In this document: positions 1 through 64,000 of the stretch, in pieces | How positions within the stretch are numbered: the first letter of the stretch is position 1 | How the letters are laid out: each line of letters begins with the position of its first letter | Origin: Haliclystus octoradiatus | Lineage: Eukaryota > Cnidaria > Staurozoa > Stauromedusae > Haliclystidae | Direction of reading: 5' to 3' | Length of the DNA stretch: 64,000 nucleotides | Assembly: GCA_916610825.1 (NCBI GenBank) | Contig: OU744453.1 | Coordinates: 14,074,469 to 14,138,468 of the forward strand | Position numbers and translations under genes: made by a program | Notes under the pieces: generated by a model | Databases searched by the model: none | Told to the model about the DNA's origin: nothing | Seen by the model: the letters and a program-made list of their open reading frames with translations, nothing else

Positions 1-536
1 ACGATAAAACAGTAAGTAAATCTTCATTACAATATCTATCATCATTTTCAGCATCATTAGCACGTGGCTGTATAGGCCTCACATGTCTCGGGGATACAAA
101 TCCATTTATTAATAATAATAATACGCAAACCGTGTCGGTGATCAAATCACCATTGTTTCATTATTGTTAAACTCCTTTTCCGCAGAGCACTTTCCAAACT
201 TCTAATACGCTTCTGGGTTATCTATAGGCCTTTGGCTATCCGACGTTTTGTTTTTACAGGTTAAAATGCTATAAATTGCTCATAAATTGCGATTAAAATT
301 TCCAAAATCGTGATATTTCGACGGAAGTTATGTGAAAATAAACTGCTTTCCTTGGTGTATCCCGTCATGCCTAGCAATATCACGAATTTTAGAGCACGCT
401 TTATTTTAATGGCTGCCAATATTTTGTAAAAGTGTTTCGTATTTTGCAAAAGTATTCCAATATGCCTGGAAGGAGATGAGGTCCAACAATACTCCATTTT
501 ACATCACAAACAGAAGACCCAATTCTCGGTAAGTCT
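1..536. other. No gene recognised
   Basis: AT-rich sequence with no ORF resembling a known family; a 78-codon open frame at 497-261 on the minus strand has no recognisable motif. A 16-base match between positions 1-16 and 5249-5264 is too short and too poorly supported by flanking sequence to define an LTR. Confidence 0.5.
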
Positions 537-638
537 TTTACAACTTAGCCTGCGCGCAGACCCAAATCTTTTTTTTATGATTAGTACCCTACTAATCATA
601 AAAAAAGATTTGGGTCTGCGCGCAGGCTATTTACAACT
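537..638. mobile_element. Palindromic Mutator-like MITE with 9-bp TSD
   Basis: An almost perfect foldback element occupies 546-629: two 40-base arms beginning TAGCCTGCGCGCAGACCC and meeting at a CCC centre, differing only by one base in an A/T run. It is flanked by a perfect 9-bp direct repeat, TTTACAACT, at 537-545 and 630-638. A 9-bp target duplication is typical of Mutator-like elements. The same terminal sequence, TA(G/T)CCTGC(G/T)CGCAGAC, and a 9-bp duplication occur at 19954-20929, so both belong to one family. It has no coding capacity. Confidence 0.85.
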
Positions 639-1570
639 TGAATGCTTAAATGCTTCATGTAAAGTCTGTCGAAGTCACTTTTACCGTGGTTTTTACCCTG
701 TTGCATGAGGGCTTACAGGACTCTAATGGCAATTGTTTATACTTTTAGTTTTCATAATCCCCAATAGCCTACTTTGTTATCAAGTCATCGTTGGCCGAAG
801 AGATTTCTGTGTCACTGTATCGCCATGATAGCTTGATTTGTTATGAACTGCTCTCCGTGGGAAGAAAGGATTTACTGTGTCACCGTTTTATGTCAGCAGT
901 TCTGCTCTGTTATCCACACTGCACACACAGAGATTTGACCCATAACAAATACACAAATTCAGAGAATTAATGTGGTACTTTTCAGTCGTCAAGCAGTTGT
1001 AAGTTGTACAAATACAAAATTAGAGTTGTAATTTAGCTGCCTTCTATCGTTTTATCGAAATGTACATTTATAATGTGCCATACATTGACAACGTCCACTG
1101 TGACCACACATTGTTTACTTAAATCATTATTATAAGACGTAGGTGAATGGTGGCTTAAGTTAATAAAATATTAGAGTTTGGGTCTCTCATTTTAAATGAG
1201 TCATTTATGTAATTTACTGTATCAAATTTCAGAATCTCCTGTTGTTATTACCACTCAATTACTCATGCTGAGATTCACTCAACCGATACAGCAATAATAT
1301 TTACATACCAATGCCTTTCACCGTGAAAACAAGTTCATTAACTGCTTACCTAACATACATTCCAAATTTATTTAATTTGAACTATGTAGTCAACATAAAA
1401 TTTACTTATAGATAACCTATATTTATTTGATTTGAAATATGTAATACAATAGAGTATCAATTTTCTCCTTTTCACTATGCTTTACATGTACGTAAAGATT
1501 AATTATCAAAACTGAAATTAATTATCAGTGTTGTTCTGCATTTTTAATTCCTTCTCATGACTATTTTGTT
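639..1570. other. No gene recognised
   Basis: AT-rich, no ORF or repeat I can assign. If the Gypsy-like element at 1571-5170 had a 3' LTR it should lie here, but I find no block shared with 5171-5900. Confidence 0.4.
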
Positions 1571-2566
1571 TTATTGACATTCTCTTTGACAAGATTTACT
1601 GCAGGCTACTAACGGGAGCGAAGCGACCTCGTTCAGGAAGCCGAAGGCTGACTGGCCCCGGGCGCAGGTCGCAAGCCGAAGGCTTGTATTAACTAATAGT
1701 TTATATTGCGTTAGTGGCTTTATAACGATTCCTGGCTTCCACTGCGTAGTACATCTAGTGCGCTGTTCTGGTTTAACCCAGATCAAATCACCTTCTACAT
1801 AACCATTATTAACTGGTACATCATTTAAATTATCCAACACTGGAACATGTTTTAATCTAGCATAGTATTTATATATCATAGAAGCTGATGAATCGCGGTT
1901 ATGTAACCGTGGTGTATGATTGTACCAATAAACGGTATCAAGTACACCTTTATTAGTACGAGCGGCTTTTGTTTTAATTGTCCGATGGTTGCGCTCTATC
2001 GTCCCATTACCGCTTGGCTTATGAGCTGCTCTAGGCTCTATCTTTACGTTCCATTCTTCACAAAATGATGTAAATAATCGTGATTTAAACGTTGTAAAAT
2101 TATCCAGTAATATTTCTTGTGGTGCACCACGCTCCATAAAAATTGATTTAAGTTGTGCAATAATTTCCGTGTCTCCTTCATTACGAATTTTACGCCATAT
2201 GGCAAAACGTGAAGGGCCCGAATCAATAATGGTAAGATATTTATCATTGTTATACTTCGTTACATCGATACTTAATCTCTTCCAATTATGATCTACTGAT
2301 AAATGACCTTCCTTGACAGCTATAATATGTGGATCGATTGATTTGCAACAATCACAATTCAATAATACGTCTTTAATTAATTTTCTTGGTGCGTATATAT
2401 CTATCTCTTCTAATAACCATTTAGTTTGTTTGTAACCACCGTGTGTTAGAGCATGAACATCGTACACCTGTTTTTTAGTAACAACTTTCACCGTACTTGA
2501 ACTTTCAATATTTTGATCAGCAATAACAACAGTTGCACAATGCTCTTCTTTACGTAACCATGACAT
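1571..2566 (-). pseudogene. Integrase of Gypsy-like element
   Basis: 331-codon ORF. The N-terminal HHCC zinc-binding motif is visible (H-x3-H in HALTH and a CDCC pair about 30 residues later), followed by the DDE core: Asp in LSIDVTK, Asp in ILLDNFTTF and Glu in GNGTIERNHRT. The frame is open upstream of the first Met back to the TAG near 2716, so the annotated Met is not a true start; the domain would be released from a polyprotein. The last 40 or so codons lie in a GC-rich patch with a repeated gccgaaggc word (about 1605-1690) unlike the rest of the element and look like added sequence rather than integrase. Confidence 0.85.
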
Positions 2567-2809
2567 CGGTACGCGAGTTAACTTGTCAGCTATATTACTT
2601 TCAGAGCGGACAAGGTCAACAGAAATATTTAATGTATACTCTTCTATTAATTGTGATATAAGCTCTAATCTACTGCGAATAAGTAGTTCGCTAGCAGCTT
2701 TCGTTTTTATTCGCTACTTATTGGATAATACATTTTTCAACCAGCTATAGACTACAGCTGAATCGATTTTTAACAAAATATTAGTTAAATGCCAATTAAT
2801 TCCCATATT
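2567..2809 (-). pseudogene. RNase H C-terminal part, broken
   Basis: Out of frame with the RT segment but in frame with the integrase, this stretch reads as the second half of an RNase H domain (an Asp in KIDSAVVYSWL, and ADKLTR near the end). It contains the TAG at 2716-2714. It therefore connects RT-RNase H to integrase through one frameshift and one stop. Confidence 0.55.
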
Positions 2810-3607
2810 TTAACCCTTTACAACTGCATTCAATTCTGCCATATGTATATGGCTATTGTCTTTTCTCAACCATGCAGCATCTTCGATAACTTCGTTATTA
2901 ACAGTTAAACATGCACCAACACCAATATTGCTTGCATCGCACAATATAACACCATTTGATTCCTGAGATACATCCCATCGACCATGAGCAGGATCATCTT
3001 TAGATACACGATTAATAAGTTCAGGTAATAAATTAGCCACTGTATGAGGTATTATATCATCCCAATTAATGCCATTTAATAATCTTTTTAAATAGCTTGC
3101 AGCAACACGTAACCAGCTAGCGACAGGGTATATGCCAGTAAATTTACCACAAATAGAATAAACATCCCGTTTAGTAACAGTATCTACATTAATATCTAAA
3201 TAATCCAGGCTTTCCGAGCGACGCCAAAACAAATTACTATTTACACTATACACATCCAGTCCAAGTACCCGTGTGGGCTTTTCAGAATTAATTATTTCAG
3301 GAATCTTTGCAACTAATCTATACCGTAATAAAAAATCCCGAACATAATTTGCAGATACTAATTCTTCATTTACAAAAATTTCATCAATATAAGAATCAGT
3401 CGCAGATTTAATAATATCATCTTGAGATAAAACAGTTTTTAAAATAGTAGACATAATCATCGGTGCTACATTTAGACCAAAACCCAGATGAGTTAGACAC
3501 CAGTGCTTATTATTATGTTTGATTGTTTGATATGGCCATAATGACTGATCAACAGATAATTGAAGATACGCGTCTTTTAAATCAACAATTGCTCCATGCA
3601 TACCCAT
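2810..3607 (-). pseudogene. Reverse transcriptase and RNase H start, Gypsy-like
   Basis: 265 codons covering RT and the beginning of RNase H. VDLKDAYLQL supplies the first catalytic Asp. The active-site box that should be YxDD reads YIDE here (codons TAT ATT GAT GAA near 3385), so the second catalytic Asp has become Glu. The RNase H start is visible as ILCDASNIGVGA. The segment is in the same frame as the upstream protease ORF and separated from it only by a TGA at 3614. The RT resembles the Gypsy subgroup with KDAYLQL and YIDDI-type signatures seen in several invertebrates. The altered active site and the breaks make activity very unlikely. Confidence 0.85.
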
Positions 3608-3613
3608 TCTTCT

Positions 3614-4468
3614 TCACTCTTGCAATTTAATTAAACACGCGTCACTTTTACCTGTGTAGGCGTCCACATATTGGTTAAGCTCTCTAAAGTCAAATACAGG
3701 GCGAATTTTATTTTTATTTGGTTGTGAAACACAAAACATTGGAATCAAACCTTTAACTGGTCCAAATAATGTATCGTCATACTCTATCAAAAGTCCTTTA
3801 AAAATCCACTCGTCTAATTTTAAATTTAATGCAGATTTTGTGTCATCATTCATATAATACTTTGATATAATATTTTTCATTACAGCAGGTGGCTCATTAT
3901 TTGTCCAGTTCCATTTAACAATCCAGGATTTACCATCAAAATTAGCTGTAAAATTTTGATCTTTTACAACAAGTTCAGTACAAATACTAGTGGCAACAAT
4001 GTTAGGTGATACCGCTAACTTAAATTGTCCAGTTTGAGATATAATTAACCCACAATAGGCCCCAATAGCGTCCATTCCCAAAATAATTTGCACGCCATTT
4101 AACATAGTACTAACCACCAAACAATTGAGATTAATCCCCTTATTATTTACATTAACATGCACATTAGTATTACCAATAGCAGAGACACTGATACCGACCA
4201 TAAGCGTAATTGATTTACTAACATTGTTATCGATATCAACCTGTTTGACGTAATTACTTAAAATAACGCTTCGAGAACATCCTGTATCAATCAGTCCTTT
4301 GATTACATATGCATTAACGCTCACATTACACGTTGGCAGCTCGTTCAAGATCTCGGGGCCGCCAAAGAGTTCGCAAATTGAGCGACGGCCCTTATCCCGT
4401 TTCCCGAAGGTTGTGGTTTCTGTGGGCACTGAGAGCTGATATGGCCTTCTTGACCGCACGCATAGCAA
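3614..4468 (-). pseudogene. Protease and RT fingers of Gypsy-like element
   Basis: 284 codons. An aspartic-protease motif, LIDTGCSRSVI, lies near residue 60, with a downstream hydrophobic IILGMDAIG box. The C-terminal part holds the RT fingers (KIRPVFDFRELN). The ORF overlaps the zinc-knuckle ORF by about 125 bases in a different frame, which would fit a gag/pol frameshift overlap. It ends at an in-frame TGA before the RT palm. Confidence 0.8.
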
Positions 4469-4803
4469 ATCACGCTACGTTTTTGAGACAACCGACTTCT
4501 ACAGAAACGTGCAACATGCCCTAGCTTTCCACAAAAATAACATTGCCGGTCATCCTTTTTAATAGATGTATTAACAACTGCTGAGCACACAATGTCCTCC
4601 ATATGACTATCAGTTTCGATTGATACCCGTGCTCTTAAGACCAACTCAGTGTCAGACGCATCCAACATTGATCGGAGCTGTATACTAACTGCGTCAGGTA
4701 ATCCTGTAACAAATGCTACTCCAGGTGCACAATTTCCGGATAGGGTGCTCAGCCTTTTGATCTCCGAATAATAATAATCAATATTCCCACCTTTCTTGTA
4801 CAC
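4345..4803 (-). pseudogene. Gag nucleocapsid with two zinc knuckles
   Basis: 152 codons. Two CX2CX4HX4C knuckles are present in tandem, CYFCGKLGHVARFC and CYACGQEGHISSQC, as in Ty3/Gypsy nucleocapsids. The frame differs from the upstream gag segment (5170-4841), with a short repetitive pyrimidine tract between the two. Confidence 0.8.
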
Positions 4804-4840
4804 TCGAGTCTTCAGTTGTTCAAAGGCAGCAAATTCTTTA

Positions 4841-5170
4841 CTAATTCTTTACTTCTTTACTAGTTTTCTTTACTAATTTCAAATCCAATTTGCTTGCCTC
4901 ATCCATTTCATTATACACAAAATACGCTGGTCCACGTAACAAGAAAGGTATTTTCAGAACTTTGTCAACATTCGAATATCCTTTTAAAACACATATCGCA
5001 TCTAAGCGGGTTAACCATACAGCCGCATCCGTATCACCAGTGTAATTGCTAACGACATCAGTAATCTTTAACTTTATCGAAGAATTAGCCGTCATAGCTA
5101 GAGCACCAACAGGACTCAACACAGCACTAGACATATTCAACGTAGACCTATTTTCATCAGAATTGGCCAT
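4841..5170 (-). pseudogene. Gag N-terminal segment
   Basis: 109 codons from an ATG at 5170. It contains a region of the type YTGDTDAAVWLTRLDAIC followed by FLLRGPAYFVYNEM, which resembles the capsid region of Gypsy-type Gag. It runs out of frame in the tctttact repeats just before the zinc-knuckle ORF. Confidence 0.6.
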
Positions 5171-5949
5171 GGCCCGTTAGCTTGTAGTAAATATCTGTAT
5201 GAAATCGTCAATAGGCCTCAAGCAATATACAACCAATAAATACACCAACGATAAAACAGTAAGCAGCAAGATATAATAAACAATACTAATTCAATATTTA
5301 TCACTATTAACTCTTAGTGATAAATCTAACATATAAACCAATAATCTAGCGTCACTTTATCTTCGTTACTATTACTCACGATGTCCTTTTCTTACTGACG
5401 TACATGTCGTGATAATATCTCTTCTCATATTTAGTATAGCTGTCAATCAAATAGCCTCTTAACGGCGGTATAACTAAGTCTTTTATCACATAATATTACA
5501 TAAGAAATATTCTGATAAAATTTCAGACTGGTTCGCATGGAATGATGATTTTAGGGACATATATATATATGTCGTATTTTTCGGATGATCGCCTTGGCGT
5601 GAAACTAATAGTAGCAAATATGAATGTCTTATTTTTTCGTTTATTAATTATTAAACAGCTCTGCATTTAAGGCCTCGAGCACTGTTGAAACAGCAAAGAG
5701 AACACAAGTACCTTGATATTACTATATGTCGTATTTGAAGACCTGATTGTCATCATCTCTTCATGCAACTCGTATTGCTTTGCTTTAGTGCTTCAAAAAA
5801 TGTTATAATATTAGAAGTTGCGTTTCAGAATTCACGGCTCAAATATCATCAGCTCACTGAAATAGCATGATGTAGATAAAAACGCGAGATCAGATTTCAA
5901 AAAACTCCATATAAAGGCTGCCGGTCTTGTTTGTTCGCCCCTTTAATAT
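5171..5949. other. No gene recognised
   Basis: AT-rich, no assignable ORF. This is where the last exon of FREP paralogue 1 would be expected by comparison with paralogue 2, but homology between the two copies stops near 5950 and no fibrinogen C-terminal exon is visible here or further left. Confidence 0.5.
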
Positions 5950-9420
<3,471 letters not shown>

Positions 9421-10494
9421 TGGAGGATATGGTTATTTCAATTTATGATTAAATATTTGATTGAAATCCGAGATAACTGTGAAAAACCATCGCTAACACA
9501 TATACAACAAGGCATTCTCATTTATAGGTATATATTATCAATGTCATTGCTGTACCACAGCTTTTGGTGGGATCTCTTGATAAAAACTTGATCCAGAACT
9601 TGTCGACATATCTTAATATATTATAGAGAATTGCTTCAAACTCATGTACGCTAATGACTCGGCTCTTTTCTCAATTATGTTTGAAAGTAATAGCAACTGG
9701 ATCCCCGTGTTCTGATCTATGTTTTCAAGTTGTTTGCTTTTATTCTGTTTTGTATCCTTCGTATCGAAGCAAGATGTATCTTTATACTTTGCGGCCTTCG
9801 CGGCTTTGCGTCATCGCTGCTATTGTTTGCGATGGTTCTCCTCAATCCTTCTCAATCCAGCTCTGCCCTCATGAAACTGAAAAACTATTCATCCATGTCT
9901 GAAAAAGGGACTATGCAGACCGGCGGTCACTTTTGCGTTATTTCTTTGAGCCTTATACGGCTGTCAGGGGCGGATTCAGACTATTGGATCTGTCGCGCAA
10001 GTGACAGTCAGCATTTAAAAGGAAATACACAAATTGTTTTGTTTTCATATTATTGATCCCCAAAGTTAGTTGTTATTTCATTATTATTATATTCCTCAAT
10101 TTGGTAAATAACGTATTCACTGTTTTCCCCGTTTGTCTCATGGAGTTTCAGTATGTCATTTTCAATAGTCTGTAATCCATACCCCTAACAATGGCTTCCT
10201 CGTCTAGTTTCCCTGTCCATTATCGCCATTCGACGCAAACGCTGATTATTTGCTTTTTACGTTTAAAAATGGTTTAACGCAACTCCACGCGAGTCACCTG
10301 TGGAATTATGTTGCTAGTCTCGACAGAGCAGCCAGACGAGCTCTCTTCATATTTTTTGAGTGACACTGCCAACGTCATTTTTCATGCAGCAGAATTCAAG
10401 TCAATGATATGATATCATTAGATTAGATTAGGGATTGGAATTTGAAGTACTCTGAATGAGACGATTGTTGCTTAGCACCATGTCACTGCAGTGA
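9421..10494. other. No gene recognised; one hAT-like terminus
   Basis: Two overlapping small ORFs at 9654-10056 have no recognisable motif. At 9965 the sequence CAGGGGCGGATTCAG matches the terminal consensus of the hAT elements elsewhere in the window. A matching inverted terminus is found at 16251, but the 8-bp flanks do not agree. Confidence 0.4.
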
Positions 10495-10499
10495 AGCAC

Positions 10500-10677
10500 T
10501 GTAATGATATTTGATTGACAGATGTCATTGACGTCATGTCGAGAGTTAGAATTTTGCGACACCATGAGAAAGGAGTCAGTCTGGTTTTGGTCCCCGTCGT
10601 TGACATACCAAAGTGTTTAATTATATGCGTTATTGTTTTTATTCACTTGACTCATGTTTTACCGTTGATATACTACA
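10500..10677 (+). repeat. 5' LTR of chromovirus
   Basis: 178 bp, starts TGTAATGATATTTG and ends GATATACTACA. About 5 substitutions against the 3' LTR and no length difference. The sequence following it does not show an obvious match to a tRNA 3' end, so the primer is unidentified. Confidence 0.95.
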
Positions 10678-10793
10678 AAGTTAACTTTAGTTTTCACATT
10701 TCACCATATCGAAATTTTTTAAAGGAAGTATTTTAATATGGGTGAAGACAACGGATCAGGAGATGCTATAAGGGAAAGATTATTGTTCTTACT

Positions 10794-11456
10794 GTGACTG
10801 CTCCGAAATTGAAGTCTTCTGACAGAGAAGATGTCACTGTATTTAAAAGAAAATACGATGAGTATTTAGAGTTGATAAAAGAGAGGAACGAGCATGGTGG
10901 AGAGGAGATCAAGCCTCTTACGGTAAGAGCTTGCATTAACACATCTTTACTGAGAGCCATAGCAACGTATGAAGTCGAAAAAACTCTAGCAGAAGTGACC
11001 GAGAAGGACCTTCTCGATTATATTGGCGGAAAATTAGACATAGGGACAGACGATAATATCCCTGAAGTCGAACAGATTCTCAAAAAAGAATTAAAAATGT
11101 ATTTAACTATAAAAGACTCAAAAGCGAGAGTGTTAAAACTTTTTCAAGACGTAGATGAGATATTGGACAAATACGGAATTAAGACATTATTGGACACAGA
11201 AAGTAACAAGAAACTAAAAAATAAATGCATTGTGAACGCTATCCAACCTTACAAGTTAAGAGAAACTTTGAAGAATGAACTGAAATATAGAAACAGCGAG
11301 TCAAAGAAAGACACGGCAAAACTTTTCAAATTGGTAAGGGATTTAACAACAAAATTTGATGTGTTTAATTTTAACGAAACCGAAAAAGAGATAAAACCGA
11401 TGGACGCTAGTCACGCTACAAAAGAACATTATGTAGTTAAAAAGAAATTGGAATGA
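10794..11456 (+). pseudogene. Gag (capsid part) of chromovirus
   Basis: 220 codons, charged and helical, ending at a TGA. The TGA falls exactly where the first Cys of a CX2CX3HX4C zinc knuckle is expected: the next residues read WTCKGNHSQANC in the same frame. A second knuckle, CLKCKGKHWLKDC, follows. An ATG at 10739 opens a different frame, so an early indel probably separates the original start from this ORF. Confidence 0.75.
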
Positions 11457-11584
11457 TGGACTTGCAAAGGAAACCACTCTCAAGCTAATTGTCCTAAACA
11501 AGAAGGTAAAGAGAGAAAAAAGAAAGATACAAAGTCACCGCCTACAACCGGATGTCTAAAATGTAAAGGAAAGCATTGGCTAAA

Positions 11585-11896
11585 GGATTGCCCAGACGCA
11601 ACAGCAAATGAAAAAAAGGATTTATTAGAAAAGCTATCTAAAACAAGATCAGGAGCTGCATACAGTAAATCTCAAGATAAGAGTAAACCCGTTGATCTCA
11701 AACAAATAATGTCAACAGATATTGAAAGCAAAAGGATAAAGGATTGCCCAGACGCAACAGCAAATGAAAAAAAGGACTTATTAGAAAAGCTATCTAAAAC
11801 AAGATCAGGAGCTGCATACAGTAAATCTCAAGATAAGAGTAAACCAGTTGATCTCAAACAAATAATGTCAACAGATATTGAAAGCAGACAGTTGTC
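11585..11896 (+). repeat. 156-bp in-frame tandem duplication
   Basis: A 156-bp unit (52 codons) starting at the second zinc knuckle is repeated once: the word ggattgcccagacg recurs at 11585 and 11741. The copies differ at only a few bases. The duplication preserves the reading frame between nucleocapsid and protease. Confidence 0.9.
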
Positions 11897-12026
11897 AAAT
11901 AATTGTGCAATTATAAACGAGGTGATAAACTGCAAATATGTGTTAGACACAGGGGCCGAAAGAAAATTTATCAGGCGTGATATGGCGGAATTAATTGCTG
12001 CAAAAACACCGACTATGATTATATAA
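11709..12026 (+). pseudogene. Protease segment of chromovirus
   Basis: Contains the aspartic protease motif YVLDTGAERKFI. The frame is the same as gag and RT, but a TAA at 12024 closes it shortly after the active site. Residues after the stop (12036-12329, closed by a TAG at 12327) continue the protease/linker region. Confidence 0.75.
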
Positions 12027-12329
12027 ACCCCTCCTGTGGACATTCAATTTGAAAAAAAGGAGGTAACAGAAAAAGTTACTAGCACAATTAGTATAAACTT
12101 AACGCTTTTAACAAAAGCTGGAAAATTAGTGCTGAGAGCAATTGATTGCATTGTAATTAATAATCTGCAAGATGATTTAATAATTGGTAAACCATTGTTA
12201 GAGTCAAAAGGGATCAACATAGAACAATTGATCGCAGATATTGCTAAGAATAAAAATGAATCTATTGATGTAAATAATTTGGAGGCCGATAGTGACGAAA
12301 ATGAGACAGATGATTTCCCTCTTTGGTAG

Positions 12330-13944
12330 CCTGACATTTCTCCAAATTGTCAAGTAGATGCAATTGAGGCAGTATTGGAACAGTTGAAGGGTGATACTGC
12401 AACCCAATATGAATACGGGGAGCTGAAAAGATTAATCGAAACATTCAGTGAATTATGGAGATTAAATCTGGGACCAGATGCACCTGCAGATGTCCCACCA
12501 ATGGAGGTAAAATTGAAAAAGGATGCCTCACCTATACAATGCAAAGGACGTCACTATGCACCTATGCACTCAGCCCATTTGAAGGGGCATATTGCGGAAC
12601 TAGAAAAGTTTGGCTTAGTGAAAAGAAATCACAACGCCAGTTGGGCATCATCTGCATTTGTCGTAAATGATGAAAAGGGAAAGTCCTGCATGGTTGTGGA
12701 TTTAAGAGCTGTGAATCATGTTACGGATCGCAAGGTATGGCCTATGCCCAATATAGAAGTACAGTTACAAAGGTTAGAAGGAATGAAATATTTTGCAACC
12801 TTGGATTTATTTAAGGGTTATTGGCAATGTCCATTAGATGAACAATCACAAGAACTACATTCATTTATGACTGCTGAGGGCATATATACGCCAACCATAA
12901 TTATAATGGGGGCATGTGATAGCGTAGCATACTTTCAATCCACAGTGCAGAAGGTAGTTGATAGCTGTACACGCCCACATGATTGTTTACTTTGGGTAAA
13001 TGATATTTTGTGTTTTGGCAAAACCTTTGAGGAATTACAAGAAACATTAGCTTCTGTTCTCAATGTTTTAAGTAAACATAAACTCAAGGTTAATGCTTGT
13101 AAAACTATTTTATTACGCAGCAGTATTCGCTGGTGTGGCAGAATAATATCGGAGAGGGGAATCCAATTTGATCCATCCCGATTACAAGCAATTATTGAGA
13201 TGTCACCACCTGTCACTGCCAGTAATTTGCAGCAGTTTATTTGTGCATTGAATTGGATGTGATCATCATTGCCAAATTTTGCTGAAGTTATAGCACCTCC
13301 AAGAGATATACTTGAAAAAGCATTTGATGCTTCTGGTTCACGTACAAATAGAGCAGCCCGTTCTGTCAAGTTATCTGACATTGGCTGGTGTAAGAATGAA
13401 TTATTAGCATTTAAGAATAGTAAAAAGTTATTAAGTCATGCTGTGACATTGGCTCATTTTCAGCCTGATTATGAACTATGTATTTTACTGATGCTAGTAA
13501 TTATTTTTGGGCAATAGTTGCTACACAAGTGCCTGTTGCAGATTTAGTATTACCAATTGATGAGCAACGTCACGAGCCACTTGTATTTCTCAGTGGTGAA
13601 TTTAAAGGGCTAGTGCACGTTGGTCCATTAATGAAAAAGAAGCATTTCCAATTATTGAGGCCTGTTCTCGTCTTAATTATTTATTGCTTAGAGAAAATGG
13701 TTTTAGATTATTTTGTGATCATCGAAACCTGATTTACATATTTGATCCGTTATTTAATCCGTTATTTGATCCGTTATCCGTGATTTACATAATGGCTTTC
13801 AATTATACTATTGAGCATATTGCTGGAGAATTAAATGTTTTGAGCGATCTTTTAACTCGCTTGGGCGTTGGATCCCCTATTGTTATGGCTAGATCCATTA
13901 TTATTACTAATACTATCTCATCCATTACTGATACATCTGATTGA
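12330..13944 (+). pseudogene. RT and RNase H of chromovirus
   Basis: RT occupies about 12375-13262. FATLDLFKGYWQ carries the first catalytic Asp. The active-site box reads WVND (GTA AAT GAT near 13000) where two Asp are expected. A TGA at 13260 closes the RT frame, which then continues to about 13480. RNase H starts in another frame with YFTDASNYFWA and is completed in a third frame with LFCDHRNLIYIF, so two indels lie between about 13480 and 13680. A 14-bp unit gatccgttattt-like is repeated three times at 13742-13782 within the RNase H region. Confidence 0.85.
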
Positions 13945-15408
13945 CCAACAATTGAGGATGTTATTAGTCAATCGGATTGTAATCTGGATAATCCACTAGT
14001 TATCAAAGATGTTCATGGAGTTTTACGTACTGAGGATGGTGTTATTTGGTTACCTGCTGATAGCAATTTATGCATACGACTACTTGTTATAGCTCATTGT
14101 GGGTCAGCTGGTCATCGTGGCATCGATACAACTTATCGTACGTTATTATCACGTTTTATTTGGAAAGGGATGAGAAAAGATGTTGACAAGTTTTGTCTCA
14201 AGTGTTTACATTGTCTTGCATGTGATCCGCGTAAAGTTATACCTCGACCATATGGAGAAGTTTTGATAGGTGAGAAGCCTAATGATGTTATTCATTTTGA
14301 TTATTTATTTGCAAGTAAAACTGATGAACATTGTCCTTTTGGATATATCTTGGTTTTGAAGGATGATTATTCTGGATTTGTTGAGCTAGTAACTGCTGCA
14401 AATGCTACATATGAACCAGTTGTGGAATCATTAATGGATTGGTTTAAAAGATTTGGGATTGTTAGTCAATGGGTCAGTGATCAAGGTACACATTTTCTAA
14501 ATGACGTCATGACAAAAGTTAGTCAACGATTGAATGTTAAACACAATTTTGTTACAGCATACACACCGTGGGCAAATGGTACAGTTGAACGAGTGAACCG
14601 TAATATCTTATTTGTATTACGCTGTCTATTATGCGAATTACGCCTCAACAATAGTGATTGGCTGTGTTTATTACCAGTTATACAGATGGTTATTAATAAT
14701 TCATTATCAAAGAGATTAGGTGGTTATGCACCTGTGACCGCATTCACAGGTATCACACCGTCATCGCCGTTAGATTTTATATTTGTGCCGAGATTGAAGG
14801 AAATGGTTTCAGTACCTACAACTGATACATATAAAGCTGGTATTGAATCGCTACGTGATTCACTTGAGATTATTCATGGAGAGGTTACCAAGGCAAAGAA
14901 TAAAACTAGAGATGCTAATGCCAAGAGGAGAATATATGCTAAGTCTGTAAAAGCCATTAATTTCCGTGAGGGTGATTATGTCTTGGCAGCAAGTGTACTT
15001 CATAAATCTGAACAAAAGTTGAAAGTCCATTGGCAAGGACCAATGGAAATTATTACTCTAAAAAACCCTTGGGTTTATGAAATGGAACATCTAATTACTG
15101 GAGATATCAGAGTATGCCATGCATCACGACTGAAATATTATTGTGATAGTTCTTTAAAAGTTACTGAAGACTTAATTGAACAAATAGCTCATAATGATTC
15201 TGGCTATGTGGTTGACGACTTACTTGAAGTCCGTCTTACTACTGATGGAAATTGGGAGTTATTGGTTCGTTGGTCGGGCTTCGAACATTTAGAGGATTCA
15301 TGGGAATCATTCGAAAATCTATTTATTGATGTTCCAAAACTTGTAATAAAATTTGCTAATGATAGTTGTAGCAATAAAGACTATACAGAGTTTGTTAAAA
15401 CTTTATAG
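13945..15408 (+). pseudogene. Integrase with C-terminal chromodomain
   Basis: The frame is open from 13945 (after a TGA at 13942) to 15408; the first Met is at 14170 but the zinc domain begins upstream (AHCGSAGHRG, then CLKCLHC). The core has DYLFAS (Asp), VSDQGTHF (Asp) and NGTVERVNR (Glu). After a GPY-like region (WQGPMEII) a chromodomain lies at about residues 345-395 of the Met-started ORF: YVVDDLLEVRL, LLVRWSGFEHLEDSWE. Chromodomains direct integration to particular chromatin in this clade (family knowledge). This is the best-preserved part of the element. Confidence 0.9.
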
Positions 15409-15467
15409 ACTAATTACTTGTTAAATTTGAACAACTTATCATAAAGCCTTTAAATTGAAGGAGGCAG

Positions 15468-15645
15468 TGTAATGATATTTGATTGACAGGTGTCATTGAC
15501 GTCATGTCGAGAGTTAGTATTTTTCGACACCATGAGAAAGGAGTCAGTCTTGTTTTGGTCCCTGTCGTTGACATACCAAAGTGTTTAATTATATGCGTTA
15601 TTGTTTTTATTCACTTGACTCATGTTTTACCGTTGATATACTACA
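15468..15645 (+). repeat. 3' LTR of chromovirus
   Basis: 178 bp, TGTAATG... to ...TACTACA, immediately after a polypurine tract and immediately before the AGCAC target duplication. Confidence 0.95.
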
Positions 15646-15650
15646 AGCAC

Positions 15651-16420
15651 TAAAATCGATTATGATATAAAAATGACGCCGTGATTATGCCGTGATTATG
15701 AACCATTTCGTGCACGGCAAACAAAATGGCCAACACATTTGCATGTGAGAAAGTATTGGTTACTAGTCGTAATGAAAAGTAAACGAGAACAAGCTCTTAC
15801 GACTTAGTAGTTACTCTTTCGCTGATCTGAAGTCAACTTATTGTCAAGAACAAGACCATCGACTATCTCTTGCTACGAAACAATATGTAGAAACAACAAA
15901 CCCGATGATTGATTTGATTTGTTGAAGCTATTACAGCATGCTCCTCTTTTTTTCTCTCTTAAACTTGAACATTCTTCCAATTTAATATAATACTAATCAA
16001 TTCTATTTTATTATAGTGCTTATATTTATTCACATGTTTGTTACTATTAGTTATTGTTTTGAATTACGATAGTTCACAGAGTAATGCATTTTTCCTTCCG
16101 ATTGTTGATTTATAATTGTCAAATTAAATACAAATTTATTTCGAACAATATTTCCAGGGCAGCATGCTCCTGGACCCATCCGATAGGGAGGGGTTTGCCC
16201 ATTTCTGAGCTCGAAAAGTGACAGTCAGCTTCTTTCCTGGATCTGCCCCTGGGTATCAATACTTATCCTTATGTAAGTGATCTGCTTCTGTTTGGTGTTC
16301 AATGTATTATGAATAGCTGCAGGATGCCATCTTGCCTCGTATATCCGCTATTCTGGCTAGCTTTCAAATATAGTTTACTAAGCGTGGTCACGTGATTCAT
16401 GTCAAGCTCCACAAATATCG
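15651..16420. other. No gene recognised; one hAT-like terminus
   Basis: AT-rich sequence. At 16238-16251 the sequence ends GGATCTGCCCCTG, an inverted match to the CAGGGGCGGAT terminus at 9965, so the chromovirus may sit inside an older hAT-like element; the target flanks do not match. Confidence 0.35.
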
Positions 16421-16429
16421 AACACGCGT

Positions 16430-17115
16430 AGTCCTAACCCCCCAACCAACCTCTTCAAATTTTGTCCAAATCATCATAAATACTTTGATCAGTAGTTGAT
16501 CAGTTGTTATCAGGTGTTTTAAGACTGATCAAACAAAAGCGTTACAGTTATTAACGATTTTGTTGTGGGGGGAGGCAGGATTACGCCAGCCCGCTTACCC
16601 CACCAAATTCGAAAATTTACATATCAAAAGTTTGATCAAGCTGTCATAAGTACTGACCAGGCATTTATATTGCTGATCAAATTACGATCAACGAAATATT
16701 CACGTTTTAACCTGAATTTATAGGTGTAGTCCTGCCCACACCCCCATTTAACCACGACCAATGTCAAAAGATTGATCACGATGTGATCAGTGCTGATCAG
16801 ACTATAGCTAAACTGAACAACTGAAGATCAGAGAGATATTCACGTTCCACTGTTCAAAATTACCATAATCTTGGCCCCCCACCCCCTGAAACCACCCCCA
16901 ATTTCGGAAATTTTCATACCAAATTCATATCATTACTGATCAGGCATCTACTAAACTGACATTCACGTTTATCTTACTCCATTTTAAGCGTCACGCTCGC
17001 CCCCCCCCCCACTTTTCTACCAAATCTCAATCAATTTTGAAAATTTTCACGCACAAGTTTGATCACGGCTTGATCAGCGCAGAACAGGCTATTATTTTAC
17101 TGATCAGTCAAAGAA
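16430..17115. repeat. TGATCA-rich degenerate tandem repeat
   Basis: About five diverged copies of a roughly 145-bp unit. Each copy has a C-rich run (ccccacccc type), a short AT-rich stretch, then two to four TGATCA or TGATCAG palindromes and an attcacgtt word. Copies begin near 16435, 16600, 16738, 16878 and 17000. No ORF. Confidence 0.65.
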
Positions 17116-18515
17116 TTGATAGATTACTTCAAAAAAGCTTCAATGCTAACCAGAAATATGGAAAAAGTGGTAGATATGTATATTTTTTGATTCTGGTATG
17201 ATGACTGTTGCGTAGCGAGATCTTCTAGTCATTTGCATTTACGCATGTGCGGCTTCTATCAACAATAGTTGTGTGAAATAAAACTTTCAATATCTCACCA
17301 GGGCTATACATACTGTGTTTCACAGCATAAAAACCTATCATTAACATGTTACAGCTTTTATCATTGTATACCGCTTTGTTATTAAATTAAACACGTCGTG
17401 AAATATTAGCAAACATTCAAGTTGATAATAAACATAAAATATTTATTTCACCTTAAACGAATTATTGACATGTTTGACAATTTATTTTCACTAAAGTAAT
17501 TATGCAAGCATTTAAAAACCTAAATCTGTACTGATTTCGACTCTTAAATTAATGACTTTATATTCATGCACACAAACTATCAACACATTTCCTTCTCCCC
17601 GAATGCCTATGCAAAGACAATAATAACATGAAATGTTGTGTTATTGGCCCCAAAAATAGGGGCATTAATCTAACCTCTGCTAAAATGATCATTAATGAAG
17701 AACAGAGGCCATTTGAAAAGGCCACATCGTTCGAAAAATAACACGATTTACTTCTTATATCCATGTTATTGAACAAGTCATATTTAAAACTCGCAATATG
17801 ATTTTCACAATTTTAAAATGGGGAATAAAGTCGTAAAATCCCATATTAATTACCGGCGAAACTAGAAGTTAGTTATTCTTTTGTTTTGCAATGGTGGTTT
17901 GATTTGTAACATTATAAATGATCATATGTACAGATTAAAGAGAAAAGCATGGGCATTCGAATCCTATAGTCACGCGCTTCATAGATATTCTAAAAAATTA
18001 ACTGTTCCAGAAATTGTCATAAATCTTTACAGCCTTTTTATGACCCCGTACTAAAAAGCCATTGAAGAATTTGAATTGCAAATGTTTACACTCGCTGTGC
18101 AATGGTCAACTTAATTAATCAGAAGGTAAGACATCGATTTATAGCTGTATTTTCATGTTAATCTTTCATATTAAAAGTCACGGGATCAATAGCTATTGCA
18201 GAAATGAAGTTAGATCGATATTTTATCGCAAAATTGGTTTACATTTGCTCAAAACAGGTGACAAATTTGTGGCTCAAACGCCATTTGTCGCGATGCTCAC
18301 GCTACGGGGTAGACCAAAACTTTCTGTCTGTAAATGATGTTCTTAGATTTTCACATATTGATACTCCTTAAACACCAAAATTCAGCTTAAACATATTAAT
18401 CTACTAGATTTAATGCCAGAGAAATGTTGTTTCTCGCTAAGGTGAATGAACAATATATTCAACAATGCCAAATAGCAAATACTTAAAAAAAATAGCACAT
18501 GTGTGATGTATATGA
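17116..18515. other. No gene recognised
   Basis: AT-rich sequence with only short ORFs (17776-17564 minus, 18155-18337 plus) that have no motif I recognise. Confidence 0.5.
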
Positions 18516-18523
18516 AGTCTCAT

Positions 18524-18615
18524 CGCGTTGTTATCTGCGTCACAGAACGTAATTCGTCAGGAAACCTCATTCTTTGTGGATGAATTGCGTTCTGAGCCGC
18601 AGATAACAATGCGAC
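18524..18615. repeat. Imperfect foldback, possible MITE
   Basis: Two approximately 38-base arms, around 18526-18563 and 18577-18614, pair with six or so mismatches (core ttgttatctgcg against cgcagataacaa). No target duplication is clear. Confidence 0.5.
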
Positions 18616-18712
18616 GCGAACGTGTGAAATTTAGAAATTGAATGAAATTAAAAATAAAGAAAAAGTACTGTTAACCACTCAGACTCATAATTTTCTCTGA
18701 TCCATTAAGCCG

Positions 18713-19190
18713 GGTTTCCACTTGACCAAAAATGCGCTGCAGCGAAAAATTTGCGGCTACTTTCGCGGCTAAATTTTCGCTGGTTTGATTTCCACTTGAA
18801 ATTTGTTTCGCGCGCCAAATTCTACATTTTATGAAAATCCATCATGACACCAGTCAATTTGGAAGTTGTATTGATTCCACGACTGCGAATTATTCAATTT
18901 TTCTGCTCAGAAGACGTAGAGTTTATGCAGGAAAATACAGTAAACCATTCTAGGTCCGGAAAATATTTGAAGAGAGGAAAGAGAAAGGAGAGTTTCATTT
19001 ACTCGTAAAGGAAATGAAGCTCTACGACATCGAATATTTTTCCCGTACTCTTCGTAAATATGTCCTTCGAGGTTTGAACAAGTTTATATAATGATTGGTC
19101 TAGAAATTGCAAAGAAGGATACTCACATGAGAAAAGCATGTGCTTGTTTACGTTATTTGGTGACTGGAGATTCACAATTGACAAAAATAC
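18713..19190 (+). pseudogene. HARBI1-like (PIF/Harbinger) transposase N-terminal remnant
   Basis: After a GGGTTTCCACTTGACC terminus-like sequence at about 18717, the plus strand reads ERKEKGEFHLLVKEMKLYD and, after stops and a frame change, IAKKDTHMRKACACLRYLVTG followed by GDSQ. These are the N-terminal signature and the RKDTH...LRYLATGDSQ segment of Harbinger transposases (family knowledge). A TAG and a TAA-TGA pair interrupt it. The downstream DDE nuclease domain is not visible, so only an N-terminal fragment survives; the rest of the ORF 19091-19504 does not look like transposase. Confidence 0.65.
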
Positions 19191-19944
19191 AGACTACAAA
19201 TTTCAGGCAACAAAGCAATACAGGCTACAAGTTTCATCCTGCCTTCTTGTTTGCTGAAAATTTCATGACAACATCATTTTCATATGATTTTCATTGGCTT
19301 GATTCACTTTTCGCGTTTTTAAGGAATGTGCAGTCAAACTTACAAATTCCCCGCGTTGAGAGGGTGACTGCGTTGGTACTAGTACCACTTTCCCAACAGG
19401 AGCCCTGTACAATCGTTACTGATTACCGTGCTGTATTGGTCATCTTGAGAGCTAGGTTATCTGATTTTGATAAGGGATTACTCATCTCGAGTCCCTTCAG
19501 ATAAAATTAAACTAATTAGACTATTAGGGCGTTGTCTAGTTAGTCTCTCCGATTGGTCGTTTGCCTGCTATTATAGCTGTTGTTGTTGCAGTTTGTAGCA
19601 TTTTTGATGTTGACGAGACCATAACTCCGAGGGCTATCTGTTATACAACGACTTTTGCCATTAAGACCGCTGTTTTGTATATCATATCACATTTTGACCA
19701 TATCTGGAAACCGGGCTTTAGCAAGTTGTTTATATCTTTAAAATGTTATGGAGATATTTTATTTTATTTATATTATATTTTATATTTTATTTTATTTTGT
19801 TATGTTACTTATTTTATCCATGCTTTGGAATTTAATCGATTAGTAACCATGTGATATTTTGATAATTTATAATAAATAAATAGGGCTTGTTTTTGTGTGG
19901 TAGGTGAAAAAGTCTTAAAACATACATAAAAAGTTCAATTACAA
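19191..19944. other. No gene recognised
   Basis: Short ORFs to 19504 and 19561-19854; the second is a hydrophobic AT-driven frame (repeated tttatattttat). Nothing assignable. Confidence 0.4.
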
Positions 19945-20938
19945 AGTATTTATTATCCTGCTCGCAGACTCACTGTCAAAATGTAAATTTGGTAATCAGT
20001 ACAGTCTGCTAACTCGAGGTCAAAAGCTTGCCTTTGCTGAATCAGCACGGGGCGTGGAAAGGTGTAAAAACTATTATTCTACAAGGGCTGTGATTCGACG
20101 AATCAGCGAAGAGTATTTCAAAGAGAGGCTTGGTGGGCTAGACTGCAATAACTCCCCTTCCTTGTGATTTTTCAGTAAACTTCATGCCTTTCGAAATCGT
20201 TTGGAACATTTGCGATAAAATTCAATGCCCAGAATTGAGAATTAATATCATTTCCAAGACGTGTTGGAACCATTAACTGTCGTAATTGCATCAATTATTT
20301 TTAGTTATATCTCTGATTATTCTCATAAATGTATGATTTGGACAGCGTTTTTATTCAAAGCTATTACAAGCGAAGAGGCGTGACACGAAATCATCATGGC
20401 AAGGAAAATTAATTCAACAAATAACAAACACTTTAGTTCAGCCGCAGTATTTAATTGCTATAGAAAGGAAGCTATTGATGAGCCACTGTTTTTCGTTGTC
20501 TTCTTATTTTCATTATGATTACTCTGTATTTGCTTCGTTCGTTCGACAAAATAAGTCTATCAGGCGACTCATTCAAATTCGTAGCGGCTCGAGTTTAATT
20601 CCGATGAAGCATGAATTAATGCAGTAGACCATTTGATCATTACTGATGTTAAAGTCGAATTTCAGATTTATTGATAACTAGATATCTTCCCTAAAATTAA
20701 TTGTGAAATACTGACTGTAAATGAGTTTCAAGTAAATTAATAATAATATGATTGGAGTCGTTGGTCTTTTTCTGGGCTTGACTTTCGTGGCCAAGCATTC
20801 TTAGCGAAAGCGAGGTAGCCAATTTCCACGCCCCGTGCTGATTCAGCAAAGGCAAGCTTTTGTCCTCGAGTTAGCAGACTCTACTGTTTACCAAGTTTAC
20901 ATTTTGACAGTGAGTCTGCGAGCAGGCTAAGTATTTAT
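19945..20938. mobile_element. Mutator-like non-autonomous element with 107-bp TIRs
   Basis: The element spans 19954-20929 and is flanked by a perfect 9-bp duplication, AGTATTTAT (19945-19953 and 20930-20938). Its terminal inverted repeats are about 107 bp (19954-20060 and 20823-20929) and roughly 94 percent identical, starting TA(T/G)CCTGCTCGCAGACTCAC. The interior shows no transposase. Terminal sequence and TSD length match the small palindromic MITE at 546-629. Confidence 0.9.
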
Positions 20939-21920
20939 AGGCTATTAGATCAGATAGATAAATACAGTACATGCGATTTCTTTCGATAATATGGAAAACA
21001 ATCAAATAATGCAGAAGACTGATATTCTAATTACATAGAGTATTAAGTAATTCTTAAGCAAAAATTCAACAGCTAAATGTTTTTATTTTGAACAACGTTA
21101 CCGTCAGTGTTTCTAACTGCCACGTAGTTTCAAGTTAAATGATATAAAAACTATCTAATATATATACCAAAAATTAACAATTAGTCTGTTATTTTAACAT
21201 ATTTTAAGACACCAGAGACTTAATTAAATCTGATTGTCTATTTAAAAAGGGTTTCACTTAATAACTTCTTGTTTGTAAATTTCAAATATTTATGAAGTAA
21301 GGTTGACTAGTATCGATGCGAGTTATGTCATTGAGCTCGGCGATGAGAAAGCATCTAAAATTCCACAAGAAATCTATCATTGAATCGGAATATCCAATTT
21401 CAGTGGGGAGAAAATGTTCAAATAAAGTTGACTATTTGGCCGATGAGATGCTAACAATCCGTGAGCGAAAACCGACTCTAAACTCTCAGAGTGACTCTAT
21501 CCGTTTCCTGCTTTATTTGTCATATACAAACAATACATTGTAAGTAATTGAATATATTTCCTTCCTTTTGCATTGTTTAATAATTAGCAACAGTAAATGT
21601 TTTTGACCAAGCATCTGCAGGTAATCATCGGCTGGGATATAGGTTGGGGACAGCATAGTTGAGAAGTCAGCTTTCGATTGATACTATTTTTAACTGAAAT
21701 ATTGAAATTCCAAGCATTCAAGCATGGGGAGAAGGGATTGTTCGCTTTTCTTGGTATGGCAGGCTTTTTTGACATCTTACAATATCCAAATTCATATAAA
21801 CGAAGGAGACTGAACATTTCTAAATCAAGAACCAGTTAAGCATAAAATAAATGAATATTTATCTTTCTTTAATATGTTTTGACGTCAGTAAACAGCAGCC
21901 CCGTCTTCGCGTTAGAAATA
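20939..21920. other. No gene recognised
   Basis: AT-rich; ORFs at 21316-21543 (plus) and 21817-21584 (minus) have no recognisable motif. Confidence 0.4.
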
Positions 21921-22300
21921 CCATTCAATTCAATTCAAAAACTTTATTTGAGTGTCAATGTCTTTAGCTTTACAAACTAATTGGGGACACTATAATATTT
22001 AAAGTAACAAATTTATATATATATATATAACTAAATAAATAAATAAATAAATAGAAAAAAACATAGAAAAAAAAAAAAAAGTAAATTGAGTAATAACAAT
22101 AATAACTTAAATTGATTAACAACTAGAACATACATAGTAAGAACTTGCAAAGATTATATTTACAATATACATAAGGATGGTGACTGAGTCAAAGAAATGG
22201 TTCAGAAAACGGTGGTGAAGTATAAAGCTGTTGTTGCACTGTTGAAGTAAAAAAACACTATCTCTGTTGACCAGGCAGCTCTTAAGCGACGTACGAATAA
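21921..22300 (-). repeat. Possible LINE 3' tail and microsatellites
   Basis: On the minus strand the sequence ends with an AATAAAG-like signal followed by tttttgaattgaattgaatgg, a tail form common at LINE 3' ends. Upstream of it lie (AT)n, (AAAT)n and poly-A tracts at 22015-22081. No coding remnant could be assigned, so this could also be the 3' end of a host transcript. Confidence 0.35.
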
Positions 22301-23080
22301 TCATTTTTAACCAAGAAAGCCAGCAATATCAAGGAAATCAAAAATTTCATCTTTCTCCGTCCCTGGAAAGCAAGGTCGCAATGGAAGAGTTCCATTGGTA
22401 ATATTTTTAACTGATCTTTGAGATTTCGAGCTGCCAAACACGGGAGAGATGCAATTTATTAATTTCAATTTCCAAAAAACATCACTTATAATTAATTCAA
22501 ATAACATTTAGTCACAAACAATGATTCTCATATGGGGTCAGTTATTCTTTGAAATACTCAATTCACCTAGCGCGGTAACGCGATCCAAATATCAAGCATA
22601 GGTTGATACAAGCTGCAAGCTCTCAATCCGTACCCTACAAACACTTGCTCTTTCTGATATACTGTTATGATGATCAAGACTTCTTTTCTATCGATTTTGG
22701 AAGATTTTAGAAATTTAGATTACTAAATTTTTTACCGTACCACCACATATTTTTGATAGTGTTAAATTCTATTCTCGTTTGATTTACAGGCTTTTTAAGT
22801 AAGAAGAGTTTTACAGAAAATATCGAAGCCTTCTAGTCTGCTTGAAACTGTGATCCCACATACTACTTAGGGAAAACAATAGCAGCGCTTGGTGAATCTG
22901 CGAGGAAACTAAATTTTGGCGTAAGAACGTTTTCATGCTACCAAGTGGAGCTGTACGAAGGAAGTTTGTCTCAGAAATGACAATGCTTTTCAACCTTTGG
23001 AATAGTGGAACTCAAATGAGAGATATTGTTATGAAAATTATAATGATAATGCTAGCTCTATTGTTACACAAACCAAGTTT
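22301..23080. other. No gene recognised
   Basis: Short minus-strand ORFs (22507-22307, 22993-22811) without known motifs. The plus strand may contain the divergent 5' part of the LINE-like element that becomes recognisable after 23100. Confidence 0.35.
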
Positions 23081-23099
23081 AAAATCCAAAGTATAAGAA

Positions 23100-24984
23100 C
23101 ACGGTCAATGTCTAAATAGGAGAATCATGGCAAGCTGGTCAGATGTTGGGTTTGAAAGCCATCTAGAAGAAGCCCACGTAATCCAGCGGATTCCATTCCT
23201 GAATCAATCTAAAACTTTAGATCAACTTTCAAAAACATTTGCCAATTAAATGATGCAGGGAAAAGTTAATGCAGCACTGAGAATGGTGGATCGGAACACT
23301 GCAAAATGAATATTGAAATTAGCTCCCGAAACAATTGCTGAAATCAAGGTAAAGCACCCTGCAGCTAAACCTACAGATGAGTCAATACTAATCAACGGTG
23401 ACATATCATTTCTAGATAATGCCATGTTCAATAACATTGATGATCAGGAATTTATTTCAAGATCAGCTTCATAAACAAAGGGTTCTTGTGGTCCATCAGG
23501 TATAGATGCTGATGGTTGAAGAAGAATCCTTGCTTGAATCCCGCATGTCACCTCATCCCATTAGATAAAGATCTTGGAGTACAACCAATAGATTTATAGG
23601 AGGTTTTTTGTCGAACAAATCCAGTGCATGTAATGTCCAACTATGCCCGGGACAGTCAGCAGGCTGTGAGCAGCAGTACATGCATTGTCTGATATTTTTG
23701 CTGAAGAAGAAACAGATGAATTATTGCTAGTAGATACCAGCAACGCTTTCAATGCCCTAAATAGAAATGTCCTTCTCCGCATCACCAAATACATATGCCC
23801 TCCGATTTCTACGTATGTACTTAATTGCTATCAAGCACCATCTCCAGTGTTTGTTTATGGTGGCTATGAGATTGCTTCTGCAGAGTGGACCACTCAAGGA
23901 GACCCGATGGCCATGCCAGTCTACGCACTTGGTATAACTCCATTGTTATCGTTTATCAGACCATTACCTACAAGCTAGTTATGCGATGTTGCCTTTGCTG
24001 ATGATCTTGGAAGATCAGGCACTTTCAACGAATTACCTATATATGGTAGGATAAAATCCTAGAATATGGTCACAAACTTGCATACTATCCTAACCCCAAA
24101 CGGTCATGGCTAATTGTGCAATCTCTAGAGAAAGCTGAAACAGCCAAATCAATGGTCGAGTGATCACAAATCAATATGAAGCTAAACGGGCAGATACATC
24201 TGGGTGGATTTATTGGAAATGAAGAAGGAACATCTGCATACACTTCTGAGCTTGTACAAAAAATGATATGAACATATAGTGGGCCTGTCTATGATACTAA
24301 AGAGTCAACTTCAAGCTTTATAAACTGCCTTTGTTGGTGGATTTCGTCATAAGCTAGCATTTCACATTAGAACTATCACAGAGCTTCAATACGAACTTCC
24401 CTTTTTAGATCATGCAATTGACACTCTTTCAATCCCATCAATTTGCGATGGACATGTCTCCACACAGGATGAGAGAAATTTACTAGTGATCTTTACTATC
24501 TTTACTATCTTTACTATCTTTACCAGTGAAAATGGGGGGCCTGGCTTTACCAATTGTCTCTACCCTTTCTGCTAAAGAATACATCAACTCCCGGCTAGTA
24601 GCAGATCAATTATCCAGCAGCATCAAAGACCAAAGTAATGAGAGCAGCATAGCTCAAATAAGATCGTCAGTTAGACAACAATGTCATCAACAATAGAAAC
24701 GTCAACCGTCAAACTCTACTTGAAGACCTACACGCAAGAATGGGCAGTACGGGTCATTGTGAAAACCAGCTTGCTAGTGTGAAAGGGTCATCATATTGGT
24801 TAGATATATTACCTTTGAAGTCAGAAGGATTTTCACTAAGTAAATGTCAATCTTTTGATGTAATTTGCTTTCGATATCGTTGGCCAATGAAGCATGTCCC
24901 CTCAGACTGTCCATGTGGGAAAAAAGACACCATCAAACATGCTCTATCTTACCCGAAATGTAGTATATGTTTCAACGCCATGAT
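23100..24984 (+). pseudogene. LINE-like reverse transcriptase, 5' part, interrupted by BEL/Pao
   Basis: A decayed coding region read across several frames. In order it shows MQGKVNAALRMVDRNTAK, a CGPSGIDADG box, the RT core LLLVDTSNAFNALNR (first Asp), TTQGDPMAMPVYALG, FADDLG (active site, after a TAG at 23976) and a terminal WPMKHVPSDCPCGKKD segment with a Cys-Cys-His pattern. This order (RT, then a CCHC-like motif, then a nuclease-like segment found at 31465 onward) resembles LINEs of the R2/NeSL type with a restriction-like endonuclease. The expected last Cys after HALS is Tyr. The gene is split at 24984 by a BEL/Pao element and resumes at 31465. Confidence 0.7.
24488..24523. repeat. Short tandem repeat (ctttactat)n
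   Basis: Three to four 10-bp copies of atctttacta within the LINE-like coding region. Confidence 0.7.
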
Positions 24985-25258
24985 TGTTTTGTTCTAGTTC
25001 AATTTGCCATTTGTGAGAGGCGAGTCGAATACGAAGTAGTAAATAAACATTAACATAACCAAACAAGTCATATAATTTCAATCACTTTCATAATAATATT
25101 CACATTCTAAAAACACGTCTACTTTACATCATTTCGAACGTGATCCTCTGTGTCATCACAAATTCTCACGCCATATATATCACACCACGATCACACCATG
25201 ATCAATCATATTTCTTTATTTAATACAAATTAACATACAACTGATTTATTAATTTCCA
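24985..25258 (-). repeat. 3' LTR of BEL-1
   Basis: 274 bp. Near identical to the LTR at 31191-31464; the observed differences are a C/T near 25007 and an A/G near 25200. Confidence 0.95.
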
Positions 25259-25402
25259 CTTCCCCCAAATTTGAAATATTTATTTCAAATGAAAACAAAA
25301 TTAATCTATATTCTATATCTTTTTATGGTGAATTTATACTAATTGTCAATGTTCTCATTGTCTATAAATCAAATTGTTTTATTTAATTGTAATTTTCATA
25401 TT

Positions 25403-26985
25403 TTATTCTTTATTGATCAAGTCTTTCTCATTCAAACATCTTTCTTTCAGCTCTTCATTGGTTGCAATAAGACATAATTTGCTGATTGGTCTGTTGTATT
25501 CACCTGTTTTAGTTTTGATCTTTACTTTTCTAACAAGTTTATCTAGACCTGGGTATACAGCTGTAACAACACCAAGCGGCCAGATTGCTCTTGGGCTTAA
25601 ACTTACTCCAGAAATGCGTTTCTCGATAATTAAATCACCAATTTGTAAATTTCGATTCTTTTTAAACCATTTGTTTCTGCACAATAATTGTGTAGGCATG
25701 TTTCGTAACCAGACGTCCCAGAATATTTGTATGCGACGTTCAATGACAGCTACTCTATCTTTTGGATGTGGTTCTTTTTCTTCACTAAATTGTGGTATAA
25801 TCATATTTTGACCATAAAGATGGCTGTTCGGTGTAATCAGTCCACTAATATCTAAAGGATCCACACTAGAATTGGGCCACAGTGGTCTGGAATTCAATAA
25901 ATACGTAACTTCTGCCAGAGCGGTTTCCCATTCATCAGGATAAAGAGATTTGACATAACAGTCTGTCATCGCATCTAGAGCTTTTCTTATCGATTTGACA
26001 AATGCTTCCACTACTCCGTTCTGGTGGGAAGCCGTCGGACAATTCCATTTCCAGATAAAACCACGTCCTTCTAAGCAATTTTTTTCTAATTTGACATCCC
26101 ATTTCTTCTCTAAATTTTCAATTGATTTTGAGGCTGCTACCAAATTAGGTCCTTGGTCGCTGTACATCTGGCGAGGCTGGATACCTCTTAAACAAGCAAA
26201 TCTTCGAAATGCCATTATAAATTTTTCAGAAGACATTCCTTCACCTCCTTGTAAGTCATATACAAACTCAAGATGGATAGCCCTAGTGACAGTGCAAGTG
26301 AACAATGCAACATGTCCATTCTTTGTTACACCACGTCTTAGTTTGGTCTTAAGGGGTCCAAAAAAGTCAACCGCGGTAGTCCAAAATGCAGGATAACTTG
26401 CGCTTAGTCGAAAATCTGGTAATTGTCCCATTTGTTGTGTGAGTAGAGGTGCTTTCCTCTGGCGACAAAATAAACATGATTTCATCATTGTTCTTATCAA
26501 TCGAACCACTCCAATGATCCAGAGACCACTTTGTTCAATTGCAGCTCTTGTCATGTTAACTCCTGCATGACCCACTTTTTCATGGTGATGATTTTCAAAA
26601 GAACAGTATTTTTCATAACTCCCTTTTCTTCAGATGCAGCTTTCTTTGATGTTGGGCTTCTTTTCAAAATTATTGGAGCAACTAATTTTGGTTCAAAGTT
26701 TTTCATGTGTTCAAGACGTCCACCTAATCTGTATATCTTTTCATCTGAGTCAAAGAAGGGACATAATTTTTGAAATTCTTTTCCACTCCAATTTTCGTCA
26801 CTTTGCAAAGCACGGTACAGTCTTGTTGTTGTGCTGACTGAATCTTCATCCTTCTCCTTTATTGCTTCAAGTGCTCCTTCTAATGTTTCTGACTTCTCTG
26901 CTTTTGAAATAATCATTTCACTTTCTTCATTACTGATGAGTTCAGGTTTTCCTACTTTGAAACATGAATTGACCTTTCGTGGTCT
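25403..26985 (-). pseudogene. Integrase region of BEL-1 with one stop and one frameshift
   Basis: The TAA at 26988-26986 closes the upstream polyprotein, but the same frame continues through 26916-26551 with BEL-type linker sequence. A one-base frame change between about 26640 and 26580 then leads into a 390-codon ORF (26575-25403). That ORF has the integrase zinc domain (GHAGVNMTR... CLFCRQRKAP), the DDE residues (TAVDFFGPL, YSDQGPNLVAA, NGVVEAFVKS) and the C-terminal domain found in Pao integrases (IGDLIIE... RAIWPLGVV). Because the LTRs are almost identical, these two defects are either very recent or assembly errors. Confidence 0.85.
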
Positions 26986-29900
26986 TTATTTCTTCTTTTG
27001 ACGTTTTCGTTTGATCTCATTTAAATCTTTCTCTGTTTTGATTTCTTCAGTAATGGCAACTGTTTCAAAATCTGTTAGTTCTCTTCTTAAAAACTCAGGG
27101 CCTTTGTACCACTCTTGTAGATCAATATGTGTCTCCTTTGTCAAGACATCAGCTGCATTTTCTTTTGAAGGTACATATGCAAGTTGTTCAGACTTTGCAT
27201 TTTCCAAAATTTCTCCGATACGTGATTCTACGAATGCTTTAAACTGATCTTGATTTGCTTTCAACCAATGTAACACAACAGTCGAATCAGTCCAGTATGT
27301 CACTGAATGTGGTTTCTCTTTCAATGCACCAATCACATTTTTAACCAATCGAGTCATGATTAAAGCAGCTACAAGCTCTGTCCTAGGTATTGTCCAGCCC
27401 CGTATTGGTGTTACTAAAGATTTTGCTGCGACGAAGTTTACTTCAAAATTCCCATTCTCATTTTTCTGTCTTAAATACACACACGTACCGTAAGCGTTTG
27501 ATCCACCATCTGAGAATGCATGTATTTCTAACTTTTCTTTTGTACTTTGAGTTTTCAAGCATCTTCTAGCTTTTGTTTGAAGGTTACTCTCTAAAAGTCG
27601 AAATCTTTCGTGCCATTCATTTGTTTCTTCTTCATTAAAGGGTGTGTCCCAGTTCAAATTTCTTCTCCAGAGATCTTGAAAGGGGATTCTCAGATGAACC
27701 ATTACCGGTGCTAAAAGGCCTAACGGGTCCCAAACTTTTGCTATCAATTGTAGAACATGTCTCTTTGTTAGTTTGATGTAATCTGGATTACTTGAAATGA
27801 TCATGTTACATACTTTTAACGACAATAAGTCATTCTGTTTGTCCCAAACATGTCCTAAAATTGTTGTTTCGTTATCACTTTGTTCTGGTGTTGGAGCTGT
27901 GTCTACGTTCATTGTTTTAGACATTATTTCACATATTTTCTTTTCTAGAACCTTATGATTTGTGTGCCAATGTTTTATTTGAAATTGTGCTTTCCCAAGA
28001 ATCTTGCTTGTTTCTACCATAGCTTTTTCTGCTTCATTGTCTGTACATCTTGAGTCTGCTACATCGTCCATGTAAATGTGGTTCTTCAAAATTTCACTCC
28101 CAGTTGGTAACACATCTTCATAGGTTGATGCTAGGAAATGTAAACTTAGCTGTGACAGATTTGGGCTTGGAGGGTCTCCAAATATTAGCCGCTCCCATTC
28201 ATACACTGTTGGTTGTTCTTCTTCTTCGTGAATCCATAAAAAGCGATGGAATTTCCTATCCTGAGGAGATATCATGACCATATTGAACATTTTTCTGATA
28301 TCCCCTATAAATCCTATCTCGTTTTCTCTGAATCCAACAATAGTTCTAAATAATGAGTTAAGAAGATCTGGACCTTTTTCTAGTGCATCTGAGATGGATA
28401 TACCATTGAATTTCTTTGCTGTGTTCCATACTATTCTCTTTGGTGTTGATACACTATCTTCTCTGGTGACTAAGCGGTGTTTTAAATAATGCGCAATTTC
28501 ATTTTCTTGATGAACAGTCTTTTTGACAAAACCAGAATTAATAACTTCTTCAATAGCTTTGGCATAATCCTTATGTCTGTCTTGCTTCTTTAGTTGGTTG
28601 ATTTTCTTTTTTAGGTTCTCCGCAACTGCTGTGTAGTTAAGTGGCAGAGCTTCTGGGTAGCTCTTCTTCCAAGGTAATTTGACTTCAATCCTTCCATTTT
28701 CATCAAATCTAGTATGTTCTTCTGCAATTCTAATAAATCTTGCTTCGTCAATTTCTTTTTCTTCACATACACAACGTTCACTGGAATTGACCCCTGCCAT
28801 ATCTGATACAAATAGATTCTTGACATCTTCTAAATCTATGACATCTAGCACTTGCAATGAATGAACTCTCTTTGATTTGATTTTGCTTTCTTGATTTGAA
28901 CTTGATCCTCCTACAACCGTCCAACCTAATGGATACTCAATACCGATTGGTGAATGCAATTGTTCATCTGTTGCTGCTAACCTTGAAATTTCTAAATGAC
29001 AGCCTTGTGCATCTCTTCCGAGTAATATATCAATGTCACCTCCTTCAATGTCTATTTGGTCTTTAATCTTGCATAAATGTTTATTTTCATTAAAAAAATT
29101 GTGTTGAATCTTACTACATGAGCCACATGCTCTTTTAACACCATATGCCTTGACCTTTCCAATTTCTTGTATGGGATCTATTCTTCCAACTGTTATATCA
29201 TATGTCATGGTGTTTTCTCTATAGCTTTTACCTCCTGCTACTTCATATGAAATATTCGTTTTAGTCCCTTCCATTCCGAGACTTAAAGCAAACGATTGTT
29301 TTATTAGAGTCGTATCTGAGCCCCCATCTATGAGGCATCTAGCAGTTTTAAGCTTTGTGGTACCGTCACGGTTTTTCATGCCAGTTTTGACCCATATCTT
29401 AAGGACAGGCAACCTAATATCTATGCTTGACGATGTCGCACCTATCGAGGAAGTAGTTGCTACTCTTTGATGATCTTCTTCTTGGATATTGTCTGATGAT
29501 GTTGTTGATTGTGCACTTTCTTTTTTCTTTTTATGATGCAATAGTGTGTGATGATCTTGCTCACATGTTTCACATATTTTTTCTGAATCACAGTTCGGTT
29601 TAATATGATTGGGTGTTACGCATCTAAACCCTTTACGTTTACAGTGATCTGCTCGTTCTTGTGTTGATAGTTTCTTGAATTTCTTACAATTTTCAAGATC
29701 ATGTGTTTCTGTGCATTGTAATCTGCAGTCGTCCTTTTTGATGTTAGAAATGCTACTTATTTTCCCTGTCTTTGTTCCTGTAGTAGAATTCTTTGACTTC
29801 TCTTGGTATCTCCTGGTGCTGTGATGACTTTTGATGCGTCTCTCCAAAAAGTCTAATATATACTCAGCGGACAATTCTTCTTCGGGCAAATTCATTTTTT

Positions 29901-31149
29901 TTGCAATCCGGTTTTCAGTTGAAATTTGATCTTCTAACATAAATTCAAATTCTTTTCCAGTTTTCCTTTTTAAATCTTTAATGAACTCTTCGTCTTTAAT
30001 GCGATGTCCTTTTCCAAAGTCATTCATGTACATAATGTGCGTACGAATAGTATTTACGAATGTCTGTAATGTATTAATTTCTTGGTCTAGTATTGGCTTT
30101 AATCTGCGGAAGTTCCATGTTAGTTCTTCAGATATCTTTTTGTCTGTAATGACAAGTTCCGATGAATTCCATGCTTCTATCAACAATGGTCTTCCTTCTA
30201 TAAGATTTTGATAATATTCTGGTAATAACTTTTCCAACCATTGTAATTGTACATTATCATCATCTATTTTTGCATTACTCATAGCAGATTTAAACCGCTT
30301 TTTAAATGTAGGAAATGACTTCGCGTCACCATTCCAAGTATTTGGCGTAAAGCCTGCTAACTTAATTGTGGCATAATTACTACTATGTGAATTCCTATTA
30401 TTATCTTTAGAATTCACTGCTTTAATTGCTGCTATAGTTGCAGCTTCAGCAACTGATTGTGTGATTTCCTTAATTGATTCTATGCTAATCATAGACATAT
30501 TAGATTTAAAACTATTATTAGATTCAGTATCATTTCTGATTTCTGAATTATTTCTAATTTGGCTAGAATTATCTGTAGTAGCTCCTTCAACTTCACTATT
30601 AATAATATTTTCTTCATTAATAATATTTTCTTCAATAATAATATTTTCTTCATTAATAATATTTTCTTCATTATTTACGTTGTCTTCGTTGCTAACGTCG
30701 TCCGAAGTGTTGTTAACCATGACGTCATCTTGAGGCGTTATGTCTCTCGAACCATTTCCGCTATTTTCGAAATGGCGTTCATCCCCCGTGGTTGTGATTT
30801 GGGTGTTGTCTTTTACTTCGCTTGATGCTTTTGCTGTAAGTTCTTTCTTAAGTTTTTCAATATTAATTAATATATCATATACTTTTTTTTTCATATCATC
30901 TAACTTTGATTGCCATGATTGTTCTGTTTCTTCTTCTAACGCTTCGTTAGAATCTAAATAATCGATATAGTTTTCAACTATTTCTTCATATTCTCCGTGC
31001 AGTTGTCCTATTCTTTTGGCAATTTTATTCAAGATATCAATATTTAACTCATTAATATCACATAGTTCATTGTAAAGCTCAAACTCTTTTGCCAAAGCTT
31101 TAAACTTTCTTTCCGCTTTTCGCCTCATCGTTTCGGCGTCGGCAGCCAT
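26986..31149 (-). CDS. BEL-1 Gag-protease-RT-RNase H polyprotein
   Basis: 1387 codons from an ATG 42 bp inside the 5' LTR end. Residues 1-250 are coiled, Asn/Glu-rich gag sequence with an ENIINE repeat near residues 160-185 (DNA repeat at 30600-30665). A cysteine/histidine cluster lies near 480-530 (CRLQC..., CKRKGFRC, CETCEQDHH). The protease motif CLIDGGSDTTLI is near residue 606, as in BEL/Pao A17-type peptidases. The RT active site YMDDVADS is near residue 1026 and appears intact. RNase H begins near 1212 (HAFSDGGSNAYG). The family replicates through an RNA intermediate packaged by Gag. Product completeness is limited by the downstream stop that separates it from integrase. Confidence 0.9.
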   Translation of the reverse strand: MAADAETMRRKAERKFKALAKEFELYNELCDINELNIDILNKIAKRIGQLHGEYEEIVENYIDYLDSNEALEEETEQSWQSKLDDMKKKVYDILINIEKLKKELTAKASSEVKDNTQITTTGDERHFENSGNGSRDITPQDDVMVNNTSDDVSNEDNVNNEENIINEENIIIEENIINEENIINSEVEGATTDNSSQIRNNSEIRNDTESNNSFKSNMSMISIESIKEITQSVAEAATIAAIKAVNSKDNNRNSHSSNYATIKLAGFTPNTWNGDAKSFPTFKKRFKSAMSNAKIDDDNVQLQWLEKLLPEYYQNLIEGRPLLIEAWNSSELVITDKKISEELTWNFRRLKPILDQEINTLQTFVNTIRTHIMYMNDFGKGHRIKDEEFIKDLKRKTGKEFEFMLEDQISTENRIAKKMNLPEEELSAEYILDFLERRIKSHHSTRRYQEKSKNSTTGTKTGKISSISNIKKDDCRLQCTETHDLENCKKFKKLSTQERADHCKRKGFRCVTPNHIKPNCDSEKICETCEQDHHTLLHHKKKKESAQSTTSSDNIQEEDHQRVATTSSIGATSSSIDIRLPVLKIWVKTGMKNRDGTTKLKTARCLIDGGSDTTLIKQSFALSLGMEGTKTNISYEVAGGKSYRENTMTYDITVGRIDPIQEIGKVKAYGVKRACGSCSKIQHNFFNENKHLCKIKDQIDIEGGDIDILLGRDAQGCHLEISRLAATDEQLHSPIGIEYPLGWTVVGGSSSNQESKIKSKRVHSLQVLDVIDLEDVKNLFVSDMAGVNSSERCVCEEKEIDEARFIRIAEEHTRFDENGRIEVKLPWKKSYPEALPLNYTAVAENLKKKINQLKKQDRHKDYAKAIEEVINSGFVKKTVHQENEIAHYLKHRLVTREDSVSTPKRIVWNTAKKFNGISISDALEKGPDLLNSLFRTIVGFRENEIGFIGDIRKMFNMVMISPQDRKFHRFLWIHEEEEQPTVYEWERLIFGDPPSPNLSQLSLHFLASTYEDVLPTGSEILKNHIYMDDVADSRCTDNEAEKAMVETSKILGKAQFQIKHWHTNHKVLEKKICEIMSKTMNVDTAPTPEQSDNETTILGHVWDKQNDLLSLKVCNMIISSNPDYIKLTKRHVLQLIAKVWDPLGLLAPVMVHLRIPFQDLWRRNLNWDTPFNEEETNEWHERFRLLESNLQTKARRCLKTQSTKEKLEIHAFSDGGSNAYGTCVYLRQKNENGNFEVNFVAAKSLVTPIRGWTIPRTELVAALIMTRLVKNVIGALKEKPHSVTYWTDSTVVLHWLKANQDQFKAFVESRIGEILENAKSEQLAYVPSKENAADVLTKETHIDLQEWYKGPEFLRRELTDFETVAITEEIKTEKDLNEIKRKRQKKK

Positions 31150-31190
31150 CTTTGTTTACCTTTCTAGATTCGACTACAATAGTTCGAAAC

Positions 31191-31464
31191 TGTTTTGTTC
31201 TAGTTCAATTTGTCATTTGTGAGAGGCGAGTCGAATACGAAGTAGTAAATAAACATTAACATAACCAAACAAGTCATATAATTTCAATCACTTTCATAAT
31301 AATATTCACATTCTAAAAACACGTCTACTTTACATCATTTCGAACGTGATCCTCTGTGTCATCACAAATTCTCACGCCATATATATCACACCACGATCAC
31401 ACCATGGTCAATCATATTTCTTTATTTAATACAAATTAACATACAACTGATTTATTAATTTCCA
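31191..31464 (-). repeat. 5' LTR of BEL-1
   Basis: 274 bp, matching the other LTR with about 2 differences. On the minus strand it precedes the polyprotein start by 41 bases. Confidence 0.95.
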
Positions 31465-31775
31465 ATGATAACATTAGAGACACCTTGAGAAAAGTTTTAG
31501 AGGAAACATGTCGAGATGTTGTAATTGAGCCACATCTGCCCCTTTAATGAGATAAAATCTATCACCATCTGCAATAACAGGAGACGAAGCCCACCTAGAT
31601 ATCTGCGCTAGACCTTTTGGATTAAAGGTCAAAGAGCATTTTTGACGTAAGGGTGTTCAATCCCTTTCCTCCTACCATTCTAAACCAAAACCTCAAACAA
31701 AGTTTTCAAAACGAAGGAAAAAAGGAAAGTACAACAGAAGAACCATTGATGTTGAGCACGGTTCTTTCACCTCTG
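31465..31775 (+). pseudogene. LINE-like element, 3' part after BEL-1 insertion
   Basis: Directly after the ATGAT duplication the plus strand continues the LINE-like gene: DNIRDTLRKVLEETCRDV, then DEAHLDICARPFGL and, near the end, DVEHGSFTSDLL. The pattern of a conserved Asp followed about 20 residues later by a hydrophobic E/DxK-like strand is what the restriction-like endonuclease of R2-type LINEs would show; this domain call is inference. Several stops and frame changes are present, and the sequence dissolves into an (AAT)n tract near 31780. Confidence 0.6.
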
Positions 31776-32751
31776 ATCTTTTAATAATAATAATAATAAT
31801 AACAATCATAATTCGATCTCAAATTTTTGCATTCGGGGTTCAAAAACATTCAAGTGAACACTATTCACAAACACCCTACAAGATGCCAATATAACGGATG
31901 AGGTAGGATCCATCAACTAATGACGGGCCCACATAATATCAAGTAGCAATAAATCAAATAAAATAAAAAATTAATTTGAATATAACTATAATTTGTAAAC
32001 CTCTCCTTTGTATGTTTTCATAAAAATTTTGTTTTGATTGTTAAAGTGTCTTACTCTGATTGTCTACGCATTCTGCAGCTTGATCCATTAGAGTTGCAAC
32101 AAGTCAGAATAGTCATGATAAAGCTATATATAATATCACGTGACTTAGTAGGTTTAAAACTTGAACCTTATCATTGTACATTATGACAAATCCAACACAC
32201 ATCATACGCGGACATAGATTGGAATTGAAATTCAACAATCCATCACTTCTTGAGTACAGCAACAAATAACTTTTTCTTCGTACAAACCAATTATGGAATT
32301 TGTTTGTGTAATGGTATTAAAATACTATTTGAGGGGGTGTCGGCAAATAATTTGCCAACTGCAACCGAGTCCAATCCGGATGTGTAACCATAAATTCGAA
32401 GCAAATTATTGTGCTTATCTTAAGTTGAATCTGTCACATAAAATTTTACCCTGCATGCTCAAATTATACATTGATCTAAGGTCATCATCAAAATACTTCC
32501 CGAAAGTAATGATGAAAACTTTTGGGCCATGTTTTTAAGACATTCTATCTAGCCCAAATTTCTCTCGTCTGTCCTGAATCAAACACTAAAATTTGAAGAT
32601 ATTAATCTCTTTATAAAGTATTCATAATTTTTGTGGGCATGAGCTAGTCAAGAATTAAAAAAAAATTATTACTTCTACTCTTAGAAAGTATACATCACGG
32701 TAAACCTTTGCCATTGCTTCCCTCTTTTGCTGACAGGAGAAATGAATATAT
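31776..32751. other. No gene recognised
   Basis: Starts with a short (AAT)n tract. A plus-strand ORF at 32293-32538 has no assignable motif. Confidence 0.4.
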
Positions 32752-32958
32752 TGTTGTTTTTGTAAAGAGAGAAGAAGCCAAGTCAAGAATAGTAAATTTA
32801 ATAAACTTAAACATTAAAGAACAATTTCATTACTAAATAAAAGAAGAACGAATATCAAAAGAAATATATAAGAGAATTACTTTATTTGGTTGTGTTTGTC
32901 TCAGTGTTTATGCTTTATTTATTTACAAGTCAAAACAACAAAGAGAATGTTGTTAACA
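32752..32958 (+). repeat. 5' LTR of BEL-2
   Basis: 207 bp. It provides the uninterrupted reference for the 3' LTR, showing that the sequence tactttatttgg is split by the TIR element at 42613. Confidence 0.9.
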
Positions 32959-33244
32959 ATCCTTTAATATGGGTATAAGAAGTTTCAAGTTATTTAAAGT
33001 TATGTATATATGTTTAAATTCAAGTTATTCAAGTTATTTAAAGTTATCCAAGTTTTTCAAGTTTATTTATCATTTTTAATACAATTTACAATATTCGCTT
33101 ATCAATATATATATATGGAAAGGCAAGATGTTGAAAGACCAATATTCAATTATTGAATACTAACCTACTTTGTATATATATATATAATAAAGTAATTGTG
33201 TGGGCAAAACATCAATTTGAGTGCTCAATGCTAAAAGCAGAGCA
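32959..33244. other. BEL-2 leader, low complexity
   Basis: Repeats of caagttatttaaagttat and TA runs; no ORF. It is the untranslated leader between the 5' LTR and the point of Penelope-like insertion. Confidence 0.6.
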
Positions 33245-33438
33245 ATATAAATAGTAGATCAAAGATCACGAGTTTATTCCGTTACTCTGAGTTTCGCGTA
33301 AAGACGCTCTTCAGACGGTTTTATTAAATGAAAAATCATTACGGTGTGCTCAAGTATATACATGACTTAATGAAGCGTTTCTATTGTTTAAATATATTTA
33401 TTACATTCTATTGTATTATCGATGCTATTGTTAAATAT

Positions 33439-34773
33439 CTACTTGTTATTCTTATAGTTTCTTAAATAATATTTGTTCTCGTGTCGGCACTTAGAAATGA
33501 GTTCCGTTCTTTTATTTTGTAAATTGTCATGTTTATAATAAATTATATGGAATTTCTCCGTTAGGCATAGGTTACATTTTTTAGTTTTGTTACTATAGGC
33601 AGCCGCTGTGGCTAGTATTGACCATTTTATGCTGTAATTGATATGCTTCTCTTTGAGCTTCCAAATGTGTTTGGATAACTCTGTGCTGTTTGCATATTTC
33701 TTTGTTTTGAAGGACATCTTATGTTGGGCTGCGCGCTGCTTGAAAGTGCCTTCCGTCAAACCGATGTAGTTTTGGCCTACGCTGTCATGTGCCGTTGTGA
33801 CGTTGGCCTTGTAAACGAGACTTGAGGATAGGCATTTTTTGTCCAATGGGCAATTGTCTTTGTTGCGGCAGTTGCAAGTCTTTTTAGGTTTAGTGCTGCC
33901 ATTGTCACTTAGGACTTTATTGTTATGGCTTCTAATTATAGTTTCGACATTAGCCATACAGCTGTAGGATACCTTGACATTATTTCTATTAAAAATTTTG
34001 TGGAGTCTATGGGCCTTCGGAAAGTATTTGTCAATCATCGCTAAAAATTTCTTTGCAATGTTGGTATCCACATTTTGGCTGAACGGCGGGTTAAACCAGA
34101 TTATGTTCCTTTTTCTGTTAATGGCCGGCGTTGTTGAAGGGCTGCGTTGCTTGTAGGTGAACTCTGGGTTATGCCCGCTGGATTTCAATGCAGATACGTA
34201 TGGGCCTTTACAATTATCGAAGACATCCTGATTGATGGATAGATCGGAGATTCTTTGACTTACTGCTATCGGTATCTGCTTGATAATGCTGCGGGGATGA
34301 TTAGATTCTGCGTTAATGTAGGACGGATGGTTGTTTGGTTTTGTGTAGGGCTTGTAAGATCCATTACTCAAGTCGAGGGTAACATCTAAAAAATCTATTG
34401 TTTTCAAGTTTGTGTGGATAGTAATGCCTAGTCCGTTACTTTTGAAGATTTTCACAATACCTTTTCTAGTTCTTTCCGCTTGTGGTCCTGACGTATTCTT
34501 TAATAATGCAATACCGTCATCTCTGTATAGGCCAACGTTTTTTATGCCATACTTTTTCGCAATTTTTTCTAATAAGAAAAGGCCGACTAGTTCGCAGATT
34601 TCAGCCCCATCGTAGCTACCCATCGTAACGTCAAATAAATTACCATTATTTTTCTTCATCCAAGCCGTGTTGTTGTCAAATAGCAGTGACTTTCTCGCGT
34701 GCATTATAGTTTTTATATCCTCGGTAGTGATGTTAATAAACGCGAGAAAGTCACTGCTATTTGACAACAACAC
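33439..34773 (-). CDS. Penelope-like RT (partial) plus GIY-YIG, left arm
   Basis: 444 codons. The region from about residue 25 is RT thumb/palm sequence with the active site GLYRDDGIALL near residue 100. The C-terminal half contains WFNPPFSQNV, a cysteine cluster (CNCRNKDNCPLDKKC) and the GIY-YIG endonuclease region YIGLTEGTFKQRAAQHK. The first 24 codons come from the spacer and from the antisense of the other arm, so the N-terminus is not native and the element is 5'-truncated before the upstream RT motifs. Otherwise the frame is intact. The C-terminal CNLCLTEKFHI block is typical of this family. Confidence 0.85.
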   Translation of the reverse strand: MLLSNSSDFLAFINITTEDIKTIMHARKSLLFDNNTAWMKKNNGNLFDVTMGSYDGAEICELVGLFLLEKIAKKYGIKNVGLYRDDGIALLKNTSGPQAERTRKGIVKIFKSNGLGITIHTNLKTIDFLDVTLDLSNGSYKPYTKPNNHPSYINAESNHPRSIIKQIPIAVSQRISDLSINQDVFDNCKGPYVSALKSSGHNPEFTYKQRSPSTTPAINRKRNIIWFNPPFSQNVDTNIAKKFLAMIDKYFPKAHRLHKIFNRNNVKVSYSCMANVETIIRSHNNKVLSDNGSTKPKKTCNCRNKDNCPLDKKCLSSSLVYKANVTTAHDSVGQNYIGLTEGTFKQRAAQHKMSFKTKKYANSTELSKHIWKLKEKHINYSIKWSILATAAAYSNKTKKCNLCLTEKFHIIYYKHDNLQNKRTELISKCRHENKYYLRNYKNNK

Positions 34774-35806
34774 TGCTTGGATGAAGAAAAGTAATGGTAA
34801 TTTATTTGACGTTACGATGGGTAGCTACGATGGTGCTGAAATCTGCGAACTAGTCGGCCTTTTCTTATTAGAAAAAATTGCGAAAAAGTATGGCATAAAA
34901 AACGTTGGCCTATACAGAGATGACGGTATTGCATTATTAAAGAATACGTCAGGACCACAAGCGGAAAGAACTAGAAAAGGTATTGTGAAAATCTTCAAAA
35001 GTAACGGACTAGGCATTACTATCCACACAAACTTGAAAACAATAGATTTTTTAGATGTTACCCTCGACTTGAGTAATGGATCTTACAAGCCCTACACAAA
35101 ACCAAACAACCATCCGTCCTACATTAACGCAGAATCTAATCATCCCCGGAGCATTATCAAGCAGATACCGATAGCAGTAAGTCAAAGAATCTCCGATCTA
35201 TCCATCAATCAGGATGTCTTCGATAATTGTAAAGGCCCATACGTATCTGCATTGAAATCCAGCGGGCATAACCCAGAGTTCACCTACAAGCAACGCAGCC
35301 CTTCAACAACGCCGGCAATTAACAGAAAAAGGAACATAATCTGGTTTAACCCGCCGTTTAGCCAAAATGTGGATACCAACATTGCAAAGAAATTTTTAGC
35401 GATGATTGACAAATACTTTCCGAAGGCCCATAGACTCCACAAAATTTTTAATAGAAATAATGTCAAGGTATCCTACAGCTGTATGGCTAATGTCGAAACT
35501 ATAATTAGAAGCCATAACAATAAAGTCCTAAGTGACAATGGCAGCACTAAACCTAAAAAGACTTGCAACTGCCGCAACAAAGACAATTGCCCATTGGACA
35601 AAAAATGCCTATCCTCAAGTCTCGTTTACAAGGCCAACGTCACAACGGCACATGACAGCGTAGGCCAAAACTACATCGGTTTGACGGAAGGCACTTTCAA
35701 GCAGCGCGCAGCCCAACATAAGATGTCCTTCAAAACAAAGAAATATGCAAACAGCACAGAGTTATCCAAACACATTTGGAAGCTCAAAGAGAAGCATATC
35801 AATTAA
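34667..35806 (+). pseudogene. Penelope-like RT (partial) plus GIY-YIG, right arm
   Basis: Mirror copy of the left-arm ORF, nearly identical but closed early by a TAA at 35804-35806, where the left arm has a Tyr codon in the same position. It therefore lacks the last approximately 70 residues, including the CNLCLTEKFH block, although that DNA is present downstream in frame to about 36002. The RT box GLYRDDG and GIY-YIG segment are intact. Confidence 0.85.
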
Positions 35807-36216
35807 AGCATAAAATGGTCAATACTAGCCACAGCGGCTGCCTATAGTAACAAAACTAAAAAATGTAACCTATGCCTAACGGAGAAATTCCATATAATTT
35901 ATTATAAACATGACAATTTACTAAATAAAAGAACGGAACTCATTTCTAAGTGCCGACACGAGAACAAATATTATTTAAGAAACTATAAGAATAACAAGTA
36001 GATATTTAACAATAGCATCGATAATACAATAGAATGTAATAAATATATTTAAACAATAGAAACGCTTCATTAAGTCATGTATATACTTGAGCACACCGTA
36101 ATGATTTTTCATTTAATAAAACCGTCTGAAGAGCGTCTTTACGCGAAACTCAGAGTAACGGAATAAACTCGTGATCTTTGATCTACTATTTATATATATA
36201 TATATATATAGTCATT

Positions 36217-37832
36217 ATGGCTACTAATGGATCTGGTGTAGACAAAAACCCATTAAAAGTGAGAAGTGGACATTTGAGTTACTTTTCCAAATTTTATAGT
36301 GAAATAAATGAACTTACATCACATGCTAGAAATTTTAACAAAGTACTCGAATTACACCGTAAAATAATAGAACAATTTGCTAAATGTTGAATAGTGCACA
36401 AAGAATATTTATCTCTGATATTTGATAATCAACATCGAGAAATCTTAAATAAAAGTAATGAAAATGCTATTAAGAATTATAACGAGATTTTGAATCATAC
36501 CTCAATCTACCTTAATGCAGCTGAAGGAACATCAAGTTCAAAATCGATTACTAAGGAAAAAGATACAACAACATCATCTAGGAGCTCAAAGTCTAGCAGC
36601 AGTGAGTGAAGTCAGAGTGTAGCTGATGCCAAAATAAAATTTCAGGTAGCAAAATTGAAACTGCAACAAGCTAAAGAGAAAGAAGAAATGTTAAAAAGCC
36701 AGCAAAAGGCTGAGAGAAAAGCAATATTACAGACAGCTGAACATGAACTACAGCAAAGTACCCTAGAGGCGAAACTATACGAAGAAGCCTTGGTTGATGA
36801 ACTCCTTGGTGATGTTGTAGACCAGAATCCAATTCCTGAAGAAGAGTTATTATTTAAAAATGAAGTAAGCCTGGACAATAAATTTAAATATTCAATACAA
36901 AATGGTACTGTCTTGCCAAATGTCTACACAAATGATCAAACTCAAATTTCAGAACTTTTATCACAAATGGTCATATCATCGCAACTTCTAAGTCCAGAAA
37001 TAATCCCATTTGATGGTGATTCCAAAGAATACACAGCATTTATTACGAATTTTAAAGCTAACATTGCCTCAAAAGTTTCAGATTCAACAATGAAGCTAAC
37101 CTATATCTAATTCAATACTGCACTGGTGAAGCTAGAAAGGTAATAAAAAATTGTATACTATTGCCACCAAAGGAAAGATATACGAAAGCCTTATGTCTGC
37201 TAAAAATAAATTTTGGACAAAATCATGTAATTGCTCGGTCTTATATTGATAGTTTGATAAAGGGTTCAAACGTTAAACAAAATGATATTGATAGTCTTGT
37301 GAAGCTGTCGAGAGAAATGAGTGATTGTGCTATTGTGTTTGAGCAATTAAGTTTCACAAGTGATCTTAACTCAAGCGAAACAATATGACGCATCGTCTCA
37401 AGATTACCATGTTCTTTTCAAGCCAAGTGGGTAGACAAAGCTGTAGAAATCATTAACAGAAAGAAGAGAGAACCAAATTTCAACGATATATGCAAGAAAG
37501 CAATGAACAAAGCAAGTGGTCATTTTAACAAAACACCTCAAAATGTATCTACCCTGGCTACTCAATGGTGCGATGATGACGACAATAATCCAAGTCCAGG
37601 ATCAAATCAAGATAACAATAGTTTTATGAAATGTGAATTTTGCAACATGTTAAATCATAGTATTGACAAATGTTGGAAATTTAAACAAAATGTGCTTTCC
37701 GAAAGACTAACATTTATAAAAGATAATAGATTATGTTTCCGTTGTCTTAAAAGGGGTCACATGTCAAAAGAATGTAATGTTAATTGTGAAAGGTGCAACC
37801 GAAATCATAACACATTATTACACGATGACAGT
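36217..37832 (+). pseudogene. Gag of BEL-2
   Basis: Starts at ATG 36217 (MATNGSGVDKNP). The same frame runs through stops at 36388 and about 36607 to 37110, then a frame change leads to 37161-37952. It contains a Ser-rich region (SSRSSKSSSS), a coiled Lys/Glu/Gln segment, the Pao gag signature region around PPKERYTKALCLLKINFG, and a cysteine cluster (CEFCNMLNHSIDKC, CFRCLKRGHMSKEC, CERCNRNHNTLLH). The hAT element at 37833 interrupts it immediately after the HNTLLHDDS segment. Confidence 0.8.
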
Positions 37833-39415
37833 CAGGCGCGGATAGAGGGTAAGTCTAAAAAGTCCCAAGACTTACCCTTTTTCTCTTGCAAATTCATTTT
37901 ATTTACTAAATTTTGGATTGAAATGTTTCGTGACTTTATTCGACTTTTCTAGCTGCACGCAGTCCAGACACCACATTTTACTTGTTGTTCATTGGTTTGT
38001 TTGGTATTGAGGTTTCATATACACAAAAGGACTTACCCTGAAGCCTCGATTACATTTTTGCAAATTTTGAATATTTTTCTGATGTATTCATTGGTCTGCC
38101 GAAATTTTTCTTGCGTGTGATTGGAGCGGCTCGTAGAGGGGCTTCAAAAGGACTTACCCCGAGACTTGTGAAATGGCCACGCAGACCGTTGTCTGACGTA
38201 GGCAGAGCAATAGTTAGCAGAGTTTTGACCGTGATTTTTGAGACTTACCCACCATGCCTCGATTTAGTCAGAGACTTCTGCGCCTTATCGATTTCTTGTT
38301 GGACAAGTCTGAGAAAGTCTGGAGCTTTAACTACAAATCTTCATGTTGCTTGTGGCACACACATTTTGCTACGAAGTTAAATTTGGCTGGATATACCCTG
38401 CACATATGAAAGGCTGGTAATTTGGACAATATCAACAACAGTCAGCAACGTCTTATGGCGAAGTTGTCTTCTTTTTCGCTATTTTCTTTGCTAAAATCTT
38501 ATTTTATAATGTTTTTATCGTAAATTCGGAAATCTACATGCTGAAAGATATTTACATTTACATTTACTGTTTACATTTCTGCTAATTACTAAGAATCCAA
38601 GAAGGAGCTAGGCGCTGCTTTAAGGTACGTATTATTTTGTTTGGTTATGTTGTTAATTTATTGTTAAAGGTTCTGACACGGATTAGAATGGCTATGTAAA
38701 GTTTGTGTTTGTTTATTCATACAGCCTTAGACTGAGCATGGTGGTTTATATGTTCAATTAACATGTACATGATAATGTGCAAATAGGGGAAGGCAGACCG
38801 TCAAAGCCTTGCGATTTGAAATATCGTGCTGTTTGTCTTTTTTTAATACACATATTCTTCTATATGTTAAAGGTCCGAGATTTCGAGAAAGGACTTGATT
38901 ATGCTGAATAACGGAGGTTAATATTTGATACATATAACTAAGCTCACATGCCGTCAATGTTGAGTCTCTCAGTCTCATTCTCACACATGGTTCACGTCAA
39001 CATAGTTTTCTTTTTGTAATTTCAGGTATACCAATTATACATGTAAAAAATTTAGACTGTAATAGCTTAGCTACATTATCAATATACTCTGAAGACTGTA
39101 TTAAATCAAGGCCTTGTATAATCTTAATCTTGACCTTATAAAAAAATATTTGAAAAATATACGAAATCGAAAATCATCAATCAAAAAATTGAAATGTGTT
39201 TTGTCTTGAATGACCAGTGTTTTAGTAATGCTTCAATATAGTAAAGTTGAGACCAAACTGCTTTTAGAGAGCTCCTAAGAGCTTGAAATTACAAAAAAAT
39301 TTCCGGGGGACATGCCCCCGCACTCCCCTAGATGGACGGGGCTTCGCCCCTTTATTGTCCGATTTCAGTTTCGAGACTCACCCTATTTTAAAACTGATCC
39401 GCCCCTGATGACAGT
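37825..39415. mobile_element. Non-autonomous hAT element in BEL-2
   Basis: 1575 bp (37833-39407) beginning CAGGCGCGGATAGAGGG and ending ACTGATCCGCCCCTG, flanked by a perfect 8-bp duplication ATGACAGT (37825-37832 and 39408-39415). An 8-bp duplication and CAGGGGCGGAT-like ends are hAT features. The interior has recurring ggacttacc words (subterminal repeats at 37849, 37870, 38029, 38148, 38246) and a GC-rich hairpin before the right end. The ORF 38111-38380 is not a transposase, and I see no dimerisation domain. Confidence 0.92.
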
Positions 39416-41039
39416 AGAAGTGATAATTATACATCAAAGCAAAACAACAAACCCAATGAAGCATCAGTATCAGTAAATTCAACTGCAATTAAGAAATCAA
39501 AGATTTGTTTAGGTATTCTACCGATTATTGTCAAAGGTAATGGGATTTTAATAAACACGTATGCCTTAATAGATTCTGGGTCAAACACTACATTATGTAA
39601 ACGAGAACTGTTTTATAAATTGATATTAAAGGAGAAAAAACTAACTTTAACTTACAAACAATAATAGTAACTCAGTTGCATGTCAACTAAAAGCTTCAAT
39701 CAAAATTACTAACATTGATTCTACAGAAGAAGTAGAACTTAATGTGTTAACTGTCAACAAAATGCCGATATCAACAGTATTCCTGATTCAGCAGATGTAA
39801 AAAATTGGGAACATTTGAAAGGGATAGATGTACCTAATATAGATGCAAATGATGTAAGCATTCTCATTGGTACCGATTGCCCAGAAATGTTTTGGTCATT
39901 AGATGAAAAGCGTGGAAGTAGACAGTAGCCGGTAGCGATACAAACCTTACTTGGATGGATAATCCTTGGTCCAGTTAATCAAATGTCATATACAACTGAA
40001 GAAAATTGTGAAGTTAACTTTATAAAAACAAATCTACTGCAAGAGCAGCTGAATAGACAATGGGATGCTGATTTTAAAGATTTGGCTGAAGTTCAAACGG
40101 ATGAAATGTCAGAAGATGACAAAAAAGCTTTAGAGATAATGAATAGCTCTATTCAATTAGTTAATGGTAAATATAAATTATCTATTCCATGGGAGATTGA
40201 TCCCACTGATCTACCAAACAACAAATTAATGGCAGAAAAAAAGATTAAAATATTTAAAGCAAAAGTTTATGGACCATTCATTACACATCAACAATATAAT
40301 GACACAGTTGAAAAATATATAAATGATGGACATGCAAAGCTATTACAAGATGATAATGATATCAAAGAGAGTGCTCAATGGTATTTACCACATCATCCTG
40401 TGTCCAAGAAAACAAATCCAAGCAAATGTAGAGTTGTGTTTGATTGTGCAGCTCAGGGCCCAAACATGTTTAATAACTGGTCAGGAATTCTGATCAGATT
40501 TAGGAAAGAAGCTGTAGCACTTGTTGCTGACATTGAAGCAATGTTTCATCAATGTTTTGTATCTGATGAAGACCAAGATTTCCTCAAATTTCTATGGTGG
40601 GAAAATGGAAATTTCAGCAAAACTACAAGAACTTATGCTATGCTGGTACACTTGTTTGGTGCAAGTTCAAGTCCAAGTATTGCATCATTCTGCATGAAAA
40701 AAAACAGCCGATGAAAATGCAACAAAATACTCTCAAAGTGCCATCAACACATTGAGACGTTCGTTTTACGTAGACGATATGTTAAATTTGAGCAAATCAA
40801 CATCAGAAGTAGAGCTAGAGATAAAACAATTGTTTGCATATGAAGCTGTGAAAGATATGAGTGAATTTTTTGAGACATTTTCTTCTTACACACGTCTCTT
40901 AAAATCAGTAGCATGGCTGAAAAAATTCTGCAATTATTTGAAAATTAAACACAAAAAAAGAGATCAAATAGTCCAGAATAAGAGTTTGCAAGTTCAAGAC
41001 ATCATCGAAGCAGAACGGAGTGTTATTCTATACATATAG
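39408..41039 (+). pseudogene. Protease and RT of BEL-2
   Basis: Protease is seen near 39565 as ALIDSGSNTTLCKREL in a broken frame. RT follows in an ORF from 39983 (243 codons; SKCRVVFDCAAQGP, ALVADIEAMFHQC) and, after a frame change near 40715, in a second ORF with SFYVDDMLNLS, an intact YVDD box. A stop at about 39928 lies between the two domains. Confidence 0.8.
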
Positions 41040-42174
41040 CGTCAAGAACTAAACGAGGAATTAGAGTTGTTGACTAAAAACAAACCAGTAAAGCAATCAA
41101 GTCAAACAAGTTGTTTAAACCCTTTTATTGAAAACGGGACAATAAAAGTAGGAATATTATGTTTAGAAAGGTTACAGTACTATCAAGCGTGTCATTAACT
41201 CCTGCTTTCAATGTAATCGCCAAAGAAAAAAAAACTTTCAACAGCAGATGGCAAATTTACCAAAAGAAAGAACCATAGTAAATCATCTACCATTTACTCA
41301 CAGCGGAATAGACTATTTTGGCCCAATGTTAGTAAAGCATGGTAGAGGAACAGTTGAAAGATATTGATGTCTTTTCACATGTCTCGTTACTAGAGCAGTA
41401 CACCTTGAAATTTCTCATTCTTTAGAAAGAAACTCTTTTTTAATGGCATTGCACAGATTCATGGCAAGGAGAGGAAATCCAAGTGAAGTCTGATTGGACA
41501 ATGGAACCATCATTTCAGCTGCTGAAAAGGAGCTTAAAGAAAGTGTCCAAAAGTTAAACACGAAGAAAGTCCATAACGAAATGCTACTGAAAGCAATAGA
41601 ATGACATTTTATTCCTTCTTATTCGGCTCATTGGGGTGGTGTTTGGGAGCGCCTAGTTAAAACGGTGAAGGTAGTTATAATATCCCTTGTTAACAAGCAG
41701 CTGTTAACAGATGAAGAGTTGCTTTCATTCATGTGTGAAGTGGAGAAAATACTCAACGATCGGCCTATTACAAAACTAAGTCTAGATTCAAATGATAAAT
41801 TGCCATTAACTCCAAGTCGTCTACTTTTATTGAGAAGAAACATGTGCACATCACCAGCAAATGATAACCTTATTCGGCGTAGATGGGAAACAATACAAAA
41901 AATTGCAAATAAGTTCTATCAGAGATTTGTAACAGAGTATCTACCATTGCTTCAAGAACGACACAAATGGCAAATTATTAAAGAATGCATACATGTCAAT
42001 GATGTTGTGCTAGTGATGAATGAGGTGTTACCCAGAGGTAAATGGCCACTTGGTCTTGTAGTAGAAGTAAATACGGGTAGAGATGGATTAATCAGAGCAG
42101 CAAAGGTGAAGATTGGTAACACATTAAAAGTACGCCCAATTACAAAGCTAGTGATATTGGAACATCACTATTGA
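41040..42174 (+). pseudogene. Integrase of BEL-2
   Basis: The first part is full of stops (for example TGA in the first core strand near 41366 and 41491), with recognisable DYFGPMLVKHGRG and TCLVTRAVHLEISHS. An open frame from 41665 to 42174 carries the last part of the core and the C-terminal Pao integrase domain (VNDVVLVMNE, RGKWPLGLVVEVNTG, RPITKLVILE). Confidence 0.8.
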
Positions 42175-42479
42175 TACGATAATACGCATTTGAGTTTATA
42201 ATTTATGTTTATACTTATTGATATCAAAGTAATAAAGCTTCTTCATCTGCAGAACTTTATCGAGGGTAGTGTTAAAAGTATAAACGTTTATTTGTGTTTA
42301 GATTGTTTGCGTTTTGTCAAGTGTTATTTTCAGGCTTAATGGTTCTCTTGTTTTGTAATTGTATGGTTTACTGTTAGTGGTGTATTGAAAGTGTTATTTT
42401 AAAAGGCCTAGTGATTCTGTTGTTTATAATTGTAAGGTGTATTGCGTAAATTCTTCCTGTCCTGTAGAAGGGAAAATAT
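42175..42479. other. BEL-2 3' untranslated region
   Basis: No ORF. A purine-rich stretch, agaagggaaaatat, lies immediately before the 3' LTR start at 42480 and is the likely polypurine tract. Confidence 0.6.
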
Positions 42480-42612
42480 TGTGTTTTTTGTAAAGAGAGA
42501 AGAAGCCAAGTCAAGAATAGTAAATTTAATAAACTCAAACATTAAAGAACAATTTAATTACTAAATAAAAGAAGAACGAATATCAAAAGAAATATATAAG
42601 AGAATTACTTTA
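42480..42612 (+). repeat. 3' LTR of BEL-2, left part
   Basis: First 133 bp of the 3' LTR; continues at 49235 after the inserted TIR element. Confidence 0.9.
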
Positions 42613-45600
42613 TAGGCGGTAACGAAAATACCAAAATATTGAGCTCTTGCAGTGCAAACACTTGGATCTACACAAACTATACGCAATATACCATTTTCAA
42701 GTGCACTGATTACGAATCCAAACTCTTCCCACGCCCTCAACCCGTATCTTCTGAGTAAAATCGTAAATAAAATAAGGCAAAATCGTATTCTGCTTTCGTT
42801 TGAAAGCCGCCATTTTTGAACGAAAGCAGACTGGGGACAATAGACTTTTGGCGCATTTTCAAAACACGCAGTGGTCAAAAATCAAAGATTAGCATGGAGT
42901 TTTGCTGTTTTCTATCAAGAAAACCTTAGTAAGATGGATGAAACGATAATATACAGTACATTTTTTTTTCATTTCCACACACTTTAGTATATATTGTACA
43001 AGAAAAGCTTAAAAGACTTGATATGACTTCGAACACCCTCTAAACGATTCCTTCAGAAAGCCGAAGATGGAGCAGGTAAGGGTACGCTTTGTTATTTGTT
43101 TACTATTTTATTGTTTTATTGATATAGAAAAACTGGAATAATGTTCTATTTCATATACAAACTAATGCTCATATTGATTATAGCGGTAACATAAAATAAC
43201 ATTTAAAAGCTTTAGTTGAGGGATATGCCATATTCCCAAACGTTTTATTTCATTTTATGAATTGACCTTAAAATCCTGTTCTAAACTAGCCTAAGTGTTT
43301 ATAAGTTACTATTGTTTATTCATCGACGTCTTCGTCACTTGAATCACTATCATCAACACAATGACCTGTATCAGAATTACTGTTTTCATTGTCATTGACA
43401 TCTTCAGTGGTTAAATTTTCACATGTGCTACATTTACATAGGCTTGTGCAGCTAAGGCCTGCTTTTTTACAGCTACATCTGTTTGTAGCACATCCAGTTT
43501 TGCAGCCACAATTCACAAAACATAGTAAGCTGTCCGGTGCTGGATTTTGTGAAAGCCATTTTATGTCTATCAAATTGTTTTCTATTTTCCAACCATGATC
43601 TATAACTGATGGGGAATTTATTATTTTACTAGTTGCACGGCGCCAAATGTACGCCTGGTAATTGCTTCGTTTGATGTGCAGCTCCAAAGAATCTCTATTT
43701 GGGGGGATAACTTCCTCTGAAAATCTGCCTGACTTGAATATGATAAATCGAAGCAGATTAACAGAGCTGTCGTCGATGTTACCCCCATATAATAAACAAA
43801 CAAATTTTTCCAAATCAGACACTAGTTGGATGGATGGGCAAACTTCTCTACCTAGGTCAGAAAATGCAGAGAGGCTGGATTCATTTTCCTTTAAAATTTT
43901 TAAGGCGGTCTTTTTACCTTTGCCATAAAACGCACTTGTGCTATCGCAACCTATAAAATAAAAAAGCAAAATAGAATTCACTAAACTATTCTTAATCACA
44001 ACAAGTTTTTTAAATATCTGAATGTTTTAAGAAGCTCATTACCTGTGGATACATGGAATCCAAGGAGTGACTGGCACCAGCTGATTCCCCAATGACTGGT
44101 AATGGTGTTTATAGATATTATTCTGCTTTTTTCACCAGCTCCAGTAGACAAAAATAGTTTACAGCTAAATTCACTGCAAGAAGCAATTAAAATGATAAGG
44201 ACATCAGTGTCAGGGCTTTGTATGATAACATTTTTTGCATGTGAGCTTGCATGCAGAGCATGGAGTACCAGCCTTGTATTTGATTTGGGTTTAATATTTT
44301 AATCTTTTGTTGACCTGATGCTGCTCTCTTTGCTCGTTCTTGTGATTTGATACTTACCTGAGGGTAGCAGTCTGCCACAAAGTCAACACGAAAAGCATTG
44401 CTACTAGTACTAATCTTTGTAAAATTGAACGTGCTAAGTCGTAAAATGTCAATTCTGCGATTTTCAACTTCTGTAAAAATGCCATAGCATCAATTATAAC
44501 AGCACAATCTCCGTAAACTTGATCAACATGGATATCCGGTGTATTTTGTTCAATTTCGTTCATGAGCTTGGATTTTTGTGTCTTCATTAACATGCCAGTT
44601 GCTGTTGCAATTGGCATTGGGTATGGTCGAAGAGAATAACTTAAAACTTCCTGCAAATCTATATCTCTTGTTGATGCTAATAACAGGAGCCTTGCAAACA
44701 TGTCTTTGGTGTTTTTGAGAGCAATTATTTCACCTTTAGAAGTTCTCAGGTTAACAGATTTGTACATGGATTGAAATGTTTTTACTGAAGACCTTGTGAT
44801 AGTTGCATACAAATCAGGATTTTCAATTAATAGATTATCCTTTGTGAAACTCAGTAACTTTTTTTCACCATTTTGTGCAAGGTTTGATAATGATATTTCT
44901 ACATCTTGAGAAGCAACCTCTCCATTGCAAATGTTAACCAAAGATGACGTTTCAAGAGTAAATGGGTTAGTCATGGAGTTGATAGTATCAATTAATGCAT
45001 GCACAGTGCTTTCATCCTTGAATATTCTGGACCGATCAAGATCTTTTCGATTTCTGTAAATAATTAAAAATGAATAAAAATTGCTTGTATTTGCTGAAAT
45101 GCTCTCTTTGGAATTTCATCCTAAAAGCAAATATTATTTCATGACTCGATGTAAATTGTATACCTTTTAACGGTGTTTGAACCTGTTAAATTCCAGCACT
45201 GCTGTGTAATTGCTGCTCTATCTGCTTGAGATTAAATCCATTTGAAAACGGCATGTCTATTTCTTGATATTCCTACAAGTCCACCTAAACAGAAGGTTGT
45301 GGAAATTACATTTCAGAGTAATGTACTGTTTCTTTTGTGTTTCTATGATATCAAACCTACCTTTGGTTTTGCAGTCACGGTTCATTGTTTGCTCAATGGT
45401 TTGATCACATGGAATAGCTGAAAATCCATACTTTTGCTGACGTTGGACAGTCCAGTTCTTTGCAACAAGATCAAAAAATTCTGAATATGACAAAAATGTA
45501 TGAGAGTAATATATAGTCTTGAGGTCACATGGAATCCTAGGAAATCAACCTTTTAAAATAGTTGGACTAACCTTGATCTGTGTTGCGCAAGGAATCCATT

Positions 45601-48600
45601 TCAAGCCAGTAGCACAATGCATACCTGGAATAGTTCGTACGGTCAGAAATGAAAAACCATGGTAACATTAAACGAACTCCTGAGAGATGCATTTCCCAGT
45701 TAGATGTGCGTGTTGCACGGATCAACATCATCAACAACTCTATCATGTCAATATACTGAGACCAATAATGAAATGTACTATGTTTAAGGGACATCTCCTT
45801 GACAAATTCCATGTACCTGTAAAAACAGAGTCATTGTTGTTTTTTATTGTTTCTATGTCACTGAACTTTGTATGCCTAAAATGATCCAAGATTTTAAATG
45901 TTTTAAATGTACCTTTCATAAATTTTACCAACCACACTACCATTGCTGTATGTATCTGAGGTCTTAGCATGATATGTTGCTTTTGCTGTTTCGATGACTG
46001 CATTCACGTTTTCTTGTTCGTCAAATGGAAGGGAATCTAAAAATGCTTGGAACCGAAGGCGTTCAAGAGCTTCATACATCAATTTGTGTGTCCGTACACC
46101 TCTGTTGTAATGTTTTCCAGACATCACACCACGGACAGAACCAGCCGCAACGGCTTCTGCTTCAATAAGTATATCCTGTTAGAATCAAAAGAAAATTATG
46201 TACATTAGATGTGCACACTTAATGATCGGATTTAAATTTTCAGAGTCGAGTCTTACTTACCTGCAAACCACCGTCCTGGAACAATTTGGAAATACCACTC
46301 ATAAATGACATTATCATGTGAAAATCTCCTAAGTGTAACACCAAATTGTCGTTGAACTCTGGAATTTTCCACCTAAAACGAATTTTGTTACACTTTCATG
46401 CATCCTTATTAACAAATTATGTGGGATTGATTCAACATACAAAAACATATTATAATTTATAGAGTATTACTGACCTTATATGCTGTGCTTTGCAATAAAC
46501 TCCTTCATCAAATACCACAACTGTTTTTTTCAACTCCAATTCATAGGCCATTTCCAGGCAACGTTTTAATACATCATAGACAGTCTGAATTTCAGTGACT
46601 GGCGCATTTATAACAGGAAGGTAAGTAATTTTGGAAGTATGATTTGGATAATTAGCAGTTTTGGTATTGAAACCTGTCCAACCTGGTAATAGCTCTTCAC
46701 ACAAAGCATGATTTAACTTGCACAAGATGTATACAAAATTATTTTTTAAAGGTGAAAGCTTTTCTTTACTGCAATTTTCATAACTAGTCTTGATATCTTC
46801 AAATGATTGATTTATTTTAGGGGAAACCCTTTTTCCTAGCACAAATGTGGATAGCTGAGGCGATGGTAGATTGACCTTTTTAAGCTTTTTGCTGAAGCGA
46901 ATTGGTTCAATATTTTCCTCTTTATTCTTTGTTAGTCTTTGAATGCTGATACCATTTGCTACATGCGTAGACCCAGCCCCACTTAAAGTTTGCTCATTGA
47001 AATCCGCATTATCATAGACAAACGTAGTAAATACTCCTTTTTCTAGACCATTTGGGATATCACCTTGACATTTAATAGCTTTTATAGTTAGCGCTGTTTC
47101 CAAATCCTTTACTGTTGTTTTTGAAACACAATGGCCAAACTTGTACAGCATCTCAATCACTTTATTTGAACCTGATATCTGACGTATTGCAATTGCTAGA
47201 CATAGTGCCTTGCGAGTTTGATTTCTCCCACGTGATGATATATAAACAATATCTTCAATTACTGACAGGATTTGTATTTTTATTTTTTCAGGCACCTTTA
47301 CCTTTTCATCAAAGTTTGGATCCTCAGAAAATCCCATAATCCATGCAAAAAAATTGTAGAGCAATGCAGGAATGCTTTCATTTATTGCATGTTGTGAAAC
47401 ATCATCTGCTGTTGGTGGCCATATGTCGGCCATGCCTTGGTAAGATTTAATGCAATGACGTAATGTCATAGCTATATTGAAAATTGGTATTTTCATGCAA
47501 TGTTCAACTTCAGTCGACTCATGCTTCAAGTCAATATGCTCTAAGTCAATATTCATCCTCAAATTCCTCTGTACTGCTAATTTCATCACTATCGTCTAGT
47601 TTTGAATCTGCTTCATCTGTTATGGCATCAACCACCTCTCCTGTTGTCAATTCATCAATAAATACTATCTCGCTTTTTGATCTTCTAAATGGTTTATGGA
47701 AAATTAAGTTTTCGTAGTTATCTTTTAGACGTAGATTCAAACGACATGACTGATATGAACTTGCATCAAAATTGCCAATTCGATCAACATATTCTATAAA
47801 TATCTGAAGCAGGGTTTTGAGGAACATCGCTTGCTTTTCTCGTATTAATTTGATTTCAATTATTACTTTGCAGAATGTTCTGAATGGTTTTTCATATGGA
47901 GAAAGTTTATTTCCTTTGCTATCCCTGCTAGCACGTGTCAAGAACCGAATATACTTTTGGTAGCAATTTCTATGGTACCGGACCTTTATAGCAACACAGT
48001 CGTAGCCCCGTATTTGACGTAAAATATTTTCATCATCTTTTTCCTGGGCAGCATCACGCAGCAGACCAGCATCAAAAGTCTCTGCTAGAAATAATTTTTG
48101 TGAAACTCTCTTCTTGTTTTTCTATAATAAAAATAATTCACTTATCAGTACTACATTACTTTTAAAATATTATTACTATACAAAACGATTGATGTAATTA
48201 TATAGAATAGTATACTCACATGATCAGTTACCATACGTTTTTTTCGTTTGCATATGATGCATATTTCAGGTAATAAATATTTGTTCCTTTTAGTCCCATC
48301 TGTTCAGCATAAATTTCTAGGTTTCAGCCCGCCTAATGACCTAGTGACCCTTTTCTTCTTTTCTGCTGGGCTGCTGGTAGCTGACACAACTGTTGGATGG
48401 TTTGGTTGCTTACTTGCCGTGTTTCCAGAAGGTGAACGTGCTCTCCGAAGCTTGGATTTGTCAGTAAAATTTCGATAACACCTCATATGATAAAATAAAC
48501 TACCATCTGCAGGTGCAGTGCTTTTTTCATTAGTAACCTCTGGCACAGTTTGGAATGACATACTGGCAATTTTTGTTGAGGCATGATCTTTCAACATCCA

Positions 48601-49234
48601 TTCCTGTCTTCTACAATAGAATGTTTCCAGTGTGGCTGCGGTGAACTGTATAAGATCCCCATCTACACCATCATAATGAATAAGGCACTTTTGTTTTCCT
48701 TTGAATTGGTCCATCACCAAGAAGTTATATTATATGTTCACAAATCACAACATAATTTTCGTTGAAAAACGATCAATTTCGCTGCATGCTTCCACATTTC
48801 AAAATTGTGGATAAAATATGCTTGAAATATGTGAAATGAGGTTAGATGATTGATCCTGTCGCTTTATTTTGCAATCGGTACACTTTTAACTGATTTATAA
48901 TGTGTTTTTGATTATCTATTATTATGTTGTTTTGTTTTACGATATCATTTGTATCGCGTTGCTGTGGAAACTAATGTCTACCATTATGATTTTTGCATTA
49001 AAAAGAGGCTGCAAGCGTAAATGGCTTCCACAACGAAGCGGATTCAAAGAGATTAATGTACCGTGTTTAACAGTGGATATATCAAAAGATACGCCGGGCA
49101 GGTTTGGGAACTTTATGAATTCTGGACTTGTATAGGGTATTCAACAATAATCCGAGATGTTTGAGTAGATCCAAGGTTTGCGTCACGAGGTGCTTGTTTT
49201 AGCAATATTAGAATATTCGCGTTACGGCCTATTA
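42610..49234. mobile_element. 6.6-kb TIR element carrying a FEN1/XPG-like nuclease gene
   Basis: The element spans 42613-49231, with ends TAGGCGGTAACG and CGTTACGGCCTA. These are 12-bp inverted repeats with one mismatch, and partial similarity extends to about 28 bp. It is flanked by TTA (42610-42612 and 49232-49234). The 207-bp 5' LTR of BEL-2 is a natural empty site and confirms both the boundaries and the 3-bp duplication. Its only gene is the nine-exon minus-strand gene at 43316-48714, which leaves about 700 bp of 3' and 520 bp of 5' flank inside the element. A 3-bp TWA target fits PIF/Harbinger-type integration, but the encoded protein is not a Harbinger transposase. Superfamily unassigned. 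Confidence 0.85.
43316..48714 (-). pseudogene. Spliced gene: cysteine-rich N-terminus, FEN1/XPG-like nuclease and CXC tail
   Basis: Nine exons inferred from GT/AG sites with consistent phases: 48714-48220, 48121-46475, 46372-46261, 46175-45913, 45816-45572, 45480-45361, 45284-45164, 45053-44043, 43950-43316; about 1550 codons. N-terminal Cys/His elements are visible (YHMRCYRNFT, EICIICKRKKR, RYHRNCYQKY). The middle has TTFVYDNADFNEQT, VVVFDEGVY and VLHLGDFHMIMSF, possibly an RNase H-type core (inference). The C-terminal third shows, in FEN1/XPG order, VIIDAMAFL, VADCYPQVSIKSQERAKRA, SPDTDVLIILIA and GCDSTSAFYGKGKKTALKI (helix-hairpin-helix-like). A tail follows with NCGCKTGCATNRCSCKKAG. Defects: TGA at 48304, TAA at 45234-45232, frameshifts near 47560 and 44425. 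Similar uncharacterised proteins are, to my memory, scattered in many invertebrates. Confidence 0.75.
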
Positions 49235-49308
49235 TTTGGTTGTGTTTGTCTCAGTGTTTATGCTTTATTTATTTACAAGTCATAACAACAAAGAGAATGT
49301 TGTTAACA
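49235..49308 (+). repeat. 3' LTR of BEL-2, right part
   Basis: Last 74 bp of the 3' LTR, ending AATGTTGTTAACA. 133 plus 74 gives 207 bp, the length of the 5' LTR. Confidence 0.9.
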
Positions 49309-49814
49309 ACCCCCATACTAGGAACGGCCCTGAGGGTATAATGGGATAATTCCAAACAATTCTATTGGCATAAATGGTTGATAGTCTTGATCATAGTATC
49401 GTATCATGAGCTGCGATAGAATTGGAAGGGGGTGGCATCATCAAACGCTTTGTAACTGACATGATTTATCGAGTTTTGTACGGAGAAGTTTGATATCAAA
49501 AATTTATCAAGAAATTTGGGGTTTTGATTAGTTTGTTTCTAGTTTGCATTGACGGCACTAAAGTAAATGTTTTACCATGCATTTCTGCATACCCTCTTTG
49601 CTCAGTGAAATAAAACGAGTTAGTAGTCGGAAAACATTAGGAAATTTAACGATTTGTCGGAGAGTAAAATGAGTGGCTGTTTATTGCCATGTTAAAGAAG
49701 TTTTGTAAAATTGTTGATTCAAACATTTAACAAGTTAGGACTAATATAATGTAGCTGAAATGTCACTTCAAACTTGTGACTTTGAGAGCTAGGAGTTAGG
49801 TTTAATACGTAGTA
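49309..49814. other. No gene recognised
   Basis: AT-rich sequence without assignable ORFs between BEL-2 and the next hAT. Confidence 0.5.
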
Positions 49815-50052
49815 ATAATAACCAGGGGCGGATCTAGGGGGGTGCAAAAGGAGCGCTTGCACCCCTTCATAATTTTCGAAATGACGTAAATACTATTTCA
49901 GTAGAAACCGAAAGAAAGCTAAAGTTTTCATTTTAAGCGAAAATTCGAGATAGGAGATCTGTTTTGTTTTTGGTAATCCTTTTCTGAAAGATTCTAATCT
50001 TGTTTCATCCAAAGACGTGAATGTCTGACGAATCATTTTTATCAAACCTTTT

Positions 50053-50369
50053 GATTGGAGCGGTTTTCATCAAATGCACCCCATCATATGCAAATCAGTT
50101 CGTCTTAATGCAAAAGAAGCCTTGAAACTCTGTCTACTGATTGGCGCGGCTTGGTAACTTCAAATGCACCCAATCATATGCAAATGAGCAAGCTGGATAC
50201 AAAAGAAACAGGACTTTTCTGCCTCGTGATTGGCGCGGATAAGATCACTTGCACCCCCTCATATGCAAATGAGTTCGCTTCAAACTATACACGTGATTAA
50301 ATTTTACTTATTTCTGTATTCTGATTGGAGCGGTTTTGCAACATCAAATGCACCCCCTCATATGCAAAT
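50053..50369 (+). promoter_or_regulatory. Four modules of inverted CCAAT box plus octamer
   Basis: Each module has GATTGG(A/C)GCGG followed 35-40 bp later by CAT ATGCAAAT preceded by a gcacccc word. GATTGG starts at 50053, 50138, 50228 and 50323; ATGCAAAT starts at 50088, 50178, 50263 and 50362. ATTGG is an inverted CCAAT box and ATGCAAAT is the canonical POU-factor octamer, as in histone H2B and snRNA promoters (established motifs). The spacing is regular, and the last octamer is about 130 bp before an ATG. Promoter function is inference. Confidence 0.6.
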
Positions 50370-50497
50370 TAGCTTCATCCGGGACATATCAAAATAATCT
50401 CAACCAGGAAAGAAACTGAAATCCAGATTAATCGGATTTTCTTGTCAGTACAACCACACTTTGGTGTTCTCAAACCATTCCAAATCGAGAAATCATC

Positions 50498-50671
50498 ATG
50501 GCGGACTTTCAACTAACATTGGAGCAAGCTATTTTAGCACTTTCTGATGAGAATGAACAGGACCTGAAAGTTGTTTATGATGAAATTATGTGTGAAATGC
50601 GTTTTCTTTCTTCTGATGAACATTACGACTTGATAGATGATATAGGAATAGAAACGCAGAAATATATATAG
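50498..50671 (+). CDS. 57-codon ORF inside hAT, function unknown
   Basis: ATG at 50498 in a strong context (A at -3, G at +4), 57 codons, TAG at 50669. The product begins MADFQLTLEQAILALSDENE and is acidic, with probable helices and two DEH/DEI-type clusters, no signal peptide or membrane segment. It lies directly downstream of the CCAAT/octamer array. It could be a small accessory protein, the first exon of a lost transposase, or a captured host fragment. I recognise no family. Confidence 0.45.
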   Translation: MADFQLTLEQAILALSDENEQDLKVVYDEIMCEMRFLSSDEHYDLIDDIGIETQKYI

Positions 50672-50699
50672 CCTACCAAAGTCGTTGGAAAGCTGTGAA

Positions 50700-51185
50700 A
50701 GCAAGGATACGCCACATTTTGCTTTAAGGAATGAATTATGAAATGATATTTCATGGATAATTTACTTCATATTTTGTATTCCCTCGACCTTTTGTTCGAC
50801 TGTTGGTTTGTTTAAACTTTCCTTGTGTTTATATATTTTGCTATGTAAGCCAGAACGCCACGTTTTGATTTAAGGTGTGAAATTCTACAAATATCTACTT
50901 TTAAATTTCATTTATGATTTACTTCATGTTTTGTATTCCCTCGACCTTTTCTTCGACTGTTGGGGCTTGTCTACACTTTCCTTGTGTTTATATATTGTGC
51001 TGTGTAAGCCAAACTGCCGCGTTTTGATTTAAGGTAGGCCTATGAATTATCAAATTAAATGTCATGGTTGATTTACTTCATGTTTTGTATTCCCTCGACC
51101 TTTTCTTCGACTGTTGGCTTGTTTACACTTTCCTTGTGTTTATAATTTTATAGATATCGTTGTGTAAGTTGGAATTTAGAACTTC
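50700..51185. repeat. Three tandem copies of an approximately 155-bp unit
   Basis: The segment tttacttcat(g/a)ttttgtattcc plus cctcgaccttttcttcgac recurs at 50761, 50918 and 51072 (spacing 157 and 154 bp). It lies downstream of the 57-codon ORF within the hAT element. Confidence 0.85.
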
Positions 51186-52226
51186 TGATCTGATTATTAA
51201 TTCAGGGTATAATACTGTGCTTGTGTTTTATTCAATCCTACAATAGTTTCATTAATTTCTTGTTGGTTTGTCTAACAGATCCGAAGCAAACGGCAACTGC
51301 CTTCACAGTTCAGCATCTTTGGTTCTTTACAGGTGACAATTCTCTAGTTAAAATTCTGAGGAAACCGATCTTGGCATCATATTTTTTGTGTTACATGGTG
51401 GCTCAGTAGCTATTTTCAGTTATTAAAACTGTGTAAAAGAATTCATCAAAGCCTGCTCAGTTTCTAATTACAACAATTTAAAACAATGATTTTATACATA
51501 AATCTATAATATCAGATTATATTATGTAAACTTTTATGATTGAGTAAATTACATGCATGGATTATACCTAATATGCTTTTCATACTGTATAACCAAGGCT
51601 GTCTATGATATTATCTTCTGACAGTCTATTAACCATAGTGCCAAGCAACTTTAAGTCATGTGGTCTATGGAGGTAAATATTTTCCTGTTCCTGCCCCCAT
51701 CGTATGGAAAAACTGAACTGGAATATTGGGAGACCTGCACATTGAATGAATTTGAAATCAAACTAACACAACTATTTTAGTATAGTTTATGGTAATTAGC
51801 AACTTAATCATTAGTATATTTTTTCAAGGTTTCACACCTATGTTAATATGATCTGTTAGTACTATTATTATAATTATTTCACTGCTGTAAATATTACATT
51901 TAATTATTGTGAAGCGCTTAGATAAATGCCTAAATAGTCATTATATAACATTATATTATTATTAGTATTATATATTTTGAGTCAATTCAATTGCTTATTG
52001 GTGGGTATCAAATCTGAATATATTGTCATTTGAAAATTGATTTTAAGACCAAGAAACTGCGTTTATAGGCAGTCTAAGAGCTTTAAATTTTCAAAAATTT
52101 TCCGGGGGGGCATGCCCCTGACCCCCCTAAATGGGCGGGGCCAAGCCCCGCCCCGTGGGCTGCGCCCCTAAACAATAAATTCTTGCACCCCATAGGATTT
52201 TTCCTGCATCCGCCCCTGATAATAAC

Positions 52227-52829
52227 CATGTAATACTTTGAACATGAACATAAGTATAATAACATCAAATATGGCTATATATACTGGTTTAAAAAGAGTG
52301 ACTCACTCCTCTCTTGAGCTCACAAATTTACATAAAAACATGTGCTACTACAATATTGGATACCCCACGTAGCCCCTTTTTCAAACTGTTATTAAATAGG
52401 CTAGTCAACAAGGGCGAAATAAATGAAATATAAATGTTCACACTGTCACAACAGTAGCCTTGACAAACGTGAATAGTCTGAGAGATTGTTTCAATTAAAT
52501 TGTAGCTATAAATGATGTGTGCTTTGTTGTTACGTAAACATATAAATTACTGATTATATTTCAATAATAATCCGTTACTGGTTATATGTTTTGCTTTAAC
52601 AAGAAACCAGGGTGCCTCACAGTATCTAACGGATTGTTTAGATCAATGAAACAAGTAAAAAACTTTTTTATTTTTCTGTATATTTTAAAATTTAAAGAAT
52701 AATTATATGGCAAAACGTTATTGTTACGGGGAAAATGTCTAAGGTTCTTGTCAAGGATCAAGCAAAAAGTTTTGCAGGATACCAGTGAGACTAATATGCG
52801 AATATGTGATTAGATGAGTTACCCCTGTT
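52227..52829. other. No gene recognised
   Basis: AT-rich spacer between two hAT-like elements; no ORF above noise. Confidence 0.5.
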
Positions 52830-54047
52830 CAGGGGCGTATCCAGCCAAGTGGTCCGGGGGCATGCCCCGGAAAATATTTGAATTTTGAAACCTCTTATGA
52901 TGTCTGTACCATCGTTTTTACATATCCTAATCGGACTTTCAAGTAGCTACAAAAGTATGGTCTATCTCCTAGTTATTCCAATTTATCATAAAATGATGTA
53001 ACCAATGAAAACATGGATAGATCCAAGTTAAATATATCAGCATTTGCAGGAAAATGGTAAATATAAGTTCTAACAATGTACCCTGGAGAGAGAAGAACAT
53101 TGGCCTGTGCGGCCTTGGTGTAGTGGCTAGGGCGTTGGACCACGGCCAGCAGGGTCTCGGGTTCAATCCCTGTTCGGAGCACTATTGGTTGGCGTCAAGA
53201 AGGGCATCCGGCTATTAAGCGCACACAAGCTTCAAAATATTAACAAATTAACCAACCACCCTGGTGAAAAAAAGCTACAAGCTTACCCGGTATGTGGAAA
53301 AATTATAAATTCCAAAAAAAAAACTGCAAACTGCAACTCTGAAAATTCACAAACTTCTACATCTTTCAAATAAAATGACACCTTGAACTCATGTGAAATA
53401 ATCTCCTTGGAGTATATGTTTTCAAACTGCTTCAGTTTTATTAGATGTTTATCTTGAGAAAGATCGCCACTGTTTTCAACTTCCAACAATGATTATGAAT
53501 TTTATCCTTCACTAAGCCCCATTGTGATTAAGTTAACAAAAGGAAGCTAGATGGCCATGAATGATTCCGGGTTTTAAAAATAACAAAAATAGCAAAGAAA
53601 GTACAAGCAGAACAGGAAGCAAGACAAGCTTTCTTATTCATGGGTGCCGAGGGGGGCAAACTATGTCAGGAATGTGAAATAGAGCATTATCATTGGTTCA
53701 TAGCTGAATTCTATGAAGGCTACGTCATCCGAGGGGTGTGAAAGCAAAGCAATCCATTGGATGTTCTACTTTCGCTGTAGCGAAATCAGTGTCGTTGATT
53801 GGTAGAATTAAGTTGACTTCCTTCTAGTCCAGTGTCCAATCATACGATTATTATAACAATCGTACTGCTACTTCCAATCTGCTACGAAAAATATGAGGTA
53901 CTGAAGATGAAATTTCAATTACAAGTCGTTTTCTCCGTTATTGTTTTCGTAAAGAATAAAAGCAAAACAACAGCCGCAGCACCATCACACAGTTTAAAAG
54001 TCTGACGGGTGCGCTTGCCCCTGTTGCACCCCCTGAATCCGACCCTG
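52830..54047. mobile_element. Third hAT-like element
   Basis: 1218 bp, starting CAGGGGCGTATCCAGCC with the same CCGGGGGCATGCCCCGG hairpin type seen at the ends of the other hATs, and ending CTGAATCCGACCCTG. The 8-bp flanks (cccctgtt and actttgtt) agree at only five of eight positions, so the duplication has decayed or the right end is not the partner. It contains a tRNA-derived SINE. Confidence 0.6.
53108..53325 (+). repeat. tRNA-derived SINE
   Basis: The 5' part resembles a tRNA: an A-box tggtgtagtggc at 53117 and a B-box GGTTCAATCC at 53159, ending in cggagcac. The body continues with gcgtcaagaagggcatccgg, a segment shared by many invertebrate SINE and RTE-type LINE tails, and ends in an A-rich tract near 53316. 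The tRNA part lacks well-paired arms, so it is not a functional tRNA gene. Confidence 0.75.
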
Positions 54048-54600
54048 ACTTTGTTCCCAGATTTGAATATTACAAAAATCAGAGACTCTTCCCTGCGTGG
54101 TTGGCCAGGTTGAAAATTATGATTAATTACATTAGTTAAGATGTGCGACTTCGTAGATCATTTCGTCTAAAAAATTCAATCACGCCACGATGTCGATAGG
54201 ATGATTCATTTCGTATTAAAAATTTCAATGCGGATACACTCTCACTTCTATCAATTTTCTTGTTGAAGTCTGTAAGTGAATTCATGAAAATAATTATGGT
54301 ATAAACGTTGATAAACTTTAGAAAGTCTAACAAAGTTAACTACAAACAAAGTTTTCAAGCATAATAGAAATAGCTTTAAATGCTGCATATCATAAGTCAA
54401 TTACGAGTATGACAGCATGTTATAAACGATTATCCCCTTGTGAATATAGAGTGTGAATATTTCGCCAATTTTATAAATATTTGTGCACGATAATTTGACT
54501 TATAATTCGTTACTTTAGATAGTATAATATCCCCATACCGTTTAATGTGCTGAGCTGAAAGCATTGAAACTGTATTGATTAACTGAGTAAAATCTAGTTT
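54048..54600. other. No gene recognised
   Basis: AT-rich sequence; a minus-strand 65-codon ORF at 54333-54136 has no motif I recognise. Confidence 0.45.
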
Positions 54601-54619
54601 GATTGAAAAAGAATAGAAT

Positions 54620-55163
<544 letters not shown>

Positions 55164-55169
55164 TTGATA

Positions 55170-58100
55170 TTACATTTTTCTTCTCATTTTTATTTCTGTC
55201 TTTGATAATGAGCGTTCATAGGTAGTTATACTTAGCCAATTTATACCTTTTGCATGTGCTGTTTCTCCATACTTTCCATTTAAATTTACAACATGGCAAT
55301 CATCGTACCACCATGCACCAGTGAATATAACAGCACAATTTGAATGAAAACTATCATTATCCTTATCTTTTGTAGTGAACATGTCGCCTCTGTGACGAGC
55401 CAAATTGTTAACAGCAACATTACCTTGAACCAAAAAATTATGAAACAATGAAATGTAATTTCATAAAATGTGATATGAATACATGCGCACACTTTATATT
55501 TATCAGACTTGTTCAACAATTGAATGCTTACTCGATATACATAGAATAACTTCTATACATTGTAAAATTCGAAAAATGAATGCTTTTCTATCCCCATACT
55601 TTTCATGATCAGGGGTTTGACCGTGAATCATAATAAATACGCTGATGTGATTTTCAAGGCTCGCGGAGAATCCTGCTGTTTTAGTTCTTCAGCATTCAGT
55701 CTATGCCGTTTACTTCTTTTCAGACTATCTATATCATAACGACAAATCCAAATTTCCGATAAAATTCACGATTTCATTTGAACGATATTCATATATCTAG
55801 GAAATATTATAGGAACAAGCGGTTACTTGCAAGCAAAATATATCCCTTATAGAAGTTTGCATATACATACGAGGATATGTATATTTTTGAGCTGTTAAGG
55901 TCTGCTGTATGGCAAATAATTTCCGTATCTGAATGGTAAATTTATTAGGCTTTTTGATTGGCTAAGACACCGGAGAGAAATGTATTCATTCAAAACAAAA
56001 TATGATATTTAAAGTAAAAACAAGTCAAGATATTGAATTTCTCGGGATATTTTCTTTGACCAGTTGATATCAATATATCATTAACTAATACTCAATCACA
56101 GCGCAGTAGGTTCGAGGGGAGTAAACAGCCAACAATTTGCCAAAATATATCCAAAGGTGATCATCACTTGAAGCTAACACAGAGACATCACCGCAAGAGA
56201 GATTTACGAAACACCACTGAATTTAGTCCAGATTGCGCTATTGTCTAGACACAAACAGGAAACCAAAGTGAAAATTAGTCCTTGGAAGACAAGGTTGAAC
56301 ATAAGTCTGTTTCGTTTCGTGGTGATATGAGCTATATATAATGGCGCAAAAAATTATCCATGTTTTATGATAAAATAATTTTTAATAGAACTATTCAATG
56401 AATATGTATACAAGATCAAGTCCTAAATAATATGGTTTCGAAATGAGTTTTTTACAAAATCTTCAATTCTGTTGAATTCAATTGGATATGACAATTAAAA
56501 CGCATTTTAAATGACTTAAGTAAAAAAGCCGATCTATCTCGAGTAGAGATATAAATATAAACAATATAGATATCCAAATATAAGAAGTATAAATATCCTA
56601 TTTGAACATAAAAACTGATAAGAAATACTGAAGTTACAAGAATTGATCCTAGATTCGAATTTTAATTTACCGTTTACTCCAGTGTAATCTAGTCTGTAGT
56701 TGTCTGTCTCGTCTGAAATCGTGGCTCCGTAGTATTCCATATAGTAATGTTTATCTCCATCCCATAAATCAAATCGGAGTGTTGTTTCTCCACCTTCAGT
56801 AAGTTTATGAGCTGCATCCAATCCAAGCCAAAACTCCCCACAAATATCACCGAATCCATTTTTATAAGAATTCCAATCACGATAAAAATCTATAGTGCCA
56901 TCAAACCGTCTTTGAAGCAAAGTCCAACCTAATGCGGTAGAAGTAAAACATATATTTACGTTAGAAAATATTATGCCATATGTTAATAAGTCGAGATAAC
57001 ATATAAGATGCCCGATAAGCTGTCATAATTGACTATATTATGTTTGCCTCATATGAATAAGTTTCTACCTTCGATGATTAGACTGAACTATGTTGTCCCC
57101 TCTAGGTGTATATCAAAGTCTTATAGCAGATGATGATAACCTTCACGACATGAAATATCATTAGATTCTCAATACCAAAAACAGTTTTATATCCGCTTCT
57201 GGTGGTTCGCGCCACATAGATAGTGATAGCTTAACAACTAAGACTACCAACGTTCATTTTGTAACAATTATGTAAGGCGTAAGAGGGACTGCACATTCCT
57301 ATAATGCTACAAAAAACTAAGAAATGTTTATTTTTTCATTTCTTATGAGCATATTCAAATTTGCTGTGGAAGTTCATTTATTGCCTTTCAGAACTTCAGA
57401 ATTCGAAGTTTGCTATTTAATTTTTATATATTTAATCACAACATTTCGGTTGCAACTTGCAATTATTTTGAAAGAGACAAAAGGATTCCATAAGGTCAAA
57501 GATATTTTGATTTCTTTTATAGAAATTTCAATTGATCAATTATCTTGCTTTATTGTGTTAGGATTATCGATTATAAATGTACACATAGGATCATAAAAAT
57601 ACGTTTTTTATAATATAAATTAGTGTACTTGAAAATGGTTGTAAGTTGTTACAAAGCGTTGTATTTAGATCCCAGGTTAACTAAATATACCTGATGTTAC
57701 CAATTATTTTTACTGTTAAAATCAAAACAGGAAAATCCATGTGCTTAAATCAAGAAAAAATTTTCTTGAAATAAGAATAAATGTACTTGTCCACATAGGA
57801 AGCAAATATTCCTACCCTAGAACAAATTTGCTTGTTATATTTTCTTATTTTAAGCACAAATTTACTTGACATTCAGTGTTCCCTTTACGTCTGCGTGTAG
57901 GCTCATTAGCGTCATAGCGATTTTTAGACTTTACGAATATTATAAAGTGCCTATAGAAAGCTTCCCAATATTTTCCATGTCAGAGACATTGTAGAATTAT
58001 CCCGAATTGGGTTCGAATAAATTATTTTCTGACGTATTGATTTGTTTATAAGAAACAGGCATTGTTTAATATAAAATCTATACACATAGCACATAATTGG

Positions 58101-61100
58101 AATTTCAGCTAATCATTAAATTTTATCAACTTAGCATAATTGGAATTTCAGCTAATTATTGAATTTTTTCAAAATAAATCATATTTTCTATTTCACATAA
58201 GCTAAACTATAACTACCATGAGTAATTTTGTCAAATAATATGGAGAAGCTTTGAATTTATTAGTAATTAGCAGTGTGAATTATCGTGTTGATATTAACTG
58301 AATCGATACCCTTAACATAATTGGAATTTCAAGTAATCATTAAATTTTTTCAACATCAATCATATTATCTATTTCACATAGGCTAAACTAACTGCAATAA
58401 GCAGTTTCGCTGAATAATGTTGAGAAGCTTTGAATTTATTAGCAATTAGCATTGTAAATTATCGCGATGATATTAACAAAATCAGTACCCTTACCATAAT
58501 TGAATTCCAGCTAATTATTGAATTTTTCCAAAATAAATCATATTATCTATTTCACATAAGCTAAACTAACTGCCATGAGTAATTTTTACAAACTATATTG
58601 AGAATTTTTGAATTTATTAGCAAGTAGCATTGTGAATTATCGTGTTGATATTTAAAAAATCAGTACCATTAGCATAATTGGAATTTCAGATAATTATTGA
58701 ATATTTTCAAAATAAATCACATTTTCTATTTCACATAAGCTAAACTAACTGCCATGAGTAATTTTGTCAAATAATATTGAGAAGCTTTGAATTTATTAGC
58801 AATTAGCAGTGTGAATTATCGTGTTGATATTAACTGAATCGATACCCTTAACATAATTGGAATTTCAAGTAATCATTAAATTTTTTCAACATCAATCATA
58901 TTATCTATTTCACCTAGGCTAAACTAACTACCATACGCAATTTCGCTGAATAATGTTGAGAATTTTTGAATTTATTAGCAAATAGCATTGTGAATTATCG
59001 TGTTGATATTAACAAATTCAGTACCTTAGCATAATAGGAAATTCAGCTAATTGTTTAATTTTTTCAAAATAAATCATATTTTCTATTTCACATAAGCTAA
59101 ACTAACTACCATGAGTAATTTTGTCAAATAATATTGAGAAGCTTTAGAAAATAGCAGTTGTAACTATTGTGTTGATATTAACTGAATTGATACCCTTGAC
59201 ATAATTGGAATTCCAGCTAATCATTAAATTTTTTCAACATCAATCATATTATCTACTTCACATAGGCTAAACTCACTACAATAAGCAGTTTCGCTGAATA
59301 ATGTTGAGAAGCTTTGAATTTATTAGCAATTAGCATTGTGAATTATCGCGATGATATTAACAAAATCAGTATCCTTACCATAATTGAATTCCAGCTAATT
59401 ATTGAATTTTTCCAAAATAAATCATATTTTCTATTTCACATAAGCTAAACTAACTACCATGAGTAATTTTGTCAAATAATATGGAGAAGCTTTGAATTTA
59501 TTAGTAATTAGCAGTGTGAATTATTGTGTTGATATTAACTGAATCGATACCCTTAACATAATTGGAATTTCAAGTAATCATTAAATTTTTTCAACATCAA
59601 TCATATTATCTATTTCACCTAGGCTAAACTAACTACCATACGCAATTTCGCTGAATAATGTTGAGAATTTTTGAATTTATTAGCAAATAGCATTGTGAAT
59701 TATCGTGTTGATATTAACAAATTCAGTACCTTAGCATAATAGGAAATTCAGCTAATTGTTTAATTTTTTCAAAATAAATCATATTTTCTATTTCACATAA
59801 GCTAAACTAACTACCATGAGTAATTTTGTCAAATAATATTGAGAAGCTTTAGAAAATAGCAGTTGTAACTATTGTGTTGATATTAACTGAATTGATACCC
59901 TTGACATAATTGGAATTTCAGCTAATCATTAAATTTTTTCAACATCAATCATATTATCTATTTCACCTAGGCTAAACTAACTACCATAAGCAATTTCGCT
60001 GAATAATGTTTAGAATTTTTGAATTTATTAGCAAATAGCATTGTGAATTATCGTGTTGATATTAACAAGATCAGTACCTTAGCATAATAGGAATTTCAGC
60101 TAATTATTTAATTTTTTCAAAATAAATCATATTTTCTATTTCACATAAGCGAAACTAAGGCCCTGTTTACAAGGAGGGCGAGTTACCCGGGTAGGCGAGT
60201 TACTCGCCTTACCGAGTTAAAATGTGTTGTGTGTTTACAAGGGTCACCTGAGTAACCCGCCTACCCGAGTTAAATAATTTGAAGCCAATCTAAGCATGCG
60301 CGCTGAAATGGAACGATTAGAGAACAAAAGATGTCTACAGCGGAAACGTTCGAAACAATAGAAAATTAAAGCTACCATTTTTAATTTTTTAACCCGCCTA
60401 CCCGAGTTACTCGCCTATATCCGTTTACAAGTCAAAAAGTGACAGAAAGTTGTCTCGGGTAGGCGAGTTACCCGATCTGCCAAGGCGAGTAACTCGGGTA
60501 GGCGAGTTACTCGGGTGGGCGAGACAACTTTCTCACTTTGCTTGTAAACAGAACGCGCATAAACAATAGACCCGGGTAACTCGCCAACCCGAGTAACTCG
60601 CCTACCCGAGTAACTCGCCCTCCTTGTAAACAGGGCCTAACTACCATAAGTAATTTTGTCAAATAATATTGAGAAGCTTTGAATTTATTAGAAAATAGCA
60701 GTTTGAACTATTGTGTTGATATTAACTGAATTGATACCCTTAACATAATTGGAATTTCAGCTAATCATTAAATTTTTTCAACATCAATCATATTATCTAT
60801 TTCACATAGGCTAAACTAACTACAATAAGCAGTTTCGCTGAATAATGTTGAGAAGCTTTGAATTTATTAGCAAATAGCATTGTGAATTATTGTGTTGATA
60901 TTTACAAAATCAGTACCATTAGCATATTTGGAATTTCAGCTAATTATTGAATATTTTCAAAATACATCACATTTTCTATTTCACATAAGCTAAACTAACT
61001 GCCATGAGTAATTTTGTCAAATAATATTGAGAAGCTTTGAATTTATTAGCAAATAGCAGTTTGAATTGTTGTGTTGATATTAACAAAATCAGTACCATTA

Positions 61101-63220
61101 GCATAATTGGAATTTATTTAAATTTTTCAAAATAAATCATATTTTCTATTTCACTCAAGCTAAACTAACTACCATGAGTAATTTTGTCAAACAATATTGA
61201 GAATTTTTGAATTTATTAGCAAATAACATTGTAAATTATCGTGTTGATATTAACAAAATCAGTACCGTTAGCATAATTTGAATTTCAGCTAATTATTTAA
61301 TTTTTTCAAAATAAATCATATTTTCTATTTCACTTAAGCTAAACTAACTACCATGAGTAATTTTGTCAAACAATATTGAGAATTTTTGAATTTATTAGCA
61401 AATAACATTGTGAATTATCGTGTTGATATTAACAAAATCAGTACCCTTAGCATAATTGGAATTTCACCTAATTATTGAATTTTTTCAAAATAAATCATAT
61501 TTTCTATTTTACTGCTAAACTAACTACCATGAGTAATTTTTTCAAACAATATTGACAATTTTTGAATTTATTAGCAAATAACATTGTGAATTATCGTGTT
61601 GATATTAACAAAATCAGTACCCCCAGCATAATTAGAACTTCAGCTGATCATTAAATTTTTTAACATAAGTTATATTATCTATTTCACATAGGCTAACTAC
61701 AATGAGTAGTTTTGTTAAATGATTTTTCAAAGTTTTGATTTTATGAGCAAAAAGCATTGTGAATTGTCGTGATCATATTTTGTGAACTATTCTGGATTGC
61801 TAGATTAATTTGGGCTAAATCTGTTATCTAAGACGAAAGATAATAGAAATTTCAATCAATTATAAAAGTTTGCTGTATATTATAATTTCTACTTCAAGAT
61901 CCATTATCTAACTGTTAAACAGTGTAGAATATTGAATTTATGAGCCAAGAGCACAAAACAGTATGAATTTATAGGGCTAATTTTAACAGAATTGATACTC
62001 TATATTTTTATAAATCAAATACATGACAACAAGCAAATTTAAACTAGGCTAGCAAATTTCAATAATACAAGCAAATTTAGTCTAGGGTAGAAAAATTTTC
62101 TCGATTCAAGAAAATATATTCTTTATGAAATATTCACACCACTTATTTTCTTGTTTTAAGAAAATGTGTTGCTTAAAACTAGAATAAAAGCCTACCCTAG
62201 TAAATGGATTTTCCTGTGTAATGAGTCCCGATTAAAGCTGAGGCTTAGAACAGAAATCAATCTGATTAAGTGGAAAGTGGAAAATGTAAGGCGAAATGAT
62301 TGATTCCAAACGAAAAATGTAATATTTCGTATTGATTGTTATTCAGTGACCGCAAATACTCTACAAATGAACATTTTCGAGTACAACATTTAAGCAAAAG
62401 CCAATTTTTGCCTAGATGTACATCTATTCGATCCAACGCCTGATTTAGTCGTACCATGCTACCTTGGTCAGTTAAAAATTAATCATCTTTTTGTAGATCG
62501 TAGCCCGCTTTTTTAGGCTTGCCGTAACTATCTTTCATTCAGTACTAAGCATGAGATGTTATTTTAATTATTTCCCCTTGGATTGCCAAGACTTACCTCC
62601 ACCAGCAGTTTCCATATCACAGAAAGCCTGTGTGATTTTGATATCCAATATTTTCAATAAATAGATGCCATTTTCATTTTCTCCGCGTGTCTGCACTTCC
62701 AAACAATCTTTTGCCTGAAGATTTAAAAAGCAACCGCTGAATGCTTCTTGATTGTTATATTATCCTTGCATTACAAATGTCAGATTGTTTAGAATATTTA
62801 ACTTTTTTAAACAAGTTAATATCTACATATTATAAAGAAGATAAAGGTTAGAGCTATAAAACTTACAGCAGATGTCCTTTCTCTTGTCTGATGAAATTTG
62901 ATTTTGGGATAATTGAGGTCGTAATAAGTTGAATTTTTTGATTGAATAATTTCGCTTTCCTCGTTGTAAGTGGCAGCGCAAGTGAATAATTCACATTGCA
63001 AATTTTTTCCAGTCTCATTTTGAATAACATTGATAGATCGACAATCCTGTGTAGCAGTACAAGAGACTTTGCAGTACAATGATGTGTTCACTGCAAACCG
63101 CTTAAATGGTTTTCTTAATCGTAAGAAACCAACGCTTGTATTATAGCTTGAGCCAATAGTCTCGAAAGCGCAGATAAAGTTAAGCTCAAGAAGTGAAAAT
63201 ATAAAAATATACCACTTCAT
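55170..63220 (-). CDS. Secreted PAN plus fibrinogen-domain protein, paralogue 2 (complete)
   Basis: Four exons: 63220-62867, 62714-62597, 56928-56671, 55423-55170; phases 0, 1, 1; 327 aa and stop. Exon 1: signal peptide MKWYIFIFSLLELNF, then a PAN/apple-like Cys-rich segment (CKVSCTATQDCRS, CELFTC). Exons 2-4: a full FReD of about 209 aa. The first disulfide pair lies in exon 2 (DCLEV, FCDMET), the core [11 protein letters not shown] in exon 3, and the Ca2+ loop KDKDND and last disulfide (NCAVIFTGAWWYDDC) in exon 4. FReD proteins bind sugars or acetylated ligands outside the cell, often in immunity or coagulation (family knowledge). Intron 2 is 5.67 kb because it holds a TIR-bounded satellite insertion; in the paralogue it is 1158 bp. 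All frames are open. The 3' UTR would run straight into (AAT)n. Confidence 0.85.
58085..61790. repeat. Approximately 180-bp satellite array with higher-order repeats
   Basis: About 18 copies of a 177-181 bp unit (landmark tctatttcac at 58187, 58368, 58546, 58725 and so on). Two subtypes recur: one with atgagtaattttgtcaaa and one with gcagtttcgctgaataatg. Larger blocks are duplicated: a roughly 705-bp block near 58790-59250 recurs at 59495-59955 onward almost unchanged, and another similarity has an 884-bp offset (58462 and 59345). A MITE interrupts it at 60159-60637. Confidence 0.9.
60156..60640. mobile_element. PIF/Harbinger-type MITE inside the satellite
   Basis: 479 bp (60159-60637) with ends GGCCCTGTTTACAAGGAGGG and its inverse. 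It is flanked by TAA (60156-60158 and 60638-60640). Neighbouring satellite units read aaactaactacc, so the insertion duplicated exactly TAA. Inside are multiple inverted copies of a cgagttactcgggtaggc word. GGCCCTGTTTACA ends with a TWA duplication are typical of PIF/Harbinger MITEs. No coding capacity. Confidence 0.92.
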
Positions 63221-64000
63221 GATATTAAGTGGACTATGGCGAAGCTAGTGAATAAGCTAGTGGTTATCGTGTCAAATTCGAAGGAACGTTGAATTTCCTG
63301 AGAAAAAAATCAATATTTACATCCTTTAGTGGAATTCTCAAAATGCAATGGACATGGACTCATTTCTCATTGAGCACCTGCGTTGTAGGTTGACATAGAA
63401 ACATGCAATCAAATCCATTGATTAATTAAGCATCTAATTCACCCTTTGAAAATCACAGAGGTGGCATGTCGTACAATGAAAATCATGAATATCCAATTCG
63501 CTTAAGCGCATATTTAGTTGAATATGTATATAATGAATTTTTTTTCAAATTCAACAAATTGCATATATAATGAAGTTCTGATTAATTAATACCTATATAT
63601 GTATAAAAATATGTAAAATTGTTGTTAATGTGGTGAAAACTTCTCGAAAACATATTTGAATGTATAAATTTCATTTCACATGCATATTTTTTATTAGTCC
63701 TACATGATTTTACAATTGGCAAATCTTCTCATTATCATTTATTCAGAACGCGATATTTCATGCGTGGTGAAGTTCATTGAAATGTCAGTCTAATGTTTTT
63801 CAGCTATAAATTGATAGCAGCAGCTGTTACAGATCCATGCTCATTATATTATTTTACAGTATTCGCTATAAATAAAGATGAAGTCATGTCATAATAATTT
63901 GAACTTGTTAATAACTCTACAGACAGAGGATATAGTGAGTACAATGACGCTAATTTAGATGTTAACACACACTGTTAATACTACTATGGAAACGCGATAG
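63221..64000 (-). other. Upstream region of FREP paralogue 2
   Basis: Strongly similar to 8631-9410 upstream of paralogue 1, including the stretch around the word ttcattatcatttattcagaacgcg, so promoter sequence was duplicated with the gene. No TATA box or specific site can be assigned with confidence. Confidence 0.5.

Follow-up and report, generated by a model that had tools for sequence, protein, structure and literature searches.

A decayed, very probably AcademX-type DNA transposon and its nuclease-encoding relatives in the genome of Haliclystus octoradiatus

A 6619-bp insertion in the genome of Haliclystus octoradiatus is very probably an AcademX-type cut-and-paste DNA transposon in a decayed state, as judged by the published description of AcademX. 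It lies in a stretch of 64,000 nucleotides, here called the window (assembly GCA_916610825.1, contig OU744453.1, 14,074,469 to 14,138,468 of the forward strand), and relatives elsewhere in the assembly point to a large group of DNA transposons in this genome that carry a nuclease and seem to have been active recently. The protein of the uninterrupted relatives, about 1500 residues long, would comprise in order a Cys/His region, a putative DDE transposase, a FEN1/XPG-superfamily nuclease and a CXC-like tail. The result is mainly one of classification, as the kind of element is already known.

The element occupies 42613-49231, starting with TAGGCGGTAACG and finishing with CGTTACGGCCTA, and has TTA on either side. 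Its left end and the reverse complement of its right end (TAGGCCGTAACG) are identical at 11 of 12 bases and both begin 5'-TAG; the 12-bp inverted ends reported in the initial annotation are therefore present with one mismatch. A weaker likeness extends to about 29 bp, and an additional 17-bp inverted block with 94% identity lies inside the element. The insertion splits one of two direct repeats about 10 kb apart, and the other copy, upstream, is intact and supplies the empty site. The element's flanks match 32738-32884 on the left and 32882-32962 on the right, and because these matches overlap by exactly three bases, TTA, we conclude that a 6619-bp unit was inserted with a 3-bp duplication. 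The element lies where it was first placed, and the length first given is exact.

The direct repeat is 225 bp long; its two copies differ by nine mismatches, and their similarity ends at both borders. The same annotation had called the repeats retrotransposon LTRs; the split repeat and its intact partner are borne out, and the LTR identity fits the two-copy layout and an integrase-like ORF before the second copy (41605-42174), which we take to resemble the C-terminal part of an integrase of BEL/Pao type. Beyond the element, window positions 50039-50373 hold four repeats of about 61 bp at irregular spacing, each with TCATATGCAAAT (octamer-like ATGCAAAT) after a CACCC block.

Table 1. Coordinates of the element, its empty site and its modelled exons, as window positions
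Feature	Position	Strand	Basis or remarks
Left target duplication, TTA	42610..42612	.	Flanks compared with the intact repeat 32738-32962
Left inverted end, TAGGCGGTAACG	42613..42624	+	Imperfect match runs on to about 42641
Right inverted end, TAGGCCGTAACG (minus-strand reading)	49220..49231	-	End comparison
Right target duplication, TTA	49232..49234	.	Flanks set against the unsplit repeat
Intact direct repeat (LTR) of host retrotransposon, empty site	32738..32962	.	TTA at 32882-32884
Modelled exon 1, N-terminal Cys/His region, ends CIICKRK	48220..48714	-	Aligns with the ORF of relative L055
Modelled exon 2, Cys/His region continued, terminates in a frameshift	47558..48121	-	Small deletion when compared with copy L012
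Modelled exon 3, main part of putative DDE transposase	46475..47557	-	YDNAD within 46999-47019, FDEG within 46495-46521
Modelled exon 4, LGDFH motif	46261..46372	-	Motif at 46315-46338
Modelled exon 5, further part of putative transposase	45913..46175	-	
Modelled exon 6, further part of putative transposase, NYSRY region	45572..45816	-	
Modelled exon 7, third acidic motif CDQTIEQ	45361..45480	-	Motif at 45386-45412
Modelled exon 8, in-frame nonsense codon in the window copy	45164..45284	-	
Modelled exon 9, start of FEN1/XPG nuclease, two deletions	44043..45053	-	IDAMAF 44474-44500; ADCYPQ-S-K-R 44325-44378; DTD within 44194-44220
Modelled exon 10, nuclease GCD and GKGK, CXC-like Cys tail, stop	43319..43950	-	GCD and GKGK 43892-43948; Cys tail 43421-43510

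We found a second copy of the element about 88 kb away (C10:14028721-14035344), with flanks common to both loci: window positions 41392-50885 and C10:14027500-14037000 (L009) are 99.83% identical across all 9.5 kb fetched. Because its flanks are identical too, the second copy is a segmental duplication or an assembly duplicate of the locus and no separate insertion, and we rejected it as independent proof of mobility. Besides this duplicate, every copy of the window's own family in the stretches fetched has at most one recognisable end, and the TAGGC-ended family consequently rests on one complete insertion. One such copy, L012, is about 96% identical to the window where aligned and has frame changes and stops of its own. 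A lone 55-bp right end of the family also lies on contig C7 (L021, 1501-1555), beside a coding sequence that by eye appears RT-like.

Further evidence for mobility comes from relatives in the same genome. A search with the last exon gave 153 scored matches at E <= 0.001, a count for which 150 of 257 candidates were scored, so that copies remain uncounted, and in which some copies appear as two pieces; among the matches listed, 23 lie inside frames of 1455-1544 aa. We fetched ten relative loci outside the window's family (L052-L061), picked for their long frames, and each of the ten contains a stop-free frame of 1457-1542 aa (stop to stop). Two of them, L052 and L053, lie on two contigs and show 99.96% identity across the 8 kb that we compared; element ends were not found in the stretches fetched for this pair, which has a 1518-aa frame with tandem repeats of about 167 bp downstream. 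The other eight and the window element make nine two-ended elements, and in all nine the inverted ends begin TAG. For six relatives we measured how far these ends align, which is over about 70-370 bp, and the elements are about 6.4-6.6 kb long in those measured.

Matching 3-bp duplications flank eight of the nine two-ended elements: TTA in the window, AGG in L054, TTT in L055, AAA or AAAA in L056 (thus possibly 4 bp), TTC in L057, GAA in L058, GTT in L059 and CTT in L060. In L061 no target duplication was found (TAA versus CTG). At the window's triplet frequencies, the chance of at least eight duplications in nine elements is about 4e-13, and no target consensus is visible among the eight. The initial annotation had looked to other genomic copies with TTA duplications as a check; relatives with their own inverted ends do carry the gene, and TTA is in none of their seven duplications.

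Two pairs of relatives were compared change by change, and in both dS is higher than dN across the whole ORF. L054 and L060 sit at two sites, each with its own duplication, and their 99.06% identity covers exactly the TAG-to-CTA unit; between their whole ORFs we counted 17 synonymous and 8 nonsynonymous changes (dS 0.018, dN 0.0022, dN/dS about 0.13). For L058 and L061 the whole ORF gives 19 synonymous and 23 nonsynonymous changes (dS 0.020, dN 0.0064, dN/dS about 0.32). Within the nuclease segment alone the counts are 0 synonymous and 1 nonsynonymous in the former pair and 3 and 4 in the latter, too few for selection on the nuclease to be judged separately. A scan for relatives in viral contigs yielded none that could be confirmed.

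We aligned seven of the relatives' ORFs at full length, omitting L053, L060 and L061 as near-duplicates of included rows. Searched against PDB, the resulting profile matched Exonuclease 1 in all five sequences listed (E=1e-5 to 4e-4), with an alignment that spans the D-x-Y/S-x-K-R segment, A-D, D-T-D and GCD. A profile of the nuclease sub-alignment returned the same five Exonuclease 1 sequences (7.6e-5 to 0.0025) and an unrelated GTPase at 0.76. Judged by these profile matches, the C-terminal half of the relatives' protein contains a module that is a FEN1/XPG-superfamily nuclease, in agreement with the mobile FEN1/XPG-like nuclease first proposed, and its residence in a transposable element is confirmed. 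The acidic motifs of the nuclease (motif I D, D-x-Y..S-x-K, [E/D]-A-D, D-T-D and G-C-D) are kept in all seven relatives; motif I, which lies outside the printed Exonuclease 1 match, was assigned by eye. The reported CXC tail is present as well, as a CXC-like Cys tail after the nuclease that Pfam TCR matches on the window exon at E=0.0037, under the cut-off.

The element nuclease can be aligned with Exonuclease 1, a host nuclease of the group that includes FEN1 and XPG, over the acidic motifs, from D-x-Y..S-x-K to GCD, and over GKGK. Unlike these host nucleases, it is one module of a transposon protein of about 1500 aa that is present in many mobile copies.

N-terminal to the nuclease, the seven relatives also keep a set of acidic residues in the order of a DDE enzyme, spanning about 390-450 residues. 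In L052 numbering, D430/D433 (DNxD), D599 (DQ) and D841 are kept in 7/7 and the E of D-x-x-h-E in 6/7; the window equivalents are DNAD, FDEG and CDQTIEQ. The order suits, we infer, a DDE transposase in which a long insertion precedes the last of the three residues, and the upstream region is a putative RNase H-like DDE transposase. The statement that no standard transposase is recognisable is thus probably wrong. Against PDB, the profile of this region gave no match except a chance-level glutathione S-transferase (E=0.37). Against Pfam, none was above cut-off; DUF6589 appeared in two of the seven at E=0.0018 and 0.061, below its gathering score, and the other weak matches were mutually unrelated. 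A single-sequence structure model of window exon 3 alone reached a pLDDT of 35.7, too poor for use. The N-terminal Cys/His region of the relatives' protein is probably DNA binding.

In the stretches and ORFs scanned, no Pfam model was above cut-off and no transposase family was matched, and the prokaryote-oriented NCBIfam matched none of three ORFs. With no Pfam model above cut-off for their proteins, copies of the element can easily pass as unknown host genes.

Short target duplications of fixed length with inverted ends are the product of DDE strand transfer, which bears on the idea that the FEN1-like nuclease by itself moves an element of a new kind, whose upstream region serves only for DNA binding or structure. 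Among the large domains, the nuclease is indeed the only one that a profile match confirms; for the upstream region, no match to PDB or Pfam exceeded the threshold. We nevertheless consider this idea very unlikely, since D residues in DDE order are kept upstream across seven divergent relatives and the duplications and inverted ends are those expected of a DDE enzyme. Academ is, moreover, listed among the DDD/E superfamilies in PMC9587614 and PMC10294476.

The 3-bp duplication could also suggest another superfamily that captured a host nuclease gene. PIF/Harbinger (at TWA sites), EnSpm/CACTA (with CACTA-type ends) and Zator all make duplications of this length, and the window's TTA agrees with the TWA preference of Harbinger. 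None of the relatives' seven duplications is TWA, on which ground we rejected PIF/Harbinger; the TAG ends of all nine two-ended elements are not CACTA, which excluded EnSpm/CACTA; and the scans that matched no Pfam transposase family count against the whole group. In each of the seven relatives aligned, the nuclease forms part of the fused protein and is therefore not a recent capture. Taken together, we hold out very little prospect for a captured nuclease in one of these superfamilies. FEN1/XPG proteins are host repair enzymes, which could suggest a host repair gene present once in the genome and flanked only by chance by inverted sequences. The gene is not single-copy: it has 153 scored genomic matches and element-bounded copies at different sites, with relatives that carry it between their own inverted ends, and the empty site in the paired repeat records the insertion. 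The empty site, together with relatives in many copies, refutes a host gene in our view, with next to no probability left to it.

An AcademX element remains the preferred reading. The nuclease class of AcademX is XPG; the lineage was reportedly first described by Kapitonov and Jurka in 2010 in Repbase Reports 2010, and AcademH is said to be a lineage treated by Kojima in 2020. The duplication made by Kolobok elements is TTAA. According to a passage of PMC10045372, AcademX comprises Academ transposons with a nuclease and duplications of 3 or 4 bp, and AcademH has a helicase and duplications of 9 or 10 bp; AcademH is likewise given as a lineage of the Academ superfamily in PMC10045372 and PMC10799480. 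Since AcademX is already in print, the element does not qualify as the undescribed system for which it was first taken. Our literature search found nothing naming both Academ and XPG as whole words, and nothing with three terms from a set on XPG/FEN1-like nucleases and transposons; among the papers listed for AcademX or AcademH, one names AcademX.

Like AcademX, the elements described here have terminal inverted repeats, an element-encoded nuclease within the transposon protein and duplications of 3 bp, perhaps 4 bp once (8/9). We saw no difference from the published description of AcademX in the features compared. AcademH, as characterized in PMC10045372, shares membership of the Academ superfamily and differs in having a helicase and 9-10 bp duplications in place of a nuclease and 3-bp duplications; Pfam scans of our stretches and ORFs matched no helicase family. 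The Kolobok lineages KolobokE, D, P and H offer an analogous design, in which accessory nucleases or a helicase accompany a DDD/E transposase, according to PMC9587614. Their accessory enzymes differ from the one found here. The TTAA duplication, too, is Kolobok's. Curated bivalve Academ elements average 5565 bp (PMC10294476).

In the working that we propose, the 5'-TAG inverted ends are most likely bound by the transposase, which would cut the element out and join it to a target with a 3-bp stagger. The nuclease fused to it would most likely process ends or flaps that arise from excision or after strand transfer, cleaving the opposite strand or trimming flaps during excision or integration. 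Such processing, if it occurs, would explain the shorter duplications of the nuclease lineage compared with the helicase lineage, and the contrast between AcademX and AcademH suggests that the nuclease module may set the length of the target duplication. Bacterial TnsA+TnsB works by a two-nuclease transposase logic. A comparable division of labour, in which the DDE module would cut and join the 3' strands and the FEN1-like module would cut the opposite 5' strand at the element's ends or trim target flaps, with trimming giving 3-bp duplications as against 9-10 bp in the sister lineage AcademH, is a speculative option that we think has a rather small chance of being right. The uninterrupted relatives make the role of the flap-endonuclease-like module in transposition testable, including any control that it may have over duplication length.

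The window copy itself has decayed. We modelled its gene, including the splice sites, as ten minus-strand exons that run from 48714 down to 43319, giving a read-through of 1549 positions, X included. By BLASTP, the read-through is 32% identical to the L052 ORF over residues 75-1152 and 42% over 1232-1508, and the exon 3 region is 29% identical over 368 positions (E=1e-50). We read a GTAAGT donor-like site after CYPQ as coding because the relatives continue there. Compared with L012, the window copy has two small deletions that shift the frame, a nonsense codon and a larger deletion of about 216 bp. One of the small deletions and the loss of about 216 bp both fall in exon 9, and the missing stretch contains the nuclease E-A-D motif, which is present in L012 and corresponds to [E/D]-A-D in the aligned relatives. 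An in-frame TGA in exon 1 (about 48304-48306), where L012 has no sequence, could be one more lesion, or a sign of a small intron that the model overlooks.

Since the reading frame is broken in several places, the window copy is by its sequence dead, a pseudogene and not a spliced gene in working order. The spliced gene first described as filling the element is there, as are its motifs and its CXC tail. As read from its frame, the copy cannot encode a working protein and, if mobile at all, would need that of a relative. The window gene is modelled with nine introns (43319-48714), and the homologous gene of L054-L061 is a single uninterrupted frame.
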